Shown here piece after piece: positions 1 to 64,000 of a stretch of 64,000 nt of DNA. The notes beneath the pieces were generated by a model. It saw only the letters and a list, made by a program, of their open reading frames with translations. It did not search any database and was not told the origin of the DNA. Each line of letters begins with the position of its first letter. Positions within the stretch are counted from its first letter, which is position 1. The stretch is from positions 186,001-250,000 of the forward strand of contig JAGTXX020000002.1 of assembly GCA_019044685.2 (NCBI GenBank). The letters are read 5' to 3'. The position numbers and the translations under genes were made by a program. This DNA is from Nannochloris sp. 'desiccata' (Eukaryota; Chlorophyta; Trebouxiophyceae; Chlorellales; Chlorellaceae).

Positions 1-1240
1 GTGAGCCCTCTTGGTGCACAAGCGCTTATCGAGCCGCAGCTGGCTGTGCTCCTCTTCTTCTTCTTCTCCTCCTTTTCTTTTTTGACAACGCCGTATCTAG
101 CTCTACGCTGACTACGTAAATACGTTCGCACAGCATTACTAGCCTTTAATATTATTTGAAACCGCTCTATCTATGACAGCTGAAATATTTGTAAAAATTA
201 AAATAAAATAAGAAGAATACATCACAAACCCACGCAACTTGCTGTGTCAATATTCAGTAAGTTGCTTCTCTCCTGGAGGAGCTCATTCTGTGAGACAAAC
301 GATGATAAATTAAAAAAAAAAAAAAAAACTGGAGAACGCTCTCTTCACAGTTTTCAGTCTTGAGGTACCAAATAGCATAATTCAATATCACAGCAGTTTT
401 AGTTACGAAGTCCATGTAGGGGGAAACACGGCGCTGTGGGATTGCATGTGGCTTTGCATAAAATACAGCATGGAAAATTCCCGATTTGAATATTTTTTCA
501 ACGTATGGATAGTCTGTTAAAGACGATAATTAACAAAAGCAACACGACACCATTGATCATTTTATTTCCCACTTGCTTAAGAAGCCCACTTGCAGCTGAC
601 AGCATCTTTTGAATCCGACATTTGATCATCCCTCCCTTGACGTACGATTCCTGAGGCAGGGTTTTCAGTAGTAGAGGCACGGCAGCGCCTTCTGCGAGAA
701 TCGTTGCCGCTGCCGACATTCCGCTTCCAAAAAAACTTTCTTTTGTTCCTTTTAAACTCAATTTTGATCACATGCAATTTCAACAACAATGCAAATTATA
801 AACACGAAAAAAACAAGGTGAAGTGACCTGACAACGTAAGATGTTTACTTCTAGTTATTCAGGCTGAAAGGGGGTAATTTTTTAGGAAGGATGTATCAGA
901 AGGTACACAGGGGGTAATTTACTATCTAAAAGAAAAAACTCAATTTTAATTTCAACATAACCACAGGTGTAGATCAATCTCTTTATTATTTTCTATATAG
1001 AAATGGTCTGAAGTTGCGCTTGTGACTTCTCACGATCCCTCCAAGTTACCCTGAAGGCATTCTTTAATTTGTATTGCTACGTACGGAATAAAGACGGCGA
1101 AAAAAAAAAATCCCAAGCAAAGGGAGAAAAAGAAGCTGCTTTAAGCGAATTCGCGCATCACGATTTTCGAAAGACTAAGTCAATGGGTGTAGTTTCACCA
1201 TAATGACACTCGATTCGAGTTGAAATCTTGTAGATCTAAA
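1..1240. other. Gene-poor left edge
   Basis: Apart from the weak 87-codon frame at 498-761, I see no gene. The stretch is AT-rich, with an A-run near 312-328 and another near 1100-1110. The first 100 bases are pyrimidine-rich (TTC/TCC repeats) and could belong to a gene that continues outside the window, but no exon can be defined. Confidence 0.5.
498..761 (-). CDS. Hypothetical small protein with a hydrophobic C-terminus (weak)
   Basis: This is an open frame of 87 codons on the minus strand. A second possible start at residue 15 would give about 73 residues. The only recognisable feature is a hydrophobic stretch near residues 71-81, rich in Leu, Ile and Val and followed by a short basic tail, as in a tail-anchored membrane protein. 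I recognise no family. The flanks are AT-rich and show no convincing splice partner. It may be a chance frame, or the last exon of a gene whose other exons I cannot see. Confidence 0.2.
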   Translation of the reverse strand: MSLKGTKESFFGSGMSAAATILAEGAAVPLLLKTLPQESYVKGGMIKCRIQKMLSAASGLLKQVGNKMINGVVLLLLIIVFNRLSIR

Positions 1241-2478
1241 TCAATTCAACCAGTCCCACTGCAGTCCATGGCTCCGCTCAAAATTATTTATCTTTTCTAG
1301 CACCTGCTCAGTACATTCTTGTTCTGTATCTGCAAAAGGACACAGATCCACCCATGCTTCCCCTAATGGGCTGCCAGAAGTCTTACTTAGTTCTCTAAAA
1401 TTTGCTCTGCCTTTCAGTTCTAAAAATTTCATAAGAGACCTCGAGTGATCTTTTGCGGTTGCATATGGCAAAATATACGTATGACTACACGGCAGAGCAT
1501 GCAAAGCAGAAGTCAAATAGGAAGCCGAGAATTCTTCTAAACGCAGCTGCATATCCACGCTTTGTGTAAATTTACGACGCAAGGCAGAGAACACTGAGTC
1601 TCCAAATGGACGACTTAAAAATACAAATCTAATATCAAGAAGACCTTGATTCTCCAACTCAAGCCACAGGAAAGGATCTGGACAGCGATAGGGAGATCTA
1701 ATAACTCCATTAGACCCTGAGGGACATGAATTTTGACCATCCAGAACAACGGAGCGGGTATTTGGGTGAAACCAGTCTTGCTTTAAAAGGCTTGCTTTGA
1801 GCTCACTCGCTGTTGTGAAGGTATAGGGGGCGGTTTCGTTATCCCAATTGTAGACCTCGGGAGTATACCGTTGAGTGGAATTCGTGTAGTCGTCGAGAGC
1901 TTGGTGAGTCATATGGTGGCCTGAGCCTTCAAGGCCAAGTAGAAGAATGTAGAGAGGTCGGGAGAGGTTCCGAGGTTGCCATCCGTCGGTGAGGAGTTCA
2001 TCGGTGCAGCGTTTAAGCCACTGCGTGCCTTGCTTGTGCTGCATGAGTTCAACGTACTGTTGCTCTTTTCTGTGACTGCAAGGGGGAGAATATGGAGGGA
2101 ACAAAGCGAGTGAGCTGAGGAATCCTATATACTAAAAGTTGATCTCTAAGGCTCAAAATTTTACCTCGGAGCTTTGCTTGAGCCATTTAGATAGTTTCCT
2201 GAATGTAAAAACTGCAAAGAAATGAAAGATAACCTCAGATATATCCTTTTTAGGTAATTAAGTTCGATCGAAATTGTTAATTAGAAGTCAACCAAGGCCG
2301 TCTAAACCTATTCAGCCCTCCTTAATTTGTCAACTGCATATTTACGGACATGGAATATAGCTAAGCACCCTATTATCAATGCAATTGGCAACCAAATGTT
2401 CCACTTGTTGCCCTGCATCTTCTCAGACAGGCTCTTGTTGTTGGCTGGCTGCCGGTCTGCCCAGGAAACGAGACTCAT
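1241..2478 (-). CDS. Sulfotransferase-like type II membrane protein, 3 exons
   Basis: Proposed exons on the minus strand are 2478-2350, 2211-2165 and 2075-1241 (336 aa). Exon 1 encodes a cytosolic N-terminus and one membrane segment (about residues 28-44, WLPIALIIGCLAIFH), the layout of a Golgi type II enzyme. The lumenal part carries a nucleotide-binding loop of the form LGLEGSGHH, which resembles the 5'-phosphosulfate loop of PAPS-dependent sulfotransferases. A later segment, FVFLSRPFGDSVFSALRRKF, resembles the 3'-phosphate-binding region with its Arg and Ser. The family would transfer sulfate from PAPS to a glycan or protein; the acceptor is unknown. The donors are GTCCGT (exon 1) and GTAAAA (exon 2), and both joins keep the frame. 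The last exon is certain. Exons 1 and 2 are inferred from splice signals and phase. The gene is separated from its neighbours by about 500 bp or more on each side. Confidence 0.65.
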
Positions 2479-2990
2479 TTTATAAAGCTCTGCGGGCTTG
2501 AAAGACTTAAATACATCAGATTCTCAAATAGGTACTCAAATTGTATTGTTGTTTAGGATTTGAAATGAGTCTCCATGTCCTAGAGCGGGATATCCTAGAT
2601 CGGGGGAAGTTCGAAGAAAGAACACGGCGTTGACTAAATAATAGTCACGTGGCACCATATATGCGCAATGCAAATTGCGACCCCATGCAGCGCATTATGT
2701 GCAGTGTACGAGCTGAATGCATATAGAATGAACGCTGAATCCTTAGGGCGCAAAAGGACGAAGAAAAAAGGAAAGCCAACAAAGTGTGGCGGTTCCGCTC
2801 TGTAAGCTTCTCTTGGCTGTTTCTATATTTGGGTTTCGTTTAAACTATCTAATCCTACGCAATTATACATCATGCGCCGTCTATAATTTAAACTATCACT
2901 GTGCAAAATATAATGCAAATGGAGTTCTTCTCTTCTTTACAAAGCTCGAGGAACTTTAAATGCCGTTTGCCGAGGCTATTCTCCATGCTC
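2479..2990. other. Intergenic, no gene seen
   Basis: This stretch holds the presumed promoter of the minus-strand sulfotransferase-like gene and the 3' flank of the next minus-strand gene. I find no open frame, RNA gene or repeat that I can support. Confidence 0.5.
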
Positions 2991-4241
2991 TCAAGGCAGC
3001 TTCAAAGTACCTTTTAATGCATTGTATTGCGCTTCAGGCATACTCTGCGCGCTATTTCCATACCCCAGACCTCCAAGATAACCTCCTAAGCCCTTCTTTT
3101 CTGCACTTAATCGACGAGCAGTTGGCAGACCATGTGGCCAATTCTCAGCAAGAGCTTGTAAAGCTTTAATTTTCAGCTCCCTCGAAGCTCTCCTTGTAGC
3201 GTGAAACTCCAAACGAGCTTTAACTCGTCCAGGCACTGGGTCTAGGGTTGCGATTCTCTTCTCCTCTGCTGCTGTATGCGCTGCAAAGCGGCTAGAGGTG
3301 GCACGGAAAGGTGATTGCTGCTGCACAATATCCCATGTCGTGGTGGGGGAAGAGCCACCTGGGGCAGTCGCTGGAGCAGTTATTGGCCTAGTTGATGCAT
3401 TGATAGACCTTGAAGTGAGAGCAGTAAGGTATGGAGATGGCGTATTGGCTGGTTTTCGCTGTTTAGGTTGGGTCTCTACTGGCCATTTGAGAGCTTCAAT
3501 AACTCGACTAGCATCATTGACTCTATTGCCGTAGGCTGTATGGGCACACCGAGCGGCACTTTTTTTCTGCAAATATAGATAAATTATCAATCAAATCTCA
3601 TCAATTACTTTGTCAGCCGTACATGTAAATCAAAATCGTAGATTTAATAGGAAAAACGTAGTTTTCTTGTTGCTGACAATCTTACCAGAGATGCTTGATA
3701 ACCAAATCGTTGTTCTCTCTCGTGCAGGGCAGCAACAAAAGAACTATTTGGCATTGGAAATTTTGATGCATGAGGCATTCTGGGCGATTCAGTGCTAATT
3801 TGCATGTTTTGAGATTGACGAGGCGTCCATAAAGCTTTGATGTTGTCGTCTTTGTTTCTGTTTTTAATAGTTGTTCGAATGGAGACGGGGGTGGTCCGGC
3901 GATGCGGTTGGTGTACGATCTTCAAACATAAACGATCTGGAAGTCCATACGACAACGTTCCTAAAACACATTAGGTGCAAATATACGCAGTTAGCTGACT
4001 ATACAGTACGGTTAAATACAAATAAATATCAAAGACACTTGCCTGTTTGGGAAGATATAAGACAAGCGGTGGGCAGATTAAACCGGTCCTGTTGAAGAGA
4101 GTCAGGGGAGAATTAAAGTGAGCAAAAGGGTCGTTACCCGAAACGTGGTTCTTGGTAGATACTTACATTTAATGCGTCTCTAGGCAGAGAACTTTTATTC
4201 GCCTTGGTTTTACCTCTTTCGACTCCTCCAAACGCCACCAT
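2991..4241 (-). CDS. Unrecognised spliced protein, 323 aa, 4 exons
   Basis: The exons are 4241-4167, 4088-4043, 3960-3686 and 3566-2991. All joins keep the frame, and the spliced product is 323 aa starting MVAFGGVERGK. Intron 2 uses a GC donor (4042-4041, context GCAAGT); no GT in reach keeps the frame. The protein is basic, low in hydrophobic residues and has no membrane segment or signal peptide. The last 100 residues contain a charged segment (PVPGRVKARLEF, then a Lys/Arg/Ala-rich helix), and the C-terminus is Gly-rich (KGLGGYLGGLGYG). A loose likeness to PG-rich flagellar or microtubule-associated proteins is possible, but I cannot name a family. It lies head-to-head with the mitochondrial ATPase gene, about 1 kb away. 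Confidence 0.7.
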
Positions 4242-5278
4242 TTTCCCTCCCTTTCCTGGTTGCCTATAGCCAATTTTCTCGGGTTCTTTTCACAACGGCG
4301 GCTTCCCTAGCTATCGAAATATGTCCCCTAATGTCTGAGCATGGGTTAAGAGAGAGAAATGGCCAATTTCTCTAAGTTCGGAGCTCCGTTCTTTACTTTG
4401 GTGTGCTGGGATTTCCACTGGAAAATTTCAAGATTTCATAAAAATATAGTTCTAGGAAACAAAATCGCTCCCTGAACAAATCGCAGGAAACATTTTTCGC
4501 CTGAACTTCGCCAAAGTTGCTGAAATAATTCAGACTTTTGTTTCCCAAGACGGAGAGGCGGGAGAGGCATGCGCAGTGATTCGCATTCCACCACCGCTTC
4601 TGCCCAGCTGTACAGCTTCTCCTGCCCAGTGCGGGCTTCTCCGCCACCCCGCCCAGGCTGCGCAACGGACCCTCTTTTCGGAGAAACCAAGATGAAAATA
4701 TGTCTTACACCTCTAGACTCGTCATCTCTTTATATGCCTTTACACTCCAGCCCGGACCTGCCCCGGCCACTGGAACCGAGGGCTGCAGCTTCCGTCGGTT
4801 CCAAACCCACCAATGAAATAGCATAATATCGTTCAGCGGACGTTTCTCGAGGCCCGCTGTGGGGCGGAGAAGCCCTCTGTGCCAACCAAACAGCCATGAT
4901 GTGCTTGGCGCGCGGCGATTGGAGGAATTTTTCATTTGCCAAGCAAATCTTGAACTGCCACTAGTTGCGCGGCACAGAATTTCTATGTGAAATACCTTCG
5001 ACCACAGAATAACATCACACGGTTTTAAAGTGCACGTAAATCATCAAAATCCACAAGAATTTTAAGATTTTTTTCTCGATCAATAACAATTTTGCGCTGC
5101 ACCTCTAGAAACCAGCAAATAACTTCGCCACTACCTATGTTTGAATTTTGTATGTGAAGCTTTGCAGCCAGTAGGCTGAACAGTGCACTGCCACTGTTGC
5201 TAATAAATTGAATCTACATTTTTAATTTTTGATTAACGTTACCTTGCTTCCTCATCTTGATTCAGTTTTCTGAGTATC
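4242..5278. other. Divergent intergenic region with a GC-richer patch
   Basis: This region lies between two head-to-head genes. From about 4550 to 4930 it is clearly richer in G+C than its surroundings and has short overlapping open frames on both strands, none of which looks like a protein. The motif GGAAAC/GTTTCC recurs (about 4455, 4486, 4540), as it does in the region upstream of the FkbM-type gene. No gene can be supported. Confidence 0.45.
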
Positions 5279-7371
5279 ATGCATTGCGGAATGCCTCTCC
5301 CCTTCAAGGCAATATCTCCTCGAGCGGCAACGGCAGTGGTGGCAACGCCAAGCTTTGGATGTTGTCGTCTGCAACGCTCTTATTCAACACAAACTTATGG
5401 CCGGCGCTCCCAGTCTAGTTATCCCAAGCTGCCCTCCATCTTTCCAAGGAACCTTCAGCGGATTAATATTCCTACCGTGTCACACATTCCACATGCCACA
5501 AAAGATGACGATGCTATTGCTGATGCTCAACTTGCATCGGCGGCAGAAGCATTTATGCCTGACGTGTGGCCCGATTTTTCAAAGATGAAAGTAGATCCAG
5601 ATATTGAGGAAAATTTCTTCAACCGTAAAAAAGCGTATAAAATGATCACGGGCCACTTGAAGCAAAAACCCAAAGTATCTCTTCTGCTTCTTGGCCCTAA
5701 GAACAGCGGAAAGTCGGTAAGTCATGCCTCAACTGAAAGTTGAGCATCAGCACATTCATCGTTTTGACACATTGTACATCACTCATCCATTGCGACCTAA
5801 TATTTTTAAACCTAATCTCTCTGCAGGAATTAATTAAAATACTCAAAGAGCAAGAAGGCCCAGGCATGTTGCACATGGACCTCGGTATGCATGATACCTC
5901 CAGCCCAGCACTGATGGCACAGCAACTACACAAGCAGGCACGCAAGCTTCCTGAGGTGGTAGGTATGCAGTTTCTTAGCGCACTTGCTTCTCAGCTAGGG
6001 CCGGTTTCCAAGCTTTATGCCCTGTTCAACTCAGAGTCCGACAATACTGCTATCCTTGAAGCAGCTGTCCCAGGGGAAAAACTAGTGAATGCATTTATGG
6101 CAGACGTTTTCCCCCCGTACACCGCAACCAACTTGACAGCTATCATTGATGCATACAATACGATCTTGAATAACCTTCCACCTGGGCAGACGAAGCCAGT
6201 TATTGTTATAGGTGCGCTGCTTAAAAATAAAAACACGTCCCCGCTCTCCCTTGTTGATTTAAACTCATTCTTCCTTTTTCTTTCGCTCCATTTTACTCTG
6301 CAGATGAAGCTAATGCCTTGCAATTGTGGGAAAGTAAAGATTCGGTTGCTTTAAAGCAGTTTCTGGAGTTTTTAAAGCGCAGTTGCAAGCAGTACCACAC
6401 TGCACATGTGATTCTTGCCTCGTCGGAGTTTTTTATGATCTCGTGGCTACAAAAACGCAAGTTCTATCCATTTTCTTTATCATGAATACCAATGAAGGAT
6501 AGTTTTGTCGCATAACTAACAAATATTTGTTTTACTAATGGTTGCAGAGGGCTATGATGCAAACTCGCGTGATGACCAAGTCTTGGGTGATCTGACGAGC
6601 GCCGAGGCGTTTGTGTATCTTTGTGGAGGTAAAGTGCTCAACAGGTGGGGGACCGAGGAAGATTGGCCAGGCTTGATAGCTCAATCTGCAGAGACCTTAG
6701 GTCTAGGCGTGACACCTGAAGACTGGAAGAAAGTGTGGTCAGTGTGTGGTGGCAACATTCATCTTCTCAAAGTTTGTGTTGGCTACGCCAAGCAGTGCAA
6801 TAGCTGGGAGAAAGGTAAGAACTTGCTTCTGTGTTTTTTAAATTCTTTTTTGTTGCCAAATAATTAATCTCAACATGTGTTTGCTTGTTATTGATGGCTT
6901 ACAGGCGTGGCTAAAACGTTGTCAAAGCCTCAAATGGAGGTCGCTGAAGGTTTGAAACGTCCAGAATTAATTCCTCCTCCAGTTGGCAGCGATTGCCCTC
7001 GTATCTGGGAAGCAAACCACTACAAAGCAGTGCTTCGCCTCATTGCTGCCAACCCCTACCATGCTGTTCGTCAAGAAGACGCAGAGGCTGCGCTGAAGGA
7101 CGTAGGCATTCCTGAAAACGTTACAGCTGCTCAAGTGCTGCTGTCCATGGTGGAGTACAATGTTTTATCTCTACGTCCCTACTCCGAGATGGCCGAAGAT
7201 ATACCCAGGGAGGCGTTCTTCGAGGAGGAGTGGGGATTAGAAGAGGGGGGCAATGTGGTGACAATGCCCTCGCCGGCGCACCTGGCCGCTGCTCTTCTCC
7301 TAGAGACAAAGTTCCAGAAACAAGATGAGGCGAAACATTATCGTGCATCTGGTGAGCCGGCCAATAGTTAA
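5279..7371 (+). CDS. Mitochondrial P-loop ATPase (archaeal/STAND-type), 5 exons
   Basis: The exons are 5279-5716, 5827-6211, 6304-6456, 6548-6814 and 6905-7371 (569 aa). The N-terminus is Arg/Ser/Ala-rich with an RSYSTQ segment near residue 35, typical of mitochondrial targeting. A Walker A motif, LGPKNSGKS, ends exon 1 (about residues 138-146). A Walker B motif, PVIVIDEANALQLW, is rebuilt across intron 2. A sensor-like segment, HVILASSEFFMISWLQK, ends exon 3. This arrangement fits the ATPase_2/archaeal ATPase group of AAA-related proteins; the substrate is unknown. Intron 3 has a GC donor (6457-6458, GCAAGT), the only choice I found that keeps the frame. A possible AATAAA polyadenylation signal lies at 7478-7483. 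The domain class is fairly sure, the biological role is not. Confidence 0.8.
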
Positions 7372-7854
7372 GCAAGCATCTGAAGCGGCGCTGTAAGATT
7401 CATCTGCCAACATAGATAGGATAGGATAGTTTTGAGAAGGCTTGAAAGCTCAGCTTTTTACCGCTTTTTATGCATTTAATAAAATGATTCCAGTTGTATT
7501 TCGTTTTTAAATTCTGCATGTGTACATATATATAGTGTAAAATATCACTTGTATTAGTCAAATTATGGTTACAAGCAGTGTGATAATTGAAAAGAAAAAA
7601 ACTGCACCACTGCTACCGCCACCTCTGCTGCCAAAGATTACGGCCATAAGTTGGTCTGAGAGCATCGCCCGTTTGCCAAGGGTCTGTTGTGCTTTCCAGA
7701 AGTTTTAAAGGAATGCTTCCTCCCGTTTCCTAGTGCGTTTCTAAGTGTTTCCAAATAGCCACGCTGTGACGCTGTGATCGTTGGCAGCTGCCCCTGCTGC
7801 CAGCCGGCAAATTCTCGCGCAGTCAGGGTCTATGGCAGGCCCGATGGAGGCACT

Positions 7855-7893
7855 GCAGACCCATTAGATACGAATGGGTCCGTGAGGGTCTGC
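7855..7893 (+). repeat. Two mutually exclusive inverted repeats
   Basis: GCAGACCC at 7855-7862 is the exact reverse complement of GGGTCTGC at 7886-7893. GACCCATT at 7858-7865 is the exact reverse complement of AATGGGTC at 7873-7880, with a 7-base loop. The left arms overlap, so an RNA could form the short hairpin or the longer one but not both fully. Confidence 0.6.
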
Positions 7894-8042
7894 GGGGAGG
7901 AGCAGCCCGCGCTTTGTCTTTATGATTTACGATCACGATCCAGCAGCTTGTGATTCTTGGGAACAGCAAGGTCGCCTGGTGCCGTTTCCCCGCGCGAGAT
8001 AGCGTTTCCCCTTTTTTTTGTGGCGAAAAAAATAATTGTGGC

Positions 8043-8060
8043 AGGAAACTCGAGTTTCCT
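8043..8060. repeat. 18-base perfect palindrome
   Basis: AGGAAACTCGAGTTTCCT equals its own reverse complement. It sits about 140 bases upstream of the FkbM-type start codon, among several GTTTCC copies, and could be a site for a dimeric DNA-binding protein. Confidence 0.6.
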
Positions 8061-8197
8061 AGCGTTTCCTGAGAAAGCCAAAACTGTTTCTCCTGCCAAA
8101 TTTCAAATAAAGTTTAGCTTCAGTTGGAACAAGCAGCTAAGCTTAGAATAGGACCTGCAGATGAAGATGGTCTAATGTTATCGACATAGCTAACAGG

Positions 8198-9846
8198 ATG
8201 GCAGGTATAATGAATGGCCACTCAGAGGGCCTTGGCTCGCAGAGAGGCAGCTTTGAAGCCATCCCTACAGAAATTCCAATTGAACTTGCTGGTTCACCAA
8301 TGAAGCAGCAAAAACGTGCACGAGCTAGCAAAGCTCCATTCGTATCTCTGGTCCTCATCGCCAGTGCCTTGGGACTTATATATCTCCAGCAATCTGCTTT
8401 TCTCAATGCCGTGAGACTTTCAGGAGCATCTTTGCTGGCACAGGCTGATCCAATATTGAGAAGTAAACTTCAAGCTATCGCTGAAGCTGGACAATATATC
8501 AAATGCAGTGCAACTGGGCTGCAGTCGAAGTCTATGGATGATTTCGCCCCTTCTAAGAAAGTTTTAGGTAAATTAGATCACCTCCCATCAACGCCGGGCA
8601 AGATTAAAGGAAATAAATTTGTAGAGCTCCTCATTCAGGATGCCCCTTGCTGGTAAGTAGTTCTGACAACCTTTATCATTATCAGATATGCCTTGACGCT
8701 CGCAGATATCTAGTGAGGAAGGCTCATATTGCTTTTTATTCAAAAAAATAAAAATAATTCAACTTTGTCGGCAGCGTCGCTCACTCTTTTTTAAAAACAT
8801 TTTTTCTGTGACGATTACAGGGGAGTAAGTAGTTGTTGCCAAACCAACACCTACATCCGTCCCAACAAGAAAGAAGACATCAAAGCTTTCAATTCTCTTT
8901 ATGAAGACCACGATCTTTCTCTCTTGTATGCTATTTTTCAAGAACACACTCCCCAGTATATCCTCGAAGCAGGAGCAGGTGCTGGATTCACATCACAACT
9001 GTTTAAACTACTATGGCCTCGTGCAGTGGTGGTTAGTCTCGAATCTGATGCAGCGAATTTCGAAGCCATGGTCATGAATACTAGAGAGTACGCAATGATT
9101 TAATACCAATTTTAATTCTTCATCTATTATCTAATATTTTCTTTTGTGTGTGTGTGTGGTGGTGGTGGTGTGGGTGGGGGGTGGGGGGGGGGGGGGGGGG
9201 GGGGGGGATGATCCTCAACCACCACACCACCCATTTTCAAAACACATTGTTATTTTAGTCTATAGATCACTAAATCAATTTTATTGTGTACAGGACTGAC
9301 GGGGTGCATGCAGTGCACGGTGGTTTATGGCCGTATCAAGCCACATTACGGCAACGCAGCAAGAAAGGCTCCTTTCTGCTACAAGAATCTGCTGCCGGCC
9401 GCAGTTTTGGCAAACATGATGGCATCTTAGGTCTCTCGGTCAACAACTTACTAGGAATGTTTGACATTCCCGCATTTGACTTTGTATATCTAGATATGGA
9501 AGGATCCGAAGCAGTGGTATTTAGTGGTGCAGCAGATTTGAGATGGTTGTCTAGTGCCAAGGTAATTGCAATGAAGATGCATGACGCTCTTGGGAAATAC
9601 TTTGGGATTGAAAAGGAATTAGTGCAGCACGTGTCTGGTGCCTTTGCTGGGAGGAATTTTCACGTGGTTGCTGATGATGTGCATGTGATATTAATATCGG
9701 GGGAGATGATGAAGAAGATTCCTGGCTTGGTGGTAGCACAGCAGCAAGGGGAGATGGATGAGAATGGCATCGGCGGCGAGGAGGCAGATGAAGAATCCTT
9801 TGCGGAAAAGAAAGGAAATGAGACTGACGAAGAAGTGGAGAAATAA
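8198..9846 (+). CDS. FkbM-type SAM methyltransferase, membrane anchored, 3 exons
   Basis: The exons are 8198-8652, 8821-9087 and 9294-9846 (424 aa). Residues about 47-64 form one membrane segment after a short N-terminus, so the catalytic part is probably lumenal (type II, Golgi or ER). Exon 2 carries the SAM-binding motif ILEAGAGAGFTSQL (about residues 199-212). Exon 3 carries VYLDMEGSEAVVF, the D-x-EG motif usual in FkbM-type methyltransferases (Asp about 308). The C-terminus is a long Glu/Asp-rich tail. FkbM-type enzymes methylate hydroxyl groups of sugars and other small molecules; the substrate here is unknown. Intron 2 contains a 25-base G run. The gene is followed on the same strand by a glycosyltransferase gene, which fits a role in glycan modification. 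Confidence 0.82.
9145..9233 (+). repeat. GT/GGT/poly-G low-complexity tract in intron 2
   Basis: A GT repeat grades into GGT repeats and then a run of 25 G (9183-9207), followed by a C/A-rich segment (9216-9233). CCACACCACC in that segment can pair with GGTGGTGTGG upstream. The tract is wholly intronic. Its exact length is prone to sequencing error. Confidence 0.85.
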
Positions 9847-10750
9847 ACCAGTACTTGATTTTTAACTTATTACCGGTCGTATACTTACAATTAAATTACT
9901 TTTACCTTTCAATTTAATATTAGTTTTCTTTATTTACTCAGCGGCAGGGAACGGTGACGAGTCTGAAGAAGAGCTCTGTTTGAACAGCTTGATAAAACAC
10001 GAAGCTTCATATAAATGGTTGTTAAGAAACCAGATGATTGAGAATACAGATCTGGATTTAAAAAGAAAAAGTATATTACCTAGGGCATCAAGCTTGGTGC
10101 AGCCTCCATACTATTAGTTCGCAAAGCGCCGGCAAAACAGAAGTCAAGAAGGCAGGGGTATTTCAACTTGAACCGTGTCTCTGTTTCTCAAGCTCATTGT
10201 TCAATAATATGCATTTTACATATTTGTACTGTACTCTTCTGATGGCCATTGGGCCTGCATAGATGATAGTAAAAAGGTAGAAGTATTTAGAAGGCAAACA
10301 GACAGAAGGTAGGTAATTTGGGCAAAACGTATAGCATACAGGAGCGCATTGAAGAATACAATGGGTTACACAGATATATGACAGTGTTAACATCATTGCC
10401 TCAGGACATATGCAGCGGAAAAAAAGGTTTTTTTGGTTGATTCAAAACCAAAATCTTGCAATCGCGCAAACATGGCTTTTTGACTGCTCGCCTGCCTCGT
10501 TATCCTCCTTAGCATCACTGCAGTATTGCCACATCTGTACTCACGACCCTTCAAAGTTTTGGTGTCTTGTTTTATTACTTGACGCAGGAATATGCGATTA
10601 AGAGATCGCTTATCAAATTTTTTGGGTTTTTCCCGACAATGTCTTCCATTTATCCAAGGTGGTGACTATAGAGGCGATCTTAATGGTGTAGTAAGTATAG
10701 AATTGTTGCTGAGATTTAGCAAGATCCTCTAAATTCTCTTCCCTCTTCAA
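9847..10750. other. Intergenic, no gene seen
   Basis: This is the AT-rich 3' flank of the FkbM-type gene and the upstream region of the next plus-strand gene. The short open frames here look random. Confidence 0.5.
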
Positions 10751-12526
10751 ATGTTTCACCTTGAATCAGGCGGCCTTCTTGCTGCCGCCTCGTCTTTATT
10801 TGTTCACCTTCCCTTTCAAGCAAACATTTTACACCCCACACCTTCTGAAACTTATTCTGATGCCTTCCCTTTCCCATCTCCCCCATCTTGTATGCAGTAC
10901 TCACGCCTACCTAGAAATGAATCACTAAATACATTCTGCAGTAACCCTAGCAGCAACCTTCTCCGCTCCTGCAGCAGCGGTGACGAATACCAAACCAACA
11001 ACAGCAGCAGCAGCAGCACCTCATCCACAAAACGCAAATTATCTTCACGTAGATTGTTCAATGGTATCACACGTGCAGCACGTCCTTCTTCCCGTAGAGA
11101 ACAGCTTCTCCTTGTCGTCGTCTTTATATGTATTTTACAAATGGCCTGGATGAGACAAGCGCAGAGCAAATCTCTTCTTGTTTGGGTGCGTGATAGCTTA
11201 GATAGACCTGAACCAGGTCAACCACCGGTTCGCACTGCCTACCTCCCTGCAACGGAAGTGCTTCCTTCTTCACCGGATCCTTGCGCCCAGGCTCTTGGCA
11301 TTAAGAAAGTAGCCCTGATGTTTCTCACTACCGGCGATCTATATCACGAACAGACGTGGCGATTATGGTTTAAATCTGCTGTGAATGTCATCCCTGCACA
11401 AAGCATGGCAACGTCGCTCTGCCATGCGGAGGGGGCTTCTGCGAAGTTAATGGAAGCGACTGCGGCATGCCGACCTGGACCCAACGCCAATCAAACGAAC
11501 AACATCATAGCACAGCAGCACATATTTTCTGTATATATCCACGCACCCCCATCTTTCCGCGGATATGATTTTGAGTCACTCTGGGCCGGGAAATTAGTAC
11601 GGCATAGGGTCAAAACCTCGTGGGGAGCACATACGTTGGTGGAAGCCACCCGCCATTTGCTCTGGGAAGCCTTTCGCGACCCTTTAAACACTCGATTCTT
11701 ACTGCTCAGCGAAAGTGACATCCCTCTATACGATCCGCTTACATTATGGCAACAATTACAAAGCGAAACAAAGTCGAGGTTGGATACCTGCAAGCATCAG
11801 GAAACTTCCCCATGGCGGTGGGACCCTCGGATGGAGACAGCTAATTTAAGATTTCACCATTGGAGGAAGTCTCCACAATGGATGACTATGACACGAGACC
11901 ACGTAGAACTTGTTCTAGCAGACAAGGAGGTCTATAGAAAGTTTGAACGGCATTGTTGGAGCAGTTGGGACGACAAACACGGTCGATGGCACAGAGATTG
12001 TTTTTCGGATGAGCATTATTTTGCAACGTTGCTGGCAGCAGAGGGGAGAGATGATGAAGGCGTGTGTGCTGCGAGAGGGGTCAGCTATACAGAATGGGAA
12101 GGAAACTCTGCACATCCTAAAGAATTCGGGCCACAAGTAATAGATGTGGAGTTATTTAGGAGAGCGCGTGCTGCTCCGTTAAGTGCAACCCACCAACCGA
12201 CCACCGCCTGCGATTGGATGGCAGCTCAACAAGCTGCGTTAGCTCTATTTGTCTCCAAGGACCAAGCTCTTGGTGCACAGAGTGTAGATCTGTGTGGTAG
12301 AATGTGGAGACATCCACCTACTTTCAAAGCTAGGCTGCCAGAAACATGTTTTTTAACTGCAAGGAAGTTTCCGTATCAATCAAGGAATAGAGTCCGTACG
12401 GTATTTCTGCAATGTGGGAATGGGATCGAGTTGTTAAGGCAAGAGGTGTGCATGGCAGAAGGTGGGCAGCGGTGTGATTCTGTATGGGGGAAAGTGAAAG
12501 GACTGTTTTCCAGAGATCCGTGTTGA
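10751..12526 (+). CDS. Core-2/I-branching (GT14/DUF266-like) glycosyltransferase
   Basis: This is a single-exon frame of 591 codons. A second in-frame Met at residue 48 (10892) is equally plausible as the start. One membrane segment (about residues 118-134, LLLVVVFICILQMAWM) follows a Ser-rich cytosolic region, giving a type II Golgi enzyme. Typical family segments follow in order: VALMFLTTGDLYHEQTWRLW, FSVYIHAPPSF, TRFLLLSESDIPLY, RFHHWRKSPQWMTMTRDHVE and CFSDEHYFATLLAAEG. In plants such proteins are counted as GT14-related and are thought to act on cell-wall or arabinogalactan glycans. The donor and acceptor sugars here are unknown. It sits 0.9 kb downstream of the FkbM-type gene on the same strand. 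Confidence 0.85.
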   Translation: MFHLESGGLLAAASSLFVHLPFQANILHPTPSETYSDAFPFPSPPSCMQYSRLPRNESLNTFCSNPSSNLLRSCSSGDEYQTNNSSSSSTSSTKRKLSSRRLFNGITRAARPSSRREQLLLVVVFICILQMAWMRQAQSKSLLVWVRDSLDRPEPGQPPVRTAYLPATEVLPSSPDPCAQALGIKKVALMFLTTGDLYHEQTWRLWFKSAVNVIPAQSMATSLCHAEGASAKLMEATAACRPGPNANQTNNIIAQQHIFSVYIHAPPSFRGYDFESLWAGKLVRHRVKTSWGAHTLVEATRHLLWEAFRDPLNTRFLLLSESDIPLYDPLTLWQQLQSETKSRLDTCKHQETSPWRWDPRMETANLRFHHWRKSPQWMTMTRDHVELVLADKEVYRKFERHCWSSWDDKHGRWHRDCFSDEHYFATLLAAEGRDDEGVCAARGVSYTEWEGNSAHPKEFGPQVIDVELFRRARAAPLSATHQPTTACDWMAAQQAALALFVSKDQALGAQSVDLCGRMWRHPPTFKARLPETCFLTARKFPYQSRNRVRTVFLQCGNGIELLRQEVCMAEGGQRCDSVWGKVKGLFSRDPC

Positions 12527-13072
12527 AAGAACTTGAAAATAGTTTTTGTGTCTCAATTTTTTTAGAGCGCCGACGGAATATTTTTTGGGGGGATCCAGAA
12601 AATTTAGTGTTTTTCTTGGGTTTTTCTTTTAGTATTCTATTCGTTTGGCTAGTACATAATGATTATCCAGTGAGGACTATATTATAAAACTGCTCGGTAC
12701 CTTCCTATGGATCACACATCAATCTGTTTATAGTTTATAGTTTACCTGCTTCTTTCTACCCTTTTTCAAAACTCGTCGCAGACAGGCTGGCATTTTCGTA
12801 GCTCCTTCATTTAATTGATTGATTTTTGTTTTTCACTTCCTTCTTTCATGCATCAAAATATAAACACTGTATTGGGTATATAGACTTCACTGCCATTCTC
12901 CGCAGTGAGGGTGGGTGAAAAGTACCCCTCTTTGAAACAATTCATTCGTTACACTTGAGTTCCAATCCGGGTAAAATAGAAATGAAAGTCAAACGAAAGC
13001 AATGCAAGATTAAATACAAATTTCAAATTAAGAAAATAAACGTTTCTCAAATTCTTAATTCTCTCTTTCCTC
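12527..13072. other. Convergent intergenic region, no gene seen
   Basis: Both flanking genes end here, so this is 3' UTR and terminator sequence for each. It is AT-rich, with no supportable open frame or RNA gene. Confidence 0.5.
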
Positions 13073-14117
13073 TTAGTTCCCCACAGCAGTGGCGCCATCA
13101 ATTGCCTTTTCAATTGAAGCAAACACTTCTTCCATACTTTTATCCCCTTCAATCTCCACCATCACATCTTTATAATAACCTACTACAGCATCCACATGGT
13201 TGTGGTACGTATCCAATCTATTCCGTACCATCTCCTCTGTGTCATCAGATCGGTGTACCAGACGAGATACAATTTCTGCAGGTGGAGGTTTGAAAGTCAA
13301 GTGATAGATCTCACCAGTCTCTGGATCACTGCGACGACCAACGACACGGTCAACAAGTAACTTGTCGGGTACATTAATTAATAAAAACACATCAGGACGG
13401 ATGTTTTCTGCTTCTATTGCTTCAGCTTGCTCTCCTGAACGGGGGTACCCGTCAAGAAGCCACCCGTTGGAGGCGACTTCCGGCTCTGCGAGTTTGTTTT
13501 TAACCATTTCAACGACAACTTCGTTGGGAACTAATGCACCAGAATCCATGAATGATTTGGCTTTTTTACCGGCAGGGGTTCCTGCGGCGACTTCGGCACG
13601 AAGGAGATCACCGACGGAGATGTGGACGAGGCCGTACTTGGAGACGATGTTGGCGCATTGGGTGCCCTTCCCTGCGGCGGGGGCACCAGCGATCATGACG
13701 CGAAGAGGGCCAGCAGCGACGGTTACTACCTGTTGAATGGAAAAGAGAGAAGAAGAGGTTAGGGGTGGTGGTGTAGGGGGAGAGAGAGAGCGTGAAAATA
13801 AAAAGGGGAAGAGAAGGTTATTTTGAGATTAATTTGCCTACCTGGTTGCGGGAGGCAGAGCGACGAGATACAGATAAAGCGACGCGGGGCTGGGATGGGA
13901 GGAAACGGCCTAAGGAAATAAAATAACAAGAGTTGTTTTATCAGCTTTGAAATGGTTTGTTAGGAATTGGTGGTGATGAAGCTCTATTTAATCAATTATT
14001 GAGCCTACCATTGACACCAGTGAATTTAGATCCAGCATTAATCTTCATCGGAGCAGGCTGACGTCCACTGGCCGCCACAACACCGGGGGCTTTGATTTGT
14101 GACTGAGATGCAATCAT
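13073..14117 (-). CDS. Adenylate kinase, plastid type (AMK2-like), 3 exons
   Basis: The exons are 14117-14009, 13909-13842 and 13729-13073 (277 aa). The first 60 residues (MIASQSQIKAPGVVAASGR, then Ser/Arg-rich) look like a chloroplast transit peptide. The kinase domain follows with the P-loop GAPAAGKGTQC (residues 74-84), the NMP-binding segment HISVGDLLRAEVAAGTPAG, the LLDGYPRS motif and a lid segment beginning RVVGRRSDPETGEIYH. The sequence is closest to what I know of plant plastid AMK2. It interconverts ATP + AMP and 2 ADP, balancing stromal adenylates. Both introns lie in or just after the transit peptide, leaving the enzyme domain in one exon. The PEX4-like gene follows upstream on the same strand with about 210 bp between coding regions. 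Confidence 0.93.
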
Positions 14118-14326
14118 AATTAAAACCCTCTTATGCTAAAAAGAGTCAAAGGCAAGTATTTAATTAATATAATTAAAGTATTGGGTACCCCAATTATCAA
14201 TAATTACTTAATCGGTGGCTGAATTTTACTCCATTTATCTTCAATATCCACAAAATTATCTTGCACGGAGAGTGTGCTTGCACGCACTCTCAAAGTGTGC
14301 TCACTGTTCATTCATTTTTACAACTT

Positions 14327-14934
14327 CTATTTATTTACTCTACCACCAGCATGCTCTAGTGTATACATTCTCGCCATACTCCAATACCCTCTCATATCTC
14401 CCGCACGTAGTAGGTTCCCAGCATCGCAATTTAAGGGGCTATCTGGCTCTGGAGCTGACAACAATGCCAGGATAGCTTGACACACCGACTGCAAAGTCCA
14501 CGCCGGACTCCAAGTGCTTTTTAATATATCTAGACAAATCTCTCCAGTTTTGAAATGGACATTTGGGTGGAATATTTTCGTATCGTATCGGGCTGTGGGT
14601 GGTGCCATTGGATATTGGTGAGGAACAGTGAGGGTCAGGTGGAAATGACCACCTTCAAAAGGAGTGCCGGTGGGCCCCTGTTTACAAAAATGTAAAAAGA
14701 TAGGTAAATAAAGATTATATCACGTAGAATGTAATGCGAAGAGTAGACTGAGTGATCATGTGAAACTAGCTGTCCAGCTAGCTTTAAAAACGCAAGGTGA
14801 ATTTGATCTCTTACTGTGATCACCGCCTGCCATTTGTAGATATCATTTTCATCTGGGATGAGCTGGATGCCTGTATCTGTCTTGTTCTTCTGTATGTCTT
14901 TGAGTTCCTTCAGTAGCCGCGTTCTGCTATTCAT
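14327..14934 (-). CDS. PEX4: Ubiquitin-conjugating enzyme, PEX4 type, 2 exons
   Basis: The exons are 14934-14815 and 14677-14327 (156 aa), the normal size of a bare UBC domain. The segment KIFHPNVHFKTGEICLDILK contains the catalytic Cys88 and is followed by STWSPAWTLQSVCQAILALL and PEPDSPLNCDAGNLLR. This combination matches plant PEX4/UBC21 closely. PEX4 monoubiquitinates the peroxisomal import receptor PEX5 so that it can be extracted and recycled, acting at the peroxisome membrane with a PEX22 anchor. The gene is head-to-head with the RAD16-like gene (536 bp between coding regions). Confidence 0.92.
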
Positions 14935-15470
14935 ATTTAACTGCTAGGAGAGCGTATTAATTTAAAATGCGGGGAGCTTGATCACATACGAGATTCAAAG
15001 AGTGAGAACGCTGCTGCTCGTGGCTCAGTTCTCGTAGGTTCTTGTAAAAGTTCTAGATTTTCTAAAAATAAATGACAGAGACTTCAGCAGCTCTACTTTG
15101 ATTCTGTTTAGAGACCTTCTTTCCTGTCCAGCCAGAGATTTTCTCTTGTGTAGATAAATGAGCTTTAGTCTCGCACCGCCGCATAATTGTGCCAAAAACC
15201 TGTATAATCTCTAGATCTATATCTCTAGGCAGTGTGAAAGCTTGATCCTATATGCATTGCTGAAGATTGCTCGGGCATCACTGGAACCACCAAAAAAGTA
15301 GTTTAGTAGCTCAAGCAGCATCATTTCACGGTAAGTAGAAAAAACAGCTAGATTGAACACAACCCATTTTCAAATCGGCCCCAGATTACGAAAATTTCAT
15401 GCCAACCTTCGCAGATTAGTCAACTCCATCTTGTCTTGAGGACCGCTGCTAGACTATTAAAGCAGCAAAG
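14935..15470. promoter_or_regulatory. Divergent promoter region, PEX4-like / RAD16-like
   Basis: This spacer separates the start codons of two head-to-head genes and must hold both 5' UTRs and promoters. I see no gene or clear conserved motif in it. Confidence 0.45.
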
Positions 15471-18400
15471 ATGCCCCCTAGGAGGAACCCTCGCAGCAAC
15501 GCTGCTGCTGATTCACCACCATTAAACGCAGAAATATTTACAGCTGTACGCGCAGTTGCCCATCGCGTTGCTCCTCCACGACGAAGAAGCAGAGCAGGCA
15601 TCGCAGCTCTTGCTGCTGCTACCGCTACCGCTGCCGCTGCTGCTCCTGGGAAGAAACAACCCACCAAGGCTAAGAAAAACGCCAATTCGTTAACCGTCAA
15701 AGATTCTTCCTCGTCCTCAATCTCCTCTTCTGAAGACGATAGCAGCAGCGATTCAAGCGATGCATCTATGTCTTCCGCATCTTCTCCCTCTTCTTCAGAA
15801 GACGAGAAGGAGTCGGACACTGCTGAGGATATAGACGAGGAAGAAATCATTGACTTGACCCAGGACATGGAAATGCAAGACATGAAGAAACCACTACAGA
15901 CACGTGCTGATGCGACCGGTAGTGGTCGTAGAAGCGCCAGAGGAGGACGGGGCGTTGGTGGCCGTGGTCGAGGTGGAAGTAGAGGTAAACGCTCTGCTGC
16001 TGATGCTGGCCTTGTCGAAGAAGGAGAAGAGGAGGTAGAAGAAGGTGATATACGATCTGCTCGTGGCCGTGGTAGAGGCGGCAGAGCTGCTGCTGCTGCT
16101 GCTGCTGCCGCTGCCCCCAGCAGAGGCGGAGGCAAAGTGAAAGAAACTAAGAAAAATGATAATGATAACACCACAAAGTCAGATAATGAGGATGTCTGGG
16201 GTCCATGGGGTGATTCCGATACAGAAGAAATAGACCCTGAATCACTCGTTCGTAATAAAGTATTCAAAGAAGCAGCCACTCCAGATGGGTTACTCATGCC
16301 GCTGTTACCTTTTCAAAAAGAGTTTCTAGCGTGGGCATTAGATCAAGAGAAGGGCTCTATTCGCGGTGGAATATTGGCTGATGAGATGGGTAAGTTGGAT
16401 GAAATTTCTATTTGGAAAAAAAAGTAAAAAAGTTTTTTTCTGATTGTCCATAAACTGTCTCTCCTAAAAAACAAAATTTTCAGTACTCGCCAGCTGCACA
16501 TCACTCTGCACAGCAGCAAATGAACTGACTACCCCCCTTTTTTTTCTTGATGTATTGTACCTTGCAGGTATGGGAAAGACAATACAAGCTATTAGTTTAA
16601 TTATGTCACATAGGGTCGATATACCAGAAGATGAAAGAGAAGGAGATGAAAATTACGGAGATCATGGTGGTGGTGGTGGTGGTGAGAAGGATAAAGTGAG
16701 GGAGGAGAAGGAAATGGATCCTAAAACTGGTCTAGGATGTGATGTGCGTGCTGTCACGGACGAAGACTTACTAGCTGAAGCTGCTATTACCACCACCGCC
16801 ACCACCACGGTAGCTGCTGATGGCGAGCCGTCTACCTCTGCGGCGGCGGCGGCGGCAAATACTACGAAGAACCAACACTCATCTTCTTGCTACACCGGGG
16901 CCACATTAGTCCTCTGCCCAGTCGTCGCCATCATCCAATGGCGTCAAGAAATAGCCCGCTACACCACCCCAGGATCTCTCAAAGTCGCTGTGTACCACGG
17001 CCCGAAAAGAACGGCAGATGTGTCTGCTCTGCAAAACGCTGATGTCATCTTGTCCACGTACCCTACTGTAGAAGCAGATTTTCGAAAAGCAATGCTGCCT
17101 TCGAAAATTACCTGTGAATATTGTGGGAAGAGGTATTATCCAGATAGATTAAAAGTGCATTTGAGGTTCTTTTGTGGACCTGATGCCGAGAAGAGCGAAG
17201 CTTTGGCAAAACAACAAAAAAAAGAAAAAGTGAGGAAAAAAATGAAACAATGGGAGAATGCAAAAATGACAACAACTACAACTACTGCGAAGGCAAAGGA
17301 GACGAATGGTGGAGCTAGTGGCAGTGGTAATAAGAAAGGTTGTACTCTTACTACTACTACAACAAAGGGAAATAAAGGCGGTAAAGGAATGGGGAATACA
17401 AAGAAAAAGAAAATGGCTGACGACGATAACGATAATGATACTAATGATGAGGGAGAAGAAGCAGAAAACGAAGAGATAGAGGCAATTGATGATGAAGATG
17501 AGGAGGAAAGAATGCTAGCACAAGCAGCTGCACTCGTCGGTCAAGGCAAGTGGGAGGATGAAGCAGCAAAGCAAGCAGCACGGATGATTGCCAACGCTGC
17601 AAACGCTGCATCTACTTCTACGACAAGGACAAACTTGGTGTCCCCGCTGCATGCGATTAAATGGAGGAGAATTATTCTTGATGAAGCTCATGCAATAAAA
17701 TCCCGCTCTACCAATACCGCAAAGGCTGTTTTTGCCTTGTCAGCACAGTATCGATGGGCTCTCAGCGGTACGCCTTTACAAAATCGTGTCTCTGAACTCT
17801 ATTCTCTCATCAGATTCCTGAGAATAGATCCGTATTCTTATTATTTCTGTCGGAAATGCGGCTGCAAATCTTTGGAGTATCCTTTTAAAAAGACGATGGG
17901 GGAGCAATTTGTGACGCCAAGAAGCTGCTGTGACTTGTGTGACCATGGGCCTATTCTGCATTATTGTTGGTGGAATAAATTTGTAGCAAACCCTATTAAG
18001 AAATTTGGATATCAGGGTAAAGGCGCTGCAGCAATGCGGACCCTTAAAAATGAAGTTTTGGATAAGATGCTCCTTAGAAGGACCAAAGTTCAACAAGCCG
18101 ACGTTTTGGCGTTGCCTCCTCGAACAATAGTTTTACGTAGGGATGCGTTTTCTACACAAGAAGCTGATTATTATGAAGCGTTGTATACGCAATCTCAAGC
18201 GCAGTTTTCTACGTATGTTTGCGCAGGCACTGTGTTGAATAATGTCGCGCACATATTTGATTTGTTAATTCGGTTGAGGCAAGCAGTGAATCACCCTTAT
18301 TTAGTGGTGTTCTCTGCTACGAGCGTGAAGAATGAAGCACTAGCTGCTGCAGAGGCGAATGCTGCAGCTGAACAGATGATGTTGGAGAATAAAATTGGAG

Positions 18401-18642
18401 ACTTTGGTGAAAGTGACATTGATGCCATTGGTGGCGGTACTGTCAGTGTCAGCAACTTGAATAATAGTGGTAGAGGTGGTGGTGGTGGTAGTAATTTTTC
18501 TTCTCCTGATAATGCGAATATGAATACGAATCAACACCAGCAGCAAGTGTGTGGAGTCTGTCATGATCCAGCTGAAGATCCCGTTGTGGCTGCATGTGGG
18601 CATTCGTTCTGTAGACTGTGTGCTATTGAGTACTTGGAAGTA

Positions 18643-18689
<47 letters not shown>

Positions 18690-19581
18690 GATGGAAGGCG
18701 AAAGTACCGGTGGTGGTGGTGGTGGTGGTGGTGGTAATGGTGGTGGTGGATGCACCTGTCCTACCTGTGACGCCCCGCTAACTGTCAACATTTCTTCTTC
18801 TACTACTACTCGGACCACCACCACTATAAATGCTGCTATTGATAATTACAACAATAAAGATACAGCTAATATTAACGAACACCATCACCACCAGCACCAG
18901 CAACAGGAAAAGAATGAAAAGAAGAAACTAAAACTTGCACTGATGTCTCTCCGAGCTTCCAGCAGGGGCGTTAGAGGTGGCACTAGAACTAGTCTGTCTA
19001 CTCCCAGGACGATCCCCCCTAACAGTATTTTATCCCGTATTGATCTTTCCAATTTCCAATCCAGTACAAAAATCGAAGCATTACGAGAGGAGCTTTCCAA
19101 AATGATCCAGGAAGACCCCAGCGCCAAGGCAATCGTGTTTTCTCAGTTTACATCCATGCTGGATTTAGTGGGGTATCGCTTAGAAAACACCGGTTTTCAG
19201 TGCGTACGTCTCCACGGTGGAATGTCGTTGCAAGCACGTGACGCAGCTATCAATATCTTCACGAGCAACCCCGATGTTAAAGTCTTTTTAATGAGTTTAA
19301 AAGCAGGGGGTGTTGCTTTAAACTTGACTGCAGCCAGCCATTGTTATTTAATGGACTCCTGGTGGAATCCTGCGACGGAAATGCAGGCGCAAGATAGGAT
19401 TCATCGCCTTGGTCAACATAAACCAATGCGGTGTACGAAATTTGTGATTTCGGGAACGATTGAGGAGAGAATAGTAAAATTACAAGAGAAAAAAATGGCC
19501 GTGTTTCAAGCGACTGTGGGCCATGATGCCGAAGCCCTGGGGAGGTTGACCGAAGATGATATGAAATTTTTGTTTAATTAG
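15471..19581 (+). CDS. RAD16-like SNF2 ATPase with internal RING, 2 exons
   Basis: The exons are 15471-16389 and 16568-19581 (1310 aa). A Ser/Ala/Gly-rich N-terminus contains a probable SUMO-interacting motif, EEIIDLTQD (about residues 125-132). SNF2 motifs follow: Walker A DEMGMGKT (about 304-311, rebuilt across the intron), Walker B LDEAHAIK (about 677-684), SGTPLQNR, and near the C-terminus [32 protein letters not shown] and [16 protein letters not shown] ([13 protein letters not shown], then CGHSFCRLC, then CPTC; about 968-1045) sits between the two ATPase lobes, as in RAD16/RAD5-group proteins. Extra Cys pairs (CEYCGK, CRKCGC, CDLCD) suggest further zinc sites. Yeast RAD16 works in global-genome nucleotide excision repair; ULS1-like relatives are SUMO-targeted translocases. 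Long Ala, Gly and Thr tracts interrupt the protein, including inside the RING. Confidence 0.9.
18645..18755 (+). repeat. GCT and GGT trinucleotide tracts inside the RING
   Basis: A run of GCT codons (13 consecutive Ala) is followed within 30 bases by GGT runs (9 Gly, then 4 Gly). Both are in frame and lie between the sixth and seventh metal ligands of the RING of the SNF2 protein. Confidence 0.85.
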
Positions 19582-19914
19582 AATAATATAAACATAGTAA
19601 TAATAGTAGATGCTTTAATTTTCTTAATGTAGTGTATTTTCAGCTTGTTTCAATTTCGCAACGTCTCTGACGTTTATTTCGGAAATAAAATAACCGGTCT
19701 ATTTTTTTTCTCTGTATATATCGATATGTGTCCTCTTAAGATTTACATGACGCAGGGAGACAGACGGGAAGTATTCATTATTATATAAACATGGCATAAT
19801 AGGGCCGATAGCTGTAGTGGTATCAAGCCACAAAAAGGGAGGGCTAGGTATGGGGCAACCAAAAAGTAATAAATTTTTTTTTTACTTTTTTTTCACTATC
19901 AATGCTTTATCTAT
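19582..19914. other. Convergent intergenic region, no gene seen
   Basis: This is 3' flank shared by the RAD16-like gene and the minus-strand THI4 gene. It contains an A/T homopolymer stretch near 19875-19895 and nothing else I can support. Confidence 0.5.
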
Positions 19915-21546
<1,632 letters not shown>

Positions 21547-21936
21547 GATGGCAAGGTATGCAATCTGCAAGAAATGGGACAGTTTATGGGGTCAGTAGAC
21601 GATAGGATAGATACGTAGCTATCTGATAGACATAATCAATCTATTAACTGAGGAAATGCGGTGCCAGATTGGGACATTGGAGTCTCAATCTAGGGCAATC
21701 AGCATGCAGACGTACCTGAAGGGTTTAGAGGCTAGAGTGAAAGTTAAATGGATCTTAAGAAGTTTTTGGAGAGCTACAGAATAATAAAAACTATAGGTGA
21801 AGACTCTATTATATACCGGTGCTGCGATTTTGTGCAAAATTGCGACAAGCTGGCAGTTTGATTTTGTCACAATAAAAAAAGTCGCCGCCCAATACTCCGA
21901 GTATCAGAGCATCTCCGCGTCCAGGATTTTCTTTAT
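21547..21936. promoter_or_regulatory. Divergent promoter region, THI4 / acylphosphatase
   Basis: This spacer between head-to-head start codons includes the likely THI4 5' UTR with an acceptor-like site. No TPP aptamer core is seen on either strand. Confidence 0.4.
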
Positions 21937-22469
21937 TTGCTAATTATATACATATATACTGGTATAATTTTCGCTGCTGAAGAAAGCCATTTCACATTCT
22001 TATTTATGCATCTGTTAACTACGCTTTGCAAGCAGCTCCGTGCCACCAGGCTAACACGGGGAGTTTCTATCCGATCAATGGCTTACAGTTGCGATTTTGA
22101 AGTTGAAGGCAGGGTGCAAGGCGTCTTCTTTCGTGCATGCACTGAGAAGAAAGCCAAGGAACTAGGTCTCGTTGGTTGGGTCATGAATACCCCACAAGGC
22201 ACCGTCAAAGGCGTCTGTCAAAGCGAAGATAAAAATTCTTTAGATCAGATGATGGTCGGTGAAAATTATATGATTTAACAATTTTAGATTTGTGCTGAAT
22301 CTGTATTTCGTTCATCTATGTTTCTTTGCTTACATGTATGCAGTATTGGCTATCTACTGAAGGCTCGCCTTCTTCTAGAATAGATACTTGCCGTTTTTCA
22401 AACGAGCGGGAAGACTTGTCGTCGGTGGAATTTGACAATTTTATTGTAAAGAGAAGAGGAGGGTATTAA
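21937..22469 (+). CDS. Acylphosphatase, 2 exons
   Basis: The exons are 21937-22254 and 22344-22469 (147 aa from the first Met). A start at 22078 (MAYSCDF) would give 100 aa, the usual size of a cytosolic acylphosphatase. The longer form would add a basic, hydrophobic presequence that could target an organelle. The segments [20 protein letters not shown] and [14 protein letters not shown] hold the catalytic Arg (66, or 19 in the short form) and Asn (84, or 37). Exon 2 supplies [14 protein letters not shown] and the terminal FDNFIVKR strand. The enzyme hydrolyses carboxyl-phosphate bonds such as that of 1,3-bisphosphoglycerate. The donor GTCGGT is weak, but the join restores the family fold exactly. 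Confidence 0.92.
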
Positions 22470-22633
22470 TAATAGAGACATATTGCAATGGTGTTATATT
22501 TGACAAAGGAAAAGACTCGGCGTTGTAGTGGATGAAAAAATAAAGTCAAAAGTAGTCTAGGACGAGCGCGCTCTATTTCAGCGCCACATGTGGTCTTTCT
22601 TGGTTCTCGGTTCTCTTATTTTGATTGTATTTC

Positions 22634-23369
22634 TTATTGTTCAGTCATAAAGCTAGCAGAATTTTCAGTTGCACCATCTACAGGGAAGAGTTCCTTACGC
22701 TGACGTTTAGCAGAAGGCTCTTTGGCAGTCGCTTCATCGCCTGTAGCAAGCGGCCGAGTATGAGTTTGAGTTTGAGCAAGGCAGAGTTTGCGGAAGATGG
22801 CGTCGGCTGAAGCTGCAAAAAATGTATAAAGAAATGAAGAATTTACGTATATTTAGCACTGTTTAGAACTCTCATATGTGTAAGAACACTCATAAAGCTG
22901 TCAAAAATTCCCACCTGCTGCGTTATTCATTTCCTTGAGCTCCATGTCCCTAAAGATTCCGGCCAGCGGGGTTATGTTAGTTGCGCCAGAGAAGCGTTGG
23001 TCCCTGGGTTTTGAAGATTTGTCCTTGAGAGGAGCTTGAGGGGTCGCCAATGTCTTGTCAGAGGTCCACATATACTCTGCATTAGGTGAACGGAAGATGG
23101 GGATAAGAAAATAGCTGCTCTCTCGTTTTGCAGCTCATTCGATTGAACATGCACGCACCTCGAATTTCCAAGTTGACGTGCTTCTGACTGCCAGTAGTAC
23201 AGAAAGATTCAGAATAATTATGATTGACGTGGACACGGCACTGAAAGGCTTCAGTAGGCTTTAAATTAGGATTTGCAGTTGGGTGAAAATTGCCTTGAGA
23301 GATTGATTGTTCGCCACGCAAGCGCATATTTCGGAGCAAGCTATTGATGTAATGTGGATCACTCTGCAT
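22634..23369 (-). CDS. Unrecognised spliced protein, 183 aa, 3 exons
   Basis: The exons are 23369-23159, 23076-22915 and 22812-22634, all in frame (donors GTGCGT and GTGGGA). The product is polar, begins MQSDPHYINSLLRNMRLRG and has no membrane segment. The second exon encodes SSKPRDQRFSGATNITPLAG, and the third carries a basic KRQRKELF cluster that could be a nuclear localisation signal. I do not recognise a family. The ATGCAG at the start is itself acceptor-like, so a further upstream exon cannot be excluded. Confidence 0.6.
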
Positions 23370-24834
23370 TTTAATATAAATTTCTCATTAAGGAAATCAA
23401 TTACAGCGAATTTTCAACAAAAGCTCTGAGTTTACAAAATGGTCAACGATGCAACTCCCGCTCCTACCCAGCTGGAAAGCCAGAAAAGAGAGCAACAAGA
23501 AAGCCGGTGCTGCCGGAGAGAAAAAAGGCGGTAGATAGAAAGCTTGCTGCGGCGCTCTGCAAGCATAATTTGCTTCAATCAAGGCAGATAGCGGTACGTG
23601 CTCAAGCACGACAGCGAAAAATTGGCCGAATAACTAGTTGAAGGTTCTCTCACCTTCGTCACCTTTGGAACAGAGGAGAAAATACACAAGCGCAAGTAAA
23701 AACTGAGAGCAAGAAAAGACAGCAGATCAAGAAATAAAACTTACCCTAGAAATCGTTGCTGATCAACGCTGGCTATTCCCATAACGGAACCCATAACGAT
23801 GGCCTCGGAGCCATTACTGTTCCTAAAATAGGCTTTCATTGCATTTGTATAGTTGCAAATATCTCAAATTTCACTGAGCTTGGCTCCATGGGTCTTGGGG
23901 TGGCCGTTGCGCAGTTCACTAGTGTGCAGTACTGCCCGCGCCCTGCGCAGCTGCCTCCATCGGGCAGGTTGCCAAGACGCCTCAGAGGTGCAATCAAGCT
24001 GCTTGACGAAGAAGGAACAGTATATTAAATGAAACAAGTATGAAGGCATGGGGGATTACCATACAGCATGGTAATTCCATGTATCTGCAATTGCAAATTC
24101 CCATGTTTAGAAGATTTTTGTTTAGGCCATACTTTGAAGGAGAACGAAAAAGGGGTTCCCCTACGACCATTTGCACCTTTAAGCAATAGTACATTTTTGA
24201 TCTTACTTTCGATCATCTAGAAGACAATGTAGAGAGTCCCGAGTCTATCACTCTCCTTCTTACCGCGCTCGAAAGTCTTGGAATGCGCCCCGTCAGTTTG
24301 CCCGTCTCGTTTTTCAAAGCTTACCATGCTTACCATTCAAGGTTTAAATCTTAAAACTTCTATTAAGAGTACGGCGCCACTATAGTGTCTTACTGGTACA
24401 AATTTGCGCCTTAGAATAGATGAAGAAGATCAGGAGTTTATTGAAATACCCTGACTTTATTTGCGACCTTTCTTTGAATAATAAACAGTAGATCATACAA
24501 TATATAACGAGGAGCTATATCCTCAACAATTCTCCTGTTAGGGCCTTGAGTAAAGTTCTTTCCGATTCTTACGAATGCATACACGCTGTATTAGGAGATA
24601 GAAGAATAAAGGACAGTTCACAGGCGCCATGGCCGGGTGTCGTAAAAATATATTTTAAACGCCTAGAAGCACCTATGCCAATTCTTGTAAGAATTTATTA
24701 ACACGTGAACAGTTCACTCTTTAGTTTTTAGGGTTAAAGAATACTCAAGCCCATTCTGACAAAAGTGTCACGTCAGAGTCTGAACAAATAAAACAGAAAA
24801 AAAAACGCCACGATTCTCAAGAACTGCAACCTCT
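23370..24834. other. Gene-poor stretch
   Basis: This is a 1.4 kb region with only short, unrelated open frames on both strands. A plus-strand stretch near 23439-23540 is purine-rich and Lys/Glu-coding in several frames but is broken by stops. I find no RNA gene or mobile element. Confidence 0.45.
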
Positions 24835-25528
24835 TCATTTTTCCCCTTCTAACTCTAGAACAAATTCCCACTCTTCAGCACTCACAGGCTGCACACTCAA
24901 CCTCTTCATTTTAAACAACGCCATCGCACTCAACGCCCCCTCAGCGTGTTGCTTTAGCTCCGCTAGTGTCACCGGCTCTTTCAACTTTTTTTCCAACCTC
25001 ACGTCTACACAAAACCACCTGGGATTGTCTTCAGTTGAACTTGCATCATAGTATTCACTTTTTTTATCAAATTGGGTAGGATCTGGGTAACTTTCTTTGA
25101 CTATGTTGACTATCCCAACAACTCCAGGTTGTTTGGTGTTTGATGCCCAAAAGAGGGCTTGATCGCCCTTCTTCATTCCTTGGAGAATTTTCTTCGCCTG
25201 ATGGTTGCGGACGCCGTCCCAAGGCTCAGTTTGATTTGGCCTTTGGCTTAAATCATCTATGCTGAACACATCTGCCTCAGATTTCATTAAATAATAACAC
25301 TTTCCTGCCGAAGCTGCTGCGGTTGTTGTCGTAACTTTTGTTCTTTTGGCTGCAGCGGTGGGGGAGGCGGTGGCGCCAACTGCCTTCTCTGCTTGACGTT
25401 TCTGCATAGGAGAAAGTTACAATTATGTGATTGATAGATCTCATTTAAATGTCAAAGACAACTGATTCGCTCTTTCCATGCAATTTCAAACTATTTAAAA
25501 CAACTTGATCGCTTACTTTTGGTGCCAT
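24835..25528 (-). CDS. EVE-domain protein (thymocyte nuclear protein 1-like), 2 exons
   Basis: The exons are 25528-25517 (four codons, MAPK) and 25401-24835 (192 aa). A short basic N-terminus (KKRQAEKAVG and AAAKRTKV) looks like a nuclear signal. The EVE domain follows: YYLMKSEADVFSIDDL, WDGVRNHQAKKILQGMKKGD, ALFWASNTKQPGVVGIVNIV, YPDPTQFD and WFCVDVRLEKKL. This matches THYN1-like proteins in length and order. EVE domains belong to the PUA-like fold and bind modified bases in DNA or RNA; the target here is unknown. Confidence 0.92.
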
Positions 25529-25803
25529 CGCAGCTGATAAATGAAGTGATCGAAAGACTCTAGCACCTAAAACCTGAAATCTAGGTGCCGAAATAAACAT
25601 GCCTTAATTACAATTGAGGGAAAGCAAGCAAATTCTCCAAATTTGTTTGGGGCTTCGCCTATATCTCTTGGGGATCACAACAAAGCCTGCCGCACTTTGT
25701 CATTGTGACTTTTATGCATTTTTAATTACAGCACATAGGCTTTTTACACAAGCAACCAATACACAGCTACAACAGTGGGGTACACCAGTAAGGCAGTAAG
25801 ATT

Positions 25804-26934
25804 TTACTTGCCCATTATATCCTTATCCTCTTCAGCTACCGCTTCCCGCACCCACGCAGAGGCTGCTGCATTCATCGTCTCATCCTTGGCAACTAATCTT
25901 TTAAATGCTGCATTCTGTTTTAACAAGGCAGGATGCATATTCTTCCTTCGTGGAGCGTATTCTCTTCTCAATCGGATTCCTGCAACACATAAATAACAGA
26001 GACCATTTGATCAATATGTTATTTTAAGCTGCAGACAGGTCGGTTTAAAAATTAAAAAAAAAATCTCCTTACCTAGTAGTCTTTTCAACACCCAAACCCG
26101 ATAGTCAGTCAACTTTTCTTTAGTGAATAGCTCTCTTTGACGTTCAAGCCAGCGTGCAGCTTCCACCCAATCAGCTCTTACAACCTCTTCACTATCACTC
26201 ACAACACTGGAACTCTCAGTTGTACCTTGTTCATGGTCGACGCTATTTTTTTTCTTTTTGGTCCCCCAGTCAGGCGGCAAGGCTGTATCTAGATCACACT
26301 TCTCTCCCCCATGCACCTCTTTAAACTCTCTGGTAGCATGGAAATTGGCATGCCATTTCGCAGTCAAGACGTCCACTTTCCAGGTCATGTCTAGCTCATT
26401 TAATCTTTCAATTGCCCAGGTTGGCAAACTGCCTCTGCGGTGAAGGCGGCGAATGGAAGCAACCCAGTCACCTAGGTCTCCAGCATCGTGAGCGTTACGT
26501 GGGACGATTGTGGTGTAGTATTTGGCTCTCCAAAGGGATAGTTGTGTGTACATAGCATCAAATTTGGGTTGGTAGAGAGGGCTCGTAGATGGGGCTGGTT
26601 CCTCTGTTGATAAGGAAGGGTCGTCGGTGGCGATGGTGACGGGCTCAGAGGCAGTTTGTGATGCCGCTGTGCATAATATCAGAAACTTAGGCTGTTTTTT
26701 CGGAGGAATAAAACCTATTTCGTAAGTCAATGGCTTGATAAGGGTGCTTTTAATTGAACATCGTAGAGTATGCAGCATGAATTTGAAATTTCTTAATGAA
26801 CGTTGTCGCGATGCGCTAGTTTGTGTGCAGGCATTGGCCCGGAGCCTGTCTGAGAGTACGAGCTGCATTTTTCTTTTTCTATATTTATAAAAATGTTGAT
26901 CTGTGAAATAATGTTGGAGAAGTAAACATTTCAA
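25804..26934 (-). CDS. Helicase-associated-domain protein, possibly plastid, 2 exons
   Basis: The exons are 26934-26073 and 25979-25804 (345 aa from the first Met). A Met at 26868 (MQLVLSDRLRANACTQ) starts a Ser/Thr/Arg-rich presequence more like a transit peptide and may be the true start. From about residue 125 the protein has two Trp-rich helical units, FDAMYTQLSLWRAKYYTTIV with WVASIRRLHRRGSLP and ERLNELDMTW, then DVLTAKWHANFHATREF. This is the pattern of the helicase-associated (HA) repeats seen in many algal and bacterial proteins. No helicase motifs are present. A third helical part continues across the intron. An acceptor-like GCACAG near 26665 suggests the N-terminal part may be spliced differently. 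Confidence 0.6.
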
Positions 26935-27518
26935 CTTTGACGCCGCCAGCTGCTGCGTCAGAGGCTGTTGCAGAATTGAAATGCTCTAACCCCACATTTT
27001 CATTTAAACTAGATTCTCAGAACTCTCGGAAATCATTTGTTCAATGAAAAGAGAGACGCTGAAAAGCTGAATAAAATGAGATTGGTAAGGGCGGGCGGCG
27101 ACAAGCCGCTCGCCGTAGTCTTGCTTCATGTATAAGCCACGCTTTCCTGCGACCAGCGAAATGCCAGATCTATAACTATGTGCTGATGAAATTTTCCAAC
27201 CTCTCTCGTCTCCTTCTGGTTCCTCCTTTTGTCTGCAGAAAAACTTTTGCTGTCTGCTGCGCGGTTGCAGAAGCCACTCATTCTATTGTTTTGGAAAACT
27301 CATTTAATTTCAGCAAATTACGGTATTTTAGTGTTTGCCCCGCCCACTGGCGGCATCAGCACATTTCGATAAATTAAAATTATTTGGATTGATTGCTATT
27401 AAGAGGGATTGTTACGAGTGCCAGGTCCATTGTTTACCCTGCAAAGATTGCATTTCCCCAATATCCTACTTTAGCAGCCGCGCTTTTGAGTCCCCTGGAG
27501 GGCAGACTTCTTTAAAAG
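26935..27518. promoter_or_regulatory. Divergent promoter region, HA protein / truncated haemoglobin
   Basis: This is the spacer between two head-to-head genes. It has short random open frames only. No clear regulatory motif can be named. Confidence 0.4.
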
Positions 27519-28244
27519 ATGACAGCTACGAAAGAATCAAGTTTAATTGAACGGATGGGTGGAGCAGAGGCTGCGAGTGGGCTTCTCATTTCCGCAGTAG
27601 AGTTATTTTACTACAAGCTCCTCAATGACGCACAGTTGGCCCGCTTCTTTGAAGGAAGAGATATGGCAATGCTGAAAAAGAAGCAAGTGGACTTCTTAGC
27701 GTACGTCTTTGGCGGTCCCACAGAATATAGCGGCAAGGGGATTTTTGAAGCTCACGAACACTTGATCAGAGAACAAGGTACGCACAAAAATATCAATCTA
27801 AACCACTGCTAATAATTGCCGCCTTTCCAATTCTAACCAAAGTTTGGCTTCAATTCTGTAGGGTTGAATGAAGTTCATTTCGACATTGTCGCCAACCATT
27901 TCAGAAACACTCTCATCGAGCTTCAGGCTGGGAAAGACCTCGTTGACGAGGCTCTGCGTATCTTGGGGACTGCCAGACCTATATTTGTACGCGTCAACCT
28001 CCCAGAATATCAAAGCACCAGTGACTACGATTCCTCTGGTCGTGGTGGCACTGAAAATATCACCGCTGTTGCAGGCCAGCTGCAAGAATTGCTTCTCAAC
28101 AGCGATGCTGAACTGGAGCGCACTCGCCAACAAGTGAAAACGTTAGTATCGCGTGCCACCCCTGAAAATATGCAAAGATTGAAAGGAGCTTTGAGGATGC
28201 GAGGGCCAGGATTAATCGATTTATTGGATCAAGCTTTAGAGTAG
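27519..28244 (+). CDS. Truncated haemoglobin, group I, with C-terminal extension, 2 exons
   Basis: The exons are 27519-27777 and 27862-28244 (213 aa). Globin landmarks are LIERMGGAEAASGLLISAVE, ELFYYKLLND (the B10 Tyr lies here), LARFFEGRDMAMLKKKQVDF, VFGGPTEYSGKGIFEAHEHL (the proximal His is most likely the first His of EAHEHL) and HFDIVANHFRNTLIEL. The GGPxxYxG and DM-x-x-L-K signatures are those of group I (GlbN-type). Group I proteins of algae bind O2 and NO and several function in nitrogen or NO metabolism. The globin ends near residue 125. About 85 further residues form a predicted helical extension (QLQELLLNSDAELERTRQQV) that I cannot assign. The gene is head-to-head with the HA-domain gene. 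Confidence 0.88.
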
Positions 28245-29309
28245 TGATCAGATTAATTTTAGATTTAATCATCATCACTGTTTTAGAGACTCTCACGACT
28301 ACAACTTGAGTTTTTGACGCACTATTCTACGGCGTAGGTCTTTGCTATAGTCTTCCTATTCCAAAATAGCAGAAATCTGCAACCTTATGACCCACGCACC
28401 CTCCCACCCACCCAACAATGCTCCTCTTATAGAGTTTTGTTTTCTTCCGACCTTTTCAGCATAAAGGCCTATACAATTGCTTTTTCTTTGATTTGTGAAC
28501 ACGATGAAATTCCGCCATTTCAGCCACACCAAAAATTGCTGTTGATATATTCAGAAATGATGCTTTCTTTTTTGCTTTGTGCATTTTTCCCTTTTGTTTG
28601 TTTGTGGTTTTAATAAATAATTTTTTTCCCGCAGCCTCTGCCCCCTGTCTGTCACTTTAAGCCGGGGGGGGGGGGGGGGGGGCGGAGGAGCCAGGTTAGG
28701 CACGAATTATCGTGTCTATCCACCTTGATCTTACTCCTAGTCATTCGTTTTACACTAAACTTTCTCAGTCTTTTTAAATTCAAGCATTAATATGCGTTCA
28801 AAATAATAATACAAATTACAAATGTTTGGTTTTCCATAAAACGGTCTCCCTTTGGTGCCGTGTTGTTTTGTTATTCGTAATCTGCATGGCTTCCCTCCTT
28901 TTTCCCACCCGACCCTAGAGTCAAGTTCAAGTTTATTTAAAAAGGAAATTTACATGTTAATCTAATCAAAAAATGAATCTCAGTGGCCTACATAAAAAAT
29001 AAACATACTGAGCTTGTTGGCTTATCTCAGTTTCGGTCTTTTTTTTACTTTTCGTTTTATTCAACTTATGTATTTTATAAGTTGCTTTGCTCCTATCCTT
29101 CTCTTTTAAACGAGGATCTGTCCTATGAAGACGGAACGGCAATACAAATTTATAGAAGGCCCTCTGTTTTCCCCTTTGCAACATCTTGTCTCCCGCCTGT
29201 TGTCTGTTTCAAACACCGGCAAACAAGCGTGTAAACACTGATTACGAATCAACTAAGTTTAACTCAAGTTACAGGGACATATCAGGTAAAATATCGGACA
29301 AGTTTATAC
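28245..29309. other. Convergent intergenic region with a poly-G tract
   Basis: This is an AT-rich region between the haemoglobin and ALG5 3' ends. It contains a run of 19 G at 28664-28682. Open frames on either strand look random. Confidence 0.5.
28664..28682 (+). repeat. Poly-G run (19 G)
   Basis: This is an uninterrupted G homopolymer in the intergenic region. Its length may be inexact because of sequencing error. Confidence 0.8.
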
Positions 29310-30477
29310 TCAGTTTCTTTTCTTCTTGTTCACTGCGCTATGTAACTCCTGTGGCCCTTCTGCCCTCCACATCCCCGTCTTGTACCCCACAGCAATAGTT
29401 GCCAATTCAAACGCAATATGAGCAATACTCGTAATCCGTACTTTTGACCCTGGAATCTCAGTCCACGTGACTTGTACTTCACTCATAGGCACTTTCAAAC
29501 TCTGCGCTAAAGACACTAACTCAACATCAAAAGCCCATCGCTGCAATCGTTGATTTGGGAACAGAAATCGTGCTGCTGGTCTTGTAAGTAGCTTAAACCC
29601 ACATTGGGTGTCTCTAATTTCGTTGCCTACGACAAGAGTTACTAAAGCATGGAATCCGTGCATTAGGACGTTACGGACAGCGGTGCGTTTGGCCATGGCG
29701 GACTCTTGAAGATGCGCTCTAGAGCCGAGAACAAAACCCAGCGGAGCAGTGGCGATGGCGGCATCAGTCTTTCCACCACCACCACCAATATTACTAATAT
29801 TACTGGTATTACTGCCCAAATGAAGGAGTTCTTTCATTTTAGATTCTAATTTCTCCACTTCAGACACCCTCGTTGCTCCATCAGCGTCCATCAATAACAA
29901 ATTCGCTCCGCGCGAGCACAGCATGCCCGCTTTGACCGCAAACCCTTTCCCTCTATTTGCTGGTAACCGCAATACCCTGACTGCGTCAAATCCATGTTTA
30001 CGGACGTATTTAAATGCCACGTGGGCAGTGTTATCATTACTTCCATCGTCTACTATGACTACTTCATAAGTAAAATTGGGCCCTTGTTTGTCACGGCGGT
30101 GAGATAGATAAGCTAACGTCTCTTGCAATGTAGAGGGTAAACGGTCTTCTTCATTGTATGCTGGGATGACTATAGAAAGAGATTTGGTCGCGTCGTCGAA
30201 TAGTGAAGGTGCAGGTGATTTTTCAAGGGAGGAAGGGTCTTCTAAAGTGAAGTCAGCGATGCGGAACCGGGACTCAGTGTCAAGATGGCCAAACCATGAT
30301 TTAAGAAATTTAACCATGAGAAAGAGAGCAGTAGCAATCTGTTTCATAAAATGGGAGGAAGAATGAGGAGGGGCTTTGGTTACTTTGTAGTTAGGAGGAA
30401 GGGAAATAAGGGAAAAGGTAAGAGAAGAAACTGACCAGCAGTGCCAAGGCGACGCTAATGCTAGGAAGAATATTCAT
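29310..30477 (-). CDS. ALG5: Dolichyl-phosphate beta-glucosyltransferase ALG5, 2 exons
   Basis: The exons are 30477-30436 (14 codons) and 30338-29310 (356 aa). The N-terminus (NILPSISVALALL, then IATALFLMVKFL) is one membrane segment, rebuilt across the intron. The GT2 domain follows with SLSIVIPAYNEEDRLP, VIVDDGSNDNT (Asp pair about 111-112), GKGFAVKAGMLCSRGANLLL, DADGA (about 165-169) and the late IRDTQCGFKLLTR segment. This is the ALG5 pattern. The enzyme moves glucose from UDP-glucose to dolichyl phosphate on the cytosolic face of the ER, supplying the last three glucoses of the N-glycan precursor. A Gly-rich insert (IGGGGGKTDAAIA) after DADGA is not usual. The gene is head-to-head with DCP1, 464 bp apart. 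Confidence 0.93.
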
Positions 30478-30941
30478 CGCTCAAGGGCGTGTTTGCCCTG
30501 GTTGTTTTCTCTATAATCCTTCTGATGATGGGTCAAAGATTTGAGTTCTAGACTGTTTATCAATATAAAATGAGACTTGAATATAAGAGTTAACTCAAAC
30601 GCAGGGGACTTTTAATTAAGGATGAGCAGAAAGACAGCAAGTCGCTATTTTGCCGAGACTGTGATATGTCATGTATATTCCTATAATTAGCAATGGATCA
30701 ATTTCGTTGAGCCTAGAGCATAAAAACCAGGCATCAGGCTGAGCGTTCTCTCTTTCTTGGGCACCTTGGTTTTGGCTTTCTCCTCTTATTAAGATCATTC
30801 ATGGCTCAGAAACAATTATAATCGTATAGCTAAAGTGCAGTTGTATAAATTGAATTCGAGGTCGACGTGACAATTGCTTTTTCTTGGGTTGCTCCACTGT
30901 ATCATTATTTTACTAGCTGATCACCGTGCCCACTAAGAACC
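30478..30941. promoter_or_regulatory. Divergent promoter region, ALG5 / DCP1
   Basis: This is a spacer between two head-to-head start codons. No gene or recognised motif is seen. Confidence 0.4.
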
Positions 30942-32111
30942 ATGGCACAAGCGAGACCCACGCTCGACCGAAAGGCAGCAGAACAAATCAACATCAATGT
31001 ACTGAAACGGCTGGACCCACAAGTAGAAGAGGTCAGTACATTTGAATATATTTTTTGATGGCCCAGATTTTTTGAAAATAGAAGAGTCTATTCTGACTGA
31101 TTTTTAAGCTATTGCCATCTCTCAATTATAAATCATGTCACATATAACACGACTCCATAATTCTTCTTACATCTACAGCTGTTGGCTACTGCTGCCCACG
31201 TAGCTCTGTACAATTTCGACGTCCCGACCCGTCGCTGGACTCGCAAAGACGTCGAAGGAAGCTTATTCCTCGTCAAACGACGCGGTTCCCCTCGTTTCCA
31301 GATTGTGATTCTCAATAAAAAGAGCGCAGACAACTACGTTGAAGACGTAGGTGGCGGTTTTCAATGTGAATTAAATCCCCCGTACTTGCTTTACAGAAAT
31401 AAAGTTGGGGAGGTGGTAGGCATCTGGTTTTATGAAGAGACTGACTGCAAACGTATGTGTGATATCTTATCAAAAATGTCCTCTACATTCGCTGCACCTA
31501 GCGATGCTGAAGCTGGAGTTGGTCATGGAAATAACAACAACAACAACAAAGGGGACAGTGCTCCGTCTTCTCAGCCTGCAAGCCCTGCGTATGCCTATTC
31601 AGCAGCTATACCAGTAGATACTAGTTATGGGCAGGAATCTGCACAACAAGAAGAAGAAGATGAAGGAATATTTTGGGATAAGAAAGTCGAGGTGCCTGCA
31701 GAGGTGGGCATGCCAGGCGGTGCGGGAGCAGCTAGTACCGAGGCGGCAGGTGCTCCTAATGCTTTGGCTGGTTTGTTAGCTGGGTTAAAGGTAGCTGCTG
31801 CACCACAATCACAAACCGCAGCACCTCCATCTGCGACGCCTTTGTTAACGCCACAGTTTTTGCTAAACCAACAACAACAGCAGCAGCAGCAGCAGTCAAG
31901 ACCTCCTGCACCCTCTACTACAGAAAATCAAGGAGCAATGTTGCTGCAGAGTCTGCGTTCTTCATCAAGCAGTGCAGTGCCTGCACCTACAGCATTTGCT
32001 GCGATTGCAAATGTTGATGCTGGTAAAGTGTCGGCATTGCTGAGAGCCTTAGCAGAGAATAAAATGTTTTGTACTGAGCTGGCCAAAGAGATAAGACAGG
32101 CAGGGCTTTGA
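30942..32111 (+). CDS. DCP1: mRNA-decapping enzyme subunit DCP1, 2 exons
   Basis: The exons are 30942-31031 and 31179-32111 (340 aa). The EVH1-type domain fills about residues 12-140: NINVLKRLDPQVEELLATAA, HVALYNFDVPTRRWTRKDVE, GSLFLVKRRGSPRFQIVILN, DNYVEDVGGGFQCELNPPYL and VVGIWFYEETDCKRMCDILS. This matches plant and animal DCP1. DCP1 activates DCP2, which removes the 5' cap during cytoplasmic mRNA decay in P-bodies. A Gln/Pro/Ala-rich linker, including a CAG-coded Gln run near 31870-31895, joins the EVH1 domain to a short C-terminal helix (KVSALLRALAENKMFCTELA) that may be the trimerisation helix. The donor GTCAGT is shared in type with ALG5. Confidence 0.93.
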
Positions 32112-33051
32112 AAAGCTTTGCTCCGCTTGATTTCATAACAGTTAAGGCATGATGCACACCTGTGCTAGAGAATGTGTAAAAGATTGCTAGAAGATGGCAC
32201 GACAGTAACAGTTATTCAAAAAGGAAGAGGCAAATATTCATCATGATAAGGAACTAGAAATAAAAGGTGAGCAGGCAAGAGATGGGCAGGCGGCGTGGCG
32301 GCGGCAACCATAAACAAATACAAGTACGATCTAGCTTTAAAGTATGGAACCGAAATAGAAAAAACCCATCATGCAGTTATATATGAATATATGTTATATA
32401 TCTCCCGAAGCAGCCTTGCATCTTCCATTGCGTCCATTGCGATCAACGATGATCAAGAGAAAAATATGACTCTCGGAAAGTATTAAACGCTGCAATAACA
32501 TTATAAAACAATCTGGATGCTCAAGAAACGCGTGTCATTCGGTATCGTAGTTTAAGATTTTAGGTTGATCGTCGTCGAATCAAGTTCTCCAGCCAAATGA
32601 TGTTCAAATTGAGTGTTGAAAATTTTAAAATGTTTCTGAAGACAAGAAAGACGTGGTTCTGGCTTGGAATTGCCGGAAAAACTGGCGCGCGGCTTGATTG
32701 ATTGATTGGTGGTTACATAGCCATTGACAGCCAGCTGGCTGCGTCCGGAGTACTTCAAGAGAATTAATTATCAAGGACAAGAAACAGACAAGAAGAACAG
32801 AAACGGAATGCAAAGCACGGGCCCGGGGGTCGGAGGCCTGAACCCCCCTTGTAACTTGGAGAGGCCTTACAAATCCAAGAACAACCTAATTTTCTTGTGC
32901 CTGTGAGACGCAATAACTGCCACATGGTCAAGAAAACTTCCACCAGAGAACCACAATCTCAGACCGTAGACCTCGCCAATAGCTAGTATTTCGGCTATAA
33001 TTCGATAGAGTCCGACAGCAAATCTACGAGGTAAAACCGGGCGAACCGATG
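32112..33051. other. Gene-poor stretch
   Basis: This is the 3' flank of DCP1 and sequence with only short frames. No gene, repeat family or RNA gene is supported here. Confidence 0.45.
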
Positions 33052-33118
33052 AAAAACCCCACGCCTGCTTGGGTAATCGGGACTCGAACCAGGGAGTTTA
33101 AAGTCATCACCAGGACTA
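33052..33118 (-). ncRNA. Possible Pol III unit or tRNA relic (A box, B box, T run)
   Basis: On the minus strand an A-box-like TAGTCCTGGTG (33118-33108) is followed by a perfect B box GGTTCGAGTCC (33090-33080) and then TTTTT (33056-33052). A D-arm-like hairpin, AGTC and GACT around an 8-base loop containing GG, covers the A box. CGCGCC just upstream can pair with GGCGTG just before the T run. There is no anticodon arm, and the would-be T stem pairs at only three of five positions. It is best read as a tRNA-derived relic or a small Pol III transcript. Confidence 0.3.
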
Positions 33119-33203
33119 ACTGGCGCGCGGCGGAAATGGGGTTTTTTTTTTTGCTAGAAAGAATTTGTAGAAGATAGAATGCGAATTTTTCGATCCATCA
33201 ACC

Positions 33204-33283
33204 ATCTACAGGTCCTGCGTTCGATTCGCAGTCGCGGCTGTTACAGGCCGCGGTAGCTCAGTGGCTAGAGCAGTTGATTGCAG
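33204..33283 (+). tRNA. Permuted tRNA-Cys(GCA): 3' half precedes 5' half
   Basis: The 3' half (33204-33239, positions 38-73) lies upstream of the 5' half (33247-33283, positions 1-37), with a 7-base spacer. Joined in tRNA order, the pieces give exactly 73 nt. The acceptor stem is GCCGCGG with TCGCGGC, seven pairs of which one is G-U. The D arm is GCTC/GAGC around AGTGGCTA. The T arm is CTGCG/CGCAG around TTCGATT. The variable loop is AGGTC. The anticodon loop is TTGCAGA with anticodon GCA, and the discriminator is U73, as expected for Cys. The B box therefore precedes the A box (TAGCTCAGTGG). The anticodon stem GTTGA/TCTAC has one U-U mismatch; a perfect partner TCAAC lies 7 bases further upstream (33198-33202), so the exact 3'-half start is open. 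Permuted tRNAs are known in Cyanidioschyzon and prasinophytes, where the circularised precursor is cut at a bulge-helix-bulge. Confidence 0.8.
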
Positions 33284-34164
33284 TTCATTTTGTTTTGCTT
33301 TATTCCTGAACCACAAAGTACTAGAACTTATATGGGACTTTTTGCCACTGAAACCCAAATCTGCCGCCGAAATGGATTATTTATTATTATGTCTTTTCTC
33401 ACTCTGCCACCTATTTGAAACTCGATCTATCTCCATCAATTTAAACCATGTGCTTGGTATTCTCTTGGTCGGCACTTGGAGTGACTGTTACAAGCTGCAT
33501 TTGCTGCTCTTCTGGAAAGGGAAAATTTTCATCGTCAGCGGGTGTTCAGGAACATTTATTTATTTATTTGTAATTTGGATGGCTTCGGTTTCTTCTATCG
33601 ATACTATCTTATTTTACTGTAAACAATATGTATCAGATATGAAGAACACTCAGGATGTTGGTTTAGTATAGCTCAAATCTTGTTTTCCTTCATACCACGT
33701 TACTTCGAGCGGCATATACCGGTAGTTGTTCGTCAGCAGAAGCAGTTTTCTATTACCGATTGTCAAATGACTAATCGCCACTGAAGTCAAACTTCTTAAT
33801 CTACGGTCTCAGTAATTCTCTCCGCCAAAATACCGACTTTTGCCAGGACCTCTTCAAAGAGCTTCATAAAAATTTGTTCCGTATGTACCGCTCGGGCAAC
33901 AACACTCGACTTAAATCCGTAGAGTCATTCTTTTAGGTTGCTTCAAACACATACCGTTTTGTTCCTAGTTTAACTCAATCTCAATGAGCGCAGACTTAGA
34001 TAAGGAGGGCAAGCCTGCATTCGTTCTGTTGTTGTTGAATTAATGTGAGAATTTGTGTAGTGATTTGAATTAAAGTGGGTGGCTATATACTTATAGTATA
34101 TTTCTCAGAACGTCACATCATATGTTCAATATATTATAAAATAGTTTATATCATGTATCACCCT
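33284..34164. other. Gene-poor stretch downstream of the tRNA
   Basis: TTTT runs at 33288-33295 could end the Pol III transcript. The rest holds a 136-codon open frame that starts inside the tRNA, has no protein-like features and is not accepted as a gene. Confidence 0.4.
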
Positions 34165-35679
34165 TCATTGTCTCCACAGCTTCAAAACTCGATCTTTTCC
34201 ACCAGAAGCCACCGCCCCACCATCTGGACTCCAATCCACCGTGAAAACCTCATCAGCATGCCCAGGTAAATCAACTAACACTTTCTTAGACCTCATATCC
34301 CATACTTTCAACGTTGAATCTTTTGACCCCGACACAGCTAACCTTGAATCGGACGACCATGCTACTTGGTACACAGGGCCTACATGCGCGCGTAAAGTCG
34401 AAACAAATGCACCAGTCACACCATCCCATAATTTAACACTTTTATCAAACGAGGCAGATAAGATCCAACGCCCATCAGGTGAAAAGGTAACCTGGTTGAC
34501 TAATTGCTGATGTCCTGTCATTCTAGCTAAGGGGGTCTTGCTCGTGCTAGGCTCCCACAAACACAGCGTAAAATCATCAGATCCAGTAACTAATCTTTCC
34601 TTCTTTCCACCCAACGCAGCTTCATATCGTTCTTTTGCAGCGCTACGGGCTTCCTCACCATCCAACGGTGCTTTCCCCGTATGGTCAAAGGCGCCAGTGC
34701 GCAAAGCGTAATCAGAAGAGAGGGACATGGTATTCACCCAATGGCCATGTCCTTTTAAACTACGGACTAATTTTCCATCTTCAGCGGCCCAGACATTAAT
34801 GGAACAATCCCTCGCTGCAGAATAGAGTAACCCATCTCCGCCCCATCGCACTGCTGTCACTGCCTGCGTGTGAGAGCTCATAGTAAACAGCAACTTTCTA
34901 CCCAACGCATCCCATACACGAATCGTCCCATCTTTTGACCCTGAAGCAAATCTACGGACAGGTAACTCCACGTGCGCAGGTTCCCAAGCTAAAGAACTAA
35001 TAAATTTTCGGTGGCCTTTACATTGGCCCAGCGGTTTGCCAGTTGCAGGATCCCAAATCCATATCACTCCAGAATGATCACCTGAAGCAATTAACGCTGC
35101 ATCTGGACTCCATGCGACAGCTAATACCCATGCAGTGTGACTTTTACCTACAGATTTAGGTGTTTGAGTGCCTAAATCCCAAAAACGAACGGTGCAATCA
35201 CCACCTCCAGAGACCAAGCGCTTTCCGTCTGGAGAGAAATTAACAGTTAAAACTGCCTCTGTATGGCCGGGGATGGTGGCAGAACAGCGTGCAACTGGGC
35301 GTACTTTGAACACAGCTTGAGGTTGATAGACCACACGAAGGACAGCTTCTACAGAAACGGCATTTTTCTTTAAATGAGCGCCCAATTCGGCGGCTAGTTC
35401 TTGTTCGTTGATGAAGAAGGAATACGGCAGGCGTTCTTCTTGTTGTAATAGGCCGTTGAGAAGGGTTTCTAGTTGTTCGGGGGTGACGTCGTGTGGGACA
35501 TCAAGTTGAGGACCTGTTGGGTCGCCTTCTGGAGATTGGAATTGAATAATTACATTTGCTGAGGCATCGATTCTAGCAGGAGCAGCAGTGGTGGTGGTGG
35601 TGATCGTCGTGCCAGCGGCGGCGGCGGCAGCGGGAGCATCAAGTTTGCGCTGTTTAGCAGGTGGCGGGGCAGATGTCAT
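34165..35679 (-). CDS. NLE1: Notchless homologue NLE1/RSA4, WD40 ribosome assembly factor
   Basis: This is a single exon of 504 codons. An Ala/Thr-rich N-terminus is followed by the NLE (UBL-like) domain (about residues 40-120: VIIQFQSPEGDPTGPQLDVP, LPYSFFINEQELAAELG). An eight-bladed WD40 propeller follows, with repeats such as GHTEAVLTVNFSPDGKRLVS, GHRKFISSLAWEP and GHADEVFTVDWSPDGGAVAS. This is the domain order and usual length of NLE1/Rsa4. Its UBL-like domain binds the MIDAS domain of the AAA ATPase REA1/MDN1, which pulls it off pre-60S particles in the nucleus. The gene is head-to-head with RIO2, a 40S assembly kinase, with 473 bp between start codons. Confidence 0.95.
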   Translation of the reverse strand: MTSAPPPAKQRKLDAPAAAAAAGTTITTTTTAAPARIDASANVIIQFQSPEGDPTGPQLDVPHDVTPEQLETLLNGLLQQEERLPYSFFINEQELAAELGAHLKKNAVSVEAVLRVVYQPQAVFKVRPVARCSATIPGHTEAVLTVNFSPDGKRLVSGGGDCTVRFWDLGTQTPKSVGKSHTAWVLAVAWSPDAALIASGDHSGVIWIWDPATGKPLGQCKGHRKFISSLAWEPAHVELPVRRFASGSKDGTIRVWDALGRKLLFTMSSHTQAVTAVRWGGDGLLYSAARDCSINVWAAEDGKLVRSLKGHGHWVNTMSLSSDYALRTGAFDHTGKAPLDGEEARSAAKERYEAALGGKKERLVTGSDDFTLCLWEPSTSKTPLARMTGHQQLVNQVTFSPDGRWILSASFDKSVKLWDGVTGAFVSTLRAHVGPVYQVAWSSDSRLAVSGSKDSTLKVWDMRSKKVLVDLPGHADEVFTVDWSPDGGAVASGGKDRVLKLWRQ

Positions 35680-36152
35680 TGTAGATATTGATACTTGATT
35701 TGTGGATAGCTATAAACGTAACAGTCCTAGGAATTAATAGGGTATCCAAGAAAATAAAGGCTTCGAATAATCAAGCGATTAATCTTGCAATTGCAGAGAA
35801 ATGTTGGCCTTAGAGACCTCTACACTCAATGCGAGGATTGATTGTGATCTTTTTATGATTGTTAAAACATTAAATTGAATTACACGCTGCTCTTTTAACC
35901 CAAAGTAGCCGCGCCGCCTAAAAACAGACGAGACTTGAAAAACACCTTTGAATGGCCTGCATGCATTCATGTGCATATACTTTTCTATATTAATTGCACA
36001 AAGTGCAATTCAATTGATAGCCTCTAAAGGTGTTAGCATCTAAAGCTGCCAAGTTTTGAATTACTATTAGATTTAAACACATTTTGCATCTGCCAGTTCG
36101 TTTACTTAAAAGGGGTTGAACTACAACATCAACTCAGTAATCTACTAGCACT
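35680..36152. promoter_or_regulatory. Divergent promoter region, NLE1 / RIO2
   Basis: This is the spacer between two head-to-head ribosome assembly genes. It probably holds a shared promoter. An inverted repeat of TTGCACAAAGTGCAA type lies near 35994-36008. No gene is seen. Confidence 0.45.
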
Positions 36153-37800
36153 ATGAAATTAGATGTCAATGTACTGCGGTACCTCAGCAGAGATGACTTT
36201 CGCACCCTAACAGCGGTAGAGATGGGACAAAAAAATGTAAGCGTCGCATCTCCATTATTTCCTCTCTTCTTTAATTTACCCCTTCTATCTACCAACCCCT
36301 ACTACTCCATCACCTCAACACAGTATCAAATCTAAATAACATAATAATTAACTCCCTAATTTTCCCTTCACTCTACAGCACGAAATTGTCCCTGCTCAGC
36401 TTGTCGATACCATTGCCGGTCTCAAACATGGGGGCACATTCAAATGCCTCCGTAACCTCCTCCGCCACAAACTCGTCCACCACGACGGCCAAAAATACGA
36501 CGGATACCGTCTCACAACTCTAGGCTACGATTTTCTCGCTATTCGAGCACTTACAGCTCGAGGCTCTATCGCCGGCGTTGGTCGGCAAATTGGCGTGGGA
36601 AAAGAAAGCGACGTATTTGAGGTAATGGATGACGACGGAAACGTCATGGCTCTTAAATTACACCGTTTAGGGCGTACCTCCTTCCGTGCTGTCAAATCAA
36701 AACGTGATTACATGCGTCGAGGCAGCCACTATAGCTGGCTCTACCTCTCTCGGCTTGCTGCTCTTAAAGAATTTGCATTTATGAAGGCGCTAGGTGAAGC
36801 CGGCTTACCTGTCCCTAAAGCCATCGAATGTAATAGACATGCAGTACTGATGACGATGATTGATGCACACCCTATGGTGCAAGTACATCAGTTGGGTAAT
36901 CCAAGAAAAGTGTACGAAGAGTGTATGAGGATCCTAGTGAAATTGGCGCAACTGGGTCTCGTGCATTGTGATTATAACGAATTTAATTTATTGATATCAG
37001 AAAATGAAGAGTTAACGTTGATTGATTTCCCGCAAATGGTGTCTATCTCACATGCCAATGCACAGGAACTGTTTGAAAGGGATGTCGAAGGCGTTGTGCG
37101 ATTTTTTGAAAAAAAACTAGGGTATTTGCCAGAAGGAGATCCTGCTTTGGAGTTGATTCGACCCAGGTTTGAAGATTCTTTGCCACGTGCACCCATTGGA
37201 TCTCCTGGCGGAGAAGATGGTGGAAAAAGCAAGGGCATAGATGAGGTGTTACGGGCCTCGGGTTTTAAGAAAGAGCATCAGAAAGATTTGGAGAGGTTTA
37301 TTACTGTGATTGGAAAGAAGAGAGGAGACAATAGCAGCGATAGTAGCAGTTATAGTAATAGCAGCGATAGTGAAGAGGAAGAAAGTGGCAGTGAAGAGGG
37401 GGCGAGTGATAGTAGAAGTTGGGTTTCTCGTGAAGAAGAAGAAGGTAGTGAAGAGGGGAGCGATGAAGAAGAGATACGTAGAACCGATAGTGGTGTTTCT
37501 GAAGATGAAGGAGACCAAGAAATAAAGGCTCAACTTCCTGGTGCTGGTCCTGCTGCTGCTGTTGTAGAAAAAAATAATGAAGAAAGTGGTGGTCTTCTTG
37601 AAGGAGAGGTGCAAAGAAAGATGAGACTAGATGATGACGCAGCAGGAGAGGTAGTTGCCAGAGCAGCGGATGAGAGAAGAAGAGCAGCACGCAGAGCAGC
37701 AATGGCAAAAGTTTCAAGAAACGCTACAAAGAGTAAAAATAAAGGGAAGAAGAAAGGGGATACTGGGCCATCTGTAGGAGGTGGAGGTGTTTGGGGATAG
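36153..37800 (+). CDS. RIO2: Atypical protein kinase/ATPase RIO2, 2 exons
   Basis: The exons are 36153-36236 and 36379-37800 (501 aa). The N-terminal winged helix (LDVNVLRYLSRDDFRTLTAV, then GGTFKCLRNLLRHKLVHHDG) is specific to RIO2. The RIO kinase domain follows with IGVGKESDVFEVMD, the ATP-binding Lys about 121, the catalytic loop VHCDYNEFNLLI (Asp about 226) and the metal-binding IDFPQMVS (Asp about 244). RIO2 binds cytoplasmic pre-40S particles and drives late 18S rRNA maturation. The C-terminal 150 residues are an acidic, Ser-rich tail with a basic end (KNKGKKKG). The gene is complete. Confidence 0.95.
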
Positions 37801-38095
37801 CTTGGTGGAGTTACGTATTACTTATAGCAGAAAGTTTGTAATGAGCAAAAGGAAATATATAGAATCACCACATTAGAGGGAGCACGCTGCCGGTTTTCTG
37901 ACTGAAGAGAGGCAAAGCATGGAAAAGATTTGAAGCAGAAAGCTAGAACATAGATAGCTTTACAAACCCAAACCGTGCGTAGTAAAAAAAAAACCCCGCA
38001 TTTCAGAGTTGTTGCTATTGAACGCAACATCATATCGGTTACAAACAATTACTAGTAATTAATAAATCCGATCACTTGACTTAGTCAAAAATAAA

Positions 38096-39329
38096 ATGGA
38101 CGCCAACAGAGTCAGAGATGCGTCTTTTGGCTCTGATAGAATAGATCTATTGACAAGAATAGAAATGGAAGAACGTGGTTCCTTGGATTCCCGTATGGGG
38201 ATGTTTTCTCCTTTGCTTTTACCCCATCCAGATGACGAGTATTACTCTGATAGTGAGGGCATGGTATCACCTCGTCTGATAGGAGGCATAGACTACATAG
38301 GCCAAAACCTACGCATGGTAATACTTTTGAGCTCCCGTGTTTGAAAGAAAAGCCGGTCTTCTTATTAGTATATTTCCCCAACTTGGACTTGAACCGCCCA
38401 TCCCTCAGCTGACTTTTATTACTATGCGTCTTTGTTTCACGCAGGCAATGTGCTTTTTAGTTCTAGTAGGGGGATATACAGTGCAACGAGTTGCATGCAA
38501 GGCTGGATACCCTAAAGATTGCTTAAGAACGGTACGCTTGCGCGAAAGCTATATTTGAATTTCTAAATTTCTAACTATGTCTTCCTTGTTCTCGGTTTAT
38601 GGCTCATTTTTTTGTGTTTCTTTTTCCCCTCTTCAGATCGATTATTACGAGTTCTTTTCAGACATCACCAGCCTTTCCCTCTACAGTCTCGCTTTAGGCT
38701 GGTTTATAGGCATTACAGAACGATCTCGCTTCAATTATTTGTTCAACCGTCACCGCTGGTATGCAGCCTTGACTTTCTTCCTAACACCACCCTTCTACTC
38801 AGCCATTAGTAACATAGACGCACTCAAGTTTGATTTAACGGATCTCCGCTCTTTGTTACGATGCCCTCTATGTCTCTTGGTATTGACTCTAGGGATGAGC
38901 GCAATTATAGCAGTAATAAGCTGGCATATTATGGTTGCGTGGAACAGAGCGTCACGAAAAGCTTCATTTTTTATCTATGTACTCACCCGAGTGGTCATGT
39001 TGGTGTGGTTTGCTAGCAGTGCTATAGTATTAGCAAGCTCTAAAGAATCTCCAGTACATATCCATTTACATCATTTATATATAGGTTGGGCGCTAGCGCT
39101 TTGGTGTGATGTCAATGCGCCAATCTCCGTCGTGGCATTGGCAATCGGTGCTGGTATTTTTGTGCAAGGAATTGGGGCCTATTCTTTCGCACCAGTCTTT
39201 ACGCCCAATGGGTGCTTCGAAACTGCAGCTGCACAGGTGGTCAAGTGTAAATTTTGGGCGGAAGCACCGTTTACTTTGCAAGTTTGTGGGAGCGGAGGGG
39301 CGATGGCAGAACACAGTTGTGAGTATTGA
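38096..39329 (+). CDS. Multi-pass membrane protein of unknown function, 3 exons
   Basis: The exons are 38096-38317, 38445-38531 and 38637-39329, all phase 0 (333 aa). The first 74 residues are polar and acidic. After that I count about seven hydrophobic segments, such as MCFLVLVGGY, LSLYSLALGWFIGIT, CLLVLTLGMSAIIAVISW and VVALAIGAGIFVQGIGAYSF. Between two of them lies a His-rich motif, VHIHLHHLYIGWALALW, which could bind a metal. I do not recognise the family. The C-terminus has several Cys residues. Confidence 0.7.
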
Positions 39330-39713
39330 ATTTTATTGGATAGGTTTTTTGTTTAGAAAAGATATAAAGATAAAAAATGTGGGCTGTAGTGCAGTAATGG
39401 ATGTTTAGAAATGGCTTGAAATTGTAAATTAGAGAGGCCTTCCAAGGTAGGTGGTTTGAGTGGTTGGACAGCTGAAAGCCACTCGTTTCAGTATTTTTTT
39501 TTGAAAAATTCAAGCGAGTCCTTTTTTAGGGGAAGCCCTAGTGTCCACAGTGTATAAAAGAGGAAGCGCGGTTGCCACGAGTCAATATCTTGGATTTTAT
39601 AGACTGTATAGTCGCACACGCACACATTGCGGCAGGATACGCGTAAAAGTCGCGCTACCAGAGAGTAGGAGGTTCTCTGGCCATTTAATTGTTTGACTGC
39701 TAATTCTAATACA
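39330..39713. other. Intergenic between two plus-strand genes
   Basis: This is the 3' flank of the membrane protein gene and the promoter or 5' UTR of the RBP45/47-like gene. Nothing else is seen. Confidence 0.45.
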
Positions 39714-41637
39714 ATGGGAGAGCCGGTGCTAAGCACCGAGCAAACGCAGCGTAGTCTGTGGCTAGGTGATTTACCTCCATGGGTAGATGAAGGCTTCCTT
39801 TTAGGAATCTTCGCCGGCACCAACCAACTTGTGTCGGTCAAGCTCATCAGAAATCGCAGCACTGGTGCGAGCGAAGGCTATGCTTTCCTGGAATTCCGCA
39901 CGCATGAAGCGGCGGATACCATCCTAAAGACCTACAACGGCCATCCTATGCCAAATACAGACCTAGTGTTTAGACTGAATTGGGCAGCCTATGGTGTAGG
40001 CAAGGCACAGCCCGCTGGAGAAGGTAGGTTCTATGTTTCATTTTACCCCTATTCTACCCCACCCATTCTCATAAGTAGACGTTTGTCTCACATGTTCACG
40101 ACCGTGCTTGCAGATTTTTCGCTATTTGTGGGAGACCTTGCTCCAGATGTTACAGACATGATCCTTCAAGAATATTTTAGACAGTTCTACCCTTCTGTCC
40201 GTAGTGCAAAGGTAAGAAACTAGAATAAGAGAGAGGAAGAGTACTGTATCCTGATCACTTGGTATAGCATCGTGTATAGGGGAGCTTTTGGCAAAATCGA
40301 AAGTGACTACTCTCTCATTCCTGTCAATGTGTTGGGATACGGCCACTGGCACCTGGCAAAGAGAGTGTTTTTCTTTTCTATTGTCTGCTGTGGGAGGTGT
40401 TCCTATTACCCGTATCATTTGAGTTCCTCTAAAGTTTATTCAGACGCCATTATACAAACATTTTTTTTTCTTATTTCCCCCAACTAATCTACAGGTGATC
40501 ACCGATGCTATTACTGGTCGTTCAAAAGGGTACGGCTTTGTCCGCTTTGCCATGGAGACTGAGCGTGACCGCTCCCACTCTGAAATGAATGGCCATTTCT
40601 TATCCAACCGCCCTATCCGCGTATCCCTCGCTACAGCCCGTAGAAATATGCCTGCCATGGGAGGGCCTGGAGGCATGATGGCCATGCAAGCCCCACATCC
40701 TTCAGACTTCGATCCCACAAATACCACGCTGTTCATCGGCGGACTTTCTACCGCTGTTAGCGAAGACCAACTGCGCGCTTTATTCGGCAGATTTGGTGAT
40801 ATAATCTACGTCAAAATTCCTGCTGGAAAAGGGTGTGGTTTTGTGCAGTTTGTACTTAGAACGAGTGCTGAGAGAGCCATGGCAGCAATGAATGGCTCCG
40901 TCCTGGGAAATTCTGCAATTAGGATCTCCTGGGGACGAAGTAGTAGCAGAGCAGCAAACCATGCTGCACAGTTGGCTACATTGGCGGGATTGCCTGCAGC
41001 GGCAGCTGCAGCAGCAGCCTTTCCCGGTGCCTTTGGGGACCCCTCGGCACAAATGCTTGCCGCCACCGGTGGGTATGGAAGAGGCGGCCCCCCTCAATTT
41101 AATGGCGACCCTTATGCATCGTTTGGTCCTGTAGGTGGGCAACCAGGTCCACATGATATGTTTGTTTCCGGGGGACCAGGTCCTTATGGAATGCAGATGC
41201 AAGGCGGCATGGGTGGCGGTGGATATATAGACAATGGGAGTGGTGGAATGCAGATGATGGGAGGACAGGGACCATTAGCACCACAGTTTACTAATGGAAT
41301 GATGAATAATGGACCACCAAATGGATTACTACCCCCAGCTGCTGCTGCAGCTGCGGCTGCTGGTACTGCTGGCTCTGGTCCGGGTTCTGAGGTCAACGGC
41401 GGGAGTGGTACAGAAGCTGCTGGTGCAGGTACCATATCTGCCCCTTCTTCTGCTGCTGGTTCTGACGGTATCGCGACTGTTGATACGCTTGGTGAGTCAG
41501 CAAAGGGGTCTGCTGGATCGTTCCCTAATAGCAGTACGAGTGGTACTGCTCATGGAACTGCTGTGGGCACTGGAAAGAAGGGAGGTGGGGCTGTTCCTCT
41601 TGTTGGAACCCATCTTCTGGCTAGTTTACTCATCTAA
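39714..41637 (+). CDS. RBP45/RBP47-like RNA-binding protein, three RRMs, 3 exons
   Basis: The exons are 39714-40023, 40114-40211 and 40495-41637 (516 aa). RRM1 is SLWLGDLPPWVDEGFLLGIF with GYAFLEFRTHEAA. RRM2 is FSLFVGDLAPDVTDMILQEY with ITGRSKGYGFVRF. RRM3 is TTLFIGGLSTAVSEDQLRAL with KGCGFVQF. The RRM order, and the NWAAYG and AKVITDAITGRSKG segments, match plant RBP45/47 (oligouridylate-specific, TIA-1/PUB1 group), which bind poly(A)/U-rich mRNA and join stress granules. The C-terminal 230 residues are low-complexity (Gly, Met, Pro, Ala), typical of such proteins. The start is the Met of MGEPVLSTEQ; an upstream TTG in frame is not needed. Confidence 0.93.
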
Positions 41638-43267
41638 TTTAAAGGAAAATTAGAAAAAAAGATGATGTAGACGAAGCTGCGGAATTCTCAAATTGAAGAT
41701 TGAAATAGACTTTGCGACTCCCGAGAGACGAGTTTGGATAATAACACACTATACTATACTACTATATGATAGCTTTATTTGATTGAAACTAATTATCTTT
41801 ACTATTCCTTGCCACGAATCATCAAGATACACATACTATCTCTGTATTTCCCTCTCTCTCTTTTTCTCTGATCATCTTTTCAGTATTTGCTTTGTCCCCG
41901 CTCTTTTTTTTTTTATATACTCGATACTGATTTTTCTTTCCTTTTTTTTTTAACCTTTGGATTGGAATTTCTCAGCCTCTTTCATCATCATTGCTTTTTT
42001 TAAGTTAGCTCATGTTTTCTGTTATATATCTTCTTCTCGTTTGTCCTCTGCTCTTATTCGGATGCCTTCTATTAACTTTTTTTTTTTCACCTTTTCCCCG
42101 TCTCTCTCGGTGCTTTTTTTTCGATTATCGATATTCAAAATTTTTTCACCCTCCCCTCTTCCAACTCAGAAGACATGAAGCTCTCATCTTCTTTCTACTT
42201 TACGATTATTACACAGCACCCTCTATACTACTCCTATTGTTTGTAAGATTGAGTAGTTCTATATGTCATCGTTCTTTTTTTTTGATCTTGTGTTTCTTGT
42301 TTTCCCTCTTCCAGTCTCCATACTTATTCTTGAGATTCAAATACTAATTTTGAACATATATACAAGGAGTTCTTTTGGTCAAGAGCACTTTTTGGTCTAT
42401 TCTACTAAACCCCGTTCTATTTCATTCTTCCTTCATAAAACTTCTCTTATTTTCTCTCGAGGGGCTCTGCCTATTAAAGCCCTCCCTCCGGTGTCTCTTT
42501 GTCTTTCTTTCTTTCTTCCTTTTCCCGCCTTTTTATTGCTCCAACAGACAGAAATTGCATGAATACTACTGCTTTACTTTCTTATGCACATGAAATATAC
42601 TAATATCACCCTCGAACATCTAATAGAAAATTTCAATTTCTTATCTTTATCGATGAATATATTTTTGCACCGCATCAAAATTGGATATTCTCTATATCCA
42701 TCCATTTCTTTCATTTTTTTTCTGTTGGAGCCGTCTGTCTTCTTGTTTTTAATTACCCTTTGAACCAAAATATCATCCTTTTTGTCTTCTTTCTTCGGCA
42801 TCGAATAAAAGTTAGTAACTAAAATTTTAATTCTTTTTAACGCCACCCCTTTTCCGTTCCTTCTGTTAGTAATTTCTTTGCTTCTGCGCTGTCGATACTT
42901 CTCTTTCCGTCTTCTTTTTTATTGTATGGAAGAAATGTACACACGTATTTTGTTCGTTCGAAATAACAACTGTAAAGAGCTTCGCCAGCAACAATACCGT
43001 ATTATTGCGACCTCTTCCAGCTGGGCCCACCAGTGAGTCAAGTGCCAAGTGCAGCGGCCAAGGGTTGTGAGGATAAAGCATTTCGCTGCCTAGGAAGATC
43101 AGCAGATAATCATATATTAGTTTCAGTCGAACGTTCTTGCTCCTTGCGTGTATTATCCAAACTGGCTGTGTGCTGTAGAAAGATGCAGGGTAGTTGAAAT
43201 AGGCAATTACAAAACAAGATCACTTCCGATTGATTAAATCAATCGAGTTTTTTCCATAAAAAAGCTA
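41638..43267. other. Long pyrimidine-rich intergenic stretch
   Basis: For about 1.2 kb after the RBP45/47-like gene (41640-42900) the plus strand is strongly T/C-rich, with repeated T runs and TTTC repeats. Open frames are Phe/Ser/Leu-rich by composition only. From 42900 on, composition returns to normal, and this part likely holds the promoter of the MFS gene. Confidence 0.5.
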
Positions 43268-45232
43268 ATGGCTGGAAAACAATCTAACGCCAACAAGAAA
43301 CGCAGTCTTGCTGTTCTAAACCTCGCTGCCATTGTAGAAAGATGTGATGAACAGATCCTCCCTGCAGTAAGTAAATCTTTGCCCCCATCGCCGCCATCAA
43401 AACAGAAATATGTTCATTTTTTAATATCTTCATTCTTTTCTATACAGGTATTCTTTTTTCTAGGTAGGAGCTTACACGCGTCATTACCTGACCTCGGGAT
43501 GCTCACTCTTTCAAGAGCTTTAGTTCAAGCCCTCGCCTCCCCTCTCAGCGGCATCCTCGGCACCACACTCAATCGTACCTTCATCGTCGCTCTAGGCTGT
43601 ATTTTATGGGGTACAATGACCTCCGCTATAGGCCTATGCACAACTTTAACACAAGCGATGGCCGCATGCGCTTTAAATGGCCTAGGGCTGGCCCTTGTGG
43701 TGCCTACGCTTAGCAGCCTTGTTGCGGACAGCACCTCTGTGGGCGTCCGAGGCAAAGCCTTTGGAGCAATGGGCCTAACAGCTTCCTTGGGTGGCATGGC
43801 TGGAGCTTTGTTTGCTACAAATGTAGGCGCTACATCAGGATTTTGGGGTGTAGCTGGGTGGCGATGGGCCTTTCATGCTGTGGCTGCTGTGGCTTTTTTA
43901 ACAGCATGGTTGGTACATAAATATGCACTAGACCCGGGATTTCTTAATAAGAAAGAGATATTTAGCAGAGATAGTGGTCAGGCTGGTGGTGGCAGTCATG
44001 ATGCTCGCTATACTGATCAGCAAGTAGGTGAAATGGACGAGGGTGAGCTACTATTATCTAAAAACATCACCCCCATACATTCAAACAGCAATAGCGACAT
44101 CTACTTCTCCGCAGCCACGACGAGTAATAAAAGCAGGAATAGTGTTTGGCAAAGCATCTATTCTATTTTACGCATTCCTTCGTTCCAAGTCATTGTCCTT
44201 CAAGGCATCGTGGGCTCCATTCCCTGGCAAGCTATGGCAATGATGACGTTATGGCTCCAATTATTAAATTTTTCAAATTTTCAAAGCTCAGTGTTAACAG
44301 CGATTTTCACGCTAGGATGCGCGGTAGGCAATCTTCTAGGGGGTACATTAGGCGATGCAGCTGCAAGGAAAGCACCTGCACAGGGGAGGATTTATGTGTG
44401 TCAAGCGAGTGTGTTTTTAGCGATGCCACTCTCGTGGCTTCTTTTCAAAGGTCTTGCCGTGCCTCGTAGCGCTCCTCCGTTTTCAATAGATCTTAGTACG
44501 AGGAATAGCACTTCTATTCTTACCAGTACTTTCTCAGATGGTGTGGTTGTTAATAATACAAATAGTAGTGCTACCTTTATGACGACAAAGGCGCTCCCCA
44601 CCGAGAAAAGCGCAGCGGACAATTTTGAGAATAATTTAGAAAAAGAAAATAATCTTCCTCTCCTTTCTTCTTATTTGCACCACCACCACCAACAACAACA
44701 CAGCAGCAGTAGTGCTAGTGTATTACTACTCTACGCCTTCGTTTTACTCATCACAGGCTTATCTATCTCCTGGTGTGGGTGTAATAATTCCGCTTTATTC
44801 TCAGAACTGGTTCCGGAAAATCAACGAACCCATGTGTACGCATTCGATCGATCATTCGAAGGCGCTCTAGGAGCCTGTGGAGCTCCTTTAGTAGGCATTG
44901 CTGCAGAAAGACTCTTTGGATTTCAGGGTTCAATGTCAGAGGCAGCTGTTTCAGTCGCAGCGCAGGAGATGGCGGCACGTGCCTTGTCAAGTGCGTTGCT
45001 TCTATGCTTAGTTGGGCCGTGGTCGTTGTGTTTGTTAAGCTATACTTTACTGCATTGGACGTACCCGAAAGATAGAATGCTTGCGATGAAGGCTTTGAGG
45101 AAATCAGGGTCTGAAGGAGGGAGTTTATTGCGGTTGGTTGAAGATGGTCATAGTGCCGGTGGTGGTGGTGGTGGCAGCGGTGGGGGGGGAGGAGCAGCAG
45201 TGGTGCGTCAGAAGAGACCTCCCTCTGCATGA
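43268..45232 (+). CDS. Major facilitator superfamily transporter, plant type, 2 exons
   Basis: The exons are 43268-43366 and 43448-45232 (627 aa). Early landmarks are LAVLNLAAIVERCDEQILPA, LGMLTLSRALVQALASPLSG, NGLGLALVVPTLSSLVADST and GVRGKAFGAMGLTASLGGMA, followed by AGWRWAFHAVAAVAFLTAWL. These match a group of plant MFS proteins whose substrate is unknown. About 12 membrane segments can be counted in two halves, joined by a long polar loop. A second polar loop rich in Asn, Ser, His and Gln lies between segments 8 and 10. The C-terminus has a Gly run coded by GGT repeats. A shorter acceptor (CTAG at 43461-43464) would shift the frame, so the chosen one is firm. Confidence 0.85.
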   Translation: MAGKQSNANKKRSLAVLNLAAIVERCDEQILPAVSKSLPPSPPSKQKYVHFLISSFFSIQVFFFLGRSLHASLPDLGMLTLSRALVQALASPLSGILGTTLNRTFIVALGCILWGTMTSAIGLCTTLTQAMAACALNGLGLALVVPTLSSLVADSTSVGVRGKAFGAMGLTASLGGMAGALFATNVGATSGFWGVAGWRWAFHAVAAVAFLTAWLVHKYALDPGFLNKKEIFSRDSGQAGGGSHDARYTDQQVGEMDEGELLLSKNITPIHSNSNSDIYFSAATTSNKSRNSVWQSIYSILRIPSFQVIVLQGIVGSIPWQAMAMMTLWLQLLNFSNFQSSVLTAIFTLGCAVGNLLGGTLGDAAARKAPAQGRIYVCQASVFLAMPLSWLLFKGLAVPRSAPPFSIDLSTRNSTSILTSTFSDGVVVNNTNSSATFMTTKALPTEKSAADNFENNLEKENNLPLLSSYLHHHHQQQHSSSSASVLLLYAFVLLITGLSISWCGCNNSALFSELVPENQRTHVYAFDRSFEGALGACGAPLVGIAAERLFGFQGSMSEAAVSVAAQEMAARALSSALLLCLVGPWSLCLLSYTLLHWTYPKDRMLAMKALRKSGSEGGSLLRLVEDGHSAGGGGGGSGGGGGAAVVRQKRPPSA

Positions 45233-45486
45233 GAAGAACGAAAGAAAATGTTGACAAGTACATAAATCTATTGAAATCTAGAATACACAGCTTCTATATA
45301 ATTCCATTGTTGTAACAACACAGCAGGCAACTTGTGGTCGGTGCTTGCGAAGCTCGTCCCGGTCAGGGGGGGACGAACGTTAAGAACGGGGTTTTCACTA
45401 TTTTAAAGAACCCACCACACAAAACGTGTGTATTATTCTAAACGCAATATCGGAGCATTGTTTCAGTGCTCTGCATTGCATTAAAA

Positions 45487-48400
45487 ATGGAACAGCAAGT
45501 ATTTTGTGTGCGTGTAGAAGGCTTTACATTGCCAAAAAATGTCAAAAGGAAGTGGGAGCAAGGTAGAGAAGCTGCTGCTTCTGCACGCAATACAACCTTG
45601 GAGAACTTGGAAATAAAGTTGCAGGCTGCTGAGCAACGCAGAGAGGTGAGTCTATTGCGCAAGGGAACCAGATTGAAGTGTTTTTGCATTTGCGATTCAA
45701 ACAGAGCAAAGGAAGTTACAGTAGCTAGGGTGCTGGAAACCAACGTATTATTGATCATATGCAACCTTGCAAATTTATCCTACATAATTGTGCAACCTCG
45801 ACAGGGATTCCCTTTCGAATTTTACTTGTTGCTCATGCCCCTTGCGCACCCATTTGCAGACAATTTACGAAGCTCGTCGATCCAAGGCCAATCGCTACCG
45901 CGTACGCACTGTGCATGATCCTTCGGTAGCTCTAGAACGCCTGGAGAAGCGCTTAGCTGCTGCTGAAAGCAAACGCCTTGCCGTTCTCCATGCCGTAAAG
46001 GTCCGTGCCGCTGTCACTGCCAACCGCGCAGCTGCTGTCGCCCGCACTGAAGCTGCACGCCGGAACCAACTTCAATCCCGCTTAGAGCAAAGTTTAGAAG
46101 CTGCTGAAGCAGCGAGAGCTGCTCATTTAGCCCTCACAGCTGCTCGTGCCGCCCGAACCTCCAGCAAAGCCTCTGCCAGTGCTCGTGTTGCCAAACAACG
46201 GGAACAAAATCAAGCAGCTTCACGATTGACTACACTTTTACACCGTATGAAACGTGCGGAAGCTTCAAGAGAGCAGGTGCTCGTTGCTAGAAAACAAAGT
46301 GCTGCGGCAGTTGCCGCTTCCTCTGCCGTCGCCATCCCTACTGGTTTACAGCAGATGCAAGGTGGTGCTATCAGTATGTCGATTTCCCCATTAAATAATG
46401 CACCCATACTTCTTGGAGACTTTTCTACCGACATTTCTATGCCCACCACAGACGTTAATTCTACTTTCCACCAGCAACAGCAACAGCACAGCAGTAGCCT
46501 CATCGGCTCGAACGCTGGGCAATGGCTTCGTCGCCAAGCAGCAGCACGAAGAATTCAACGCAGCTGGCGTTGTTTTGCTTTAAATACCGGCACTATGGAA
46601 GCTTTAGTTAGCTCATTCGCTGCTACAAAGATCCCTTTCAGCTGTAAAGCGGTCTTAACCACAGAGACCCCACCTGTATTTAATTCGGAATCGGCTGCAG
46701 CTGCGGCTCCTCCAAGCATGGATCACCAACAACAAGAAGAAGAACAGCAAAGGAATCAAGAAGATCTTGCTTCTCTTTCAGGAGACAACAGCCCACGATC
46801 TACTTTACCTCCTGGTCGTATTATATTCCCTGATACTTCTAGTAACCACAGTGGCAGAACCGCTCCAGCAAATACCCCAGCTGATGCCCTCACTCCTGCA
46901 GATAGCAGCACACCTGCAGATACGCCCAGGGCTGGTTCACCTCCTATATACGGAACTCATACTCCGCCTATGGCCGTCCCTATCCCTGCTTCTTCTGCTA
47001 CAGTAGCAGCAGCAGGAGGGGCAGAAGACGACACTGTTGCTGCTAATGCACCTGCAAATCTCACAGAAACGAGCCAGCCTGTATCAACTAGTTTCTCTTC
47101 ATTCTCTCCAAGTCCTCGTCGCCAACCAGTCGCTCGTTTGGTATCTAGCCTGGCAGATATGGCTGCATCGACCTCTCTCCACGAAGAAAGTCCAGTGCCT
47201 TTACCAGCGTCTTTCCACCAGTCAACGCTTTCTTTTGACGAATTCGCTGAAGCAATGAGCGCTACTGAAACTTTAAAAGCAGCACAAGCTGTGCTTAGAA
47301 GATTTGAAGATATGGGAAAGGCGAAAAAAAGCTTTGCTAGAGGAGATTTGTGTGATGGGCTATTAAAACGCTTATTTCCTAAATTGCCAAAAGGAAAGAA
47401 GGCTGCTAGATACCCACCAAGAGCGTTTTTATCTGCGTATATGATTCAATCACACCCAGAAGTGGTATTGAGTCAGCAAGGACCGAGAGAGACCGCGTTA
47501 GCAGAAGCTGCTGCGAGGATGCTTGCTTTTTTTGAGGCTCTGCTTTCTCGCTTTCTGCAAACTTCTTCTTCCTTTTGGCCTTCTTCTGCGTCGCTTCCCT
47601 CTCTTTTGAGGCAGTTTGACGAGTCCTGGGTTGCGTATTTAGAGATTTTTATTGCATGGAAGAGCCATGATGCAGCTGGATTGGAGGCTGAATTGATTCG
47701 GGCAGCAGTGGAACTAGAGACATCCCGCTTGCTCAAAGTAGGCAGCAGAGCTGCTGCTACTGCTATTACTGCCGGTGGTGGTGCAGGAGTCGCTAGTAGT
47801 GCTACTAGTACTATACATGCCACTGCTGCTATGCGCGCTGAGGCAGCAAAACAAGATCTCGAGGCACTGGAAGAAGGCGTTGACCATGATTTAAAGTTGA
47901 TTTCTGAACGAGTTGAACGGTTGACTGGGCAACAAGGCGCTGCTCGATTGGAAGCTGCGTTAGCAGCTGCACGTGCTTCTGCTGAGCAACAACGATACAA
48001 TTCTATTAATATGGTCACAGAAGCTACTATTACCACTACTACCACCACTACTGCCACTGGTGTTAGTGGTGGTCCTTCTCCGTCAAACAGCCCAGCAAAG
48101 AAGGTGCAACGCAGACAAGGCCAGTATGCCAACACCTCTTCCTCCTCACCTTCACCTTCTTCCTCTGTTCCTTCCTCACCAAAACAAGCTTCTCCAACAG
48201 AAGAAGAAGAAGAAGAAGAAGAAGAAGAAGAAGAAGAAGAAAAAGAAGAAGGAAGAGGCCATGGTCAACGACACCAACCACAGAGTCAACAGCAACAACC
48301 TCAGCCTGGCAGCAGTGGCAATTTGGTATTGATGTGGCAGCTTCTCTACGATTCCACGTTTCATCTCCCCACAGACGAAGCTGAATCTTCTTGGAAAGAT

Positions 48401-50218
48401 GCTGTTGGTGAGACTGATCCTATGTTGGAGCCTGCGCCAACCCCTCAAGATTTAGAAGACCTTGCAGGAGGGTCTAGAGAAGCTGTAGCTGCTGCGTTGC
48501 ATGCTAGGGTGCGTAGAATCGCGGAAAAGGCATTTTGGGACGATTTAGGTGAACGGTTGAGTAGTGGTGGGAGTGGTACTAGTAGTAGCATTGGTGCTGG
48601 AAATGGTGGAGAAGCAACAGGAGCAGCTCTTGCTGGTCAAAGTAGCAACAGTATCAGCTCGAATGCGGCTGTTTCTGCTGCTGTCGCGACTTTGGCAGAA
48701 GCTGGAGCTGCTTTACGAGCGGTGCTTCCTGTAGGGTCTTCTGCTGCTGCTGATGTTGCTGCACAACTTGGCAGCGCAGAAAGATTGGCAGAGCTCTTGA
48801 CCGCAACTCCCAATATTGTCTCGTCTTCCTCTTCTTCTGCACCTTCTTTTTCATCTTTGCTGCCTGGAATCAATTGCGATGCATTATTCCACCTGCTCGA
48901 ATGGTGTGGAGGGTTGCTACGCCGACTTGGAGCACCAGCTCGCGAAGCTGCAGCAGCTGCTGCTCAGGCTACTATCCGCAAAGACCTTGCCTCCGTGACT
49001 TGTCCAGCTGCTGCTGGCAAAATTGCCGCTCGTGCTTTGCGGTTAATCGCTGTTTTATTGAAATTATTGCGATTGGATATGGCAAACGCGCATTTGGGTA
49101 TGCTTGCAAGACAACTTGGCACCACTCCTGAGAGAGCTGCGCTGTATGCTCGTTCTAAAATGCAAGATTTCCTTGGCACACCGGCACCAACAATGGCAAC
49201 AAGTGCAACAACCACAGCAGCAGCAGGAGGAGGTTTAGACTTTTCTTCCACGTTGCGTTCTTCTCCTTCTTCTGCGAGAGATATGGCGTTAAAATTGCCT
49301 CACACCAGAGGATGGCTGGCTTTGGCTTCAGGAAGATTGCCTCATGTCGAAGCCATGCTTTCTGAAGCTGCAAACAGCTCCCCAGCTTTAGCAGCAGAGT
49401 CGGGCGCTACTGGGTCTGGTTCTATTTCTCAAGAGCTGCCCCGGCGTTTAATCACTGGTCGAGCCTCAAGAAGGGCAGCTGCTAATAACCGTAATAGTAC
49501 CATTACAACTCCTACAGGGTTAGCTGGTCAGCTTGCTGTTCCAATGTCCCCCAAAACGTGGCAAGGTTTAGTTCGATGCGGCCTTGCTCAGCTTGTCGCT
49601 GGAGAAGGCGCTGTCACACATCTTGCGCTTCCTGAAACCCTGACACCTGATTCTGGAAGGCTTCAAGGAGCTCAGAACGAGTTTCAAAGATTGGTCGTGC
49701 TGACTGCCAGCTTGCTTGCTTTGCAACATGCTGCCAGAAGAGCAGGCGCAGAAGCTGCTGCTTCTCCTGACAGTATTACTACCCCTGCCTCTATTTCTAC
49801 ATCTACGTCTACTCCTATTACAGAGACTGCAAAAAGGCGTTTGAGCGCTGTTCTTGCATGTCCAGACGTCTGCTTGGCAGACGTTGCAGCTGAGATCACT
49901 TCCTTGGCGCACGCTCCTCAGCAGGAAACGAGCGTAAATGCAGTCTTAAGAAATATGCTCGGAAAATCCAGTCCTGCTCTTCGTAGCATCACGTCTGCCC
50001 TGTGTAATGCCTTGAATGCTCATTTAGTGCTTGGACCCAGCTCTCCTGCTGCGGCCCACGCATCGCATGCTGCGTTGGCTCGCTCTGGAGCTGGTGCCCT
50101 GGGCGCTGAAGTGGCAATTTTGGCCAAGAAATTGGCTGAAGTAGCAGCTGTGACTGAAGCTGTGTGTGGTCCTTGGTACGAAATTATATCTTCAGATCTT
50201 CTTCTCAACACCACTTGA
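45487..50218 (+). CDS. T-complex protein 11 (TCP11) family protein, 2 exons
   Basis: The exons are 45487-45645 and 45860-50218 (1505 aa). The first 250 residues are a long charged coiled coil (LENLEIKLQAAEQRRETIYE, ALERLEKRLAAAESKRLAVL), as in plant TCP11 proteins. An IQ-like motif (AARRIQRSWRCFAL) lies near residue 270. The TCP11 region starts around residue 510 (FDEFAEAMSATETLKAAQAV) and continues with FEALLSRFLQTSSS, WVAYLEIFIAWKSHDAA and, after low-complexity inserts, LVLMWQLLYDSTFHLPTDEA and FWDDLGERL. Long Ala-, Ser- and Thr-rich stretches and a GAA-coded Glu run (48198-48250) split the domain. The molecular function of plant-type TCP11 proteins is not established; the animal relative acts in sperm and cAMP signalling. 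No frame break is seen over 4.3 kb. Confidence 0.85.
48198..48250 (+). repeat. GAA trinucleotide repeat coding poly-Glu
   Basis: About 15 consecutive GAA codons, followed by AAA and more GAA, lie in frame in the TCP11-family gene. Confidence 0.9.
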
Positions 50219-50940
50219 AACTAAAAGAAGCTGAAATAAACAAAAATAAAATAAAAATTGAGTTAGCGAGATATCCCCCCCTATTTTTTTTTTTTATCTT
50301 GGCTATTGATGTGTGTATTTTCTTCCATTGTATATGTGTTTTGTCTACAATTTCCATACAACAACCCATCTGTATATATCAACACCCCATTATTAAATTT
50401 CCGAAAGAGATACTCCATCTTTAACACCACCACCCAAGCCCTGCTAAACCAAAAACAAATGCAGCAATAAGACAAAAGGGAAATTCATAAATTGTGTGAA
50501 GAGAAAATAACCCTAAAAATTGGTCATTCAATGAAGCACGATTACTGCAAATCATAGTACGGTAATACTATAGGAACCCAATACATATCCAATAATAGTT
50601 GGTAGAAAGTCAGTACGAACTCGTTCAAAACGTTAAACTTGTTTTAATGTGGGGAAAAATAGTATCGATAAAAGACCCATTGGGAGAAAAACGAAATTAA
50701 AGATGAACAGAAGAATGTGTTCATCATTGCTATTGCTATTGTCACAATAGCGCCTTAGCCCAAAAGCCCAACACCCCCACCCACCACCAACAACAACAAA
50801 AAAAAGCAGCGGTAAAAAATATATAAGGGTTTTTATTTATTATTTATTTATTTATTAGAATAAGCACGGAAAACGATTCCTTTATTGGCGCAGATACTAT
50901 GCTGTGCTATGAATGGTATGCTATGCTATCCTGTCCTGAC
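50219..50940. other. Convergent intergenic region, no gene seen
   Basis: This is 3' flank of the TCP11 gene (AATAAA-like signals from 50231) and of the minus-strand membrane protein gene. It is AT-rich with TTTA repeats near 50835-50858. Confidence 0.5.
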
Positions 50941-51890
50941 TCAATGAATGAACTTCAAAGCAGACACACGTACCAGGCACCACACCGCCTGAGCAATTGC
51001 ACCGGTTACCAGCACCCCTTGTTCCTGAGCTGCTCTCCTCCACCTGTCCCCCACACTCAAACTCACAGCTAATAACGATGTCGGTACCATCCAGCCTAGT
51101 GTAATCTGCACCCAGAGAATTAAAGCGGAGCAGGCTGCAACGTTGGAAGTACTGACGTTGAGCTCACCAGGTGCTGGTGGCCAAACCACAGCAAATGGCC
51201 AGTCTAATACAGTCATTACGGTCCTTATTTTGGAAATATTTAGAGACATAAAGGTAGTTGTTTTAGCTAGAGCAGGGGCTGCACAGACTGGAGCGATGAG
51301 TCGAGAAGCAGCAAAGACATGTACAGCTTGAACGGCACTGTGAAGAGGGAATGGCAGTTGCCAACCGAAGCAACCCCACGACATGACAAGAGCCCGGCTT
51401 GAATATAGTACTCTTGCAATAAAGGCAGGCCATCTGTTGCAAATGGCAAAGATGAAAAAACTGAGGGTTAGATAAATAAAAAATTGTAAACAGCGGGTAA
51501 AGGAGGATGACATCTAGACAGAAAGATGAGGGTCACTTCTTACGTTAAAGCCTCGTTTGGCGTATCTTCATAGTCATATATAGTTCCGATGGCGAAAACC
51601 ATTCGCACCAAAAGAACCAGGAAGACACGATTTCTCAAATAAAAAGCCTTGAAACCAAAATATGTTAGTGGGCATAGCAAACATGTAAACATCATTCCTG
51701 CTACTTGTTGCTTTGGTACCTGGGGAGTGCCTGGTGGGGCAAATCTCTGGGAAAGCACAAAGGTTGTGCAAATAAGAGCACCCACGATGCTTGATAAAAC
51801 ATCGATAAAAGCTTGCCGTTCCTTTTGCCGGTCTTCTATACTTTCGGACATGGTATCAGTAACCATTGATCGTGTTTGCGGGCGACTCAT
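50941..51890 (-). CDS. Multi-pass membrane protein of unknown function, 2 or more exons
   Basis: The exons are 51890-51544 and 51460-50941 (288 aa). The donor GTAAGA and acceptor CCCTCAG keep one frame and join two hydrophobic blocks. I count about six membrane segments, for example FIDVLSSIVGALICTTFVLS, MMFTCLLCPLTYFGFKAFYL and FLVLLVRMVFAIGTIYD in exon 1, and FFIFAICNRWPAFIARVLY and ALILWVQITLGWMVPTSLLA in exon 2. I do not recognise the family. A protein-like segment just upstream (52121-51985) may be an additional exon, but no join in the right phase was found. Confidence 0.6.
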
Positions 51891-51984
51891 GATAGCGATT
51901 TAAAGGGGTTAAAAACCCTTAGTAAATAAATGGCAAGATTAATTTCAAAATGTTATCGTGAAGTTATTTAAGCCAATATCGCAC

Positions 51985-52121
51985 CTGAATGGCTAAGGTC
52001 ATCGTTCGGGTTATTATTTTACTGTGCATGTCTCTCAGGGCATTGTCTTGAGCTGAAAGAGGTACTGGAAGAAATAACCACATGTGTTCAATCAATGTGT
52101 ACAGCATAAATTTCGCGGTCC
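51985..52121 (-). CDS. Candidate orphan exon, 45 codons
   Basis: The segment is bounded by an acceptor (CTCTCTGCAG) and a donor (GTGCGA) on the minus strand. Its only open frame (TAKFMLYTLIEHMWLFLPVP, then a charged part ending TRTMTLAIQ) looks like a membrane helix and loop. It lies between the XEG113-like stop and the membrane protein gene at 50941-51890 and is most likely an early exon of the latter. A possible first exon starts at MDAAVPFKC near 52270. The phases do not join cleanly to the downstream exon, so the model is unfinished. Confidence 0.3.
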
Positions 52122-52340
52122 CTGCAGAGAGACATAACAAAAATTAAAGTCACCCCCTTGGGGCTCTTTTATTATTATTATTGTTCTTTTATAAAGACTC
52201 CTTGTCTTCGCGCATATATCAATTTTACACACTGAATACTCCAAGAACGATGCATTTGAAAGGTACTGCTGCATCCATTTGAAAAAATTGCGAGTTTTGA
52301 AAGCAAAAAAAATATTTTGGCGTCTCTATCCTTTTTCTTC

Positions 52341-54979
52341 TCAAGGTCCAGTTTGCGGTTCCCACCGAGGCCCAATCTCTCGTCCATGCTTGTCTTTATG
52401 CGCACCCACATCCCAGAAGAAATCGTACCAAATATGCCCTACTGGTTTATCTACACAGCACCAAATAGACGTGTACATATCCAGGCGTTTTTTAAATTTC
52501 TTAGCGAGTGACTCGTCTTTAAACCCTTTCCACAAGGCCGCAGCATCTTCAAAATGGATAAGCGTGTACCTATTTATATCAGGGCCACTAAATGCCATAC
52601 GCAGCTGCTCTTCATTCATTCCTGGTTGCAACCACATGACGCCACCTACTTCAATTTCTGCCGGCTCGGTGCCATCGTTGCACCCGATGCCATCTGGCGG
52701 TTGAGGTGCAGTGATATCTTCGCCGCAGGTATGCACTACGAGTCGACGTTGTAAAACAGGTTTCTTCGCACGCTCGTTATCTAAAAAAGAATATTCCTTC
52801 CATTCGATGTGAGGGCCATATTCACTTTCTGGCCAGTCAACTTTTGACATGCTGCAAAAAGATTGAAGGAAAACAGATCAAAAATAACGAATAATGATAG
52901 ATAGTAATACGAGAGAAAGAAAGAGATGCTGGTCATACGCAGAGAAATTATAGTAATACGTGTTGGTCAAAGAAACTTAAAGGACTGCTCGTAGAAGCAG
53001 CACCAAAGAAAAATGAATTTTATAAAAATTAACTTTAAAAACTCACACTTCCAGCTCTAAAACGTGGTCAGCAGGACATTTAAATGGTGTCTTGAAACTT
53101 GATCCAGGTATGATTCCCTTATGCGGTGCCCACCATCGATCAAACCCACACCAAAACTCTGGCAGTACCACGGCTCTATTTAAAATTGTACCAGCAGCGA
53201 ACATTGCTCTCAGTGCCAAAAATTGATAATGTACCAGCGCAAAGTGAGGATAGGTCGAATCTATACTCCCATCTCGTCTTACTGTCTCTACATCATTTAG
53301 CAACTCGTCTGGAATGTAATTATTTGCTGAAATAAACCCGTTATCATGTTTAAAATAATGAGGTTCATCATTCCAAAGCAACCGCTCTCTGAATCGATGT
53401 CGCTTTCCTGCTGTTCCACTGAACTGAAACGTGGCGTGAACCACATAAGGGTCCACAAAGACGGTATCTGGCATACGTTGAGTGAAATACGTATGCCCAG
53501 AGCAAAACATAGACACAGGAAGGATGCCAAATTTCAACTTGCCATCATAGCCTATAAATAATCGATCGGGACGGTTGTCTGTTGAATTAAATTGGTGATT
53601 GCGTATCTCTCCTCTATGCATGAGATCGTTAAACACATTCTGATCCCATAATTTATCATCGGAATCAAGTACTTTGACCCATTCATCAGCTAATTCCGCT
53701 GCAGAAGGGCGGAATAACATTATTCCGATATTTGCTGCAGAGTCGGCCGTCGAAGGGTCTTCTAAGCCACTATCCCCAGGAAAAGACGCTTTTAGATGAT
53801 CTGAAGAGGTTAATACATCCGCTTCAGAGTATTTTGCCATATATGGAATCGGATTTTGTAGCCAGACTGTGTCTACGTCTGATATAATCACCTCAACACC
53901 CCATTTAGTAAAGGTTTGAATCAACGAAATCTTTTCTCGCCCCATTTTATTGAACGTGGATGAGCCCCAACCAAAGTCGCCCAGAGTGAGACCGGACGAC
54001 ATGGAAAAGGTGGGAACTTCGGCGTCTTGAAGATGTTTGAGAAGCTCATCATCCATAGCACCTAGATACACCACGACAAAAAATAAATTAGAGGAATAGC
54101 AGGTTGAGCAAAGGAGACAGCGGCTGGTGGAATTTTAGAGAAAGAGAAGGCAGCAACAATGTTCAAATATCTACAAAAAAACCAATCAACGATGAAGTTT
54201 TGTTCTTACCAACAAGGAAAGTATTGCATCCAGTCTCTTTTAAATGATCCACCCAATTCATGACAAAGTCTTTGTAATGGTAATTAGCCCACGTGACAAC
54301 CACAGCTCCGCGGGTGCCCATGCTATCTGTCGCTGCTGCTATAGCCATTTCTTTCGTTAGCGCGTATCTCGCACTACCATCCTCTTTATAATCAGGGTCA
54401 TCTTCTCGTCTTCGTACAGCAGTGGTACCTGCTGCTGGTACTGAAGTAGTAGTAGAGGAAGAAGGGTTTGTTTCGTCAGATTTAATTTCTGAGGTGGTCG
54501 CTGGTTCTTTCAGGGCGTTCTCCGCTTCTTCTTCTTCTTCTTTTACAACGGCTGGTTGTCCTATTGGTGCACTATCCTTTGGTTTGTTTATTTTTGTAAG
54601 ATCGAAACCTTTAGGTGAAGAGGAACATGGTGAGGTTAATTAAGATAGTATAAGTAAGATCGTATAGTGTGTAAGGTAGAAGTAGAGGTGGGCGGCAAGG
54701 TCAGCGAGCGACTATGGTGGTTTCTATTATGTGATATGTGACATTAAATAGCTGCCTACCTTCATTCGGATCTATGCCAGTCCTTTCTGACTTTCCTTTG
54801 GCTATAACAGAGGTCATTCTGCCAGTGGTACCCCAGTAAATTTGCAAAAGAGGGGTATAAAACATGTAGCTGGCAGTGAAGATCAAACTTAGGATGAAAA
54901 TAGTCAAGATCACCAGACGTGCCATGGGAGGTTTCCCAGCACGTACTGGAGAGTCTAAAGGTGTATCTAATCTTGCCAT
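52341..54979 (-). CDS. XEG113-like (GT77) arabinosyltransferase, 4 exons
   Basis: The exons are 54979-54760, 54608-54210, 54061-53047 and 52851-52341 (714 aa). A membrane anchor (about residues 21-41, LVILTIFILSLIFTASYMFY) and a Ser/Glu-rich stem precede the catalytic part. Landmarks shared with plant XEG113 are TWANYHYKDFVMNWVDHLKE, DFGWGSSTFNKMGREKISLI, ISDVDTVWLQNPIPYMAKY (D-x-D about 268-270), VLTSSDHL, KFGILPVSMFCSGHTYFTQ, and in the last exon WKEYSFLDN and TSIWCCVDKPVGHIWYD. In Arabidopsis XEG113 adds arabinofuranose to arabinosylated hydroxyproline of extensins in the Golgi. The match runs the full length, so a related role on Hyp-rich wall or matrix glycoproteins is likely. The gene is head-to-head with RPA1 (412 bp between coding regions). 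Confidence 0.9.
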
Positions 54980-55391
54980 TCTATATGATTCTGGACATAA
55001 AGCATAGGTAGGTAGTTGGGCAACACAAGAAGCTGATTAATTTAGTAAAGAATGTGGTCTTCAGAGCTCTCCCCAGTCTCCCGCACCTGCCTAACTTTTA
55101 CAAGTGAAATTTAATACACTGAATTATCGCGACAAATATCGAAATACAGCACAGAAAATGCGGCTCAGCAAAGCTTTGCAAAGCATGGGCAGCACAGTTC
55201 AAAAAATCAAATTTCCACAAGGTTTAAACGAGCCCATACCGCTTCCAGAGGCATCTTCCATTGCCCGATAAAACAACGAAAAGGATCTCCCGGTCCTCTT
55301 ATAGTCCCGCTCCTCTTATCTGGAGCTTAATTTCAAATATATTTCAGAAACCATTTAAATTCAACAAAAAACGTATTAACTGTTGTGAACT
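54980..55391. promoter_or_regulatory. Divergent promoter region, XEG113-like / RPA1
   Basis: This is the spacer between two head-to-head start codons. No gene or named motif is seen. Confidence 0.4.
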
Positions 55392-57411
55392 ATGGCTGCT
55401 TTAGTCCTTAATCCCGGCTCATTACAGCAGCTCAAGGTTGCTGGCTCAATAGACCAGGCTCTTGCACTCAAGGTTGTTGACCTGCAGGAAGCCAATGGGA
55501 AATTTAAGTGTGAATTTTCTGACGGAAAGGAAAACATGGCTGGCGTCATCACCTCTCAGGTAAATAAGATGATTTTATTACAGACTAACAGTAGCTTCCA
55601 TGCTGCAGCAAACCATCCTGGGAAATTTGAATTTGGGCTTGACGATCCCTAACCGATCAACGTCATTCATTCCTTTTTCTCGCCACTACTTACAGGTAGC
55701 CAAGCAATTCGGTACTTCCCTGAAGAGCAACAACATTGTCAAGGTTACTGAAGGCAACGTAAACAGCATTAACGATAAGCAAGTTCTCATCGTTGCCGCC
55801 ATGGAGCTCATTGAAGGCGAAGCTGCTGGTGCTGGTGCTGCTGCCATTGAAGAGGAGAAGCCTGCTCCCGCTCCTGTTGCTGTCGAACCCAAGGCTGAAG
55901 ACGTCGCCATGACGGACGCTGCCCCTGCCCCTGCTGCAGCTCCTGTTGCTGACGCTGCCAAGACCCCTGCTGCCGTCAAGTCTGCTCCCGCCACCAAGAC
56001 CCCTGCAAGCGGTCCTACCCCTCCTTCCGGCAGCCGCCTCGCTTCCCGTAAGGTCCAGCCCATCTCCAGCCTCAATCCCTACATTAATGGATGGGCTATC
56101 CGTGCTAAGATCGTCTCGAAAACCCCTAAACGTAGCTTTAACAACAAGTCCACTGGCCAGCCTAGTGGCGTCTTTTCTGCGGAGCTTCTTGACGAGGCAG
56201 GCACTACTATCGAAGGAACCTTCTGGAGAGAAGCTGCTGACCGTCATTATGATACCTTGGAAGAAGGCAAGGTTTACATCTTTGCTCGCGGCAGTGTAAA
56301 GCCTGCCAACAAGGCCTACAACCGCACCCGCAACCCTTATTGCCTCCATTTTGACGCCTCCACCGAAGTCGAAGCTTCGGAAGGCGATATTAAAGTTGAT
56401 GTACGTATGGAGTTTGTTCCTATCGATCAATTGGTCGCTTTTGTCGATAAAAAGGCTCCTATTGACTTGATCGGAGTCGTCACATCTGTTCAACCTTTGG
56501 GTTCGGTAAAAAGAAAGTCTGACTCATCGGAACTTTCCCGCCGCGATGTGACCCTGGTTGACTCTGCACGTAAAACTGTGACTGTCACTTTATGGGGATC
56601 TACCGCTGAAGGTGTCGGGTCGGAGCTCGAAGCTGCTGCTGCGGGATCTCACAAACCTGTGGTCGCCATCTCTTCTTGCCGGGTATCTTCATACAATGGA
56701 GTTTCTGTTTCGACCCTCGGTCGTTCCCAGGTATTCATCGATCCTACCACTGAGACCGTGCCTGAAGCACAAGCTATCCGCACTTGGTGGGATACTGAAG
56801 GCGCAGGTGCTGAAATGCAGGCTGTGGGAGAAGGTATGGCCACTGCTCTGAAACCAGATGGTGCTGGCGGTGCTTCTCGCCGTCGTGATCTTTCTCAAAT
56901 TCGCAAAGAAGCACCCGCGACCCCTGACGCCAAGCCTGTCTACACTACTGTTCAAGTCGCTGTTGCGAATATCAATCCCGATCAGAGCATGTGGTACTTG
57001 GCTTGCCCTGAAAACAATAGAAAGGTTGTGGAACAAAACGGAGGGTACTTTTGTGAATATGACGGTCGTACCTACGCGACTGCTACCAAACGGTACATCA
57101 TGTCTGCGAAATTCACCGACATTTCTGGCGAGTTGAATGTGCAAGTGTTTGATGACCAGGCCAAGGTGTTGTTGGGACGTAGCGCTGACGATGCTGCCGA
57201 GGTACGTGAAAAGGAACCTTCCAAATTTTCTGCTTTACTTCAAGATGCGACGTGGAGTGAGTGGGTGTTGAGGGTAAAGGCGCAGGCGCAAGAATACAAT
57301 GGAGAGACCAGGCAGAGGTATGCCGTGGTTGAGATCAAGCCTGTGGACTTTGTGGCAGAGACTCGTAGAGCTTTGGAATTGATTGCGGCACCTACTGCTG
57401 TTTCCGCTTAG
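55392..57411 (+). CDS. RPA1: Replication protein A large subunit RPA1, 2 exons
   Basis: The exons are 55392-55559 and 55696-57411 (627 aa). The N-terminal OB fold (NPGSLQQLKVAGSIDQALAL to IVAAMELIEG) is followed by an Ala/Pro/Lys-rich linker and three OB folds: DBD-A (ISSLNPYINGWAIRAKIVSK, EGTFWREAADRHYDTLEEGK), DBD-B (VDKKAPIDLIGVVTSVQPLG, SRRDVTLVDSARKTVTVTLW) and DBD-C (MWYLACPENNRKV onward). This is the full RPA1 layout. RPA1 binds single-stranded DNA in replication, repair and recombination, with RPA2 and RPA3. The zinc ribbon in DBD-C has lost two of its four expected Cys ligands (Cys about 493 and 509 remain). Codon use is more biased than in neighbouring genes, suggesting high expression. 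Confidence 0.95.
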
Positions 57412-57796
57412 ATTAAAGAAGAAAGAAAGAAAAGAGTTGAACGTAATACAAGGTAATACTAATGTAAGTAAGAAAAGAACGATTCGCTATTCCCTACAAC
57501 AATTCCCTATACAATTGGAAAGGTATTTTAAATAAGGACACAAATTTTTCTATAGATAGATTCTTTACATTTCTTAATCTACTAAAGGACAGCTGGCGGC
57601 AAATTTTATCGTTCGTTCTACACTTTTTTTTTTTGGTCGCTTTTGATCTTTTGGTAATTGCAAGAAGTCCACAGCGCTCTTTTTAAATTTCTTCATAATA
57701 GTAGAGATATATCGGTACTTGAACATTGTAAATGACAACTATTAACAACAGAATACAAATTTTTAGTTAAAAACATGCTCTCGATTATTAATTAAC
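57412..57796. other. Convergent intergenic region, no gene seen
   Basis: This is shared 3' flank of RPA1 and the ethanolamine kinase-like gene. It is AT-rich with a T run near 57630. Confidence 0.5.
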
Positions 57797-59118
57797 TCAA
57801 CTCTCCAGAAGAAGTGCAGCCGCTTCTTTTGCTTCACTTAAAAATTCATTTTTTCTTCTTTTATACTCTCCCCACCGCATCCCAGCATACTCCATATAAT
57901 CAAAATCAATTTTAGACCACCGTGCTTGAATCAACGCCCAGATACCCCAGTATTGATGGGCTGCGAGCGAATACACATTGGCCTCTGCCACTGCGATAGC
58001 CACGGCTTCATCACTTACTGAAGTACCATGCCCACTATTCTTACGTTGACTTAATAATATTGCTTCTTCCGTAAGGTATGCTCTAAGAAATGTACCAGCT
58101 ATGTGTCTATCTGGGTACTTATCATAGTCACATTCAAACCCGGCATATTCACAAAAGTGGTTTCCTAGATCGAAACCCCGTGGAGCCCAACCAGAATATT
58201 CAAAATCAATAAACGTCATTTTATCCATTTTATTACTAGATTCACAGCTATTATTCTCTAAAGGAATCATAATGTTGCCGCTTAGAAGGTCGTTGTGAGC
58301 AAATACGATAGGGGATTTCAAAGGCGCCGCAGCTGCTTCCACCGCCTCAACTTCCTTTTTTAACTCTATAAAATCAAATTTCTGAAACGCAGACAGTTTC
58401 TTTGGATCATCTGAAAAATCCAGCTTTTCAGCAATATCCAACCATTCGTAGATCCGGGTGAATGGAGTCACAGCGGTCGCGGGTCGGTTTTCCGCATCAA
58501 CGGAATGAAATTTGTACAAGGTAGTTGCGATATGTTTAGAAAAATTTGGAGAAGACATTTCGTCTGGAGTTAAACACCGCATAGATAAGAATGATTCTAT
58601 TCTGCCGTTGGTAAATAGCCCTAGAATTGCAGGTCCAAAGCCGTTAAGGTGGAGTAACTGCATCGTTTTCACTTCTTTCTCTCTATCGACGAATTTGTCT
58701 GTGCCTATGCCGTATATCCGGAGAGCGATAGGGGAGAGAGAAGGAGAGGAAGGAGGGGTGAGTTTGTAAAGAGCATTGCTAATACCTCCAGAGATGACGC
58801 TGACCTGCCAAGGAGGAAAGAAAGAAGAGATTGAGAGAAAAGATAGAGATTGGCCCGGCAGCAGCAGCGGCGGTGTAGAAGATTAATTAAAAAAAACAAA
58901 ATTGCGATCTCTGTCGTATAAAAGAGATTAAGAGGGATAAAGTATCCTTCCTACAAATTCACCTCAATTTCAGTATCCTCGAAAGCATCCCATCCATGCA
59001 AAAGCTGCTTGCAAGCAGCTTTCATCTGCGAATTTAACTCATTTTTATTTGAATGAAGATCAATCGTGAATGCAATCTTTGGCGGGTCCACCGTTGCCAC
59101 TGTGTAAGAGCAAGTCAT
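57797..59118 (-). CDS. Ethanolamine/choline kinase, 2 exons
   Basis: The exons are 59118-58963 and 58804-57797 (387 aa). Family landmarks are ISGGISNALYKLTPP, ALRIYGIGTDKFVDREKEVK, the catalytic loop VFAHNDLLSGNIMI (Asp about 224), the metal-binding IDFEYSGWAPRGFDLGNHFC (Asp about 253) and the late HQYWGIWALIQARWSKIDFD with YAGMRWGEYKRRK. The short N-terminus and the sequence of the late segment favour an ethanolamine kinase-type enzyme. It phosphorylates ethanolamine (perhaps choline), the first step of the Kennedy pathway to phosphatidylethanolamine and phosphatidylcholine. Exon 1 contains a 22-base perfect palindrome at 59001-59022. The gene is head-to-head with the DUF707 gene (255 bp). 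Confidence 0.92.
59001..59022. repeat. 22-base perfect palindrome in coding exon
   Basis: The sequence AAAGCTGCTTG followed by its exact reverse complement lies within exon 1 of the ethanolamine kinase-like gene. It may be chance, shaped by the codons for KAACKQLL. Confidence 0.7.
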
Positions 59119-59373
59119 CTTTAGAATGTGAAAATATGATTAAATTGATTGTGGAACCACCAGAGAAGCTAAAATTGAAGGAAAATGGAAGAAAATTTAA
59201 AAAGTTTTTCCACTTGTTCAAGAAGTTGACCATTCCCAGACTGTGCATGGCGTGGCAACTGCAGCGCCCTTGAGCAATTGGGCTCAATAACTTGTATTTG
59301 CGCTCAAATATGCACCTTATTTCGGCGCAATCTATTATTTAATGCTCTAAATCGCTCAGAGCAAAGCACCAGC

Positions 59374-61500
59374 ATGGCGAATGTTTCAGGGATGCCAATG
59401 GGAACTTTAACCATGGCGTTGCTGCTGCTTACTCTTACCCCAGGTAACTTCATTTACGCTATATGGAAGCAATATTAAGCGTATAGTGCTTATAGCTACC
59501 CCTCGGACACCAGCATGCCTTCACATTTGTCTCATTTTAACGACTCAATTGAACTTGATTCAGGTGCCTCTTCTCAGAACCCAGGTCTACAAGACAAGGT
59601 GCTCAAGCTACAAGGAGGCACCAACTCATTTGCAAAAGATCCCAGTGGGTTATTGCTTCCTCCAAATGACGACGCAGCTCGCTGGCTCAATAATTATTAT
59701 CAGACGGGCAGCCACAAAAAAATCCCCGCCAAGGTTACCTCTTCTGCTCCACCTTCTCCCACTCCTGATCGGGAGGCCGTGGATGTACAAGCACATATTA
59801 AGAAAGAAGAAGCTACTAGTGAGCTTGCACGCACCTCGGGCTATTTATTGGAAAGTGAAAAAGAATTAATAAAAAATTTGAAAACTTTTGCCGCTGCCGC
59901 CCCAACCGACAATTCATTTTCCTCCTCTTCATCTTCGTGGTGGCGTAAAATGATATACAAAACAAGCACTTCTGCAATCACTACTGGTGATATCCCCTCG
60001 TCTTCGACCTTAGGACGCATGGAAAGTCTCGTTAGCAGTATTCCAGAGCTCGTATTAAAAAAGTTAAAATCAGAGGCCGACCACGAAGCAGCTACCGCTA
60101 CAGCTACAATTACCGACGGCCATAGCGATTTTCCAAATGAGTCTAGGTCTTGTGGTGGAGAAGCGTATTTAGAAGACGATCTTGATACCACCGACACAGC
60201 AGTATTAGAAGCATTAGGACAGCAGCAAGCTTTACAAGAACAAGAATCAAATGGTGGTGGTGAAGGGGAACACCGCATCGAGCCTAAAAATCAAAGACAA
60301 GGTAAAAGAAGAAATATTCTCGTAGCTCCTGTAGGAGATGATTGGTCCGCTTCAGTTTGGATGGACCGCCCTGAAGCAGCCACATTCGATATCATCGCTC
60401 TTTACTTTGGTGATAATGCTACATACTCGTGCCCTCTCTGCGCTGCAGTCGTGCACGCCAAGGGTCCCAAGTGGCGGCTTTATCTAGATTTTTCGAATTC
60501 TGAAAAATGGTCAACTCTTGCTTCCCAATATGACTACATCATGTTACCAGATGATGACCTCCACATGAACACCTGCGCCATTAACAAAGTCTTCTCCATT
60601 ATGCGTACCTACGACCTGATAATGGCCCAACCAAGCGTCTGCCACGCGCGAGGTTCCGCCACATGGCGCCCTGAGCTCCATCAGACTCCTCAGTATTTAC
60701 TCCGCTACACCACCTTTGTCGAAGTTATGGCGCCGACCTATAGAATGGATTTTTATCATAACGTCATCCGGGCTACATTCTCTAAGTATTGGACGTATGT
60801 TGGATGGGGATTGGACTCTGTTTGGCCTGCTTTATTGCATTATCCAAAGGATAGAATAGCTGTAATTGATGCCGTGTGCATGAGGCACGTGCCATCTCAA
60901 GGCGGTCTAGGCACCAATGGCAAGAAATTTAGCGTCTATGCACCGGGGTTGTCTCCATATACCGCAAAACAGGAAGAGTTAATTGTATTTTCTGCGTTTA
61001 ATTACTCTGCCAGTACGACACAAGCACTGGGCGAGAAGTTCATGTCGTCGAGGATTTTGGGGTCGGTGCCCAATTTTTATGTTTTGGAGGCCATGGCGAA
61101 AACTGCAGGCCAGAAATGGCCGTCAGTGGAGTTTGCAGGGGAGTATGGCGTGCCAGCAGAGGCGGTAGAACCTTTGTTGATGAGGGATAGGGACGCAAAA
61201 TTGGCTGCATCAGAGCTGGAAAGAGTGAAAAATGAAGCGCTCCTTTCTTCACAAGAGAAATATTTGAAAAATAAAAATAATATTATCAGAAAGATTGCGG
61301 TTACCAGTAGCGAAGGGGAAGAAACGGTGTTAAAGGCGCATGCCTGGGTGTGGGTGGTTCCTGTGGCAGTGCTGGTAACGGCAGCAGTCCGAATAGTTTT
61401 GAATTCATCTGGTAGCAGTAGCAGCAGCAGTGGTGGCGGTTGGGTCCCAGGGAAAGGATGGCGGAGAGTTAAACCGTATGACTCCCCTTTAAAACGATAG
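59374..61500 (+). CDS. DUF707 glycosyltransferase-like membrane protein, 2 exons
   Basis: The exons are 59374-59443 and 59564-61500 (668 aa). The N-terminus (MANVSGMPMGTLTMALLLLT) is a signal peptide or anchor. A polar, Ser-rich region of about 250 residues precedes the DUF707-like domain: NILVAPVGDDWSASVWMD, FDIIALYFGD, YDYIMLPDDDLHMNTCAIN (Asp triplet about 353-355), IMAQPSVCHARG, FVEVMAPTYRMDFYHNVIRA, YVGWGLDSVWPALLHYPKDR and IDAVCMRHVPSQGG. A membrane segment near residues 618-635 (VWVVPVAVLVTAAVRIVL) lies close to the C-terminus. DUF707 proteins resemble glycosyltransferases and the acidic triplet could bind metal and sugar nucleotide, but their reaction is unproven. It adds to the glycan-related genes of this window. 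Confidence 0.82.
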
Positions 61501-61714
61501 ATCGATCGGTAATTTGTATTGTGTAGTTCTTTTTGTGTTATCTGTGTTCTCTTTCCTGTTGTCTTCAAGAATAAATAATACAAGTTGTATTTCATTTTTA
61601 AAGTAATTATATGTAGCTTCCATGCTGTGCCATGAAATGGTTTGTGCAAATAATACAAAGAGCTGTTAACGCAATAAAGCTTGAAAAGCACCGAATACAT
61701 AAACCTTCTTAAAT

Positions 61715-62642
61715 ATGGCGTCGACTCCAGGACGATCAGGGGCTGATCTCCTTTCGCAGCATCAAGATTCAATCTTGAATGATTCGTTACAATGTGCAGT
61801 TTGTCTGAGTATGTGTGTAAGACCCTGCACCACTTCTTGTGGGCACAACTTCTGTAGACGATGCCTGCGTAAATCTTTAGCAGTAGATCAGCACCGAAGA
61901 TGCCCGACCTGTCGTCACGACCTACGAGCAACAGGTAAAATCTTGATTCTCGCATCTAGATACGAAAAAAGTGTTTCAACATTTCACCAACAAATTCCAA
62001 AATTCGTGTTATACAGACCTCATTGTCAATAGAGCTTTATGGGATGTTATTCAGACACTTTTCCCACAAGCTGCTGCAACTGCTCCCCCAGAGACCCCTA
62101 TTGCAGAGCAACAGCTTCTGCAGCAGAAAAAATTTGTCTCCACTGCCACGGCTCCTAGTAATAGAGGTCGTTTAGGAAGATCTGCGATAGGATCACGATC
62201 ATTCGTTCCACCAAGACCTATGGCTGCAGCACCAATCCCACCTGCCGCAACCGCCGCTGCTGCTGATAGAACTGCCAGCGCTCCCCGTTCTGCTGCAACA
62301 CCACCCGCAGAGGGCGATCATCACGAGATAGACCAGCTTGCTGGAGCTTTAGGTGGACTGGAAATAATCGATCTAACCCAAGAAATTGACGACGAACTAG
62401 AAAACAGCGAGCCAACAGCAGAAGTGGCACCTGGAGGTGAAAGAAGCGGCCAGCAGCCGGCTGCTGTAGCTATGCCTCCTTCTCGTCCGTTACAGCAGCA
62501 ACATCGGCATGCATTAGCGCTTGCAAGGTCTAGAAATTGGAATACAGGAGGTGCTGAAATGCCTCTTGGAGAGGTGAGACCGAAAAGAGTCGTTAGCGGT
62601 CTGTTTTATCAATCTGCGCCTTCTCGCCAGCAGCAGTCTTGA
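61715..62642 (+). CDS. RING-finger protein with a SUMO-interacting motif, 2 exons
   Basis: The exons are 61715-61934 and 62017-62642 (281 aa). A C3HC4 RING fills about residues 27-67: CAVCLSMCVRPCTTSCGHNF, CRRCLRKSL and CPTC, followed by DLRATD. The conserved segment LIVNRALWDVIQTLFPQ follows the RING, as in several plant nuclear RING proteins. Near residues 189-196 is EIIDLTQEIDDELE, a typical SUMO-interacting motif with an acidic flank. The rest is Ala/Pro/Arg-rich and disordered. A RING plus SIM suggests a SUMO-targeted ubiquitin ligase in the nucleus, but one SIM is weak support. The RAD16-like protein of this window has an almost identical motif. Confidence 0.85.
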
Positions 62643-62905
62643 AATCAGTTTTTCTGCCGATAATAGTATATCCAAAAGGCCATACTTACTAGCTATGTTT
62701 AAGGTGTACATTATACTAGAAATATCATCAAAAAAACATTACAGCTTATTACTCGGGAGTTCTCTATCAAGATGAAAAACAAAAAATTGCCAAGTACGTC
62801 TCTTATTCTTGTTCTTTTCTATTATTCATGATGGTAATAGTAACAAACACAGTAGAATCAAACCAAAAAGAAGAATACATATACCTACAGGAATCAAACC
62901 CAACA

Positions 62906-63868
62906 TTACTTTGCAGCAGCGCTAGCGGCAGCTGCTCTAGACGGTTTATTTTTCAGAATATTCTCCAGGAATGAATTTCTCTCGACTGCTTTCCCCCTTT
63001 TCGAGTTACTCTGAAAGGCTAATCCTTTAACTCCCTGTGGATCTTTCACAAACCCTAGCTTCTCATATAAACCTACTACACCAGGTTCTGCATATAACGT
63101 AATGGTGGAAATCCCATGCTCTACTAAGTCTTCAGTCAATCTTTCTACGAGGCCTCTCCCCAGACCGCCCCTCTGCCAGGCAGGGTTGACTGCCACGTCC
63201 CAAATTGTCGCTGAAAGCGCACCATCTGATGTCGCACGTGCAAAGCCTAGCATTTGTCCTTCTTTTGCCATTCTACTTTTTCTAGAAGCTTTTATCCAAA
63301 TACAAGAATATGTATTTCCTAATGCCATGGCGAGTTTTTCCGGGTCCCGACGAGGAAAGCCGACTTTCTGAAAAAGATCGTTTAATTCATCGTAATTTAA
63401 GCTTTCAATGCCCCAAACGAATTCTACACCTTCGTCTGCAAATTGTTTATCCGTTTTGGAAATATGGGGAGGTGGCAGTCGTGCAGGGGTGGCTGTATCG
63501 GCCATCAAGGATTGTTTTGTGGTGCTTATCCCATCGTCGAGCAAGGTCGCTGAAGTGGCAGTAGAGAATCCACGGTAGCTGAGTTTTGGTTTCATTATAG
63601 GAGGGCGTGGTTCCATACGAGAAAGCAACACAGCCAGCTGGGTGGGGGAGTTGATTCGTGAAGAGGAAGAAGAGGAGTGTGAGGAAGGAGGAGGTGGAGA
63701 GGCAGAAGCAAGGCAGCGGAGGGTTGGTGCTCTCATCGTAAAATGTGGGTGGGAAGGGGCAACTGCTAAACCTTGGATACTGATCATGGGTCGGATCATA
63801 AATCCCGGGTGGTGTATAAGCGGTAGAGGCGAGTGCTGAGGCAGCAACGTGGCGCTTGCTGCACTCAT
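62906..63868 (-). CDS. GNAT acetyltransferase, plastid (NSI/GNAT-like)
   Basis: This is a single exon of 320 codons. The first 130 residues are Ser/Pro/Thr/Ala-rich, as in a chloroplast transit peptide; several in-frame Met residues leave the start open. The GNAT domain includes WGIESLNYDELNDLFQKVGF, PRRDPEKLAMALGNTYSCIW, MLGFARATSDGALSATIWDV, AVNPAWQRGGLGRGLVERLT (acetyl-CoA-binding R-G-G-L-G-R-G) and ITLYAEPGVVGLYEKLGF. This is the pattern of the plant plastid acetyltransferases NSI and GNAT relatives, which acetylate N-termini and Lys of plastid proteins and serve light-dependent state transitions and melatonin synthesis. The C-terminus is an Ala/Lys-rich tail. Confidence 0.85.
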   Translation of the reverse strand: MSAASATLLPQHSPLPLIHHPGFMIRPMISIQGLAVAPSHPHFTMRAPTLRCLASASPPPPSSHSSSSSSRINSPTQLAVLLSRMEPRPPIMKPKLSYRGFSTATSATLLDDGISTTKQSLMADTATPARLPPPHISKTDKQFADEGVEFVWGIESLNYDELNDLFQKVGFPRRDPEKLAMALGNTYSCIWIKASRKSRMAKEGQMLGFARATSDGALSATIWDVAVNPAWQRGGLGRGLVERLTEDLVEHGISTITLYAEPGVVGLYEKLGFVKDPQGVKGLAFQSNSKRGKAVERNSFLENILKNKPSRAAAASAAAK

Positions 63869-64000
63869 GTTGAATTCTGAAATTCAAGCCCTAACCAGTT
63901 CAAGCGGAAAAGAGGTAACAGATGGAAGATGCGGCACGAATAAGAGTATAATACCGACAATGTGCCACAAAGTAAGTGGTTTTAGTCTGTCTGGAGGTGG

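Follow-up and report, generated by a model that had tools for sequence, protein, structure and literature searches.

The window analysed here, a stretch of 64,000 nucleotides from the green alga Nannochloris sp. 'desiccata', contains at 33204–33283 what is best read as a permuted tRNA-Cys(GCA) gene with a 37/38 junction, the transcript of which would be matured by splicing endonuclease and ligase (Table 1). A first-pass annotation had placed the 3′ half upstream of the 5′ half with 7 bases between them, and direct reading of the sequence confirms this arrangement. The 3′ half begins with A38 and continues with nucleotides 39–43 (TCTAC, 33205–33209), the variable loop 44–48 (AGGTC, 33210–33214), the T arm (CTGCG-TTCGATT-CGCAG, 33215–33231), the acceptor strand TCGCGGC (33232–33238) and U73 at 33239. 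The 5′ half comprises the acceptor strand GCCGCGG (33247–33253), TA, the D arm GCTC-AGTGGCTA-GAGC (33256–33271), A26, nucleotides 27–31 (GTTGA, 33273–33277) and the loop TTGCAG with the anticodon GCA at 33280–33282. As had been claimed, the acceptor strands pair at all seven positions (six Watson-Crick pairs and one G-U pair) and the two parts add up to 73 nt (36 + 37) with the split at 37/38. The T stem (5/5 pairs) and the D stem (4/4 pairs) are complete, and the anticodon stem consists of four pairs and a U29-U41 mismatch, the single U-U mismatch described in the first pass. U73 is a feature of tRNA-Cys, and its presence together with the GCA anticodon fits tRNA-Cys identity. Upstream of the gene, TTTTT is found at 33186–33190, suggesting that transcription starts after this run and that the leader is at most about 13 nt long.

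Table 1. Features of the tRNA-Cys locus (positions refer to the window).
Feature	Position	Strand	Basis or remark
Leader end	33190..33203	+	A33201 (-3) complementary to U32; sequence, pairing table, folding
3′ half, positions 38–73, B box inside	33204..33239	+	Sequence, pairing, R2 covariance model, ARAGORN
7-nt intervening sequence separating the acceptor strands	33240..33246	+	Sequence, pairing table
5′ half, positions 1–37, A box inside	33247..33283	+	Sequence, pairing, R2 covariance model, ARAGORN
Trailer, TTTT at 33288–33291 and 33293–33296	33284..33296	+	Probable Pol III terminator

In genomic order, no tRNA is recognised in the window by ARAGORN, nor by Rfam at the gathering threshold. 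With the halves swapped, ARAGORN names a 73-nt tRNA-Cys(gca). A strict scan, the criteria of which were set after the gene was already known (T stem 5/5, acceptor stem 7/7 with the strand downstream, D stem 4/4, U8, U33 and at least 4/5 pairs in the anticodon stem), yields this locus as the sole match in the window and no match in 4284 dinucleotide-shuffled windows, both strands included. Twelve permuted genes of the genome, tRNA-Cys not among them, were used to build the covariance model R2, which assigns 62.0 bits to the locus, and the next match within the window reaches 8.1 bits; R1, which includes tRNA-Cys in its training set, gives 72.3 bits.

The weak second R2 match corresponds to an inverted repeat, AACCCCA ... 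TGGGGTT, on the minus strand of 33050–33150, which is flanked by T runs, encloses a B-box-like GTTCGAGTC and shares an 11-nt identity with the 3′ half of Arg(ACG). It is perhaps a degenerate tRNA or a tRNA-derived foldback. A long TTC/GAA simple repeat is located at 48134–48242, with several spurious matches to microRNA families of Rfam at relaxed threshold.

The genome contains at least 18 permuted tRNA species at 19 loci, and the junction lies at 37/38 in 18/18. These are Cys(GCA), Tyr(GUA), Arg(UCG, UCU and ACG), Ile(AAU and UAU), Lys(CUU), Phe(GAA), Met(CAU, L045), Leu(UAA and CAA), Ser(GCU), Gly(UCC, and GCC at two loci), Ala(UGC) and Thr(AGU and UGU). Nine collinear nuclear species were found, namely Val(UAC), Gln(CUG), Met(CAU, L003), His, Pro(UGG), Pro(AGG), Ser(UGA), Ser(CGA) and Asp, two of which were read by eye: Ser(CGA) at L010, called Pro(cgg) by ARAGORN, and Pro(AGG) at L083. 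ARAGORN returned the expected name for all 18 permuted genes after rotation and for none in genomic order, and all six sub-cut-off matches of RF00005 (L011–L016) are permuted genes, Cys included. The acceptor stem is fully paired in 17 of the 18 genes (6/7 in Thr(UGU)), and the spacer ranges from 5 to 55 nt, with 7 nt in Cys. The U29-U41 mismatch is common to Cys and Ala(UGC) only, and Leu(UAA) is mismatched at 31-39.

The census relied on short ungapped D-arm and B-box patterns, which do not depend on which half comes first, and the resulting loci were then examined by a mechanical scan and with the models R1 and R2. The patterns alone delivered 17 permuted versus 7 collinear species, with Gln, Met at L003 and Arg(ACG) coming solely from RF00005. 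Pattern places in which a D arm looked plausible on visual inspection were selected, 8 of 65 and then 8 of 22, a few others being already in the set. The first eight comprised four permuted genes, the collinear Pro(AGG) and three non-tRNA stretches (L077, L079 and L082), and the second eight contained no tRNA. R2 was applied to 71 of 85 loci; the other 14 overlap tested loci, save the second copy of tRNA-Ser(GCT) (L005/L060), which was covered by R1. The alignments of permuted genes use length-normalised rows. The second Gly(GCC) (L081) is counted as a locus and not as a species, and L059, L051 and the two copies of an organelle-like tRNA-Ser(GCT) (L004/L005) stand outside the counts. Since the census patterns found no tRNA for Asn, Glu and Trp and no further isoacceptors of several others, and since L059 and L051 are uncounted, the permuted and the collinear numbers are both lower bounds.

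Several loci of the census show additional features. L059 (1488–1566) is permuted-like, with a good T arm and acceptor stem and no clear anticodon arm (34.7 bits with R1, 31.6 with R2), and it has the same acceptor-strand sequences as collinear Val(UAC). L051 (about 1250–1523) displays a Pro-like 3′ half followed by a T-run; its 5′ part is unclear and at least 120 bases upstream, and the locus may be collinear and interrupted by several introns. At L078 (about 22–54) a second T-arm-like stretch, GTTGGTCGATGGTTCGACTCCTACCGACC, adjoins the 3′ half of permuted Thr(UGU) on its upstream side and is possibly a leftover duplicated 3′ half. Gly(GCC) and the organelle-like tRNA-Ser(GCT) are situated about 77 kb apart in each of two contigs of the assembly (G000), C6 (about 2.47–2.55 Mb) and C13 (about 0.22–0.30 Mb). 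The two regions may be copies of a large duplicated segment or belong to different haplotypes, with an insert of organellar origin.

Parallel junctions in one genome reveal a recurrent signal at the leader end. Nucleotide 32 is the Watson-Crick complement of leader position -3 in 14 of the 18 permuted genes (U32-A in 4/4, C32-G in 10/14), compared with 4.1 expected from leader composition (P = 1.2e-6). Among 41 control shifts of 10–50 nt, at most 7 pairs were obtained, and shuffling of the leaders among the genes gave a mean of 9.1 pairs (p = 0.0047). The junction registers had been fixed by variable-loop length or stem pairing and are independent of this pair, which is absent in Ile(AAU), Lys, Gly(UCC) and Thr(AGU). 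Position -3 is a purine in 16/18 and position -2 a pyrimidine in 17/18 leaders. The 32/-3 pair occupies the position of the anticodon-intron (A-I) pair used by the eukaryotic splicing endonuclease, and it is also present in four of the six introns of collinear intron-containing genes. Reliance of eukaryotic splicing endonucleases on anticodon-intron pairs is described in a review (PMC3978253). In tRNA-Cys, U32, U33 and G34 face complementary leader bases (A33201, A33200 and C33199, respectively), and the CC^A bulge is present as well; the first-pass annotation had likened this arrangement to a relaxed bulge-helix-bulge. C35 faces U33198 and does not pair, so that the central helix extends over three of four positions. 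As the full four-pair helix (32–35 with -3 to -6) occurs in only 2 of the 18 genes, the bulge-helix-bulge is a weak element here.

Downstream of the 5′ half, TTTT follows position 37 within 20 nt in 17 of the 18 genes (background 11.7%) and within 24 nt in all of them, and it occurs in none of the 18 spacers, the Cys spacer included. Owing to a T-run after the 5′ half and none in the spacer, every permuted gene has the predicted layout of one Pol III unit. The leaders, judged by eye, share no clear upstream motif.

The junction of tRNA-Cys is spanned by a tandem 7-base near-repeat, with CATCAAC at 33196–33202 in the leader and CATCTAC at 33203–33209, from one base before the exon start onward; our guess is a recent 7-bp duplication followed by one substitution in the exon copy. 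The TCAAC at 33198–33202, already recognised in the first pass as a perfect partner, pairs completely with 27–31. This opens a second register for the same permuted gene, in which ATCAAC (33197–33202) would represent the true positions 38–43 and the tRNA would measure 80 nt, 12 of them in the variable region, or in which the second 7-mer would also be removed. Plant tRNA-Cys has the sequence ATCAAC AGGTC, which agrees with the leader copy. In addition, ARAGORN accepts the 80-nt form as tRNA-Cys, and constrained folding of the precursor favours the leader copy (-27.0 kcal/mol) over a fold with no anticodon stem (-24.0), the exon strand (-23.3) and the exon strand with the central helix (-22.5). 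The free minimum-energy fold is a non-cloverleaf at all six leader lengths tried. However, in the second register the A-I pair is lost, U32 lying opposite U33194, the variable region exceeds the length usual in tRNA-Cys, and this would be the sole gene among the 18 with a leader copy that forms a perfect partner. We consider the second register unlikely and prefer the exon register, with the split before A38 (33204), because it retains both the 32/-3 pair and a 5-nt variable loop.

A different reading would make the locus a relic without function, left behind by tandem duplication of a tRNA gene, the cellular tRNA-Cys being supplied by an undetected collinear gene. Tandem duplication with subsequent loss of the outer halves is indeed an origin model given in PMC3978253, and a diverged collinear tRNA-Cys could be overlooked by RF00005, which scored 63 of 825 first-look candidates. 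Against this reading, the mature 73-nt sequence matches the 21.55-Mb genome at this locus only, as two separate halves, and no Cys is found among the 10 loci above the RF00005 cut-off; the search for a collinear tRNA-Cys(GCA) proposed in the first pass as a check was thus negative, within the range of the DNA comparison and of the 63 scored candidates. Within 31500–35000, the gene itself aside, there is no match of more than 12 bases to either half that could represent a leftover. Moreover, all stems are intact save one pair, an intron-like leader end and a terminator are present, and 17 further species of the same genome are permuted. The relic reading, which the first-pass annotation had itself put forward, therefore finds no support and is very improbable. 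Still less credible, to the point of being negligible, is a tRNA-like non-coding RNA such as YrlA, in which a T arm is followed by a D arm: the corresponding Rfam match (33208–33274, 26.9 bits, E 0.15) stays below the gathering score of RF02553 (69 bits), and the locus has an anticodon arm with GCA, U73 and a complete acceptor stem, while the other permuted genes bear 17 other anticodons.

Leaving these readings aside, the locus is, with high confidence, a functional and apparently single-copy circularly permuted type II nuclear tRNA-Cys(GCA) gene, one of at least 18 permuted species, the product of which would mature via a predicted circle. Homologues of the endonuclease subunits Sen2 and Sen34 are encoded in the genome, and a search for a ligase, conducted for RtcB, identified a homologue at two loci; together, these proteins could cut and join permuted precursors. 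PMC3978253 describes cleavage, circularisation, spacer removal and CCA addition as the established route for permuted tRNAs of algae. For tRNA-Cys, Pol III would produce a single RNA that runs from the leader through the 3′ half, the 7-nt spacer and the 5′ half to the trailer; its arms would fold while the leader end mimics a tRNA intron at its 3′ end. The Sen endonuclease would then cut before A38 (33204) and after G37 (33283), and a ligase, with RtcB as candidate, would join 37 to 38 and thereby close the circle. Finally, RNase P and tRNase Z would take out the spacer, and CCA would be added. The earlier proposal that this alga uses the permuted pathway for tRNA-Cys thus gains support from the uniqueness of the gene, the leader pairing in 14/18 genes and the presence of Sen2, Sen34 and RtcB homologues. 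A partial match to Tau95 (TFC1), covering 42 of 144 model positions, indicates that this part of TFIIIC, at the least, has been retained in a genome whose permuted genes carry the B box before the A box.

The occurrence of permuted tRNA genes in Cyanidioschyzon merolae and green algae, mentioned in the first pass, is borne out by the table of PMC3978253. Permuted tRNA-Cys(GCA) genes with a 37/38 junction are listed there for Ostreococcus lucimarinus, O. tauri and Micromonas pusilla (Maruyama et al. 2010), with spacers of 26, 38 and 12 bp, respectively, in contrast to 7 here. All three are prasinophytes, and the table lists between 3 and 6 permuted genes for each of them, whereas at least 18 tRNA species are permuted in the present alga. 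According to the same source, permuted Cys of O. lucimarinus is followed downstream by an additional 5′ half; none was found here in 31500–35000. C. merolae shares the 3′ half preceding the 5′ half and the T-run after the 5′ half, and the circular intermediate demonstrated there is predicted here. However, 11 of 43 genes are permuted in C. merolae, the largest set in that table, and their junctions fall at several positions, whereas here 18/18 are at 37/38; according to the review, C. merolae is without identified homologues of TFC1/TFC3, in contrast to the partial Tau95 match described above. Within the alga itself, the intron-containing tRNA genes (L006, L007, L008, L009, L010 and L083) have the same 37/38 junction with the halves in normal order.

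Permuted genes are also reported for a trebouxiophyte, Auxenochlorella UTEX 250-A (PMC12633428 / PMC12636532), in which the tRNAscan-SE set was incomplete and permuted genes were found afterwards; this alga may be equally rich in them. It is a different species, as judged from the Notchless homologue at 34165–35679, which has its nearest matches in green algae and among the best 120 of 2469 matches is 94% identical to a metagenome protein, 77% to Micractinium tetrahymenae and 71% to an Auxenochlorella hybrid, with no named protein being identical. This one protein suggests that the alga analysed here is itself a trebouxiophyte. For the Amorphochlora nucleomorph, two permuted tRNA genes are reported.

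A permuted tRNA-Cys(GCA) gene is thus already known from other algae, and the surprising part is the high permuted share in this genome. Permuted tRNA genes have been regarded as rare, the 2014 review counting 34 in six species of algae and a single archaeon (PMC3978253). No report of a permuted majority was found in a search of the literature on permuted tRNAs, Trebouxiophyceae included, and on tRNA introns, a search outside of which most subscription papers lay. On balance, we regard it as probable that permutation is the default for nuclear tRNA genes of this alga, with most species, Cys included, encoded solely in permuted form and hence in need of endonuclease, ligase and circles, despite the B-before-A box order in most genes and the retained part of TFIIIC. 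If true, the genome exceeds the 11/43 of C. merolae and points to repeated conversion of intron-containing into permuted genes. Ordinary tRNA finders overlook most tRNAs in such a genome. With 18 parallel junctions in one genome, the rule followed by the endonuclease becomes readable (nucleotide 32 pairs with -3, -3 is a purine and -2 a pyrimidine), and genes with inverted boxes raise a sharp question on Pol III promoters. A genome with 18 of the 27 nuclear tRNA species found in permuted form would make a system of what was a curiosity.
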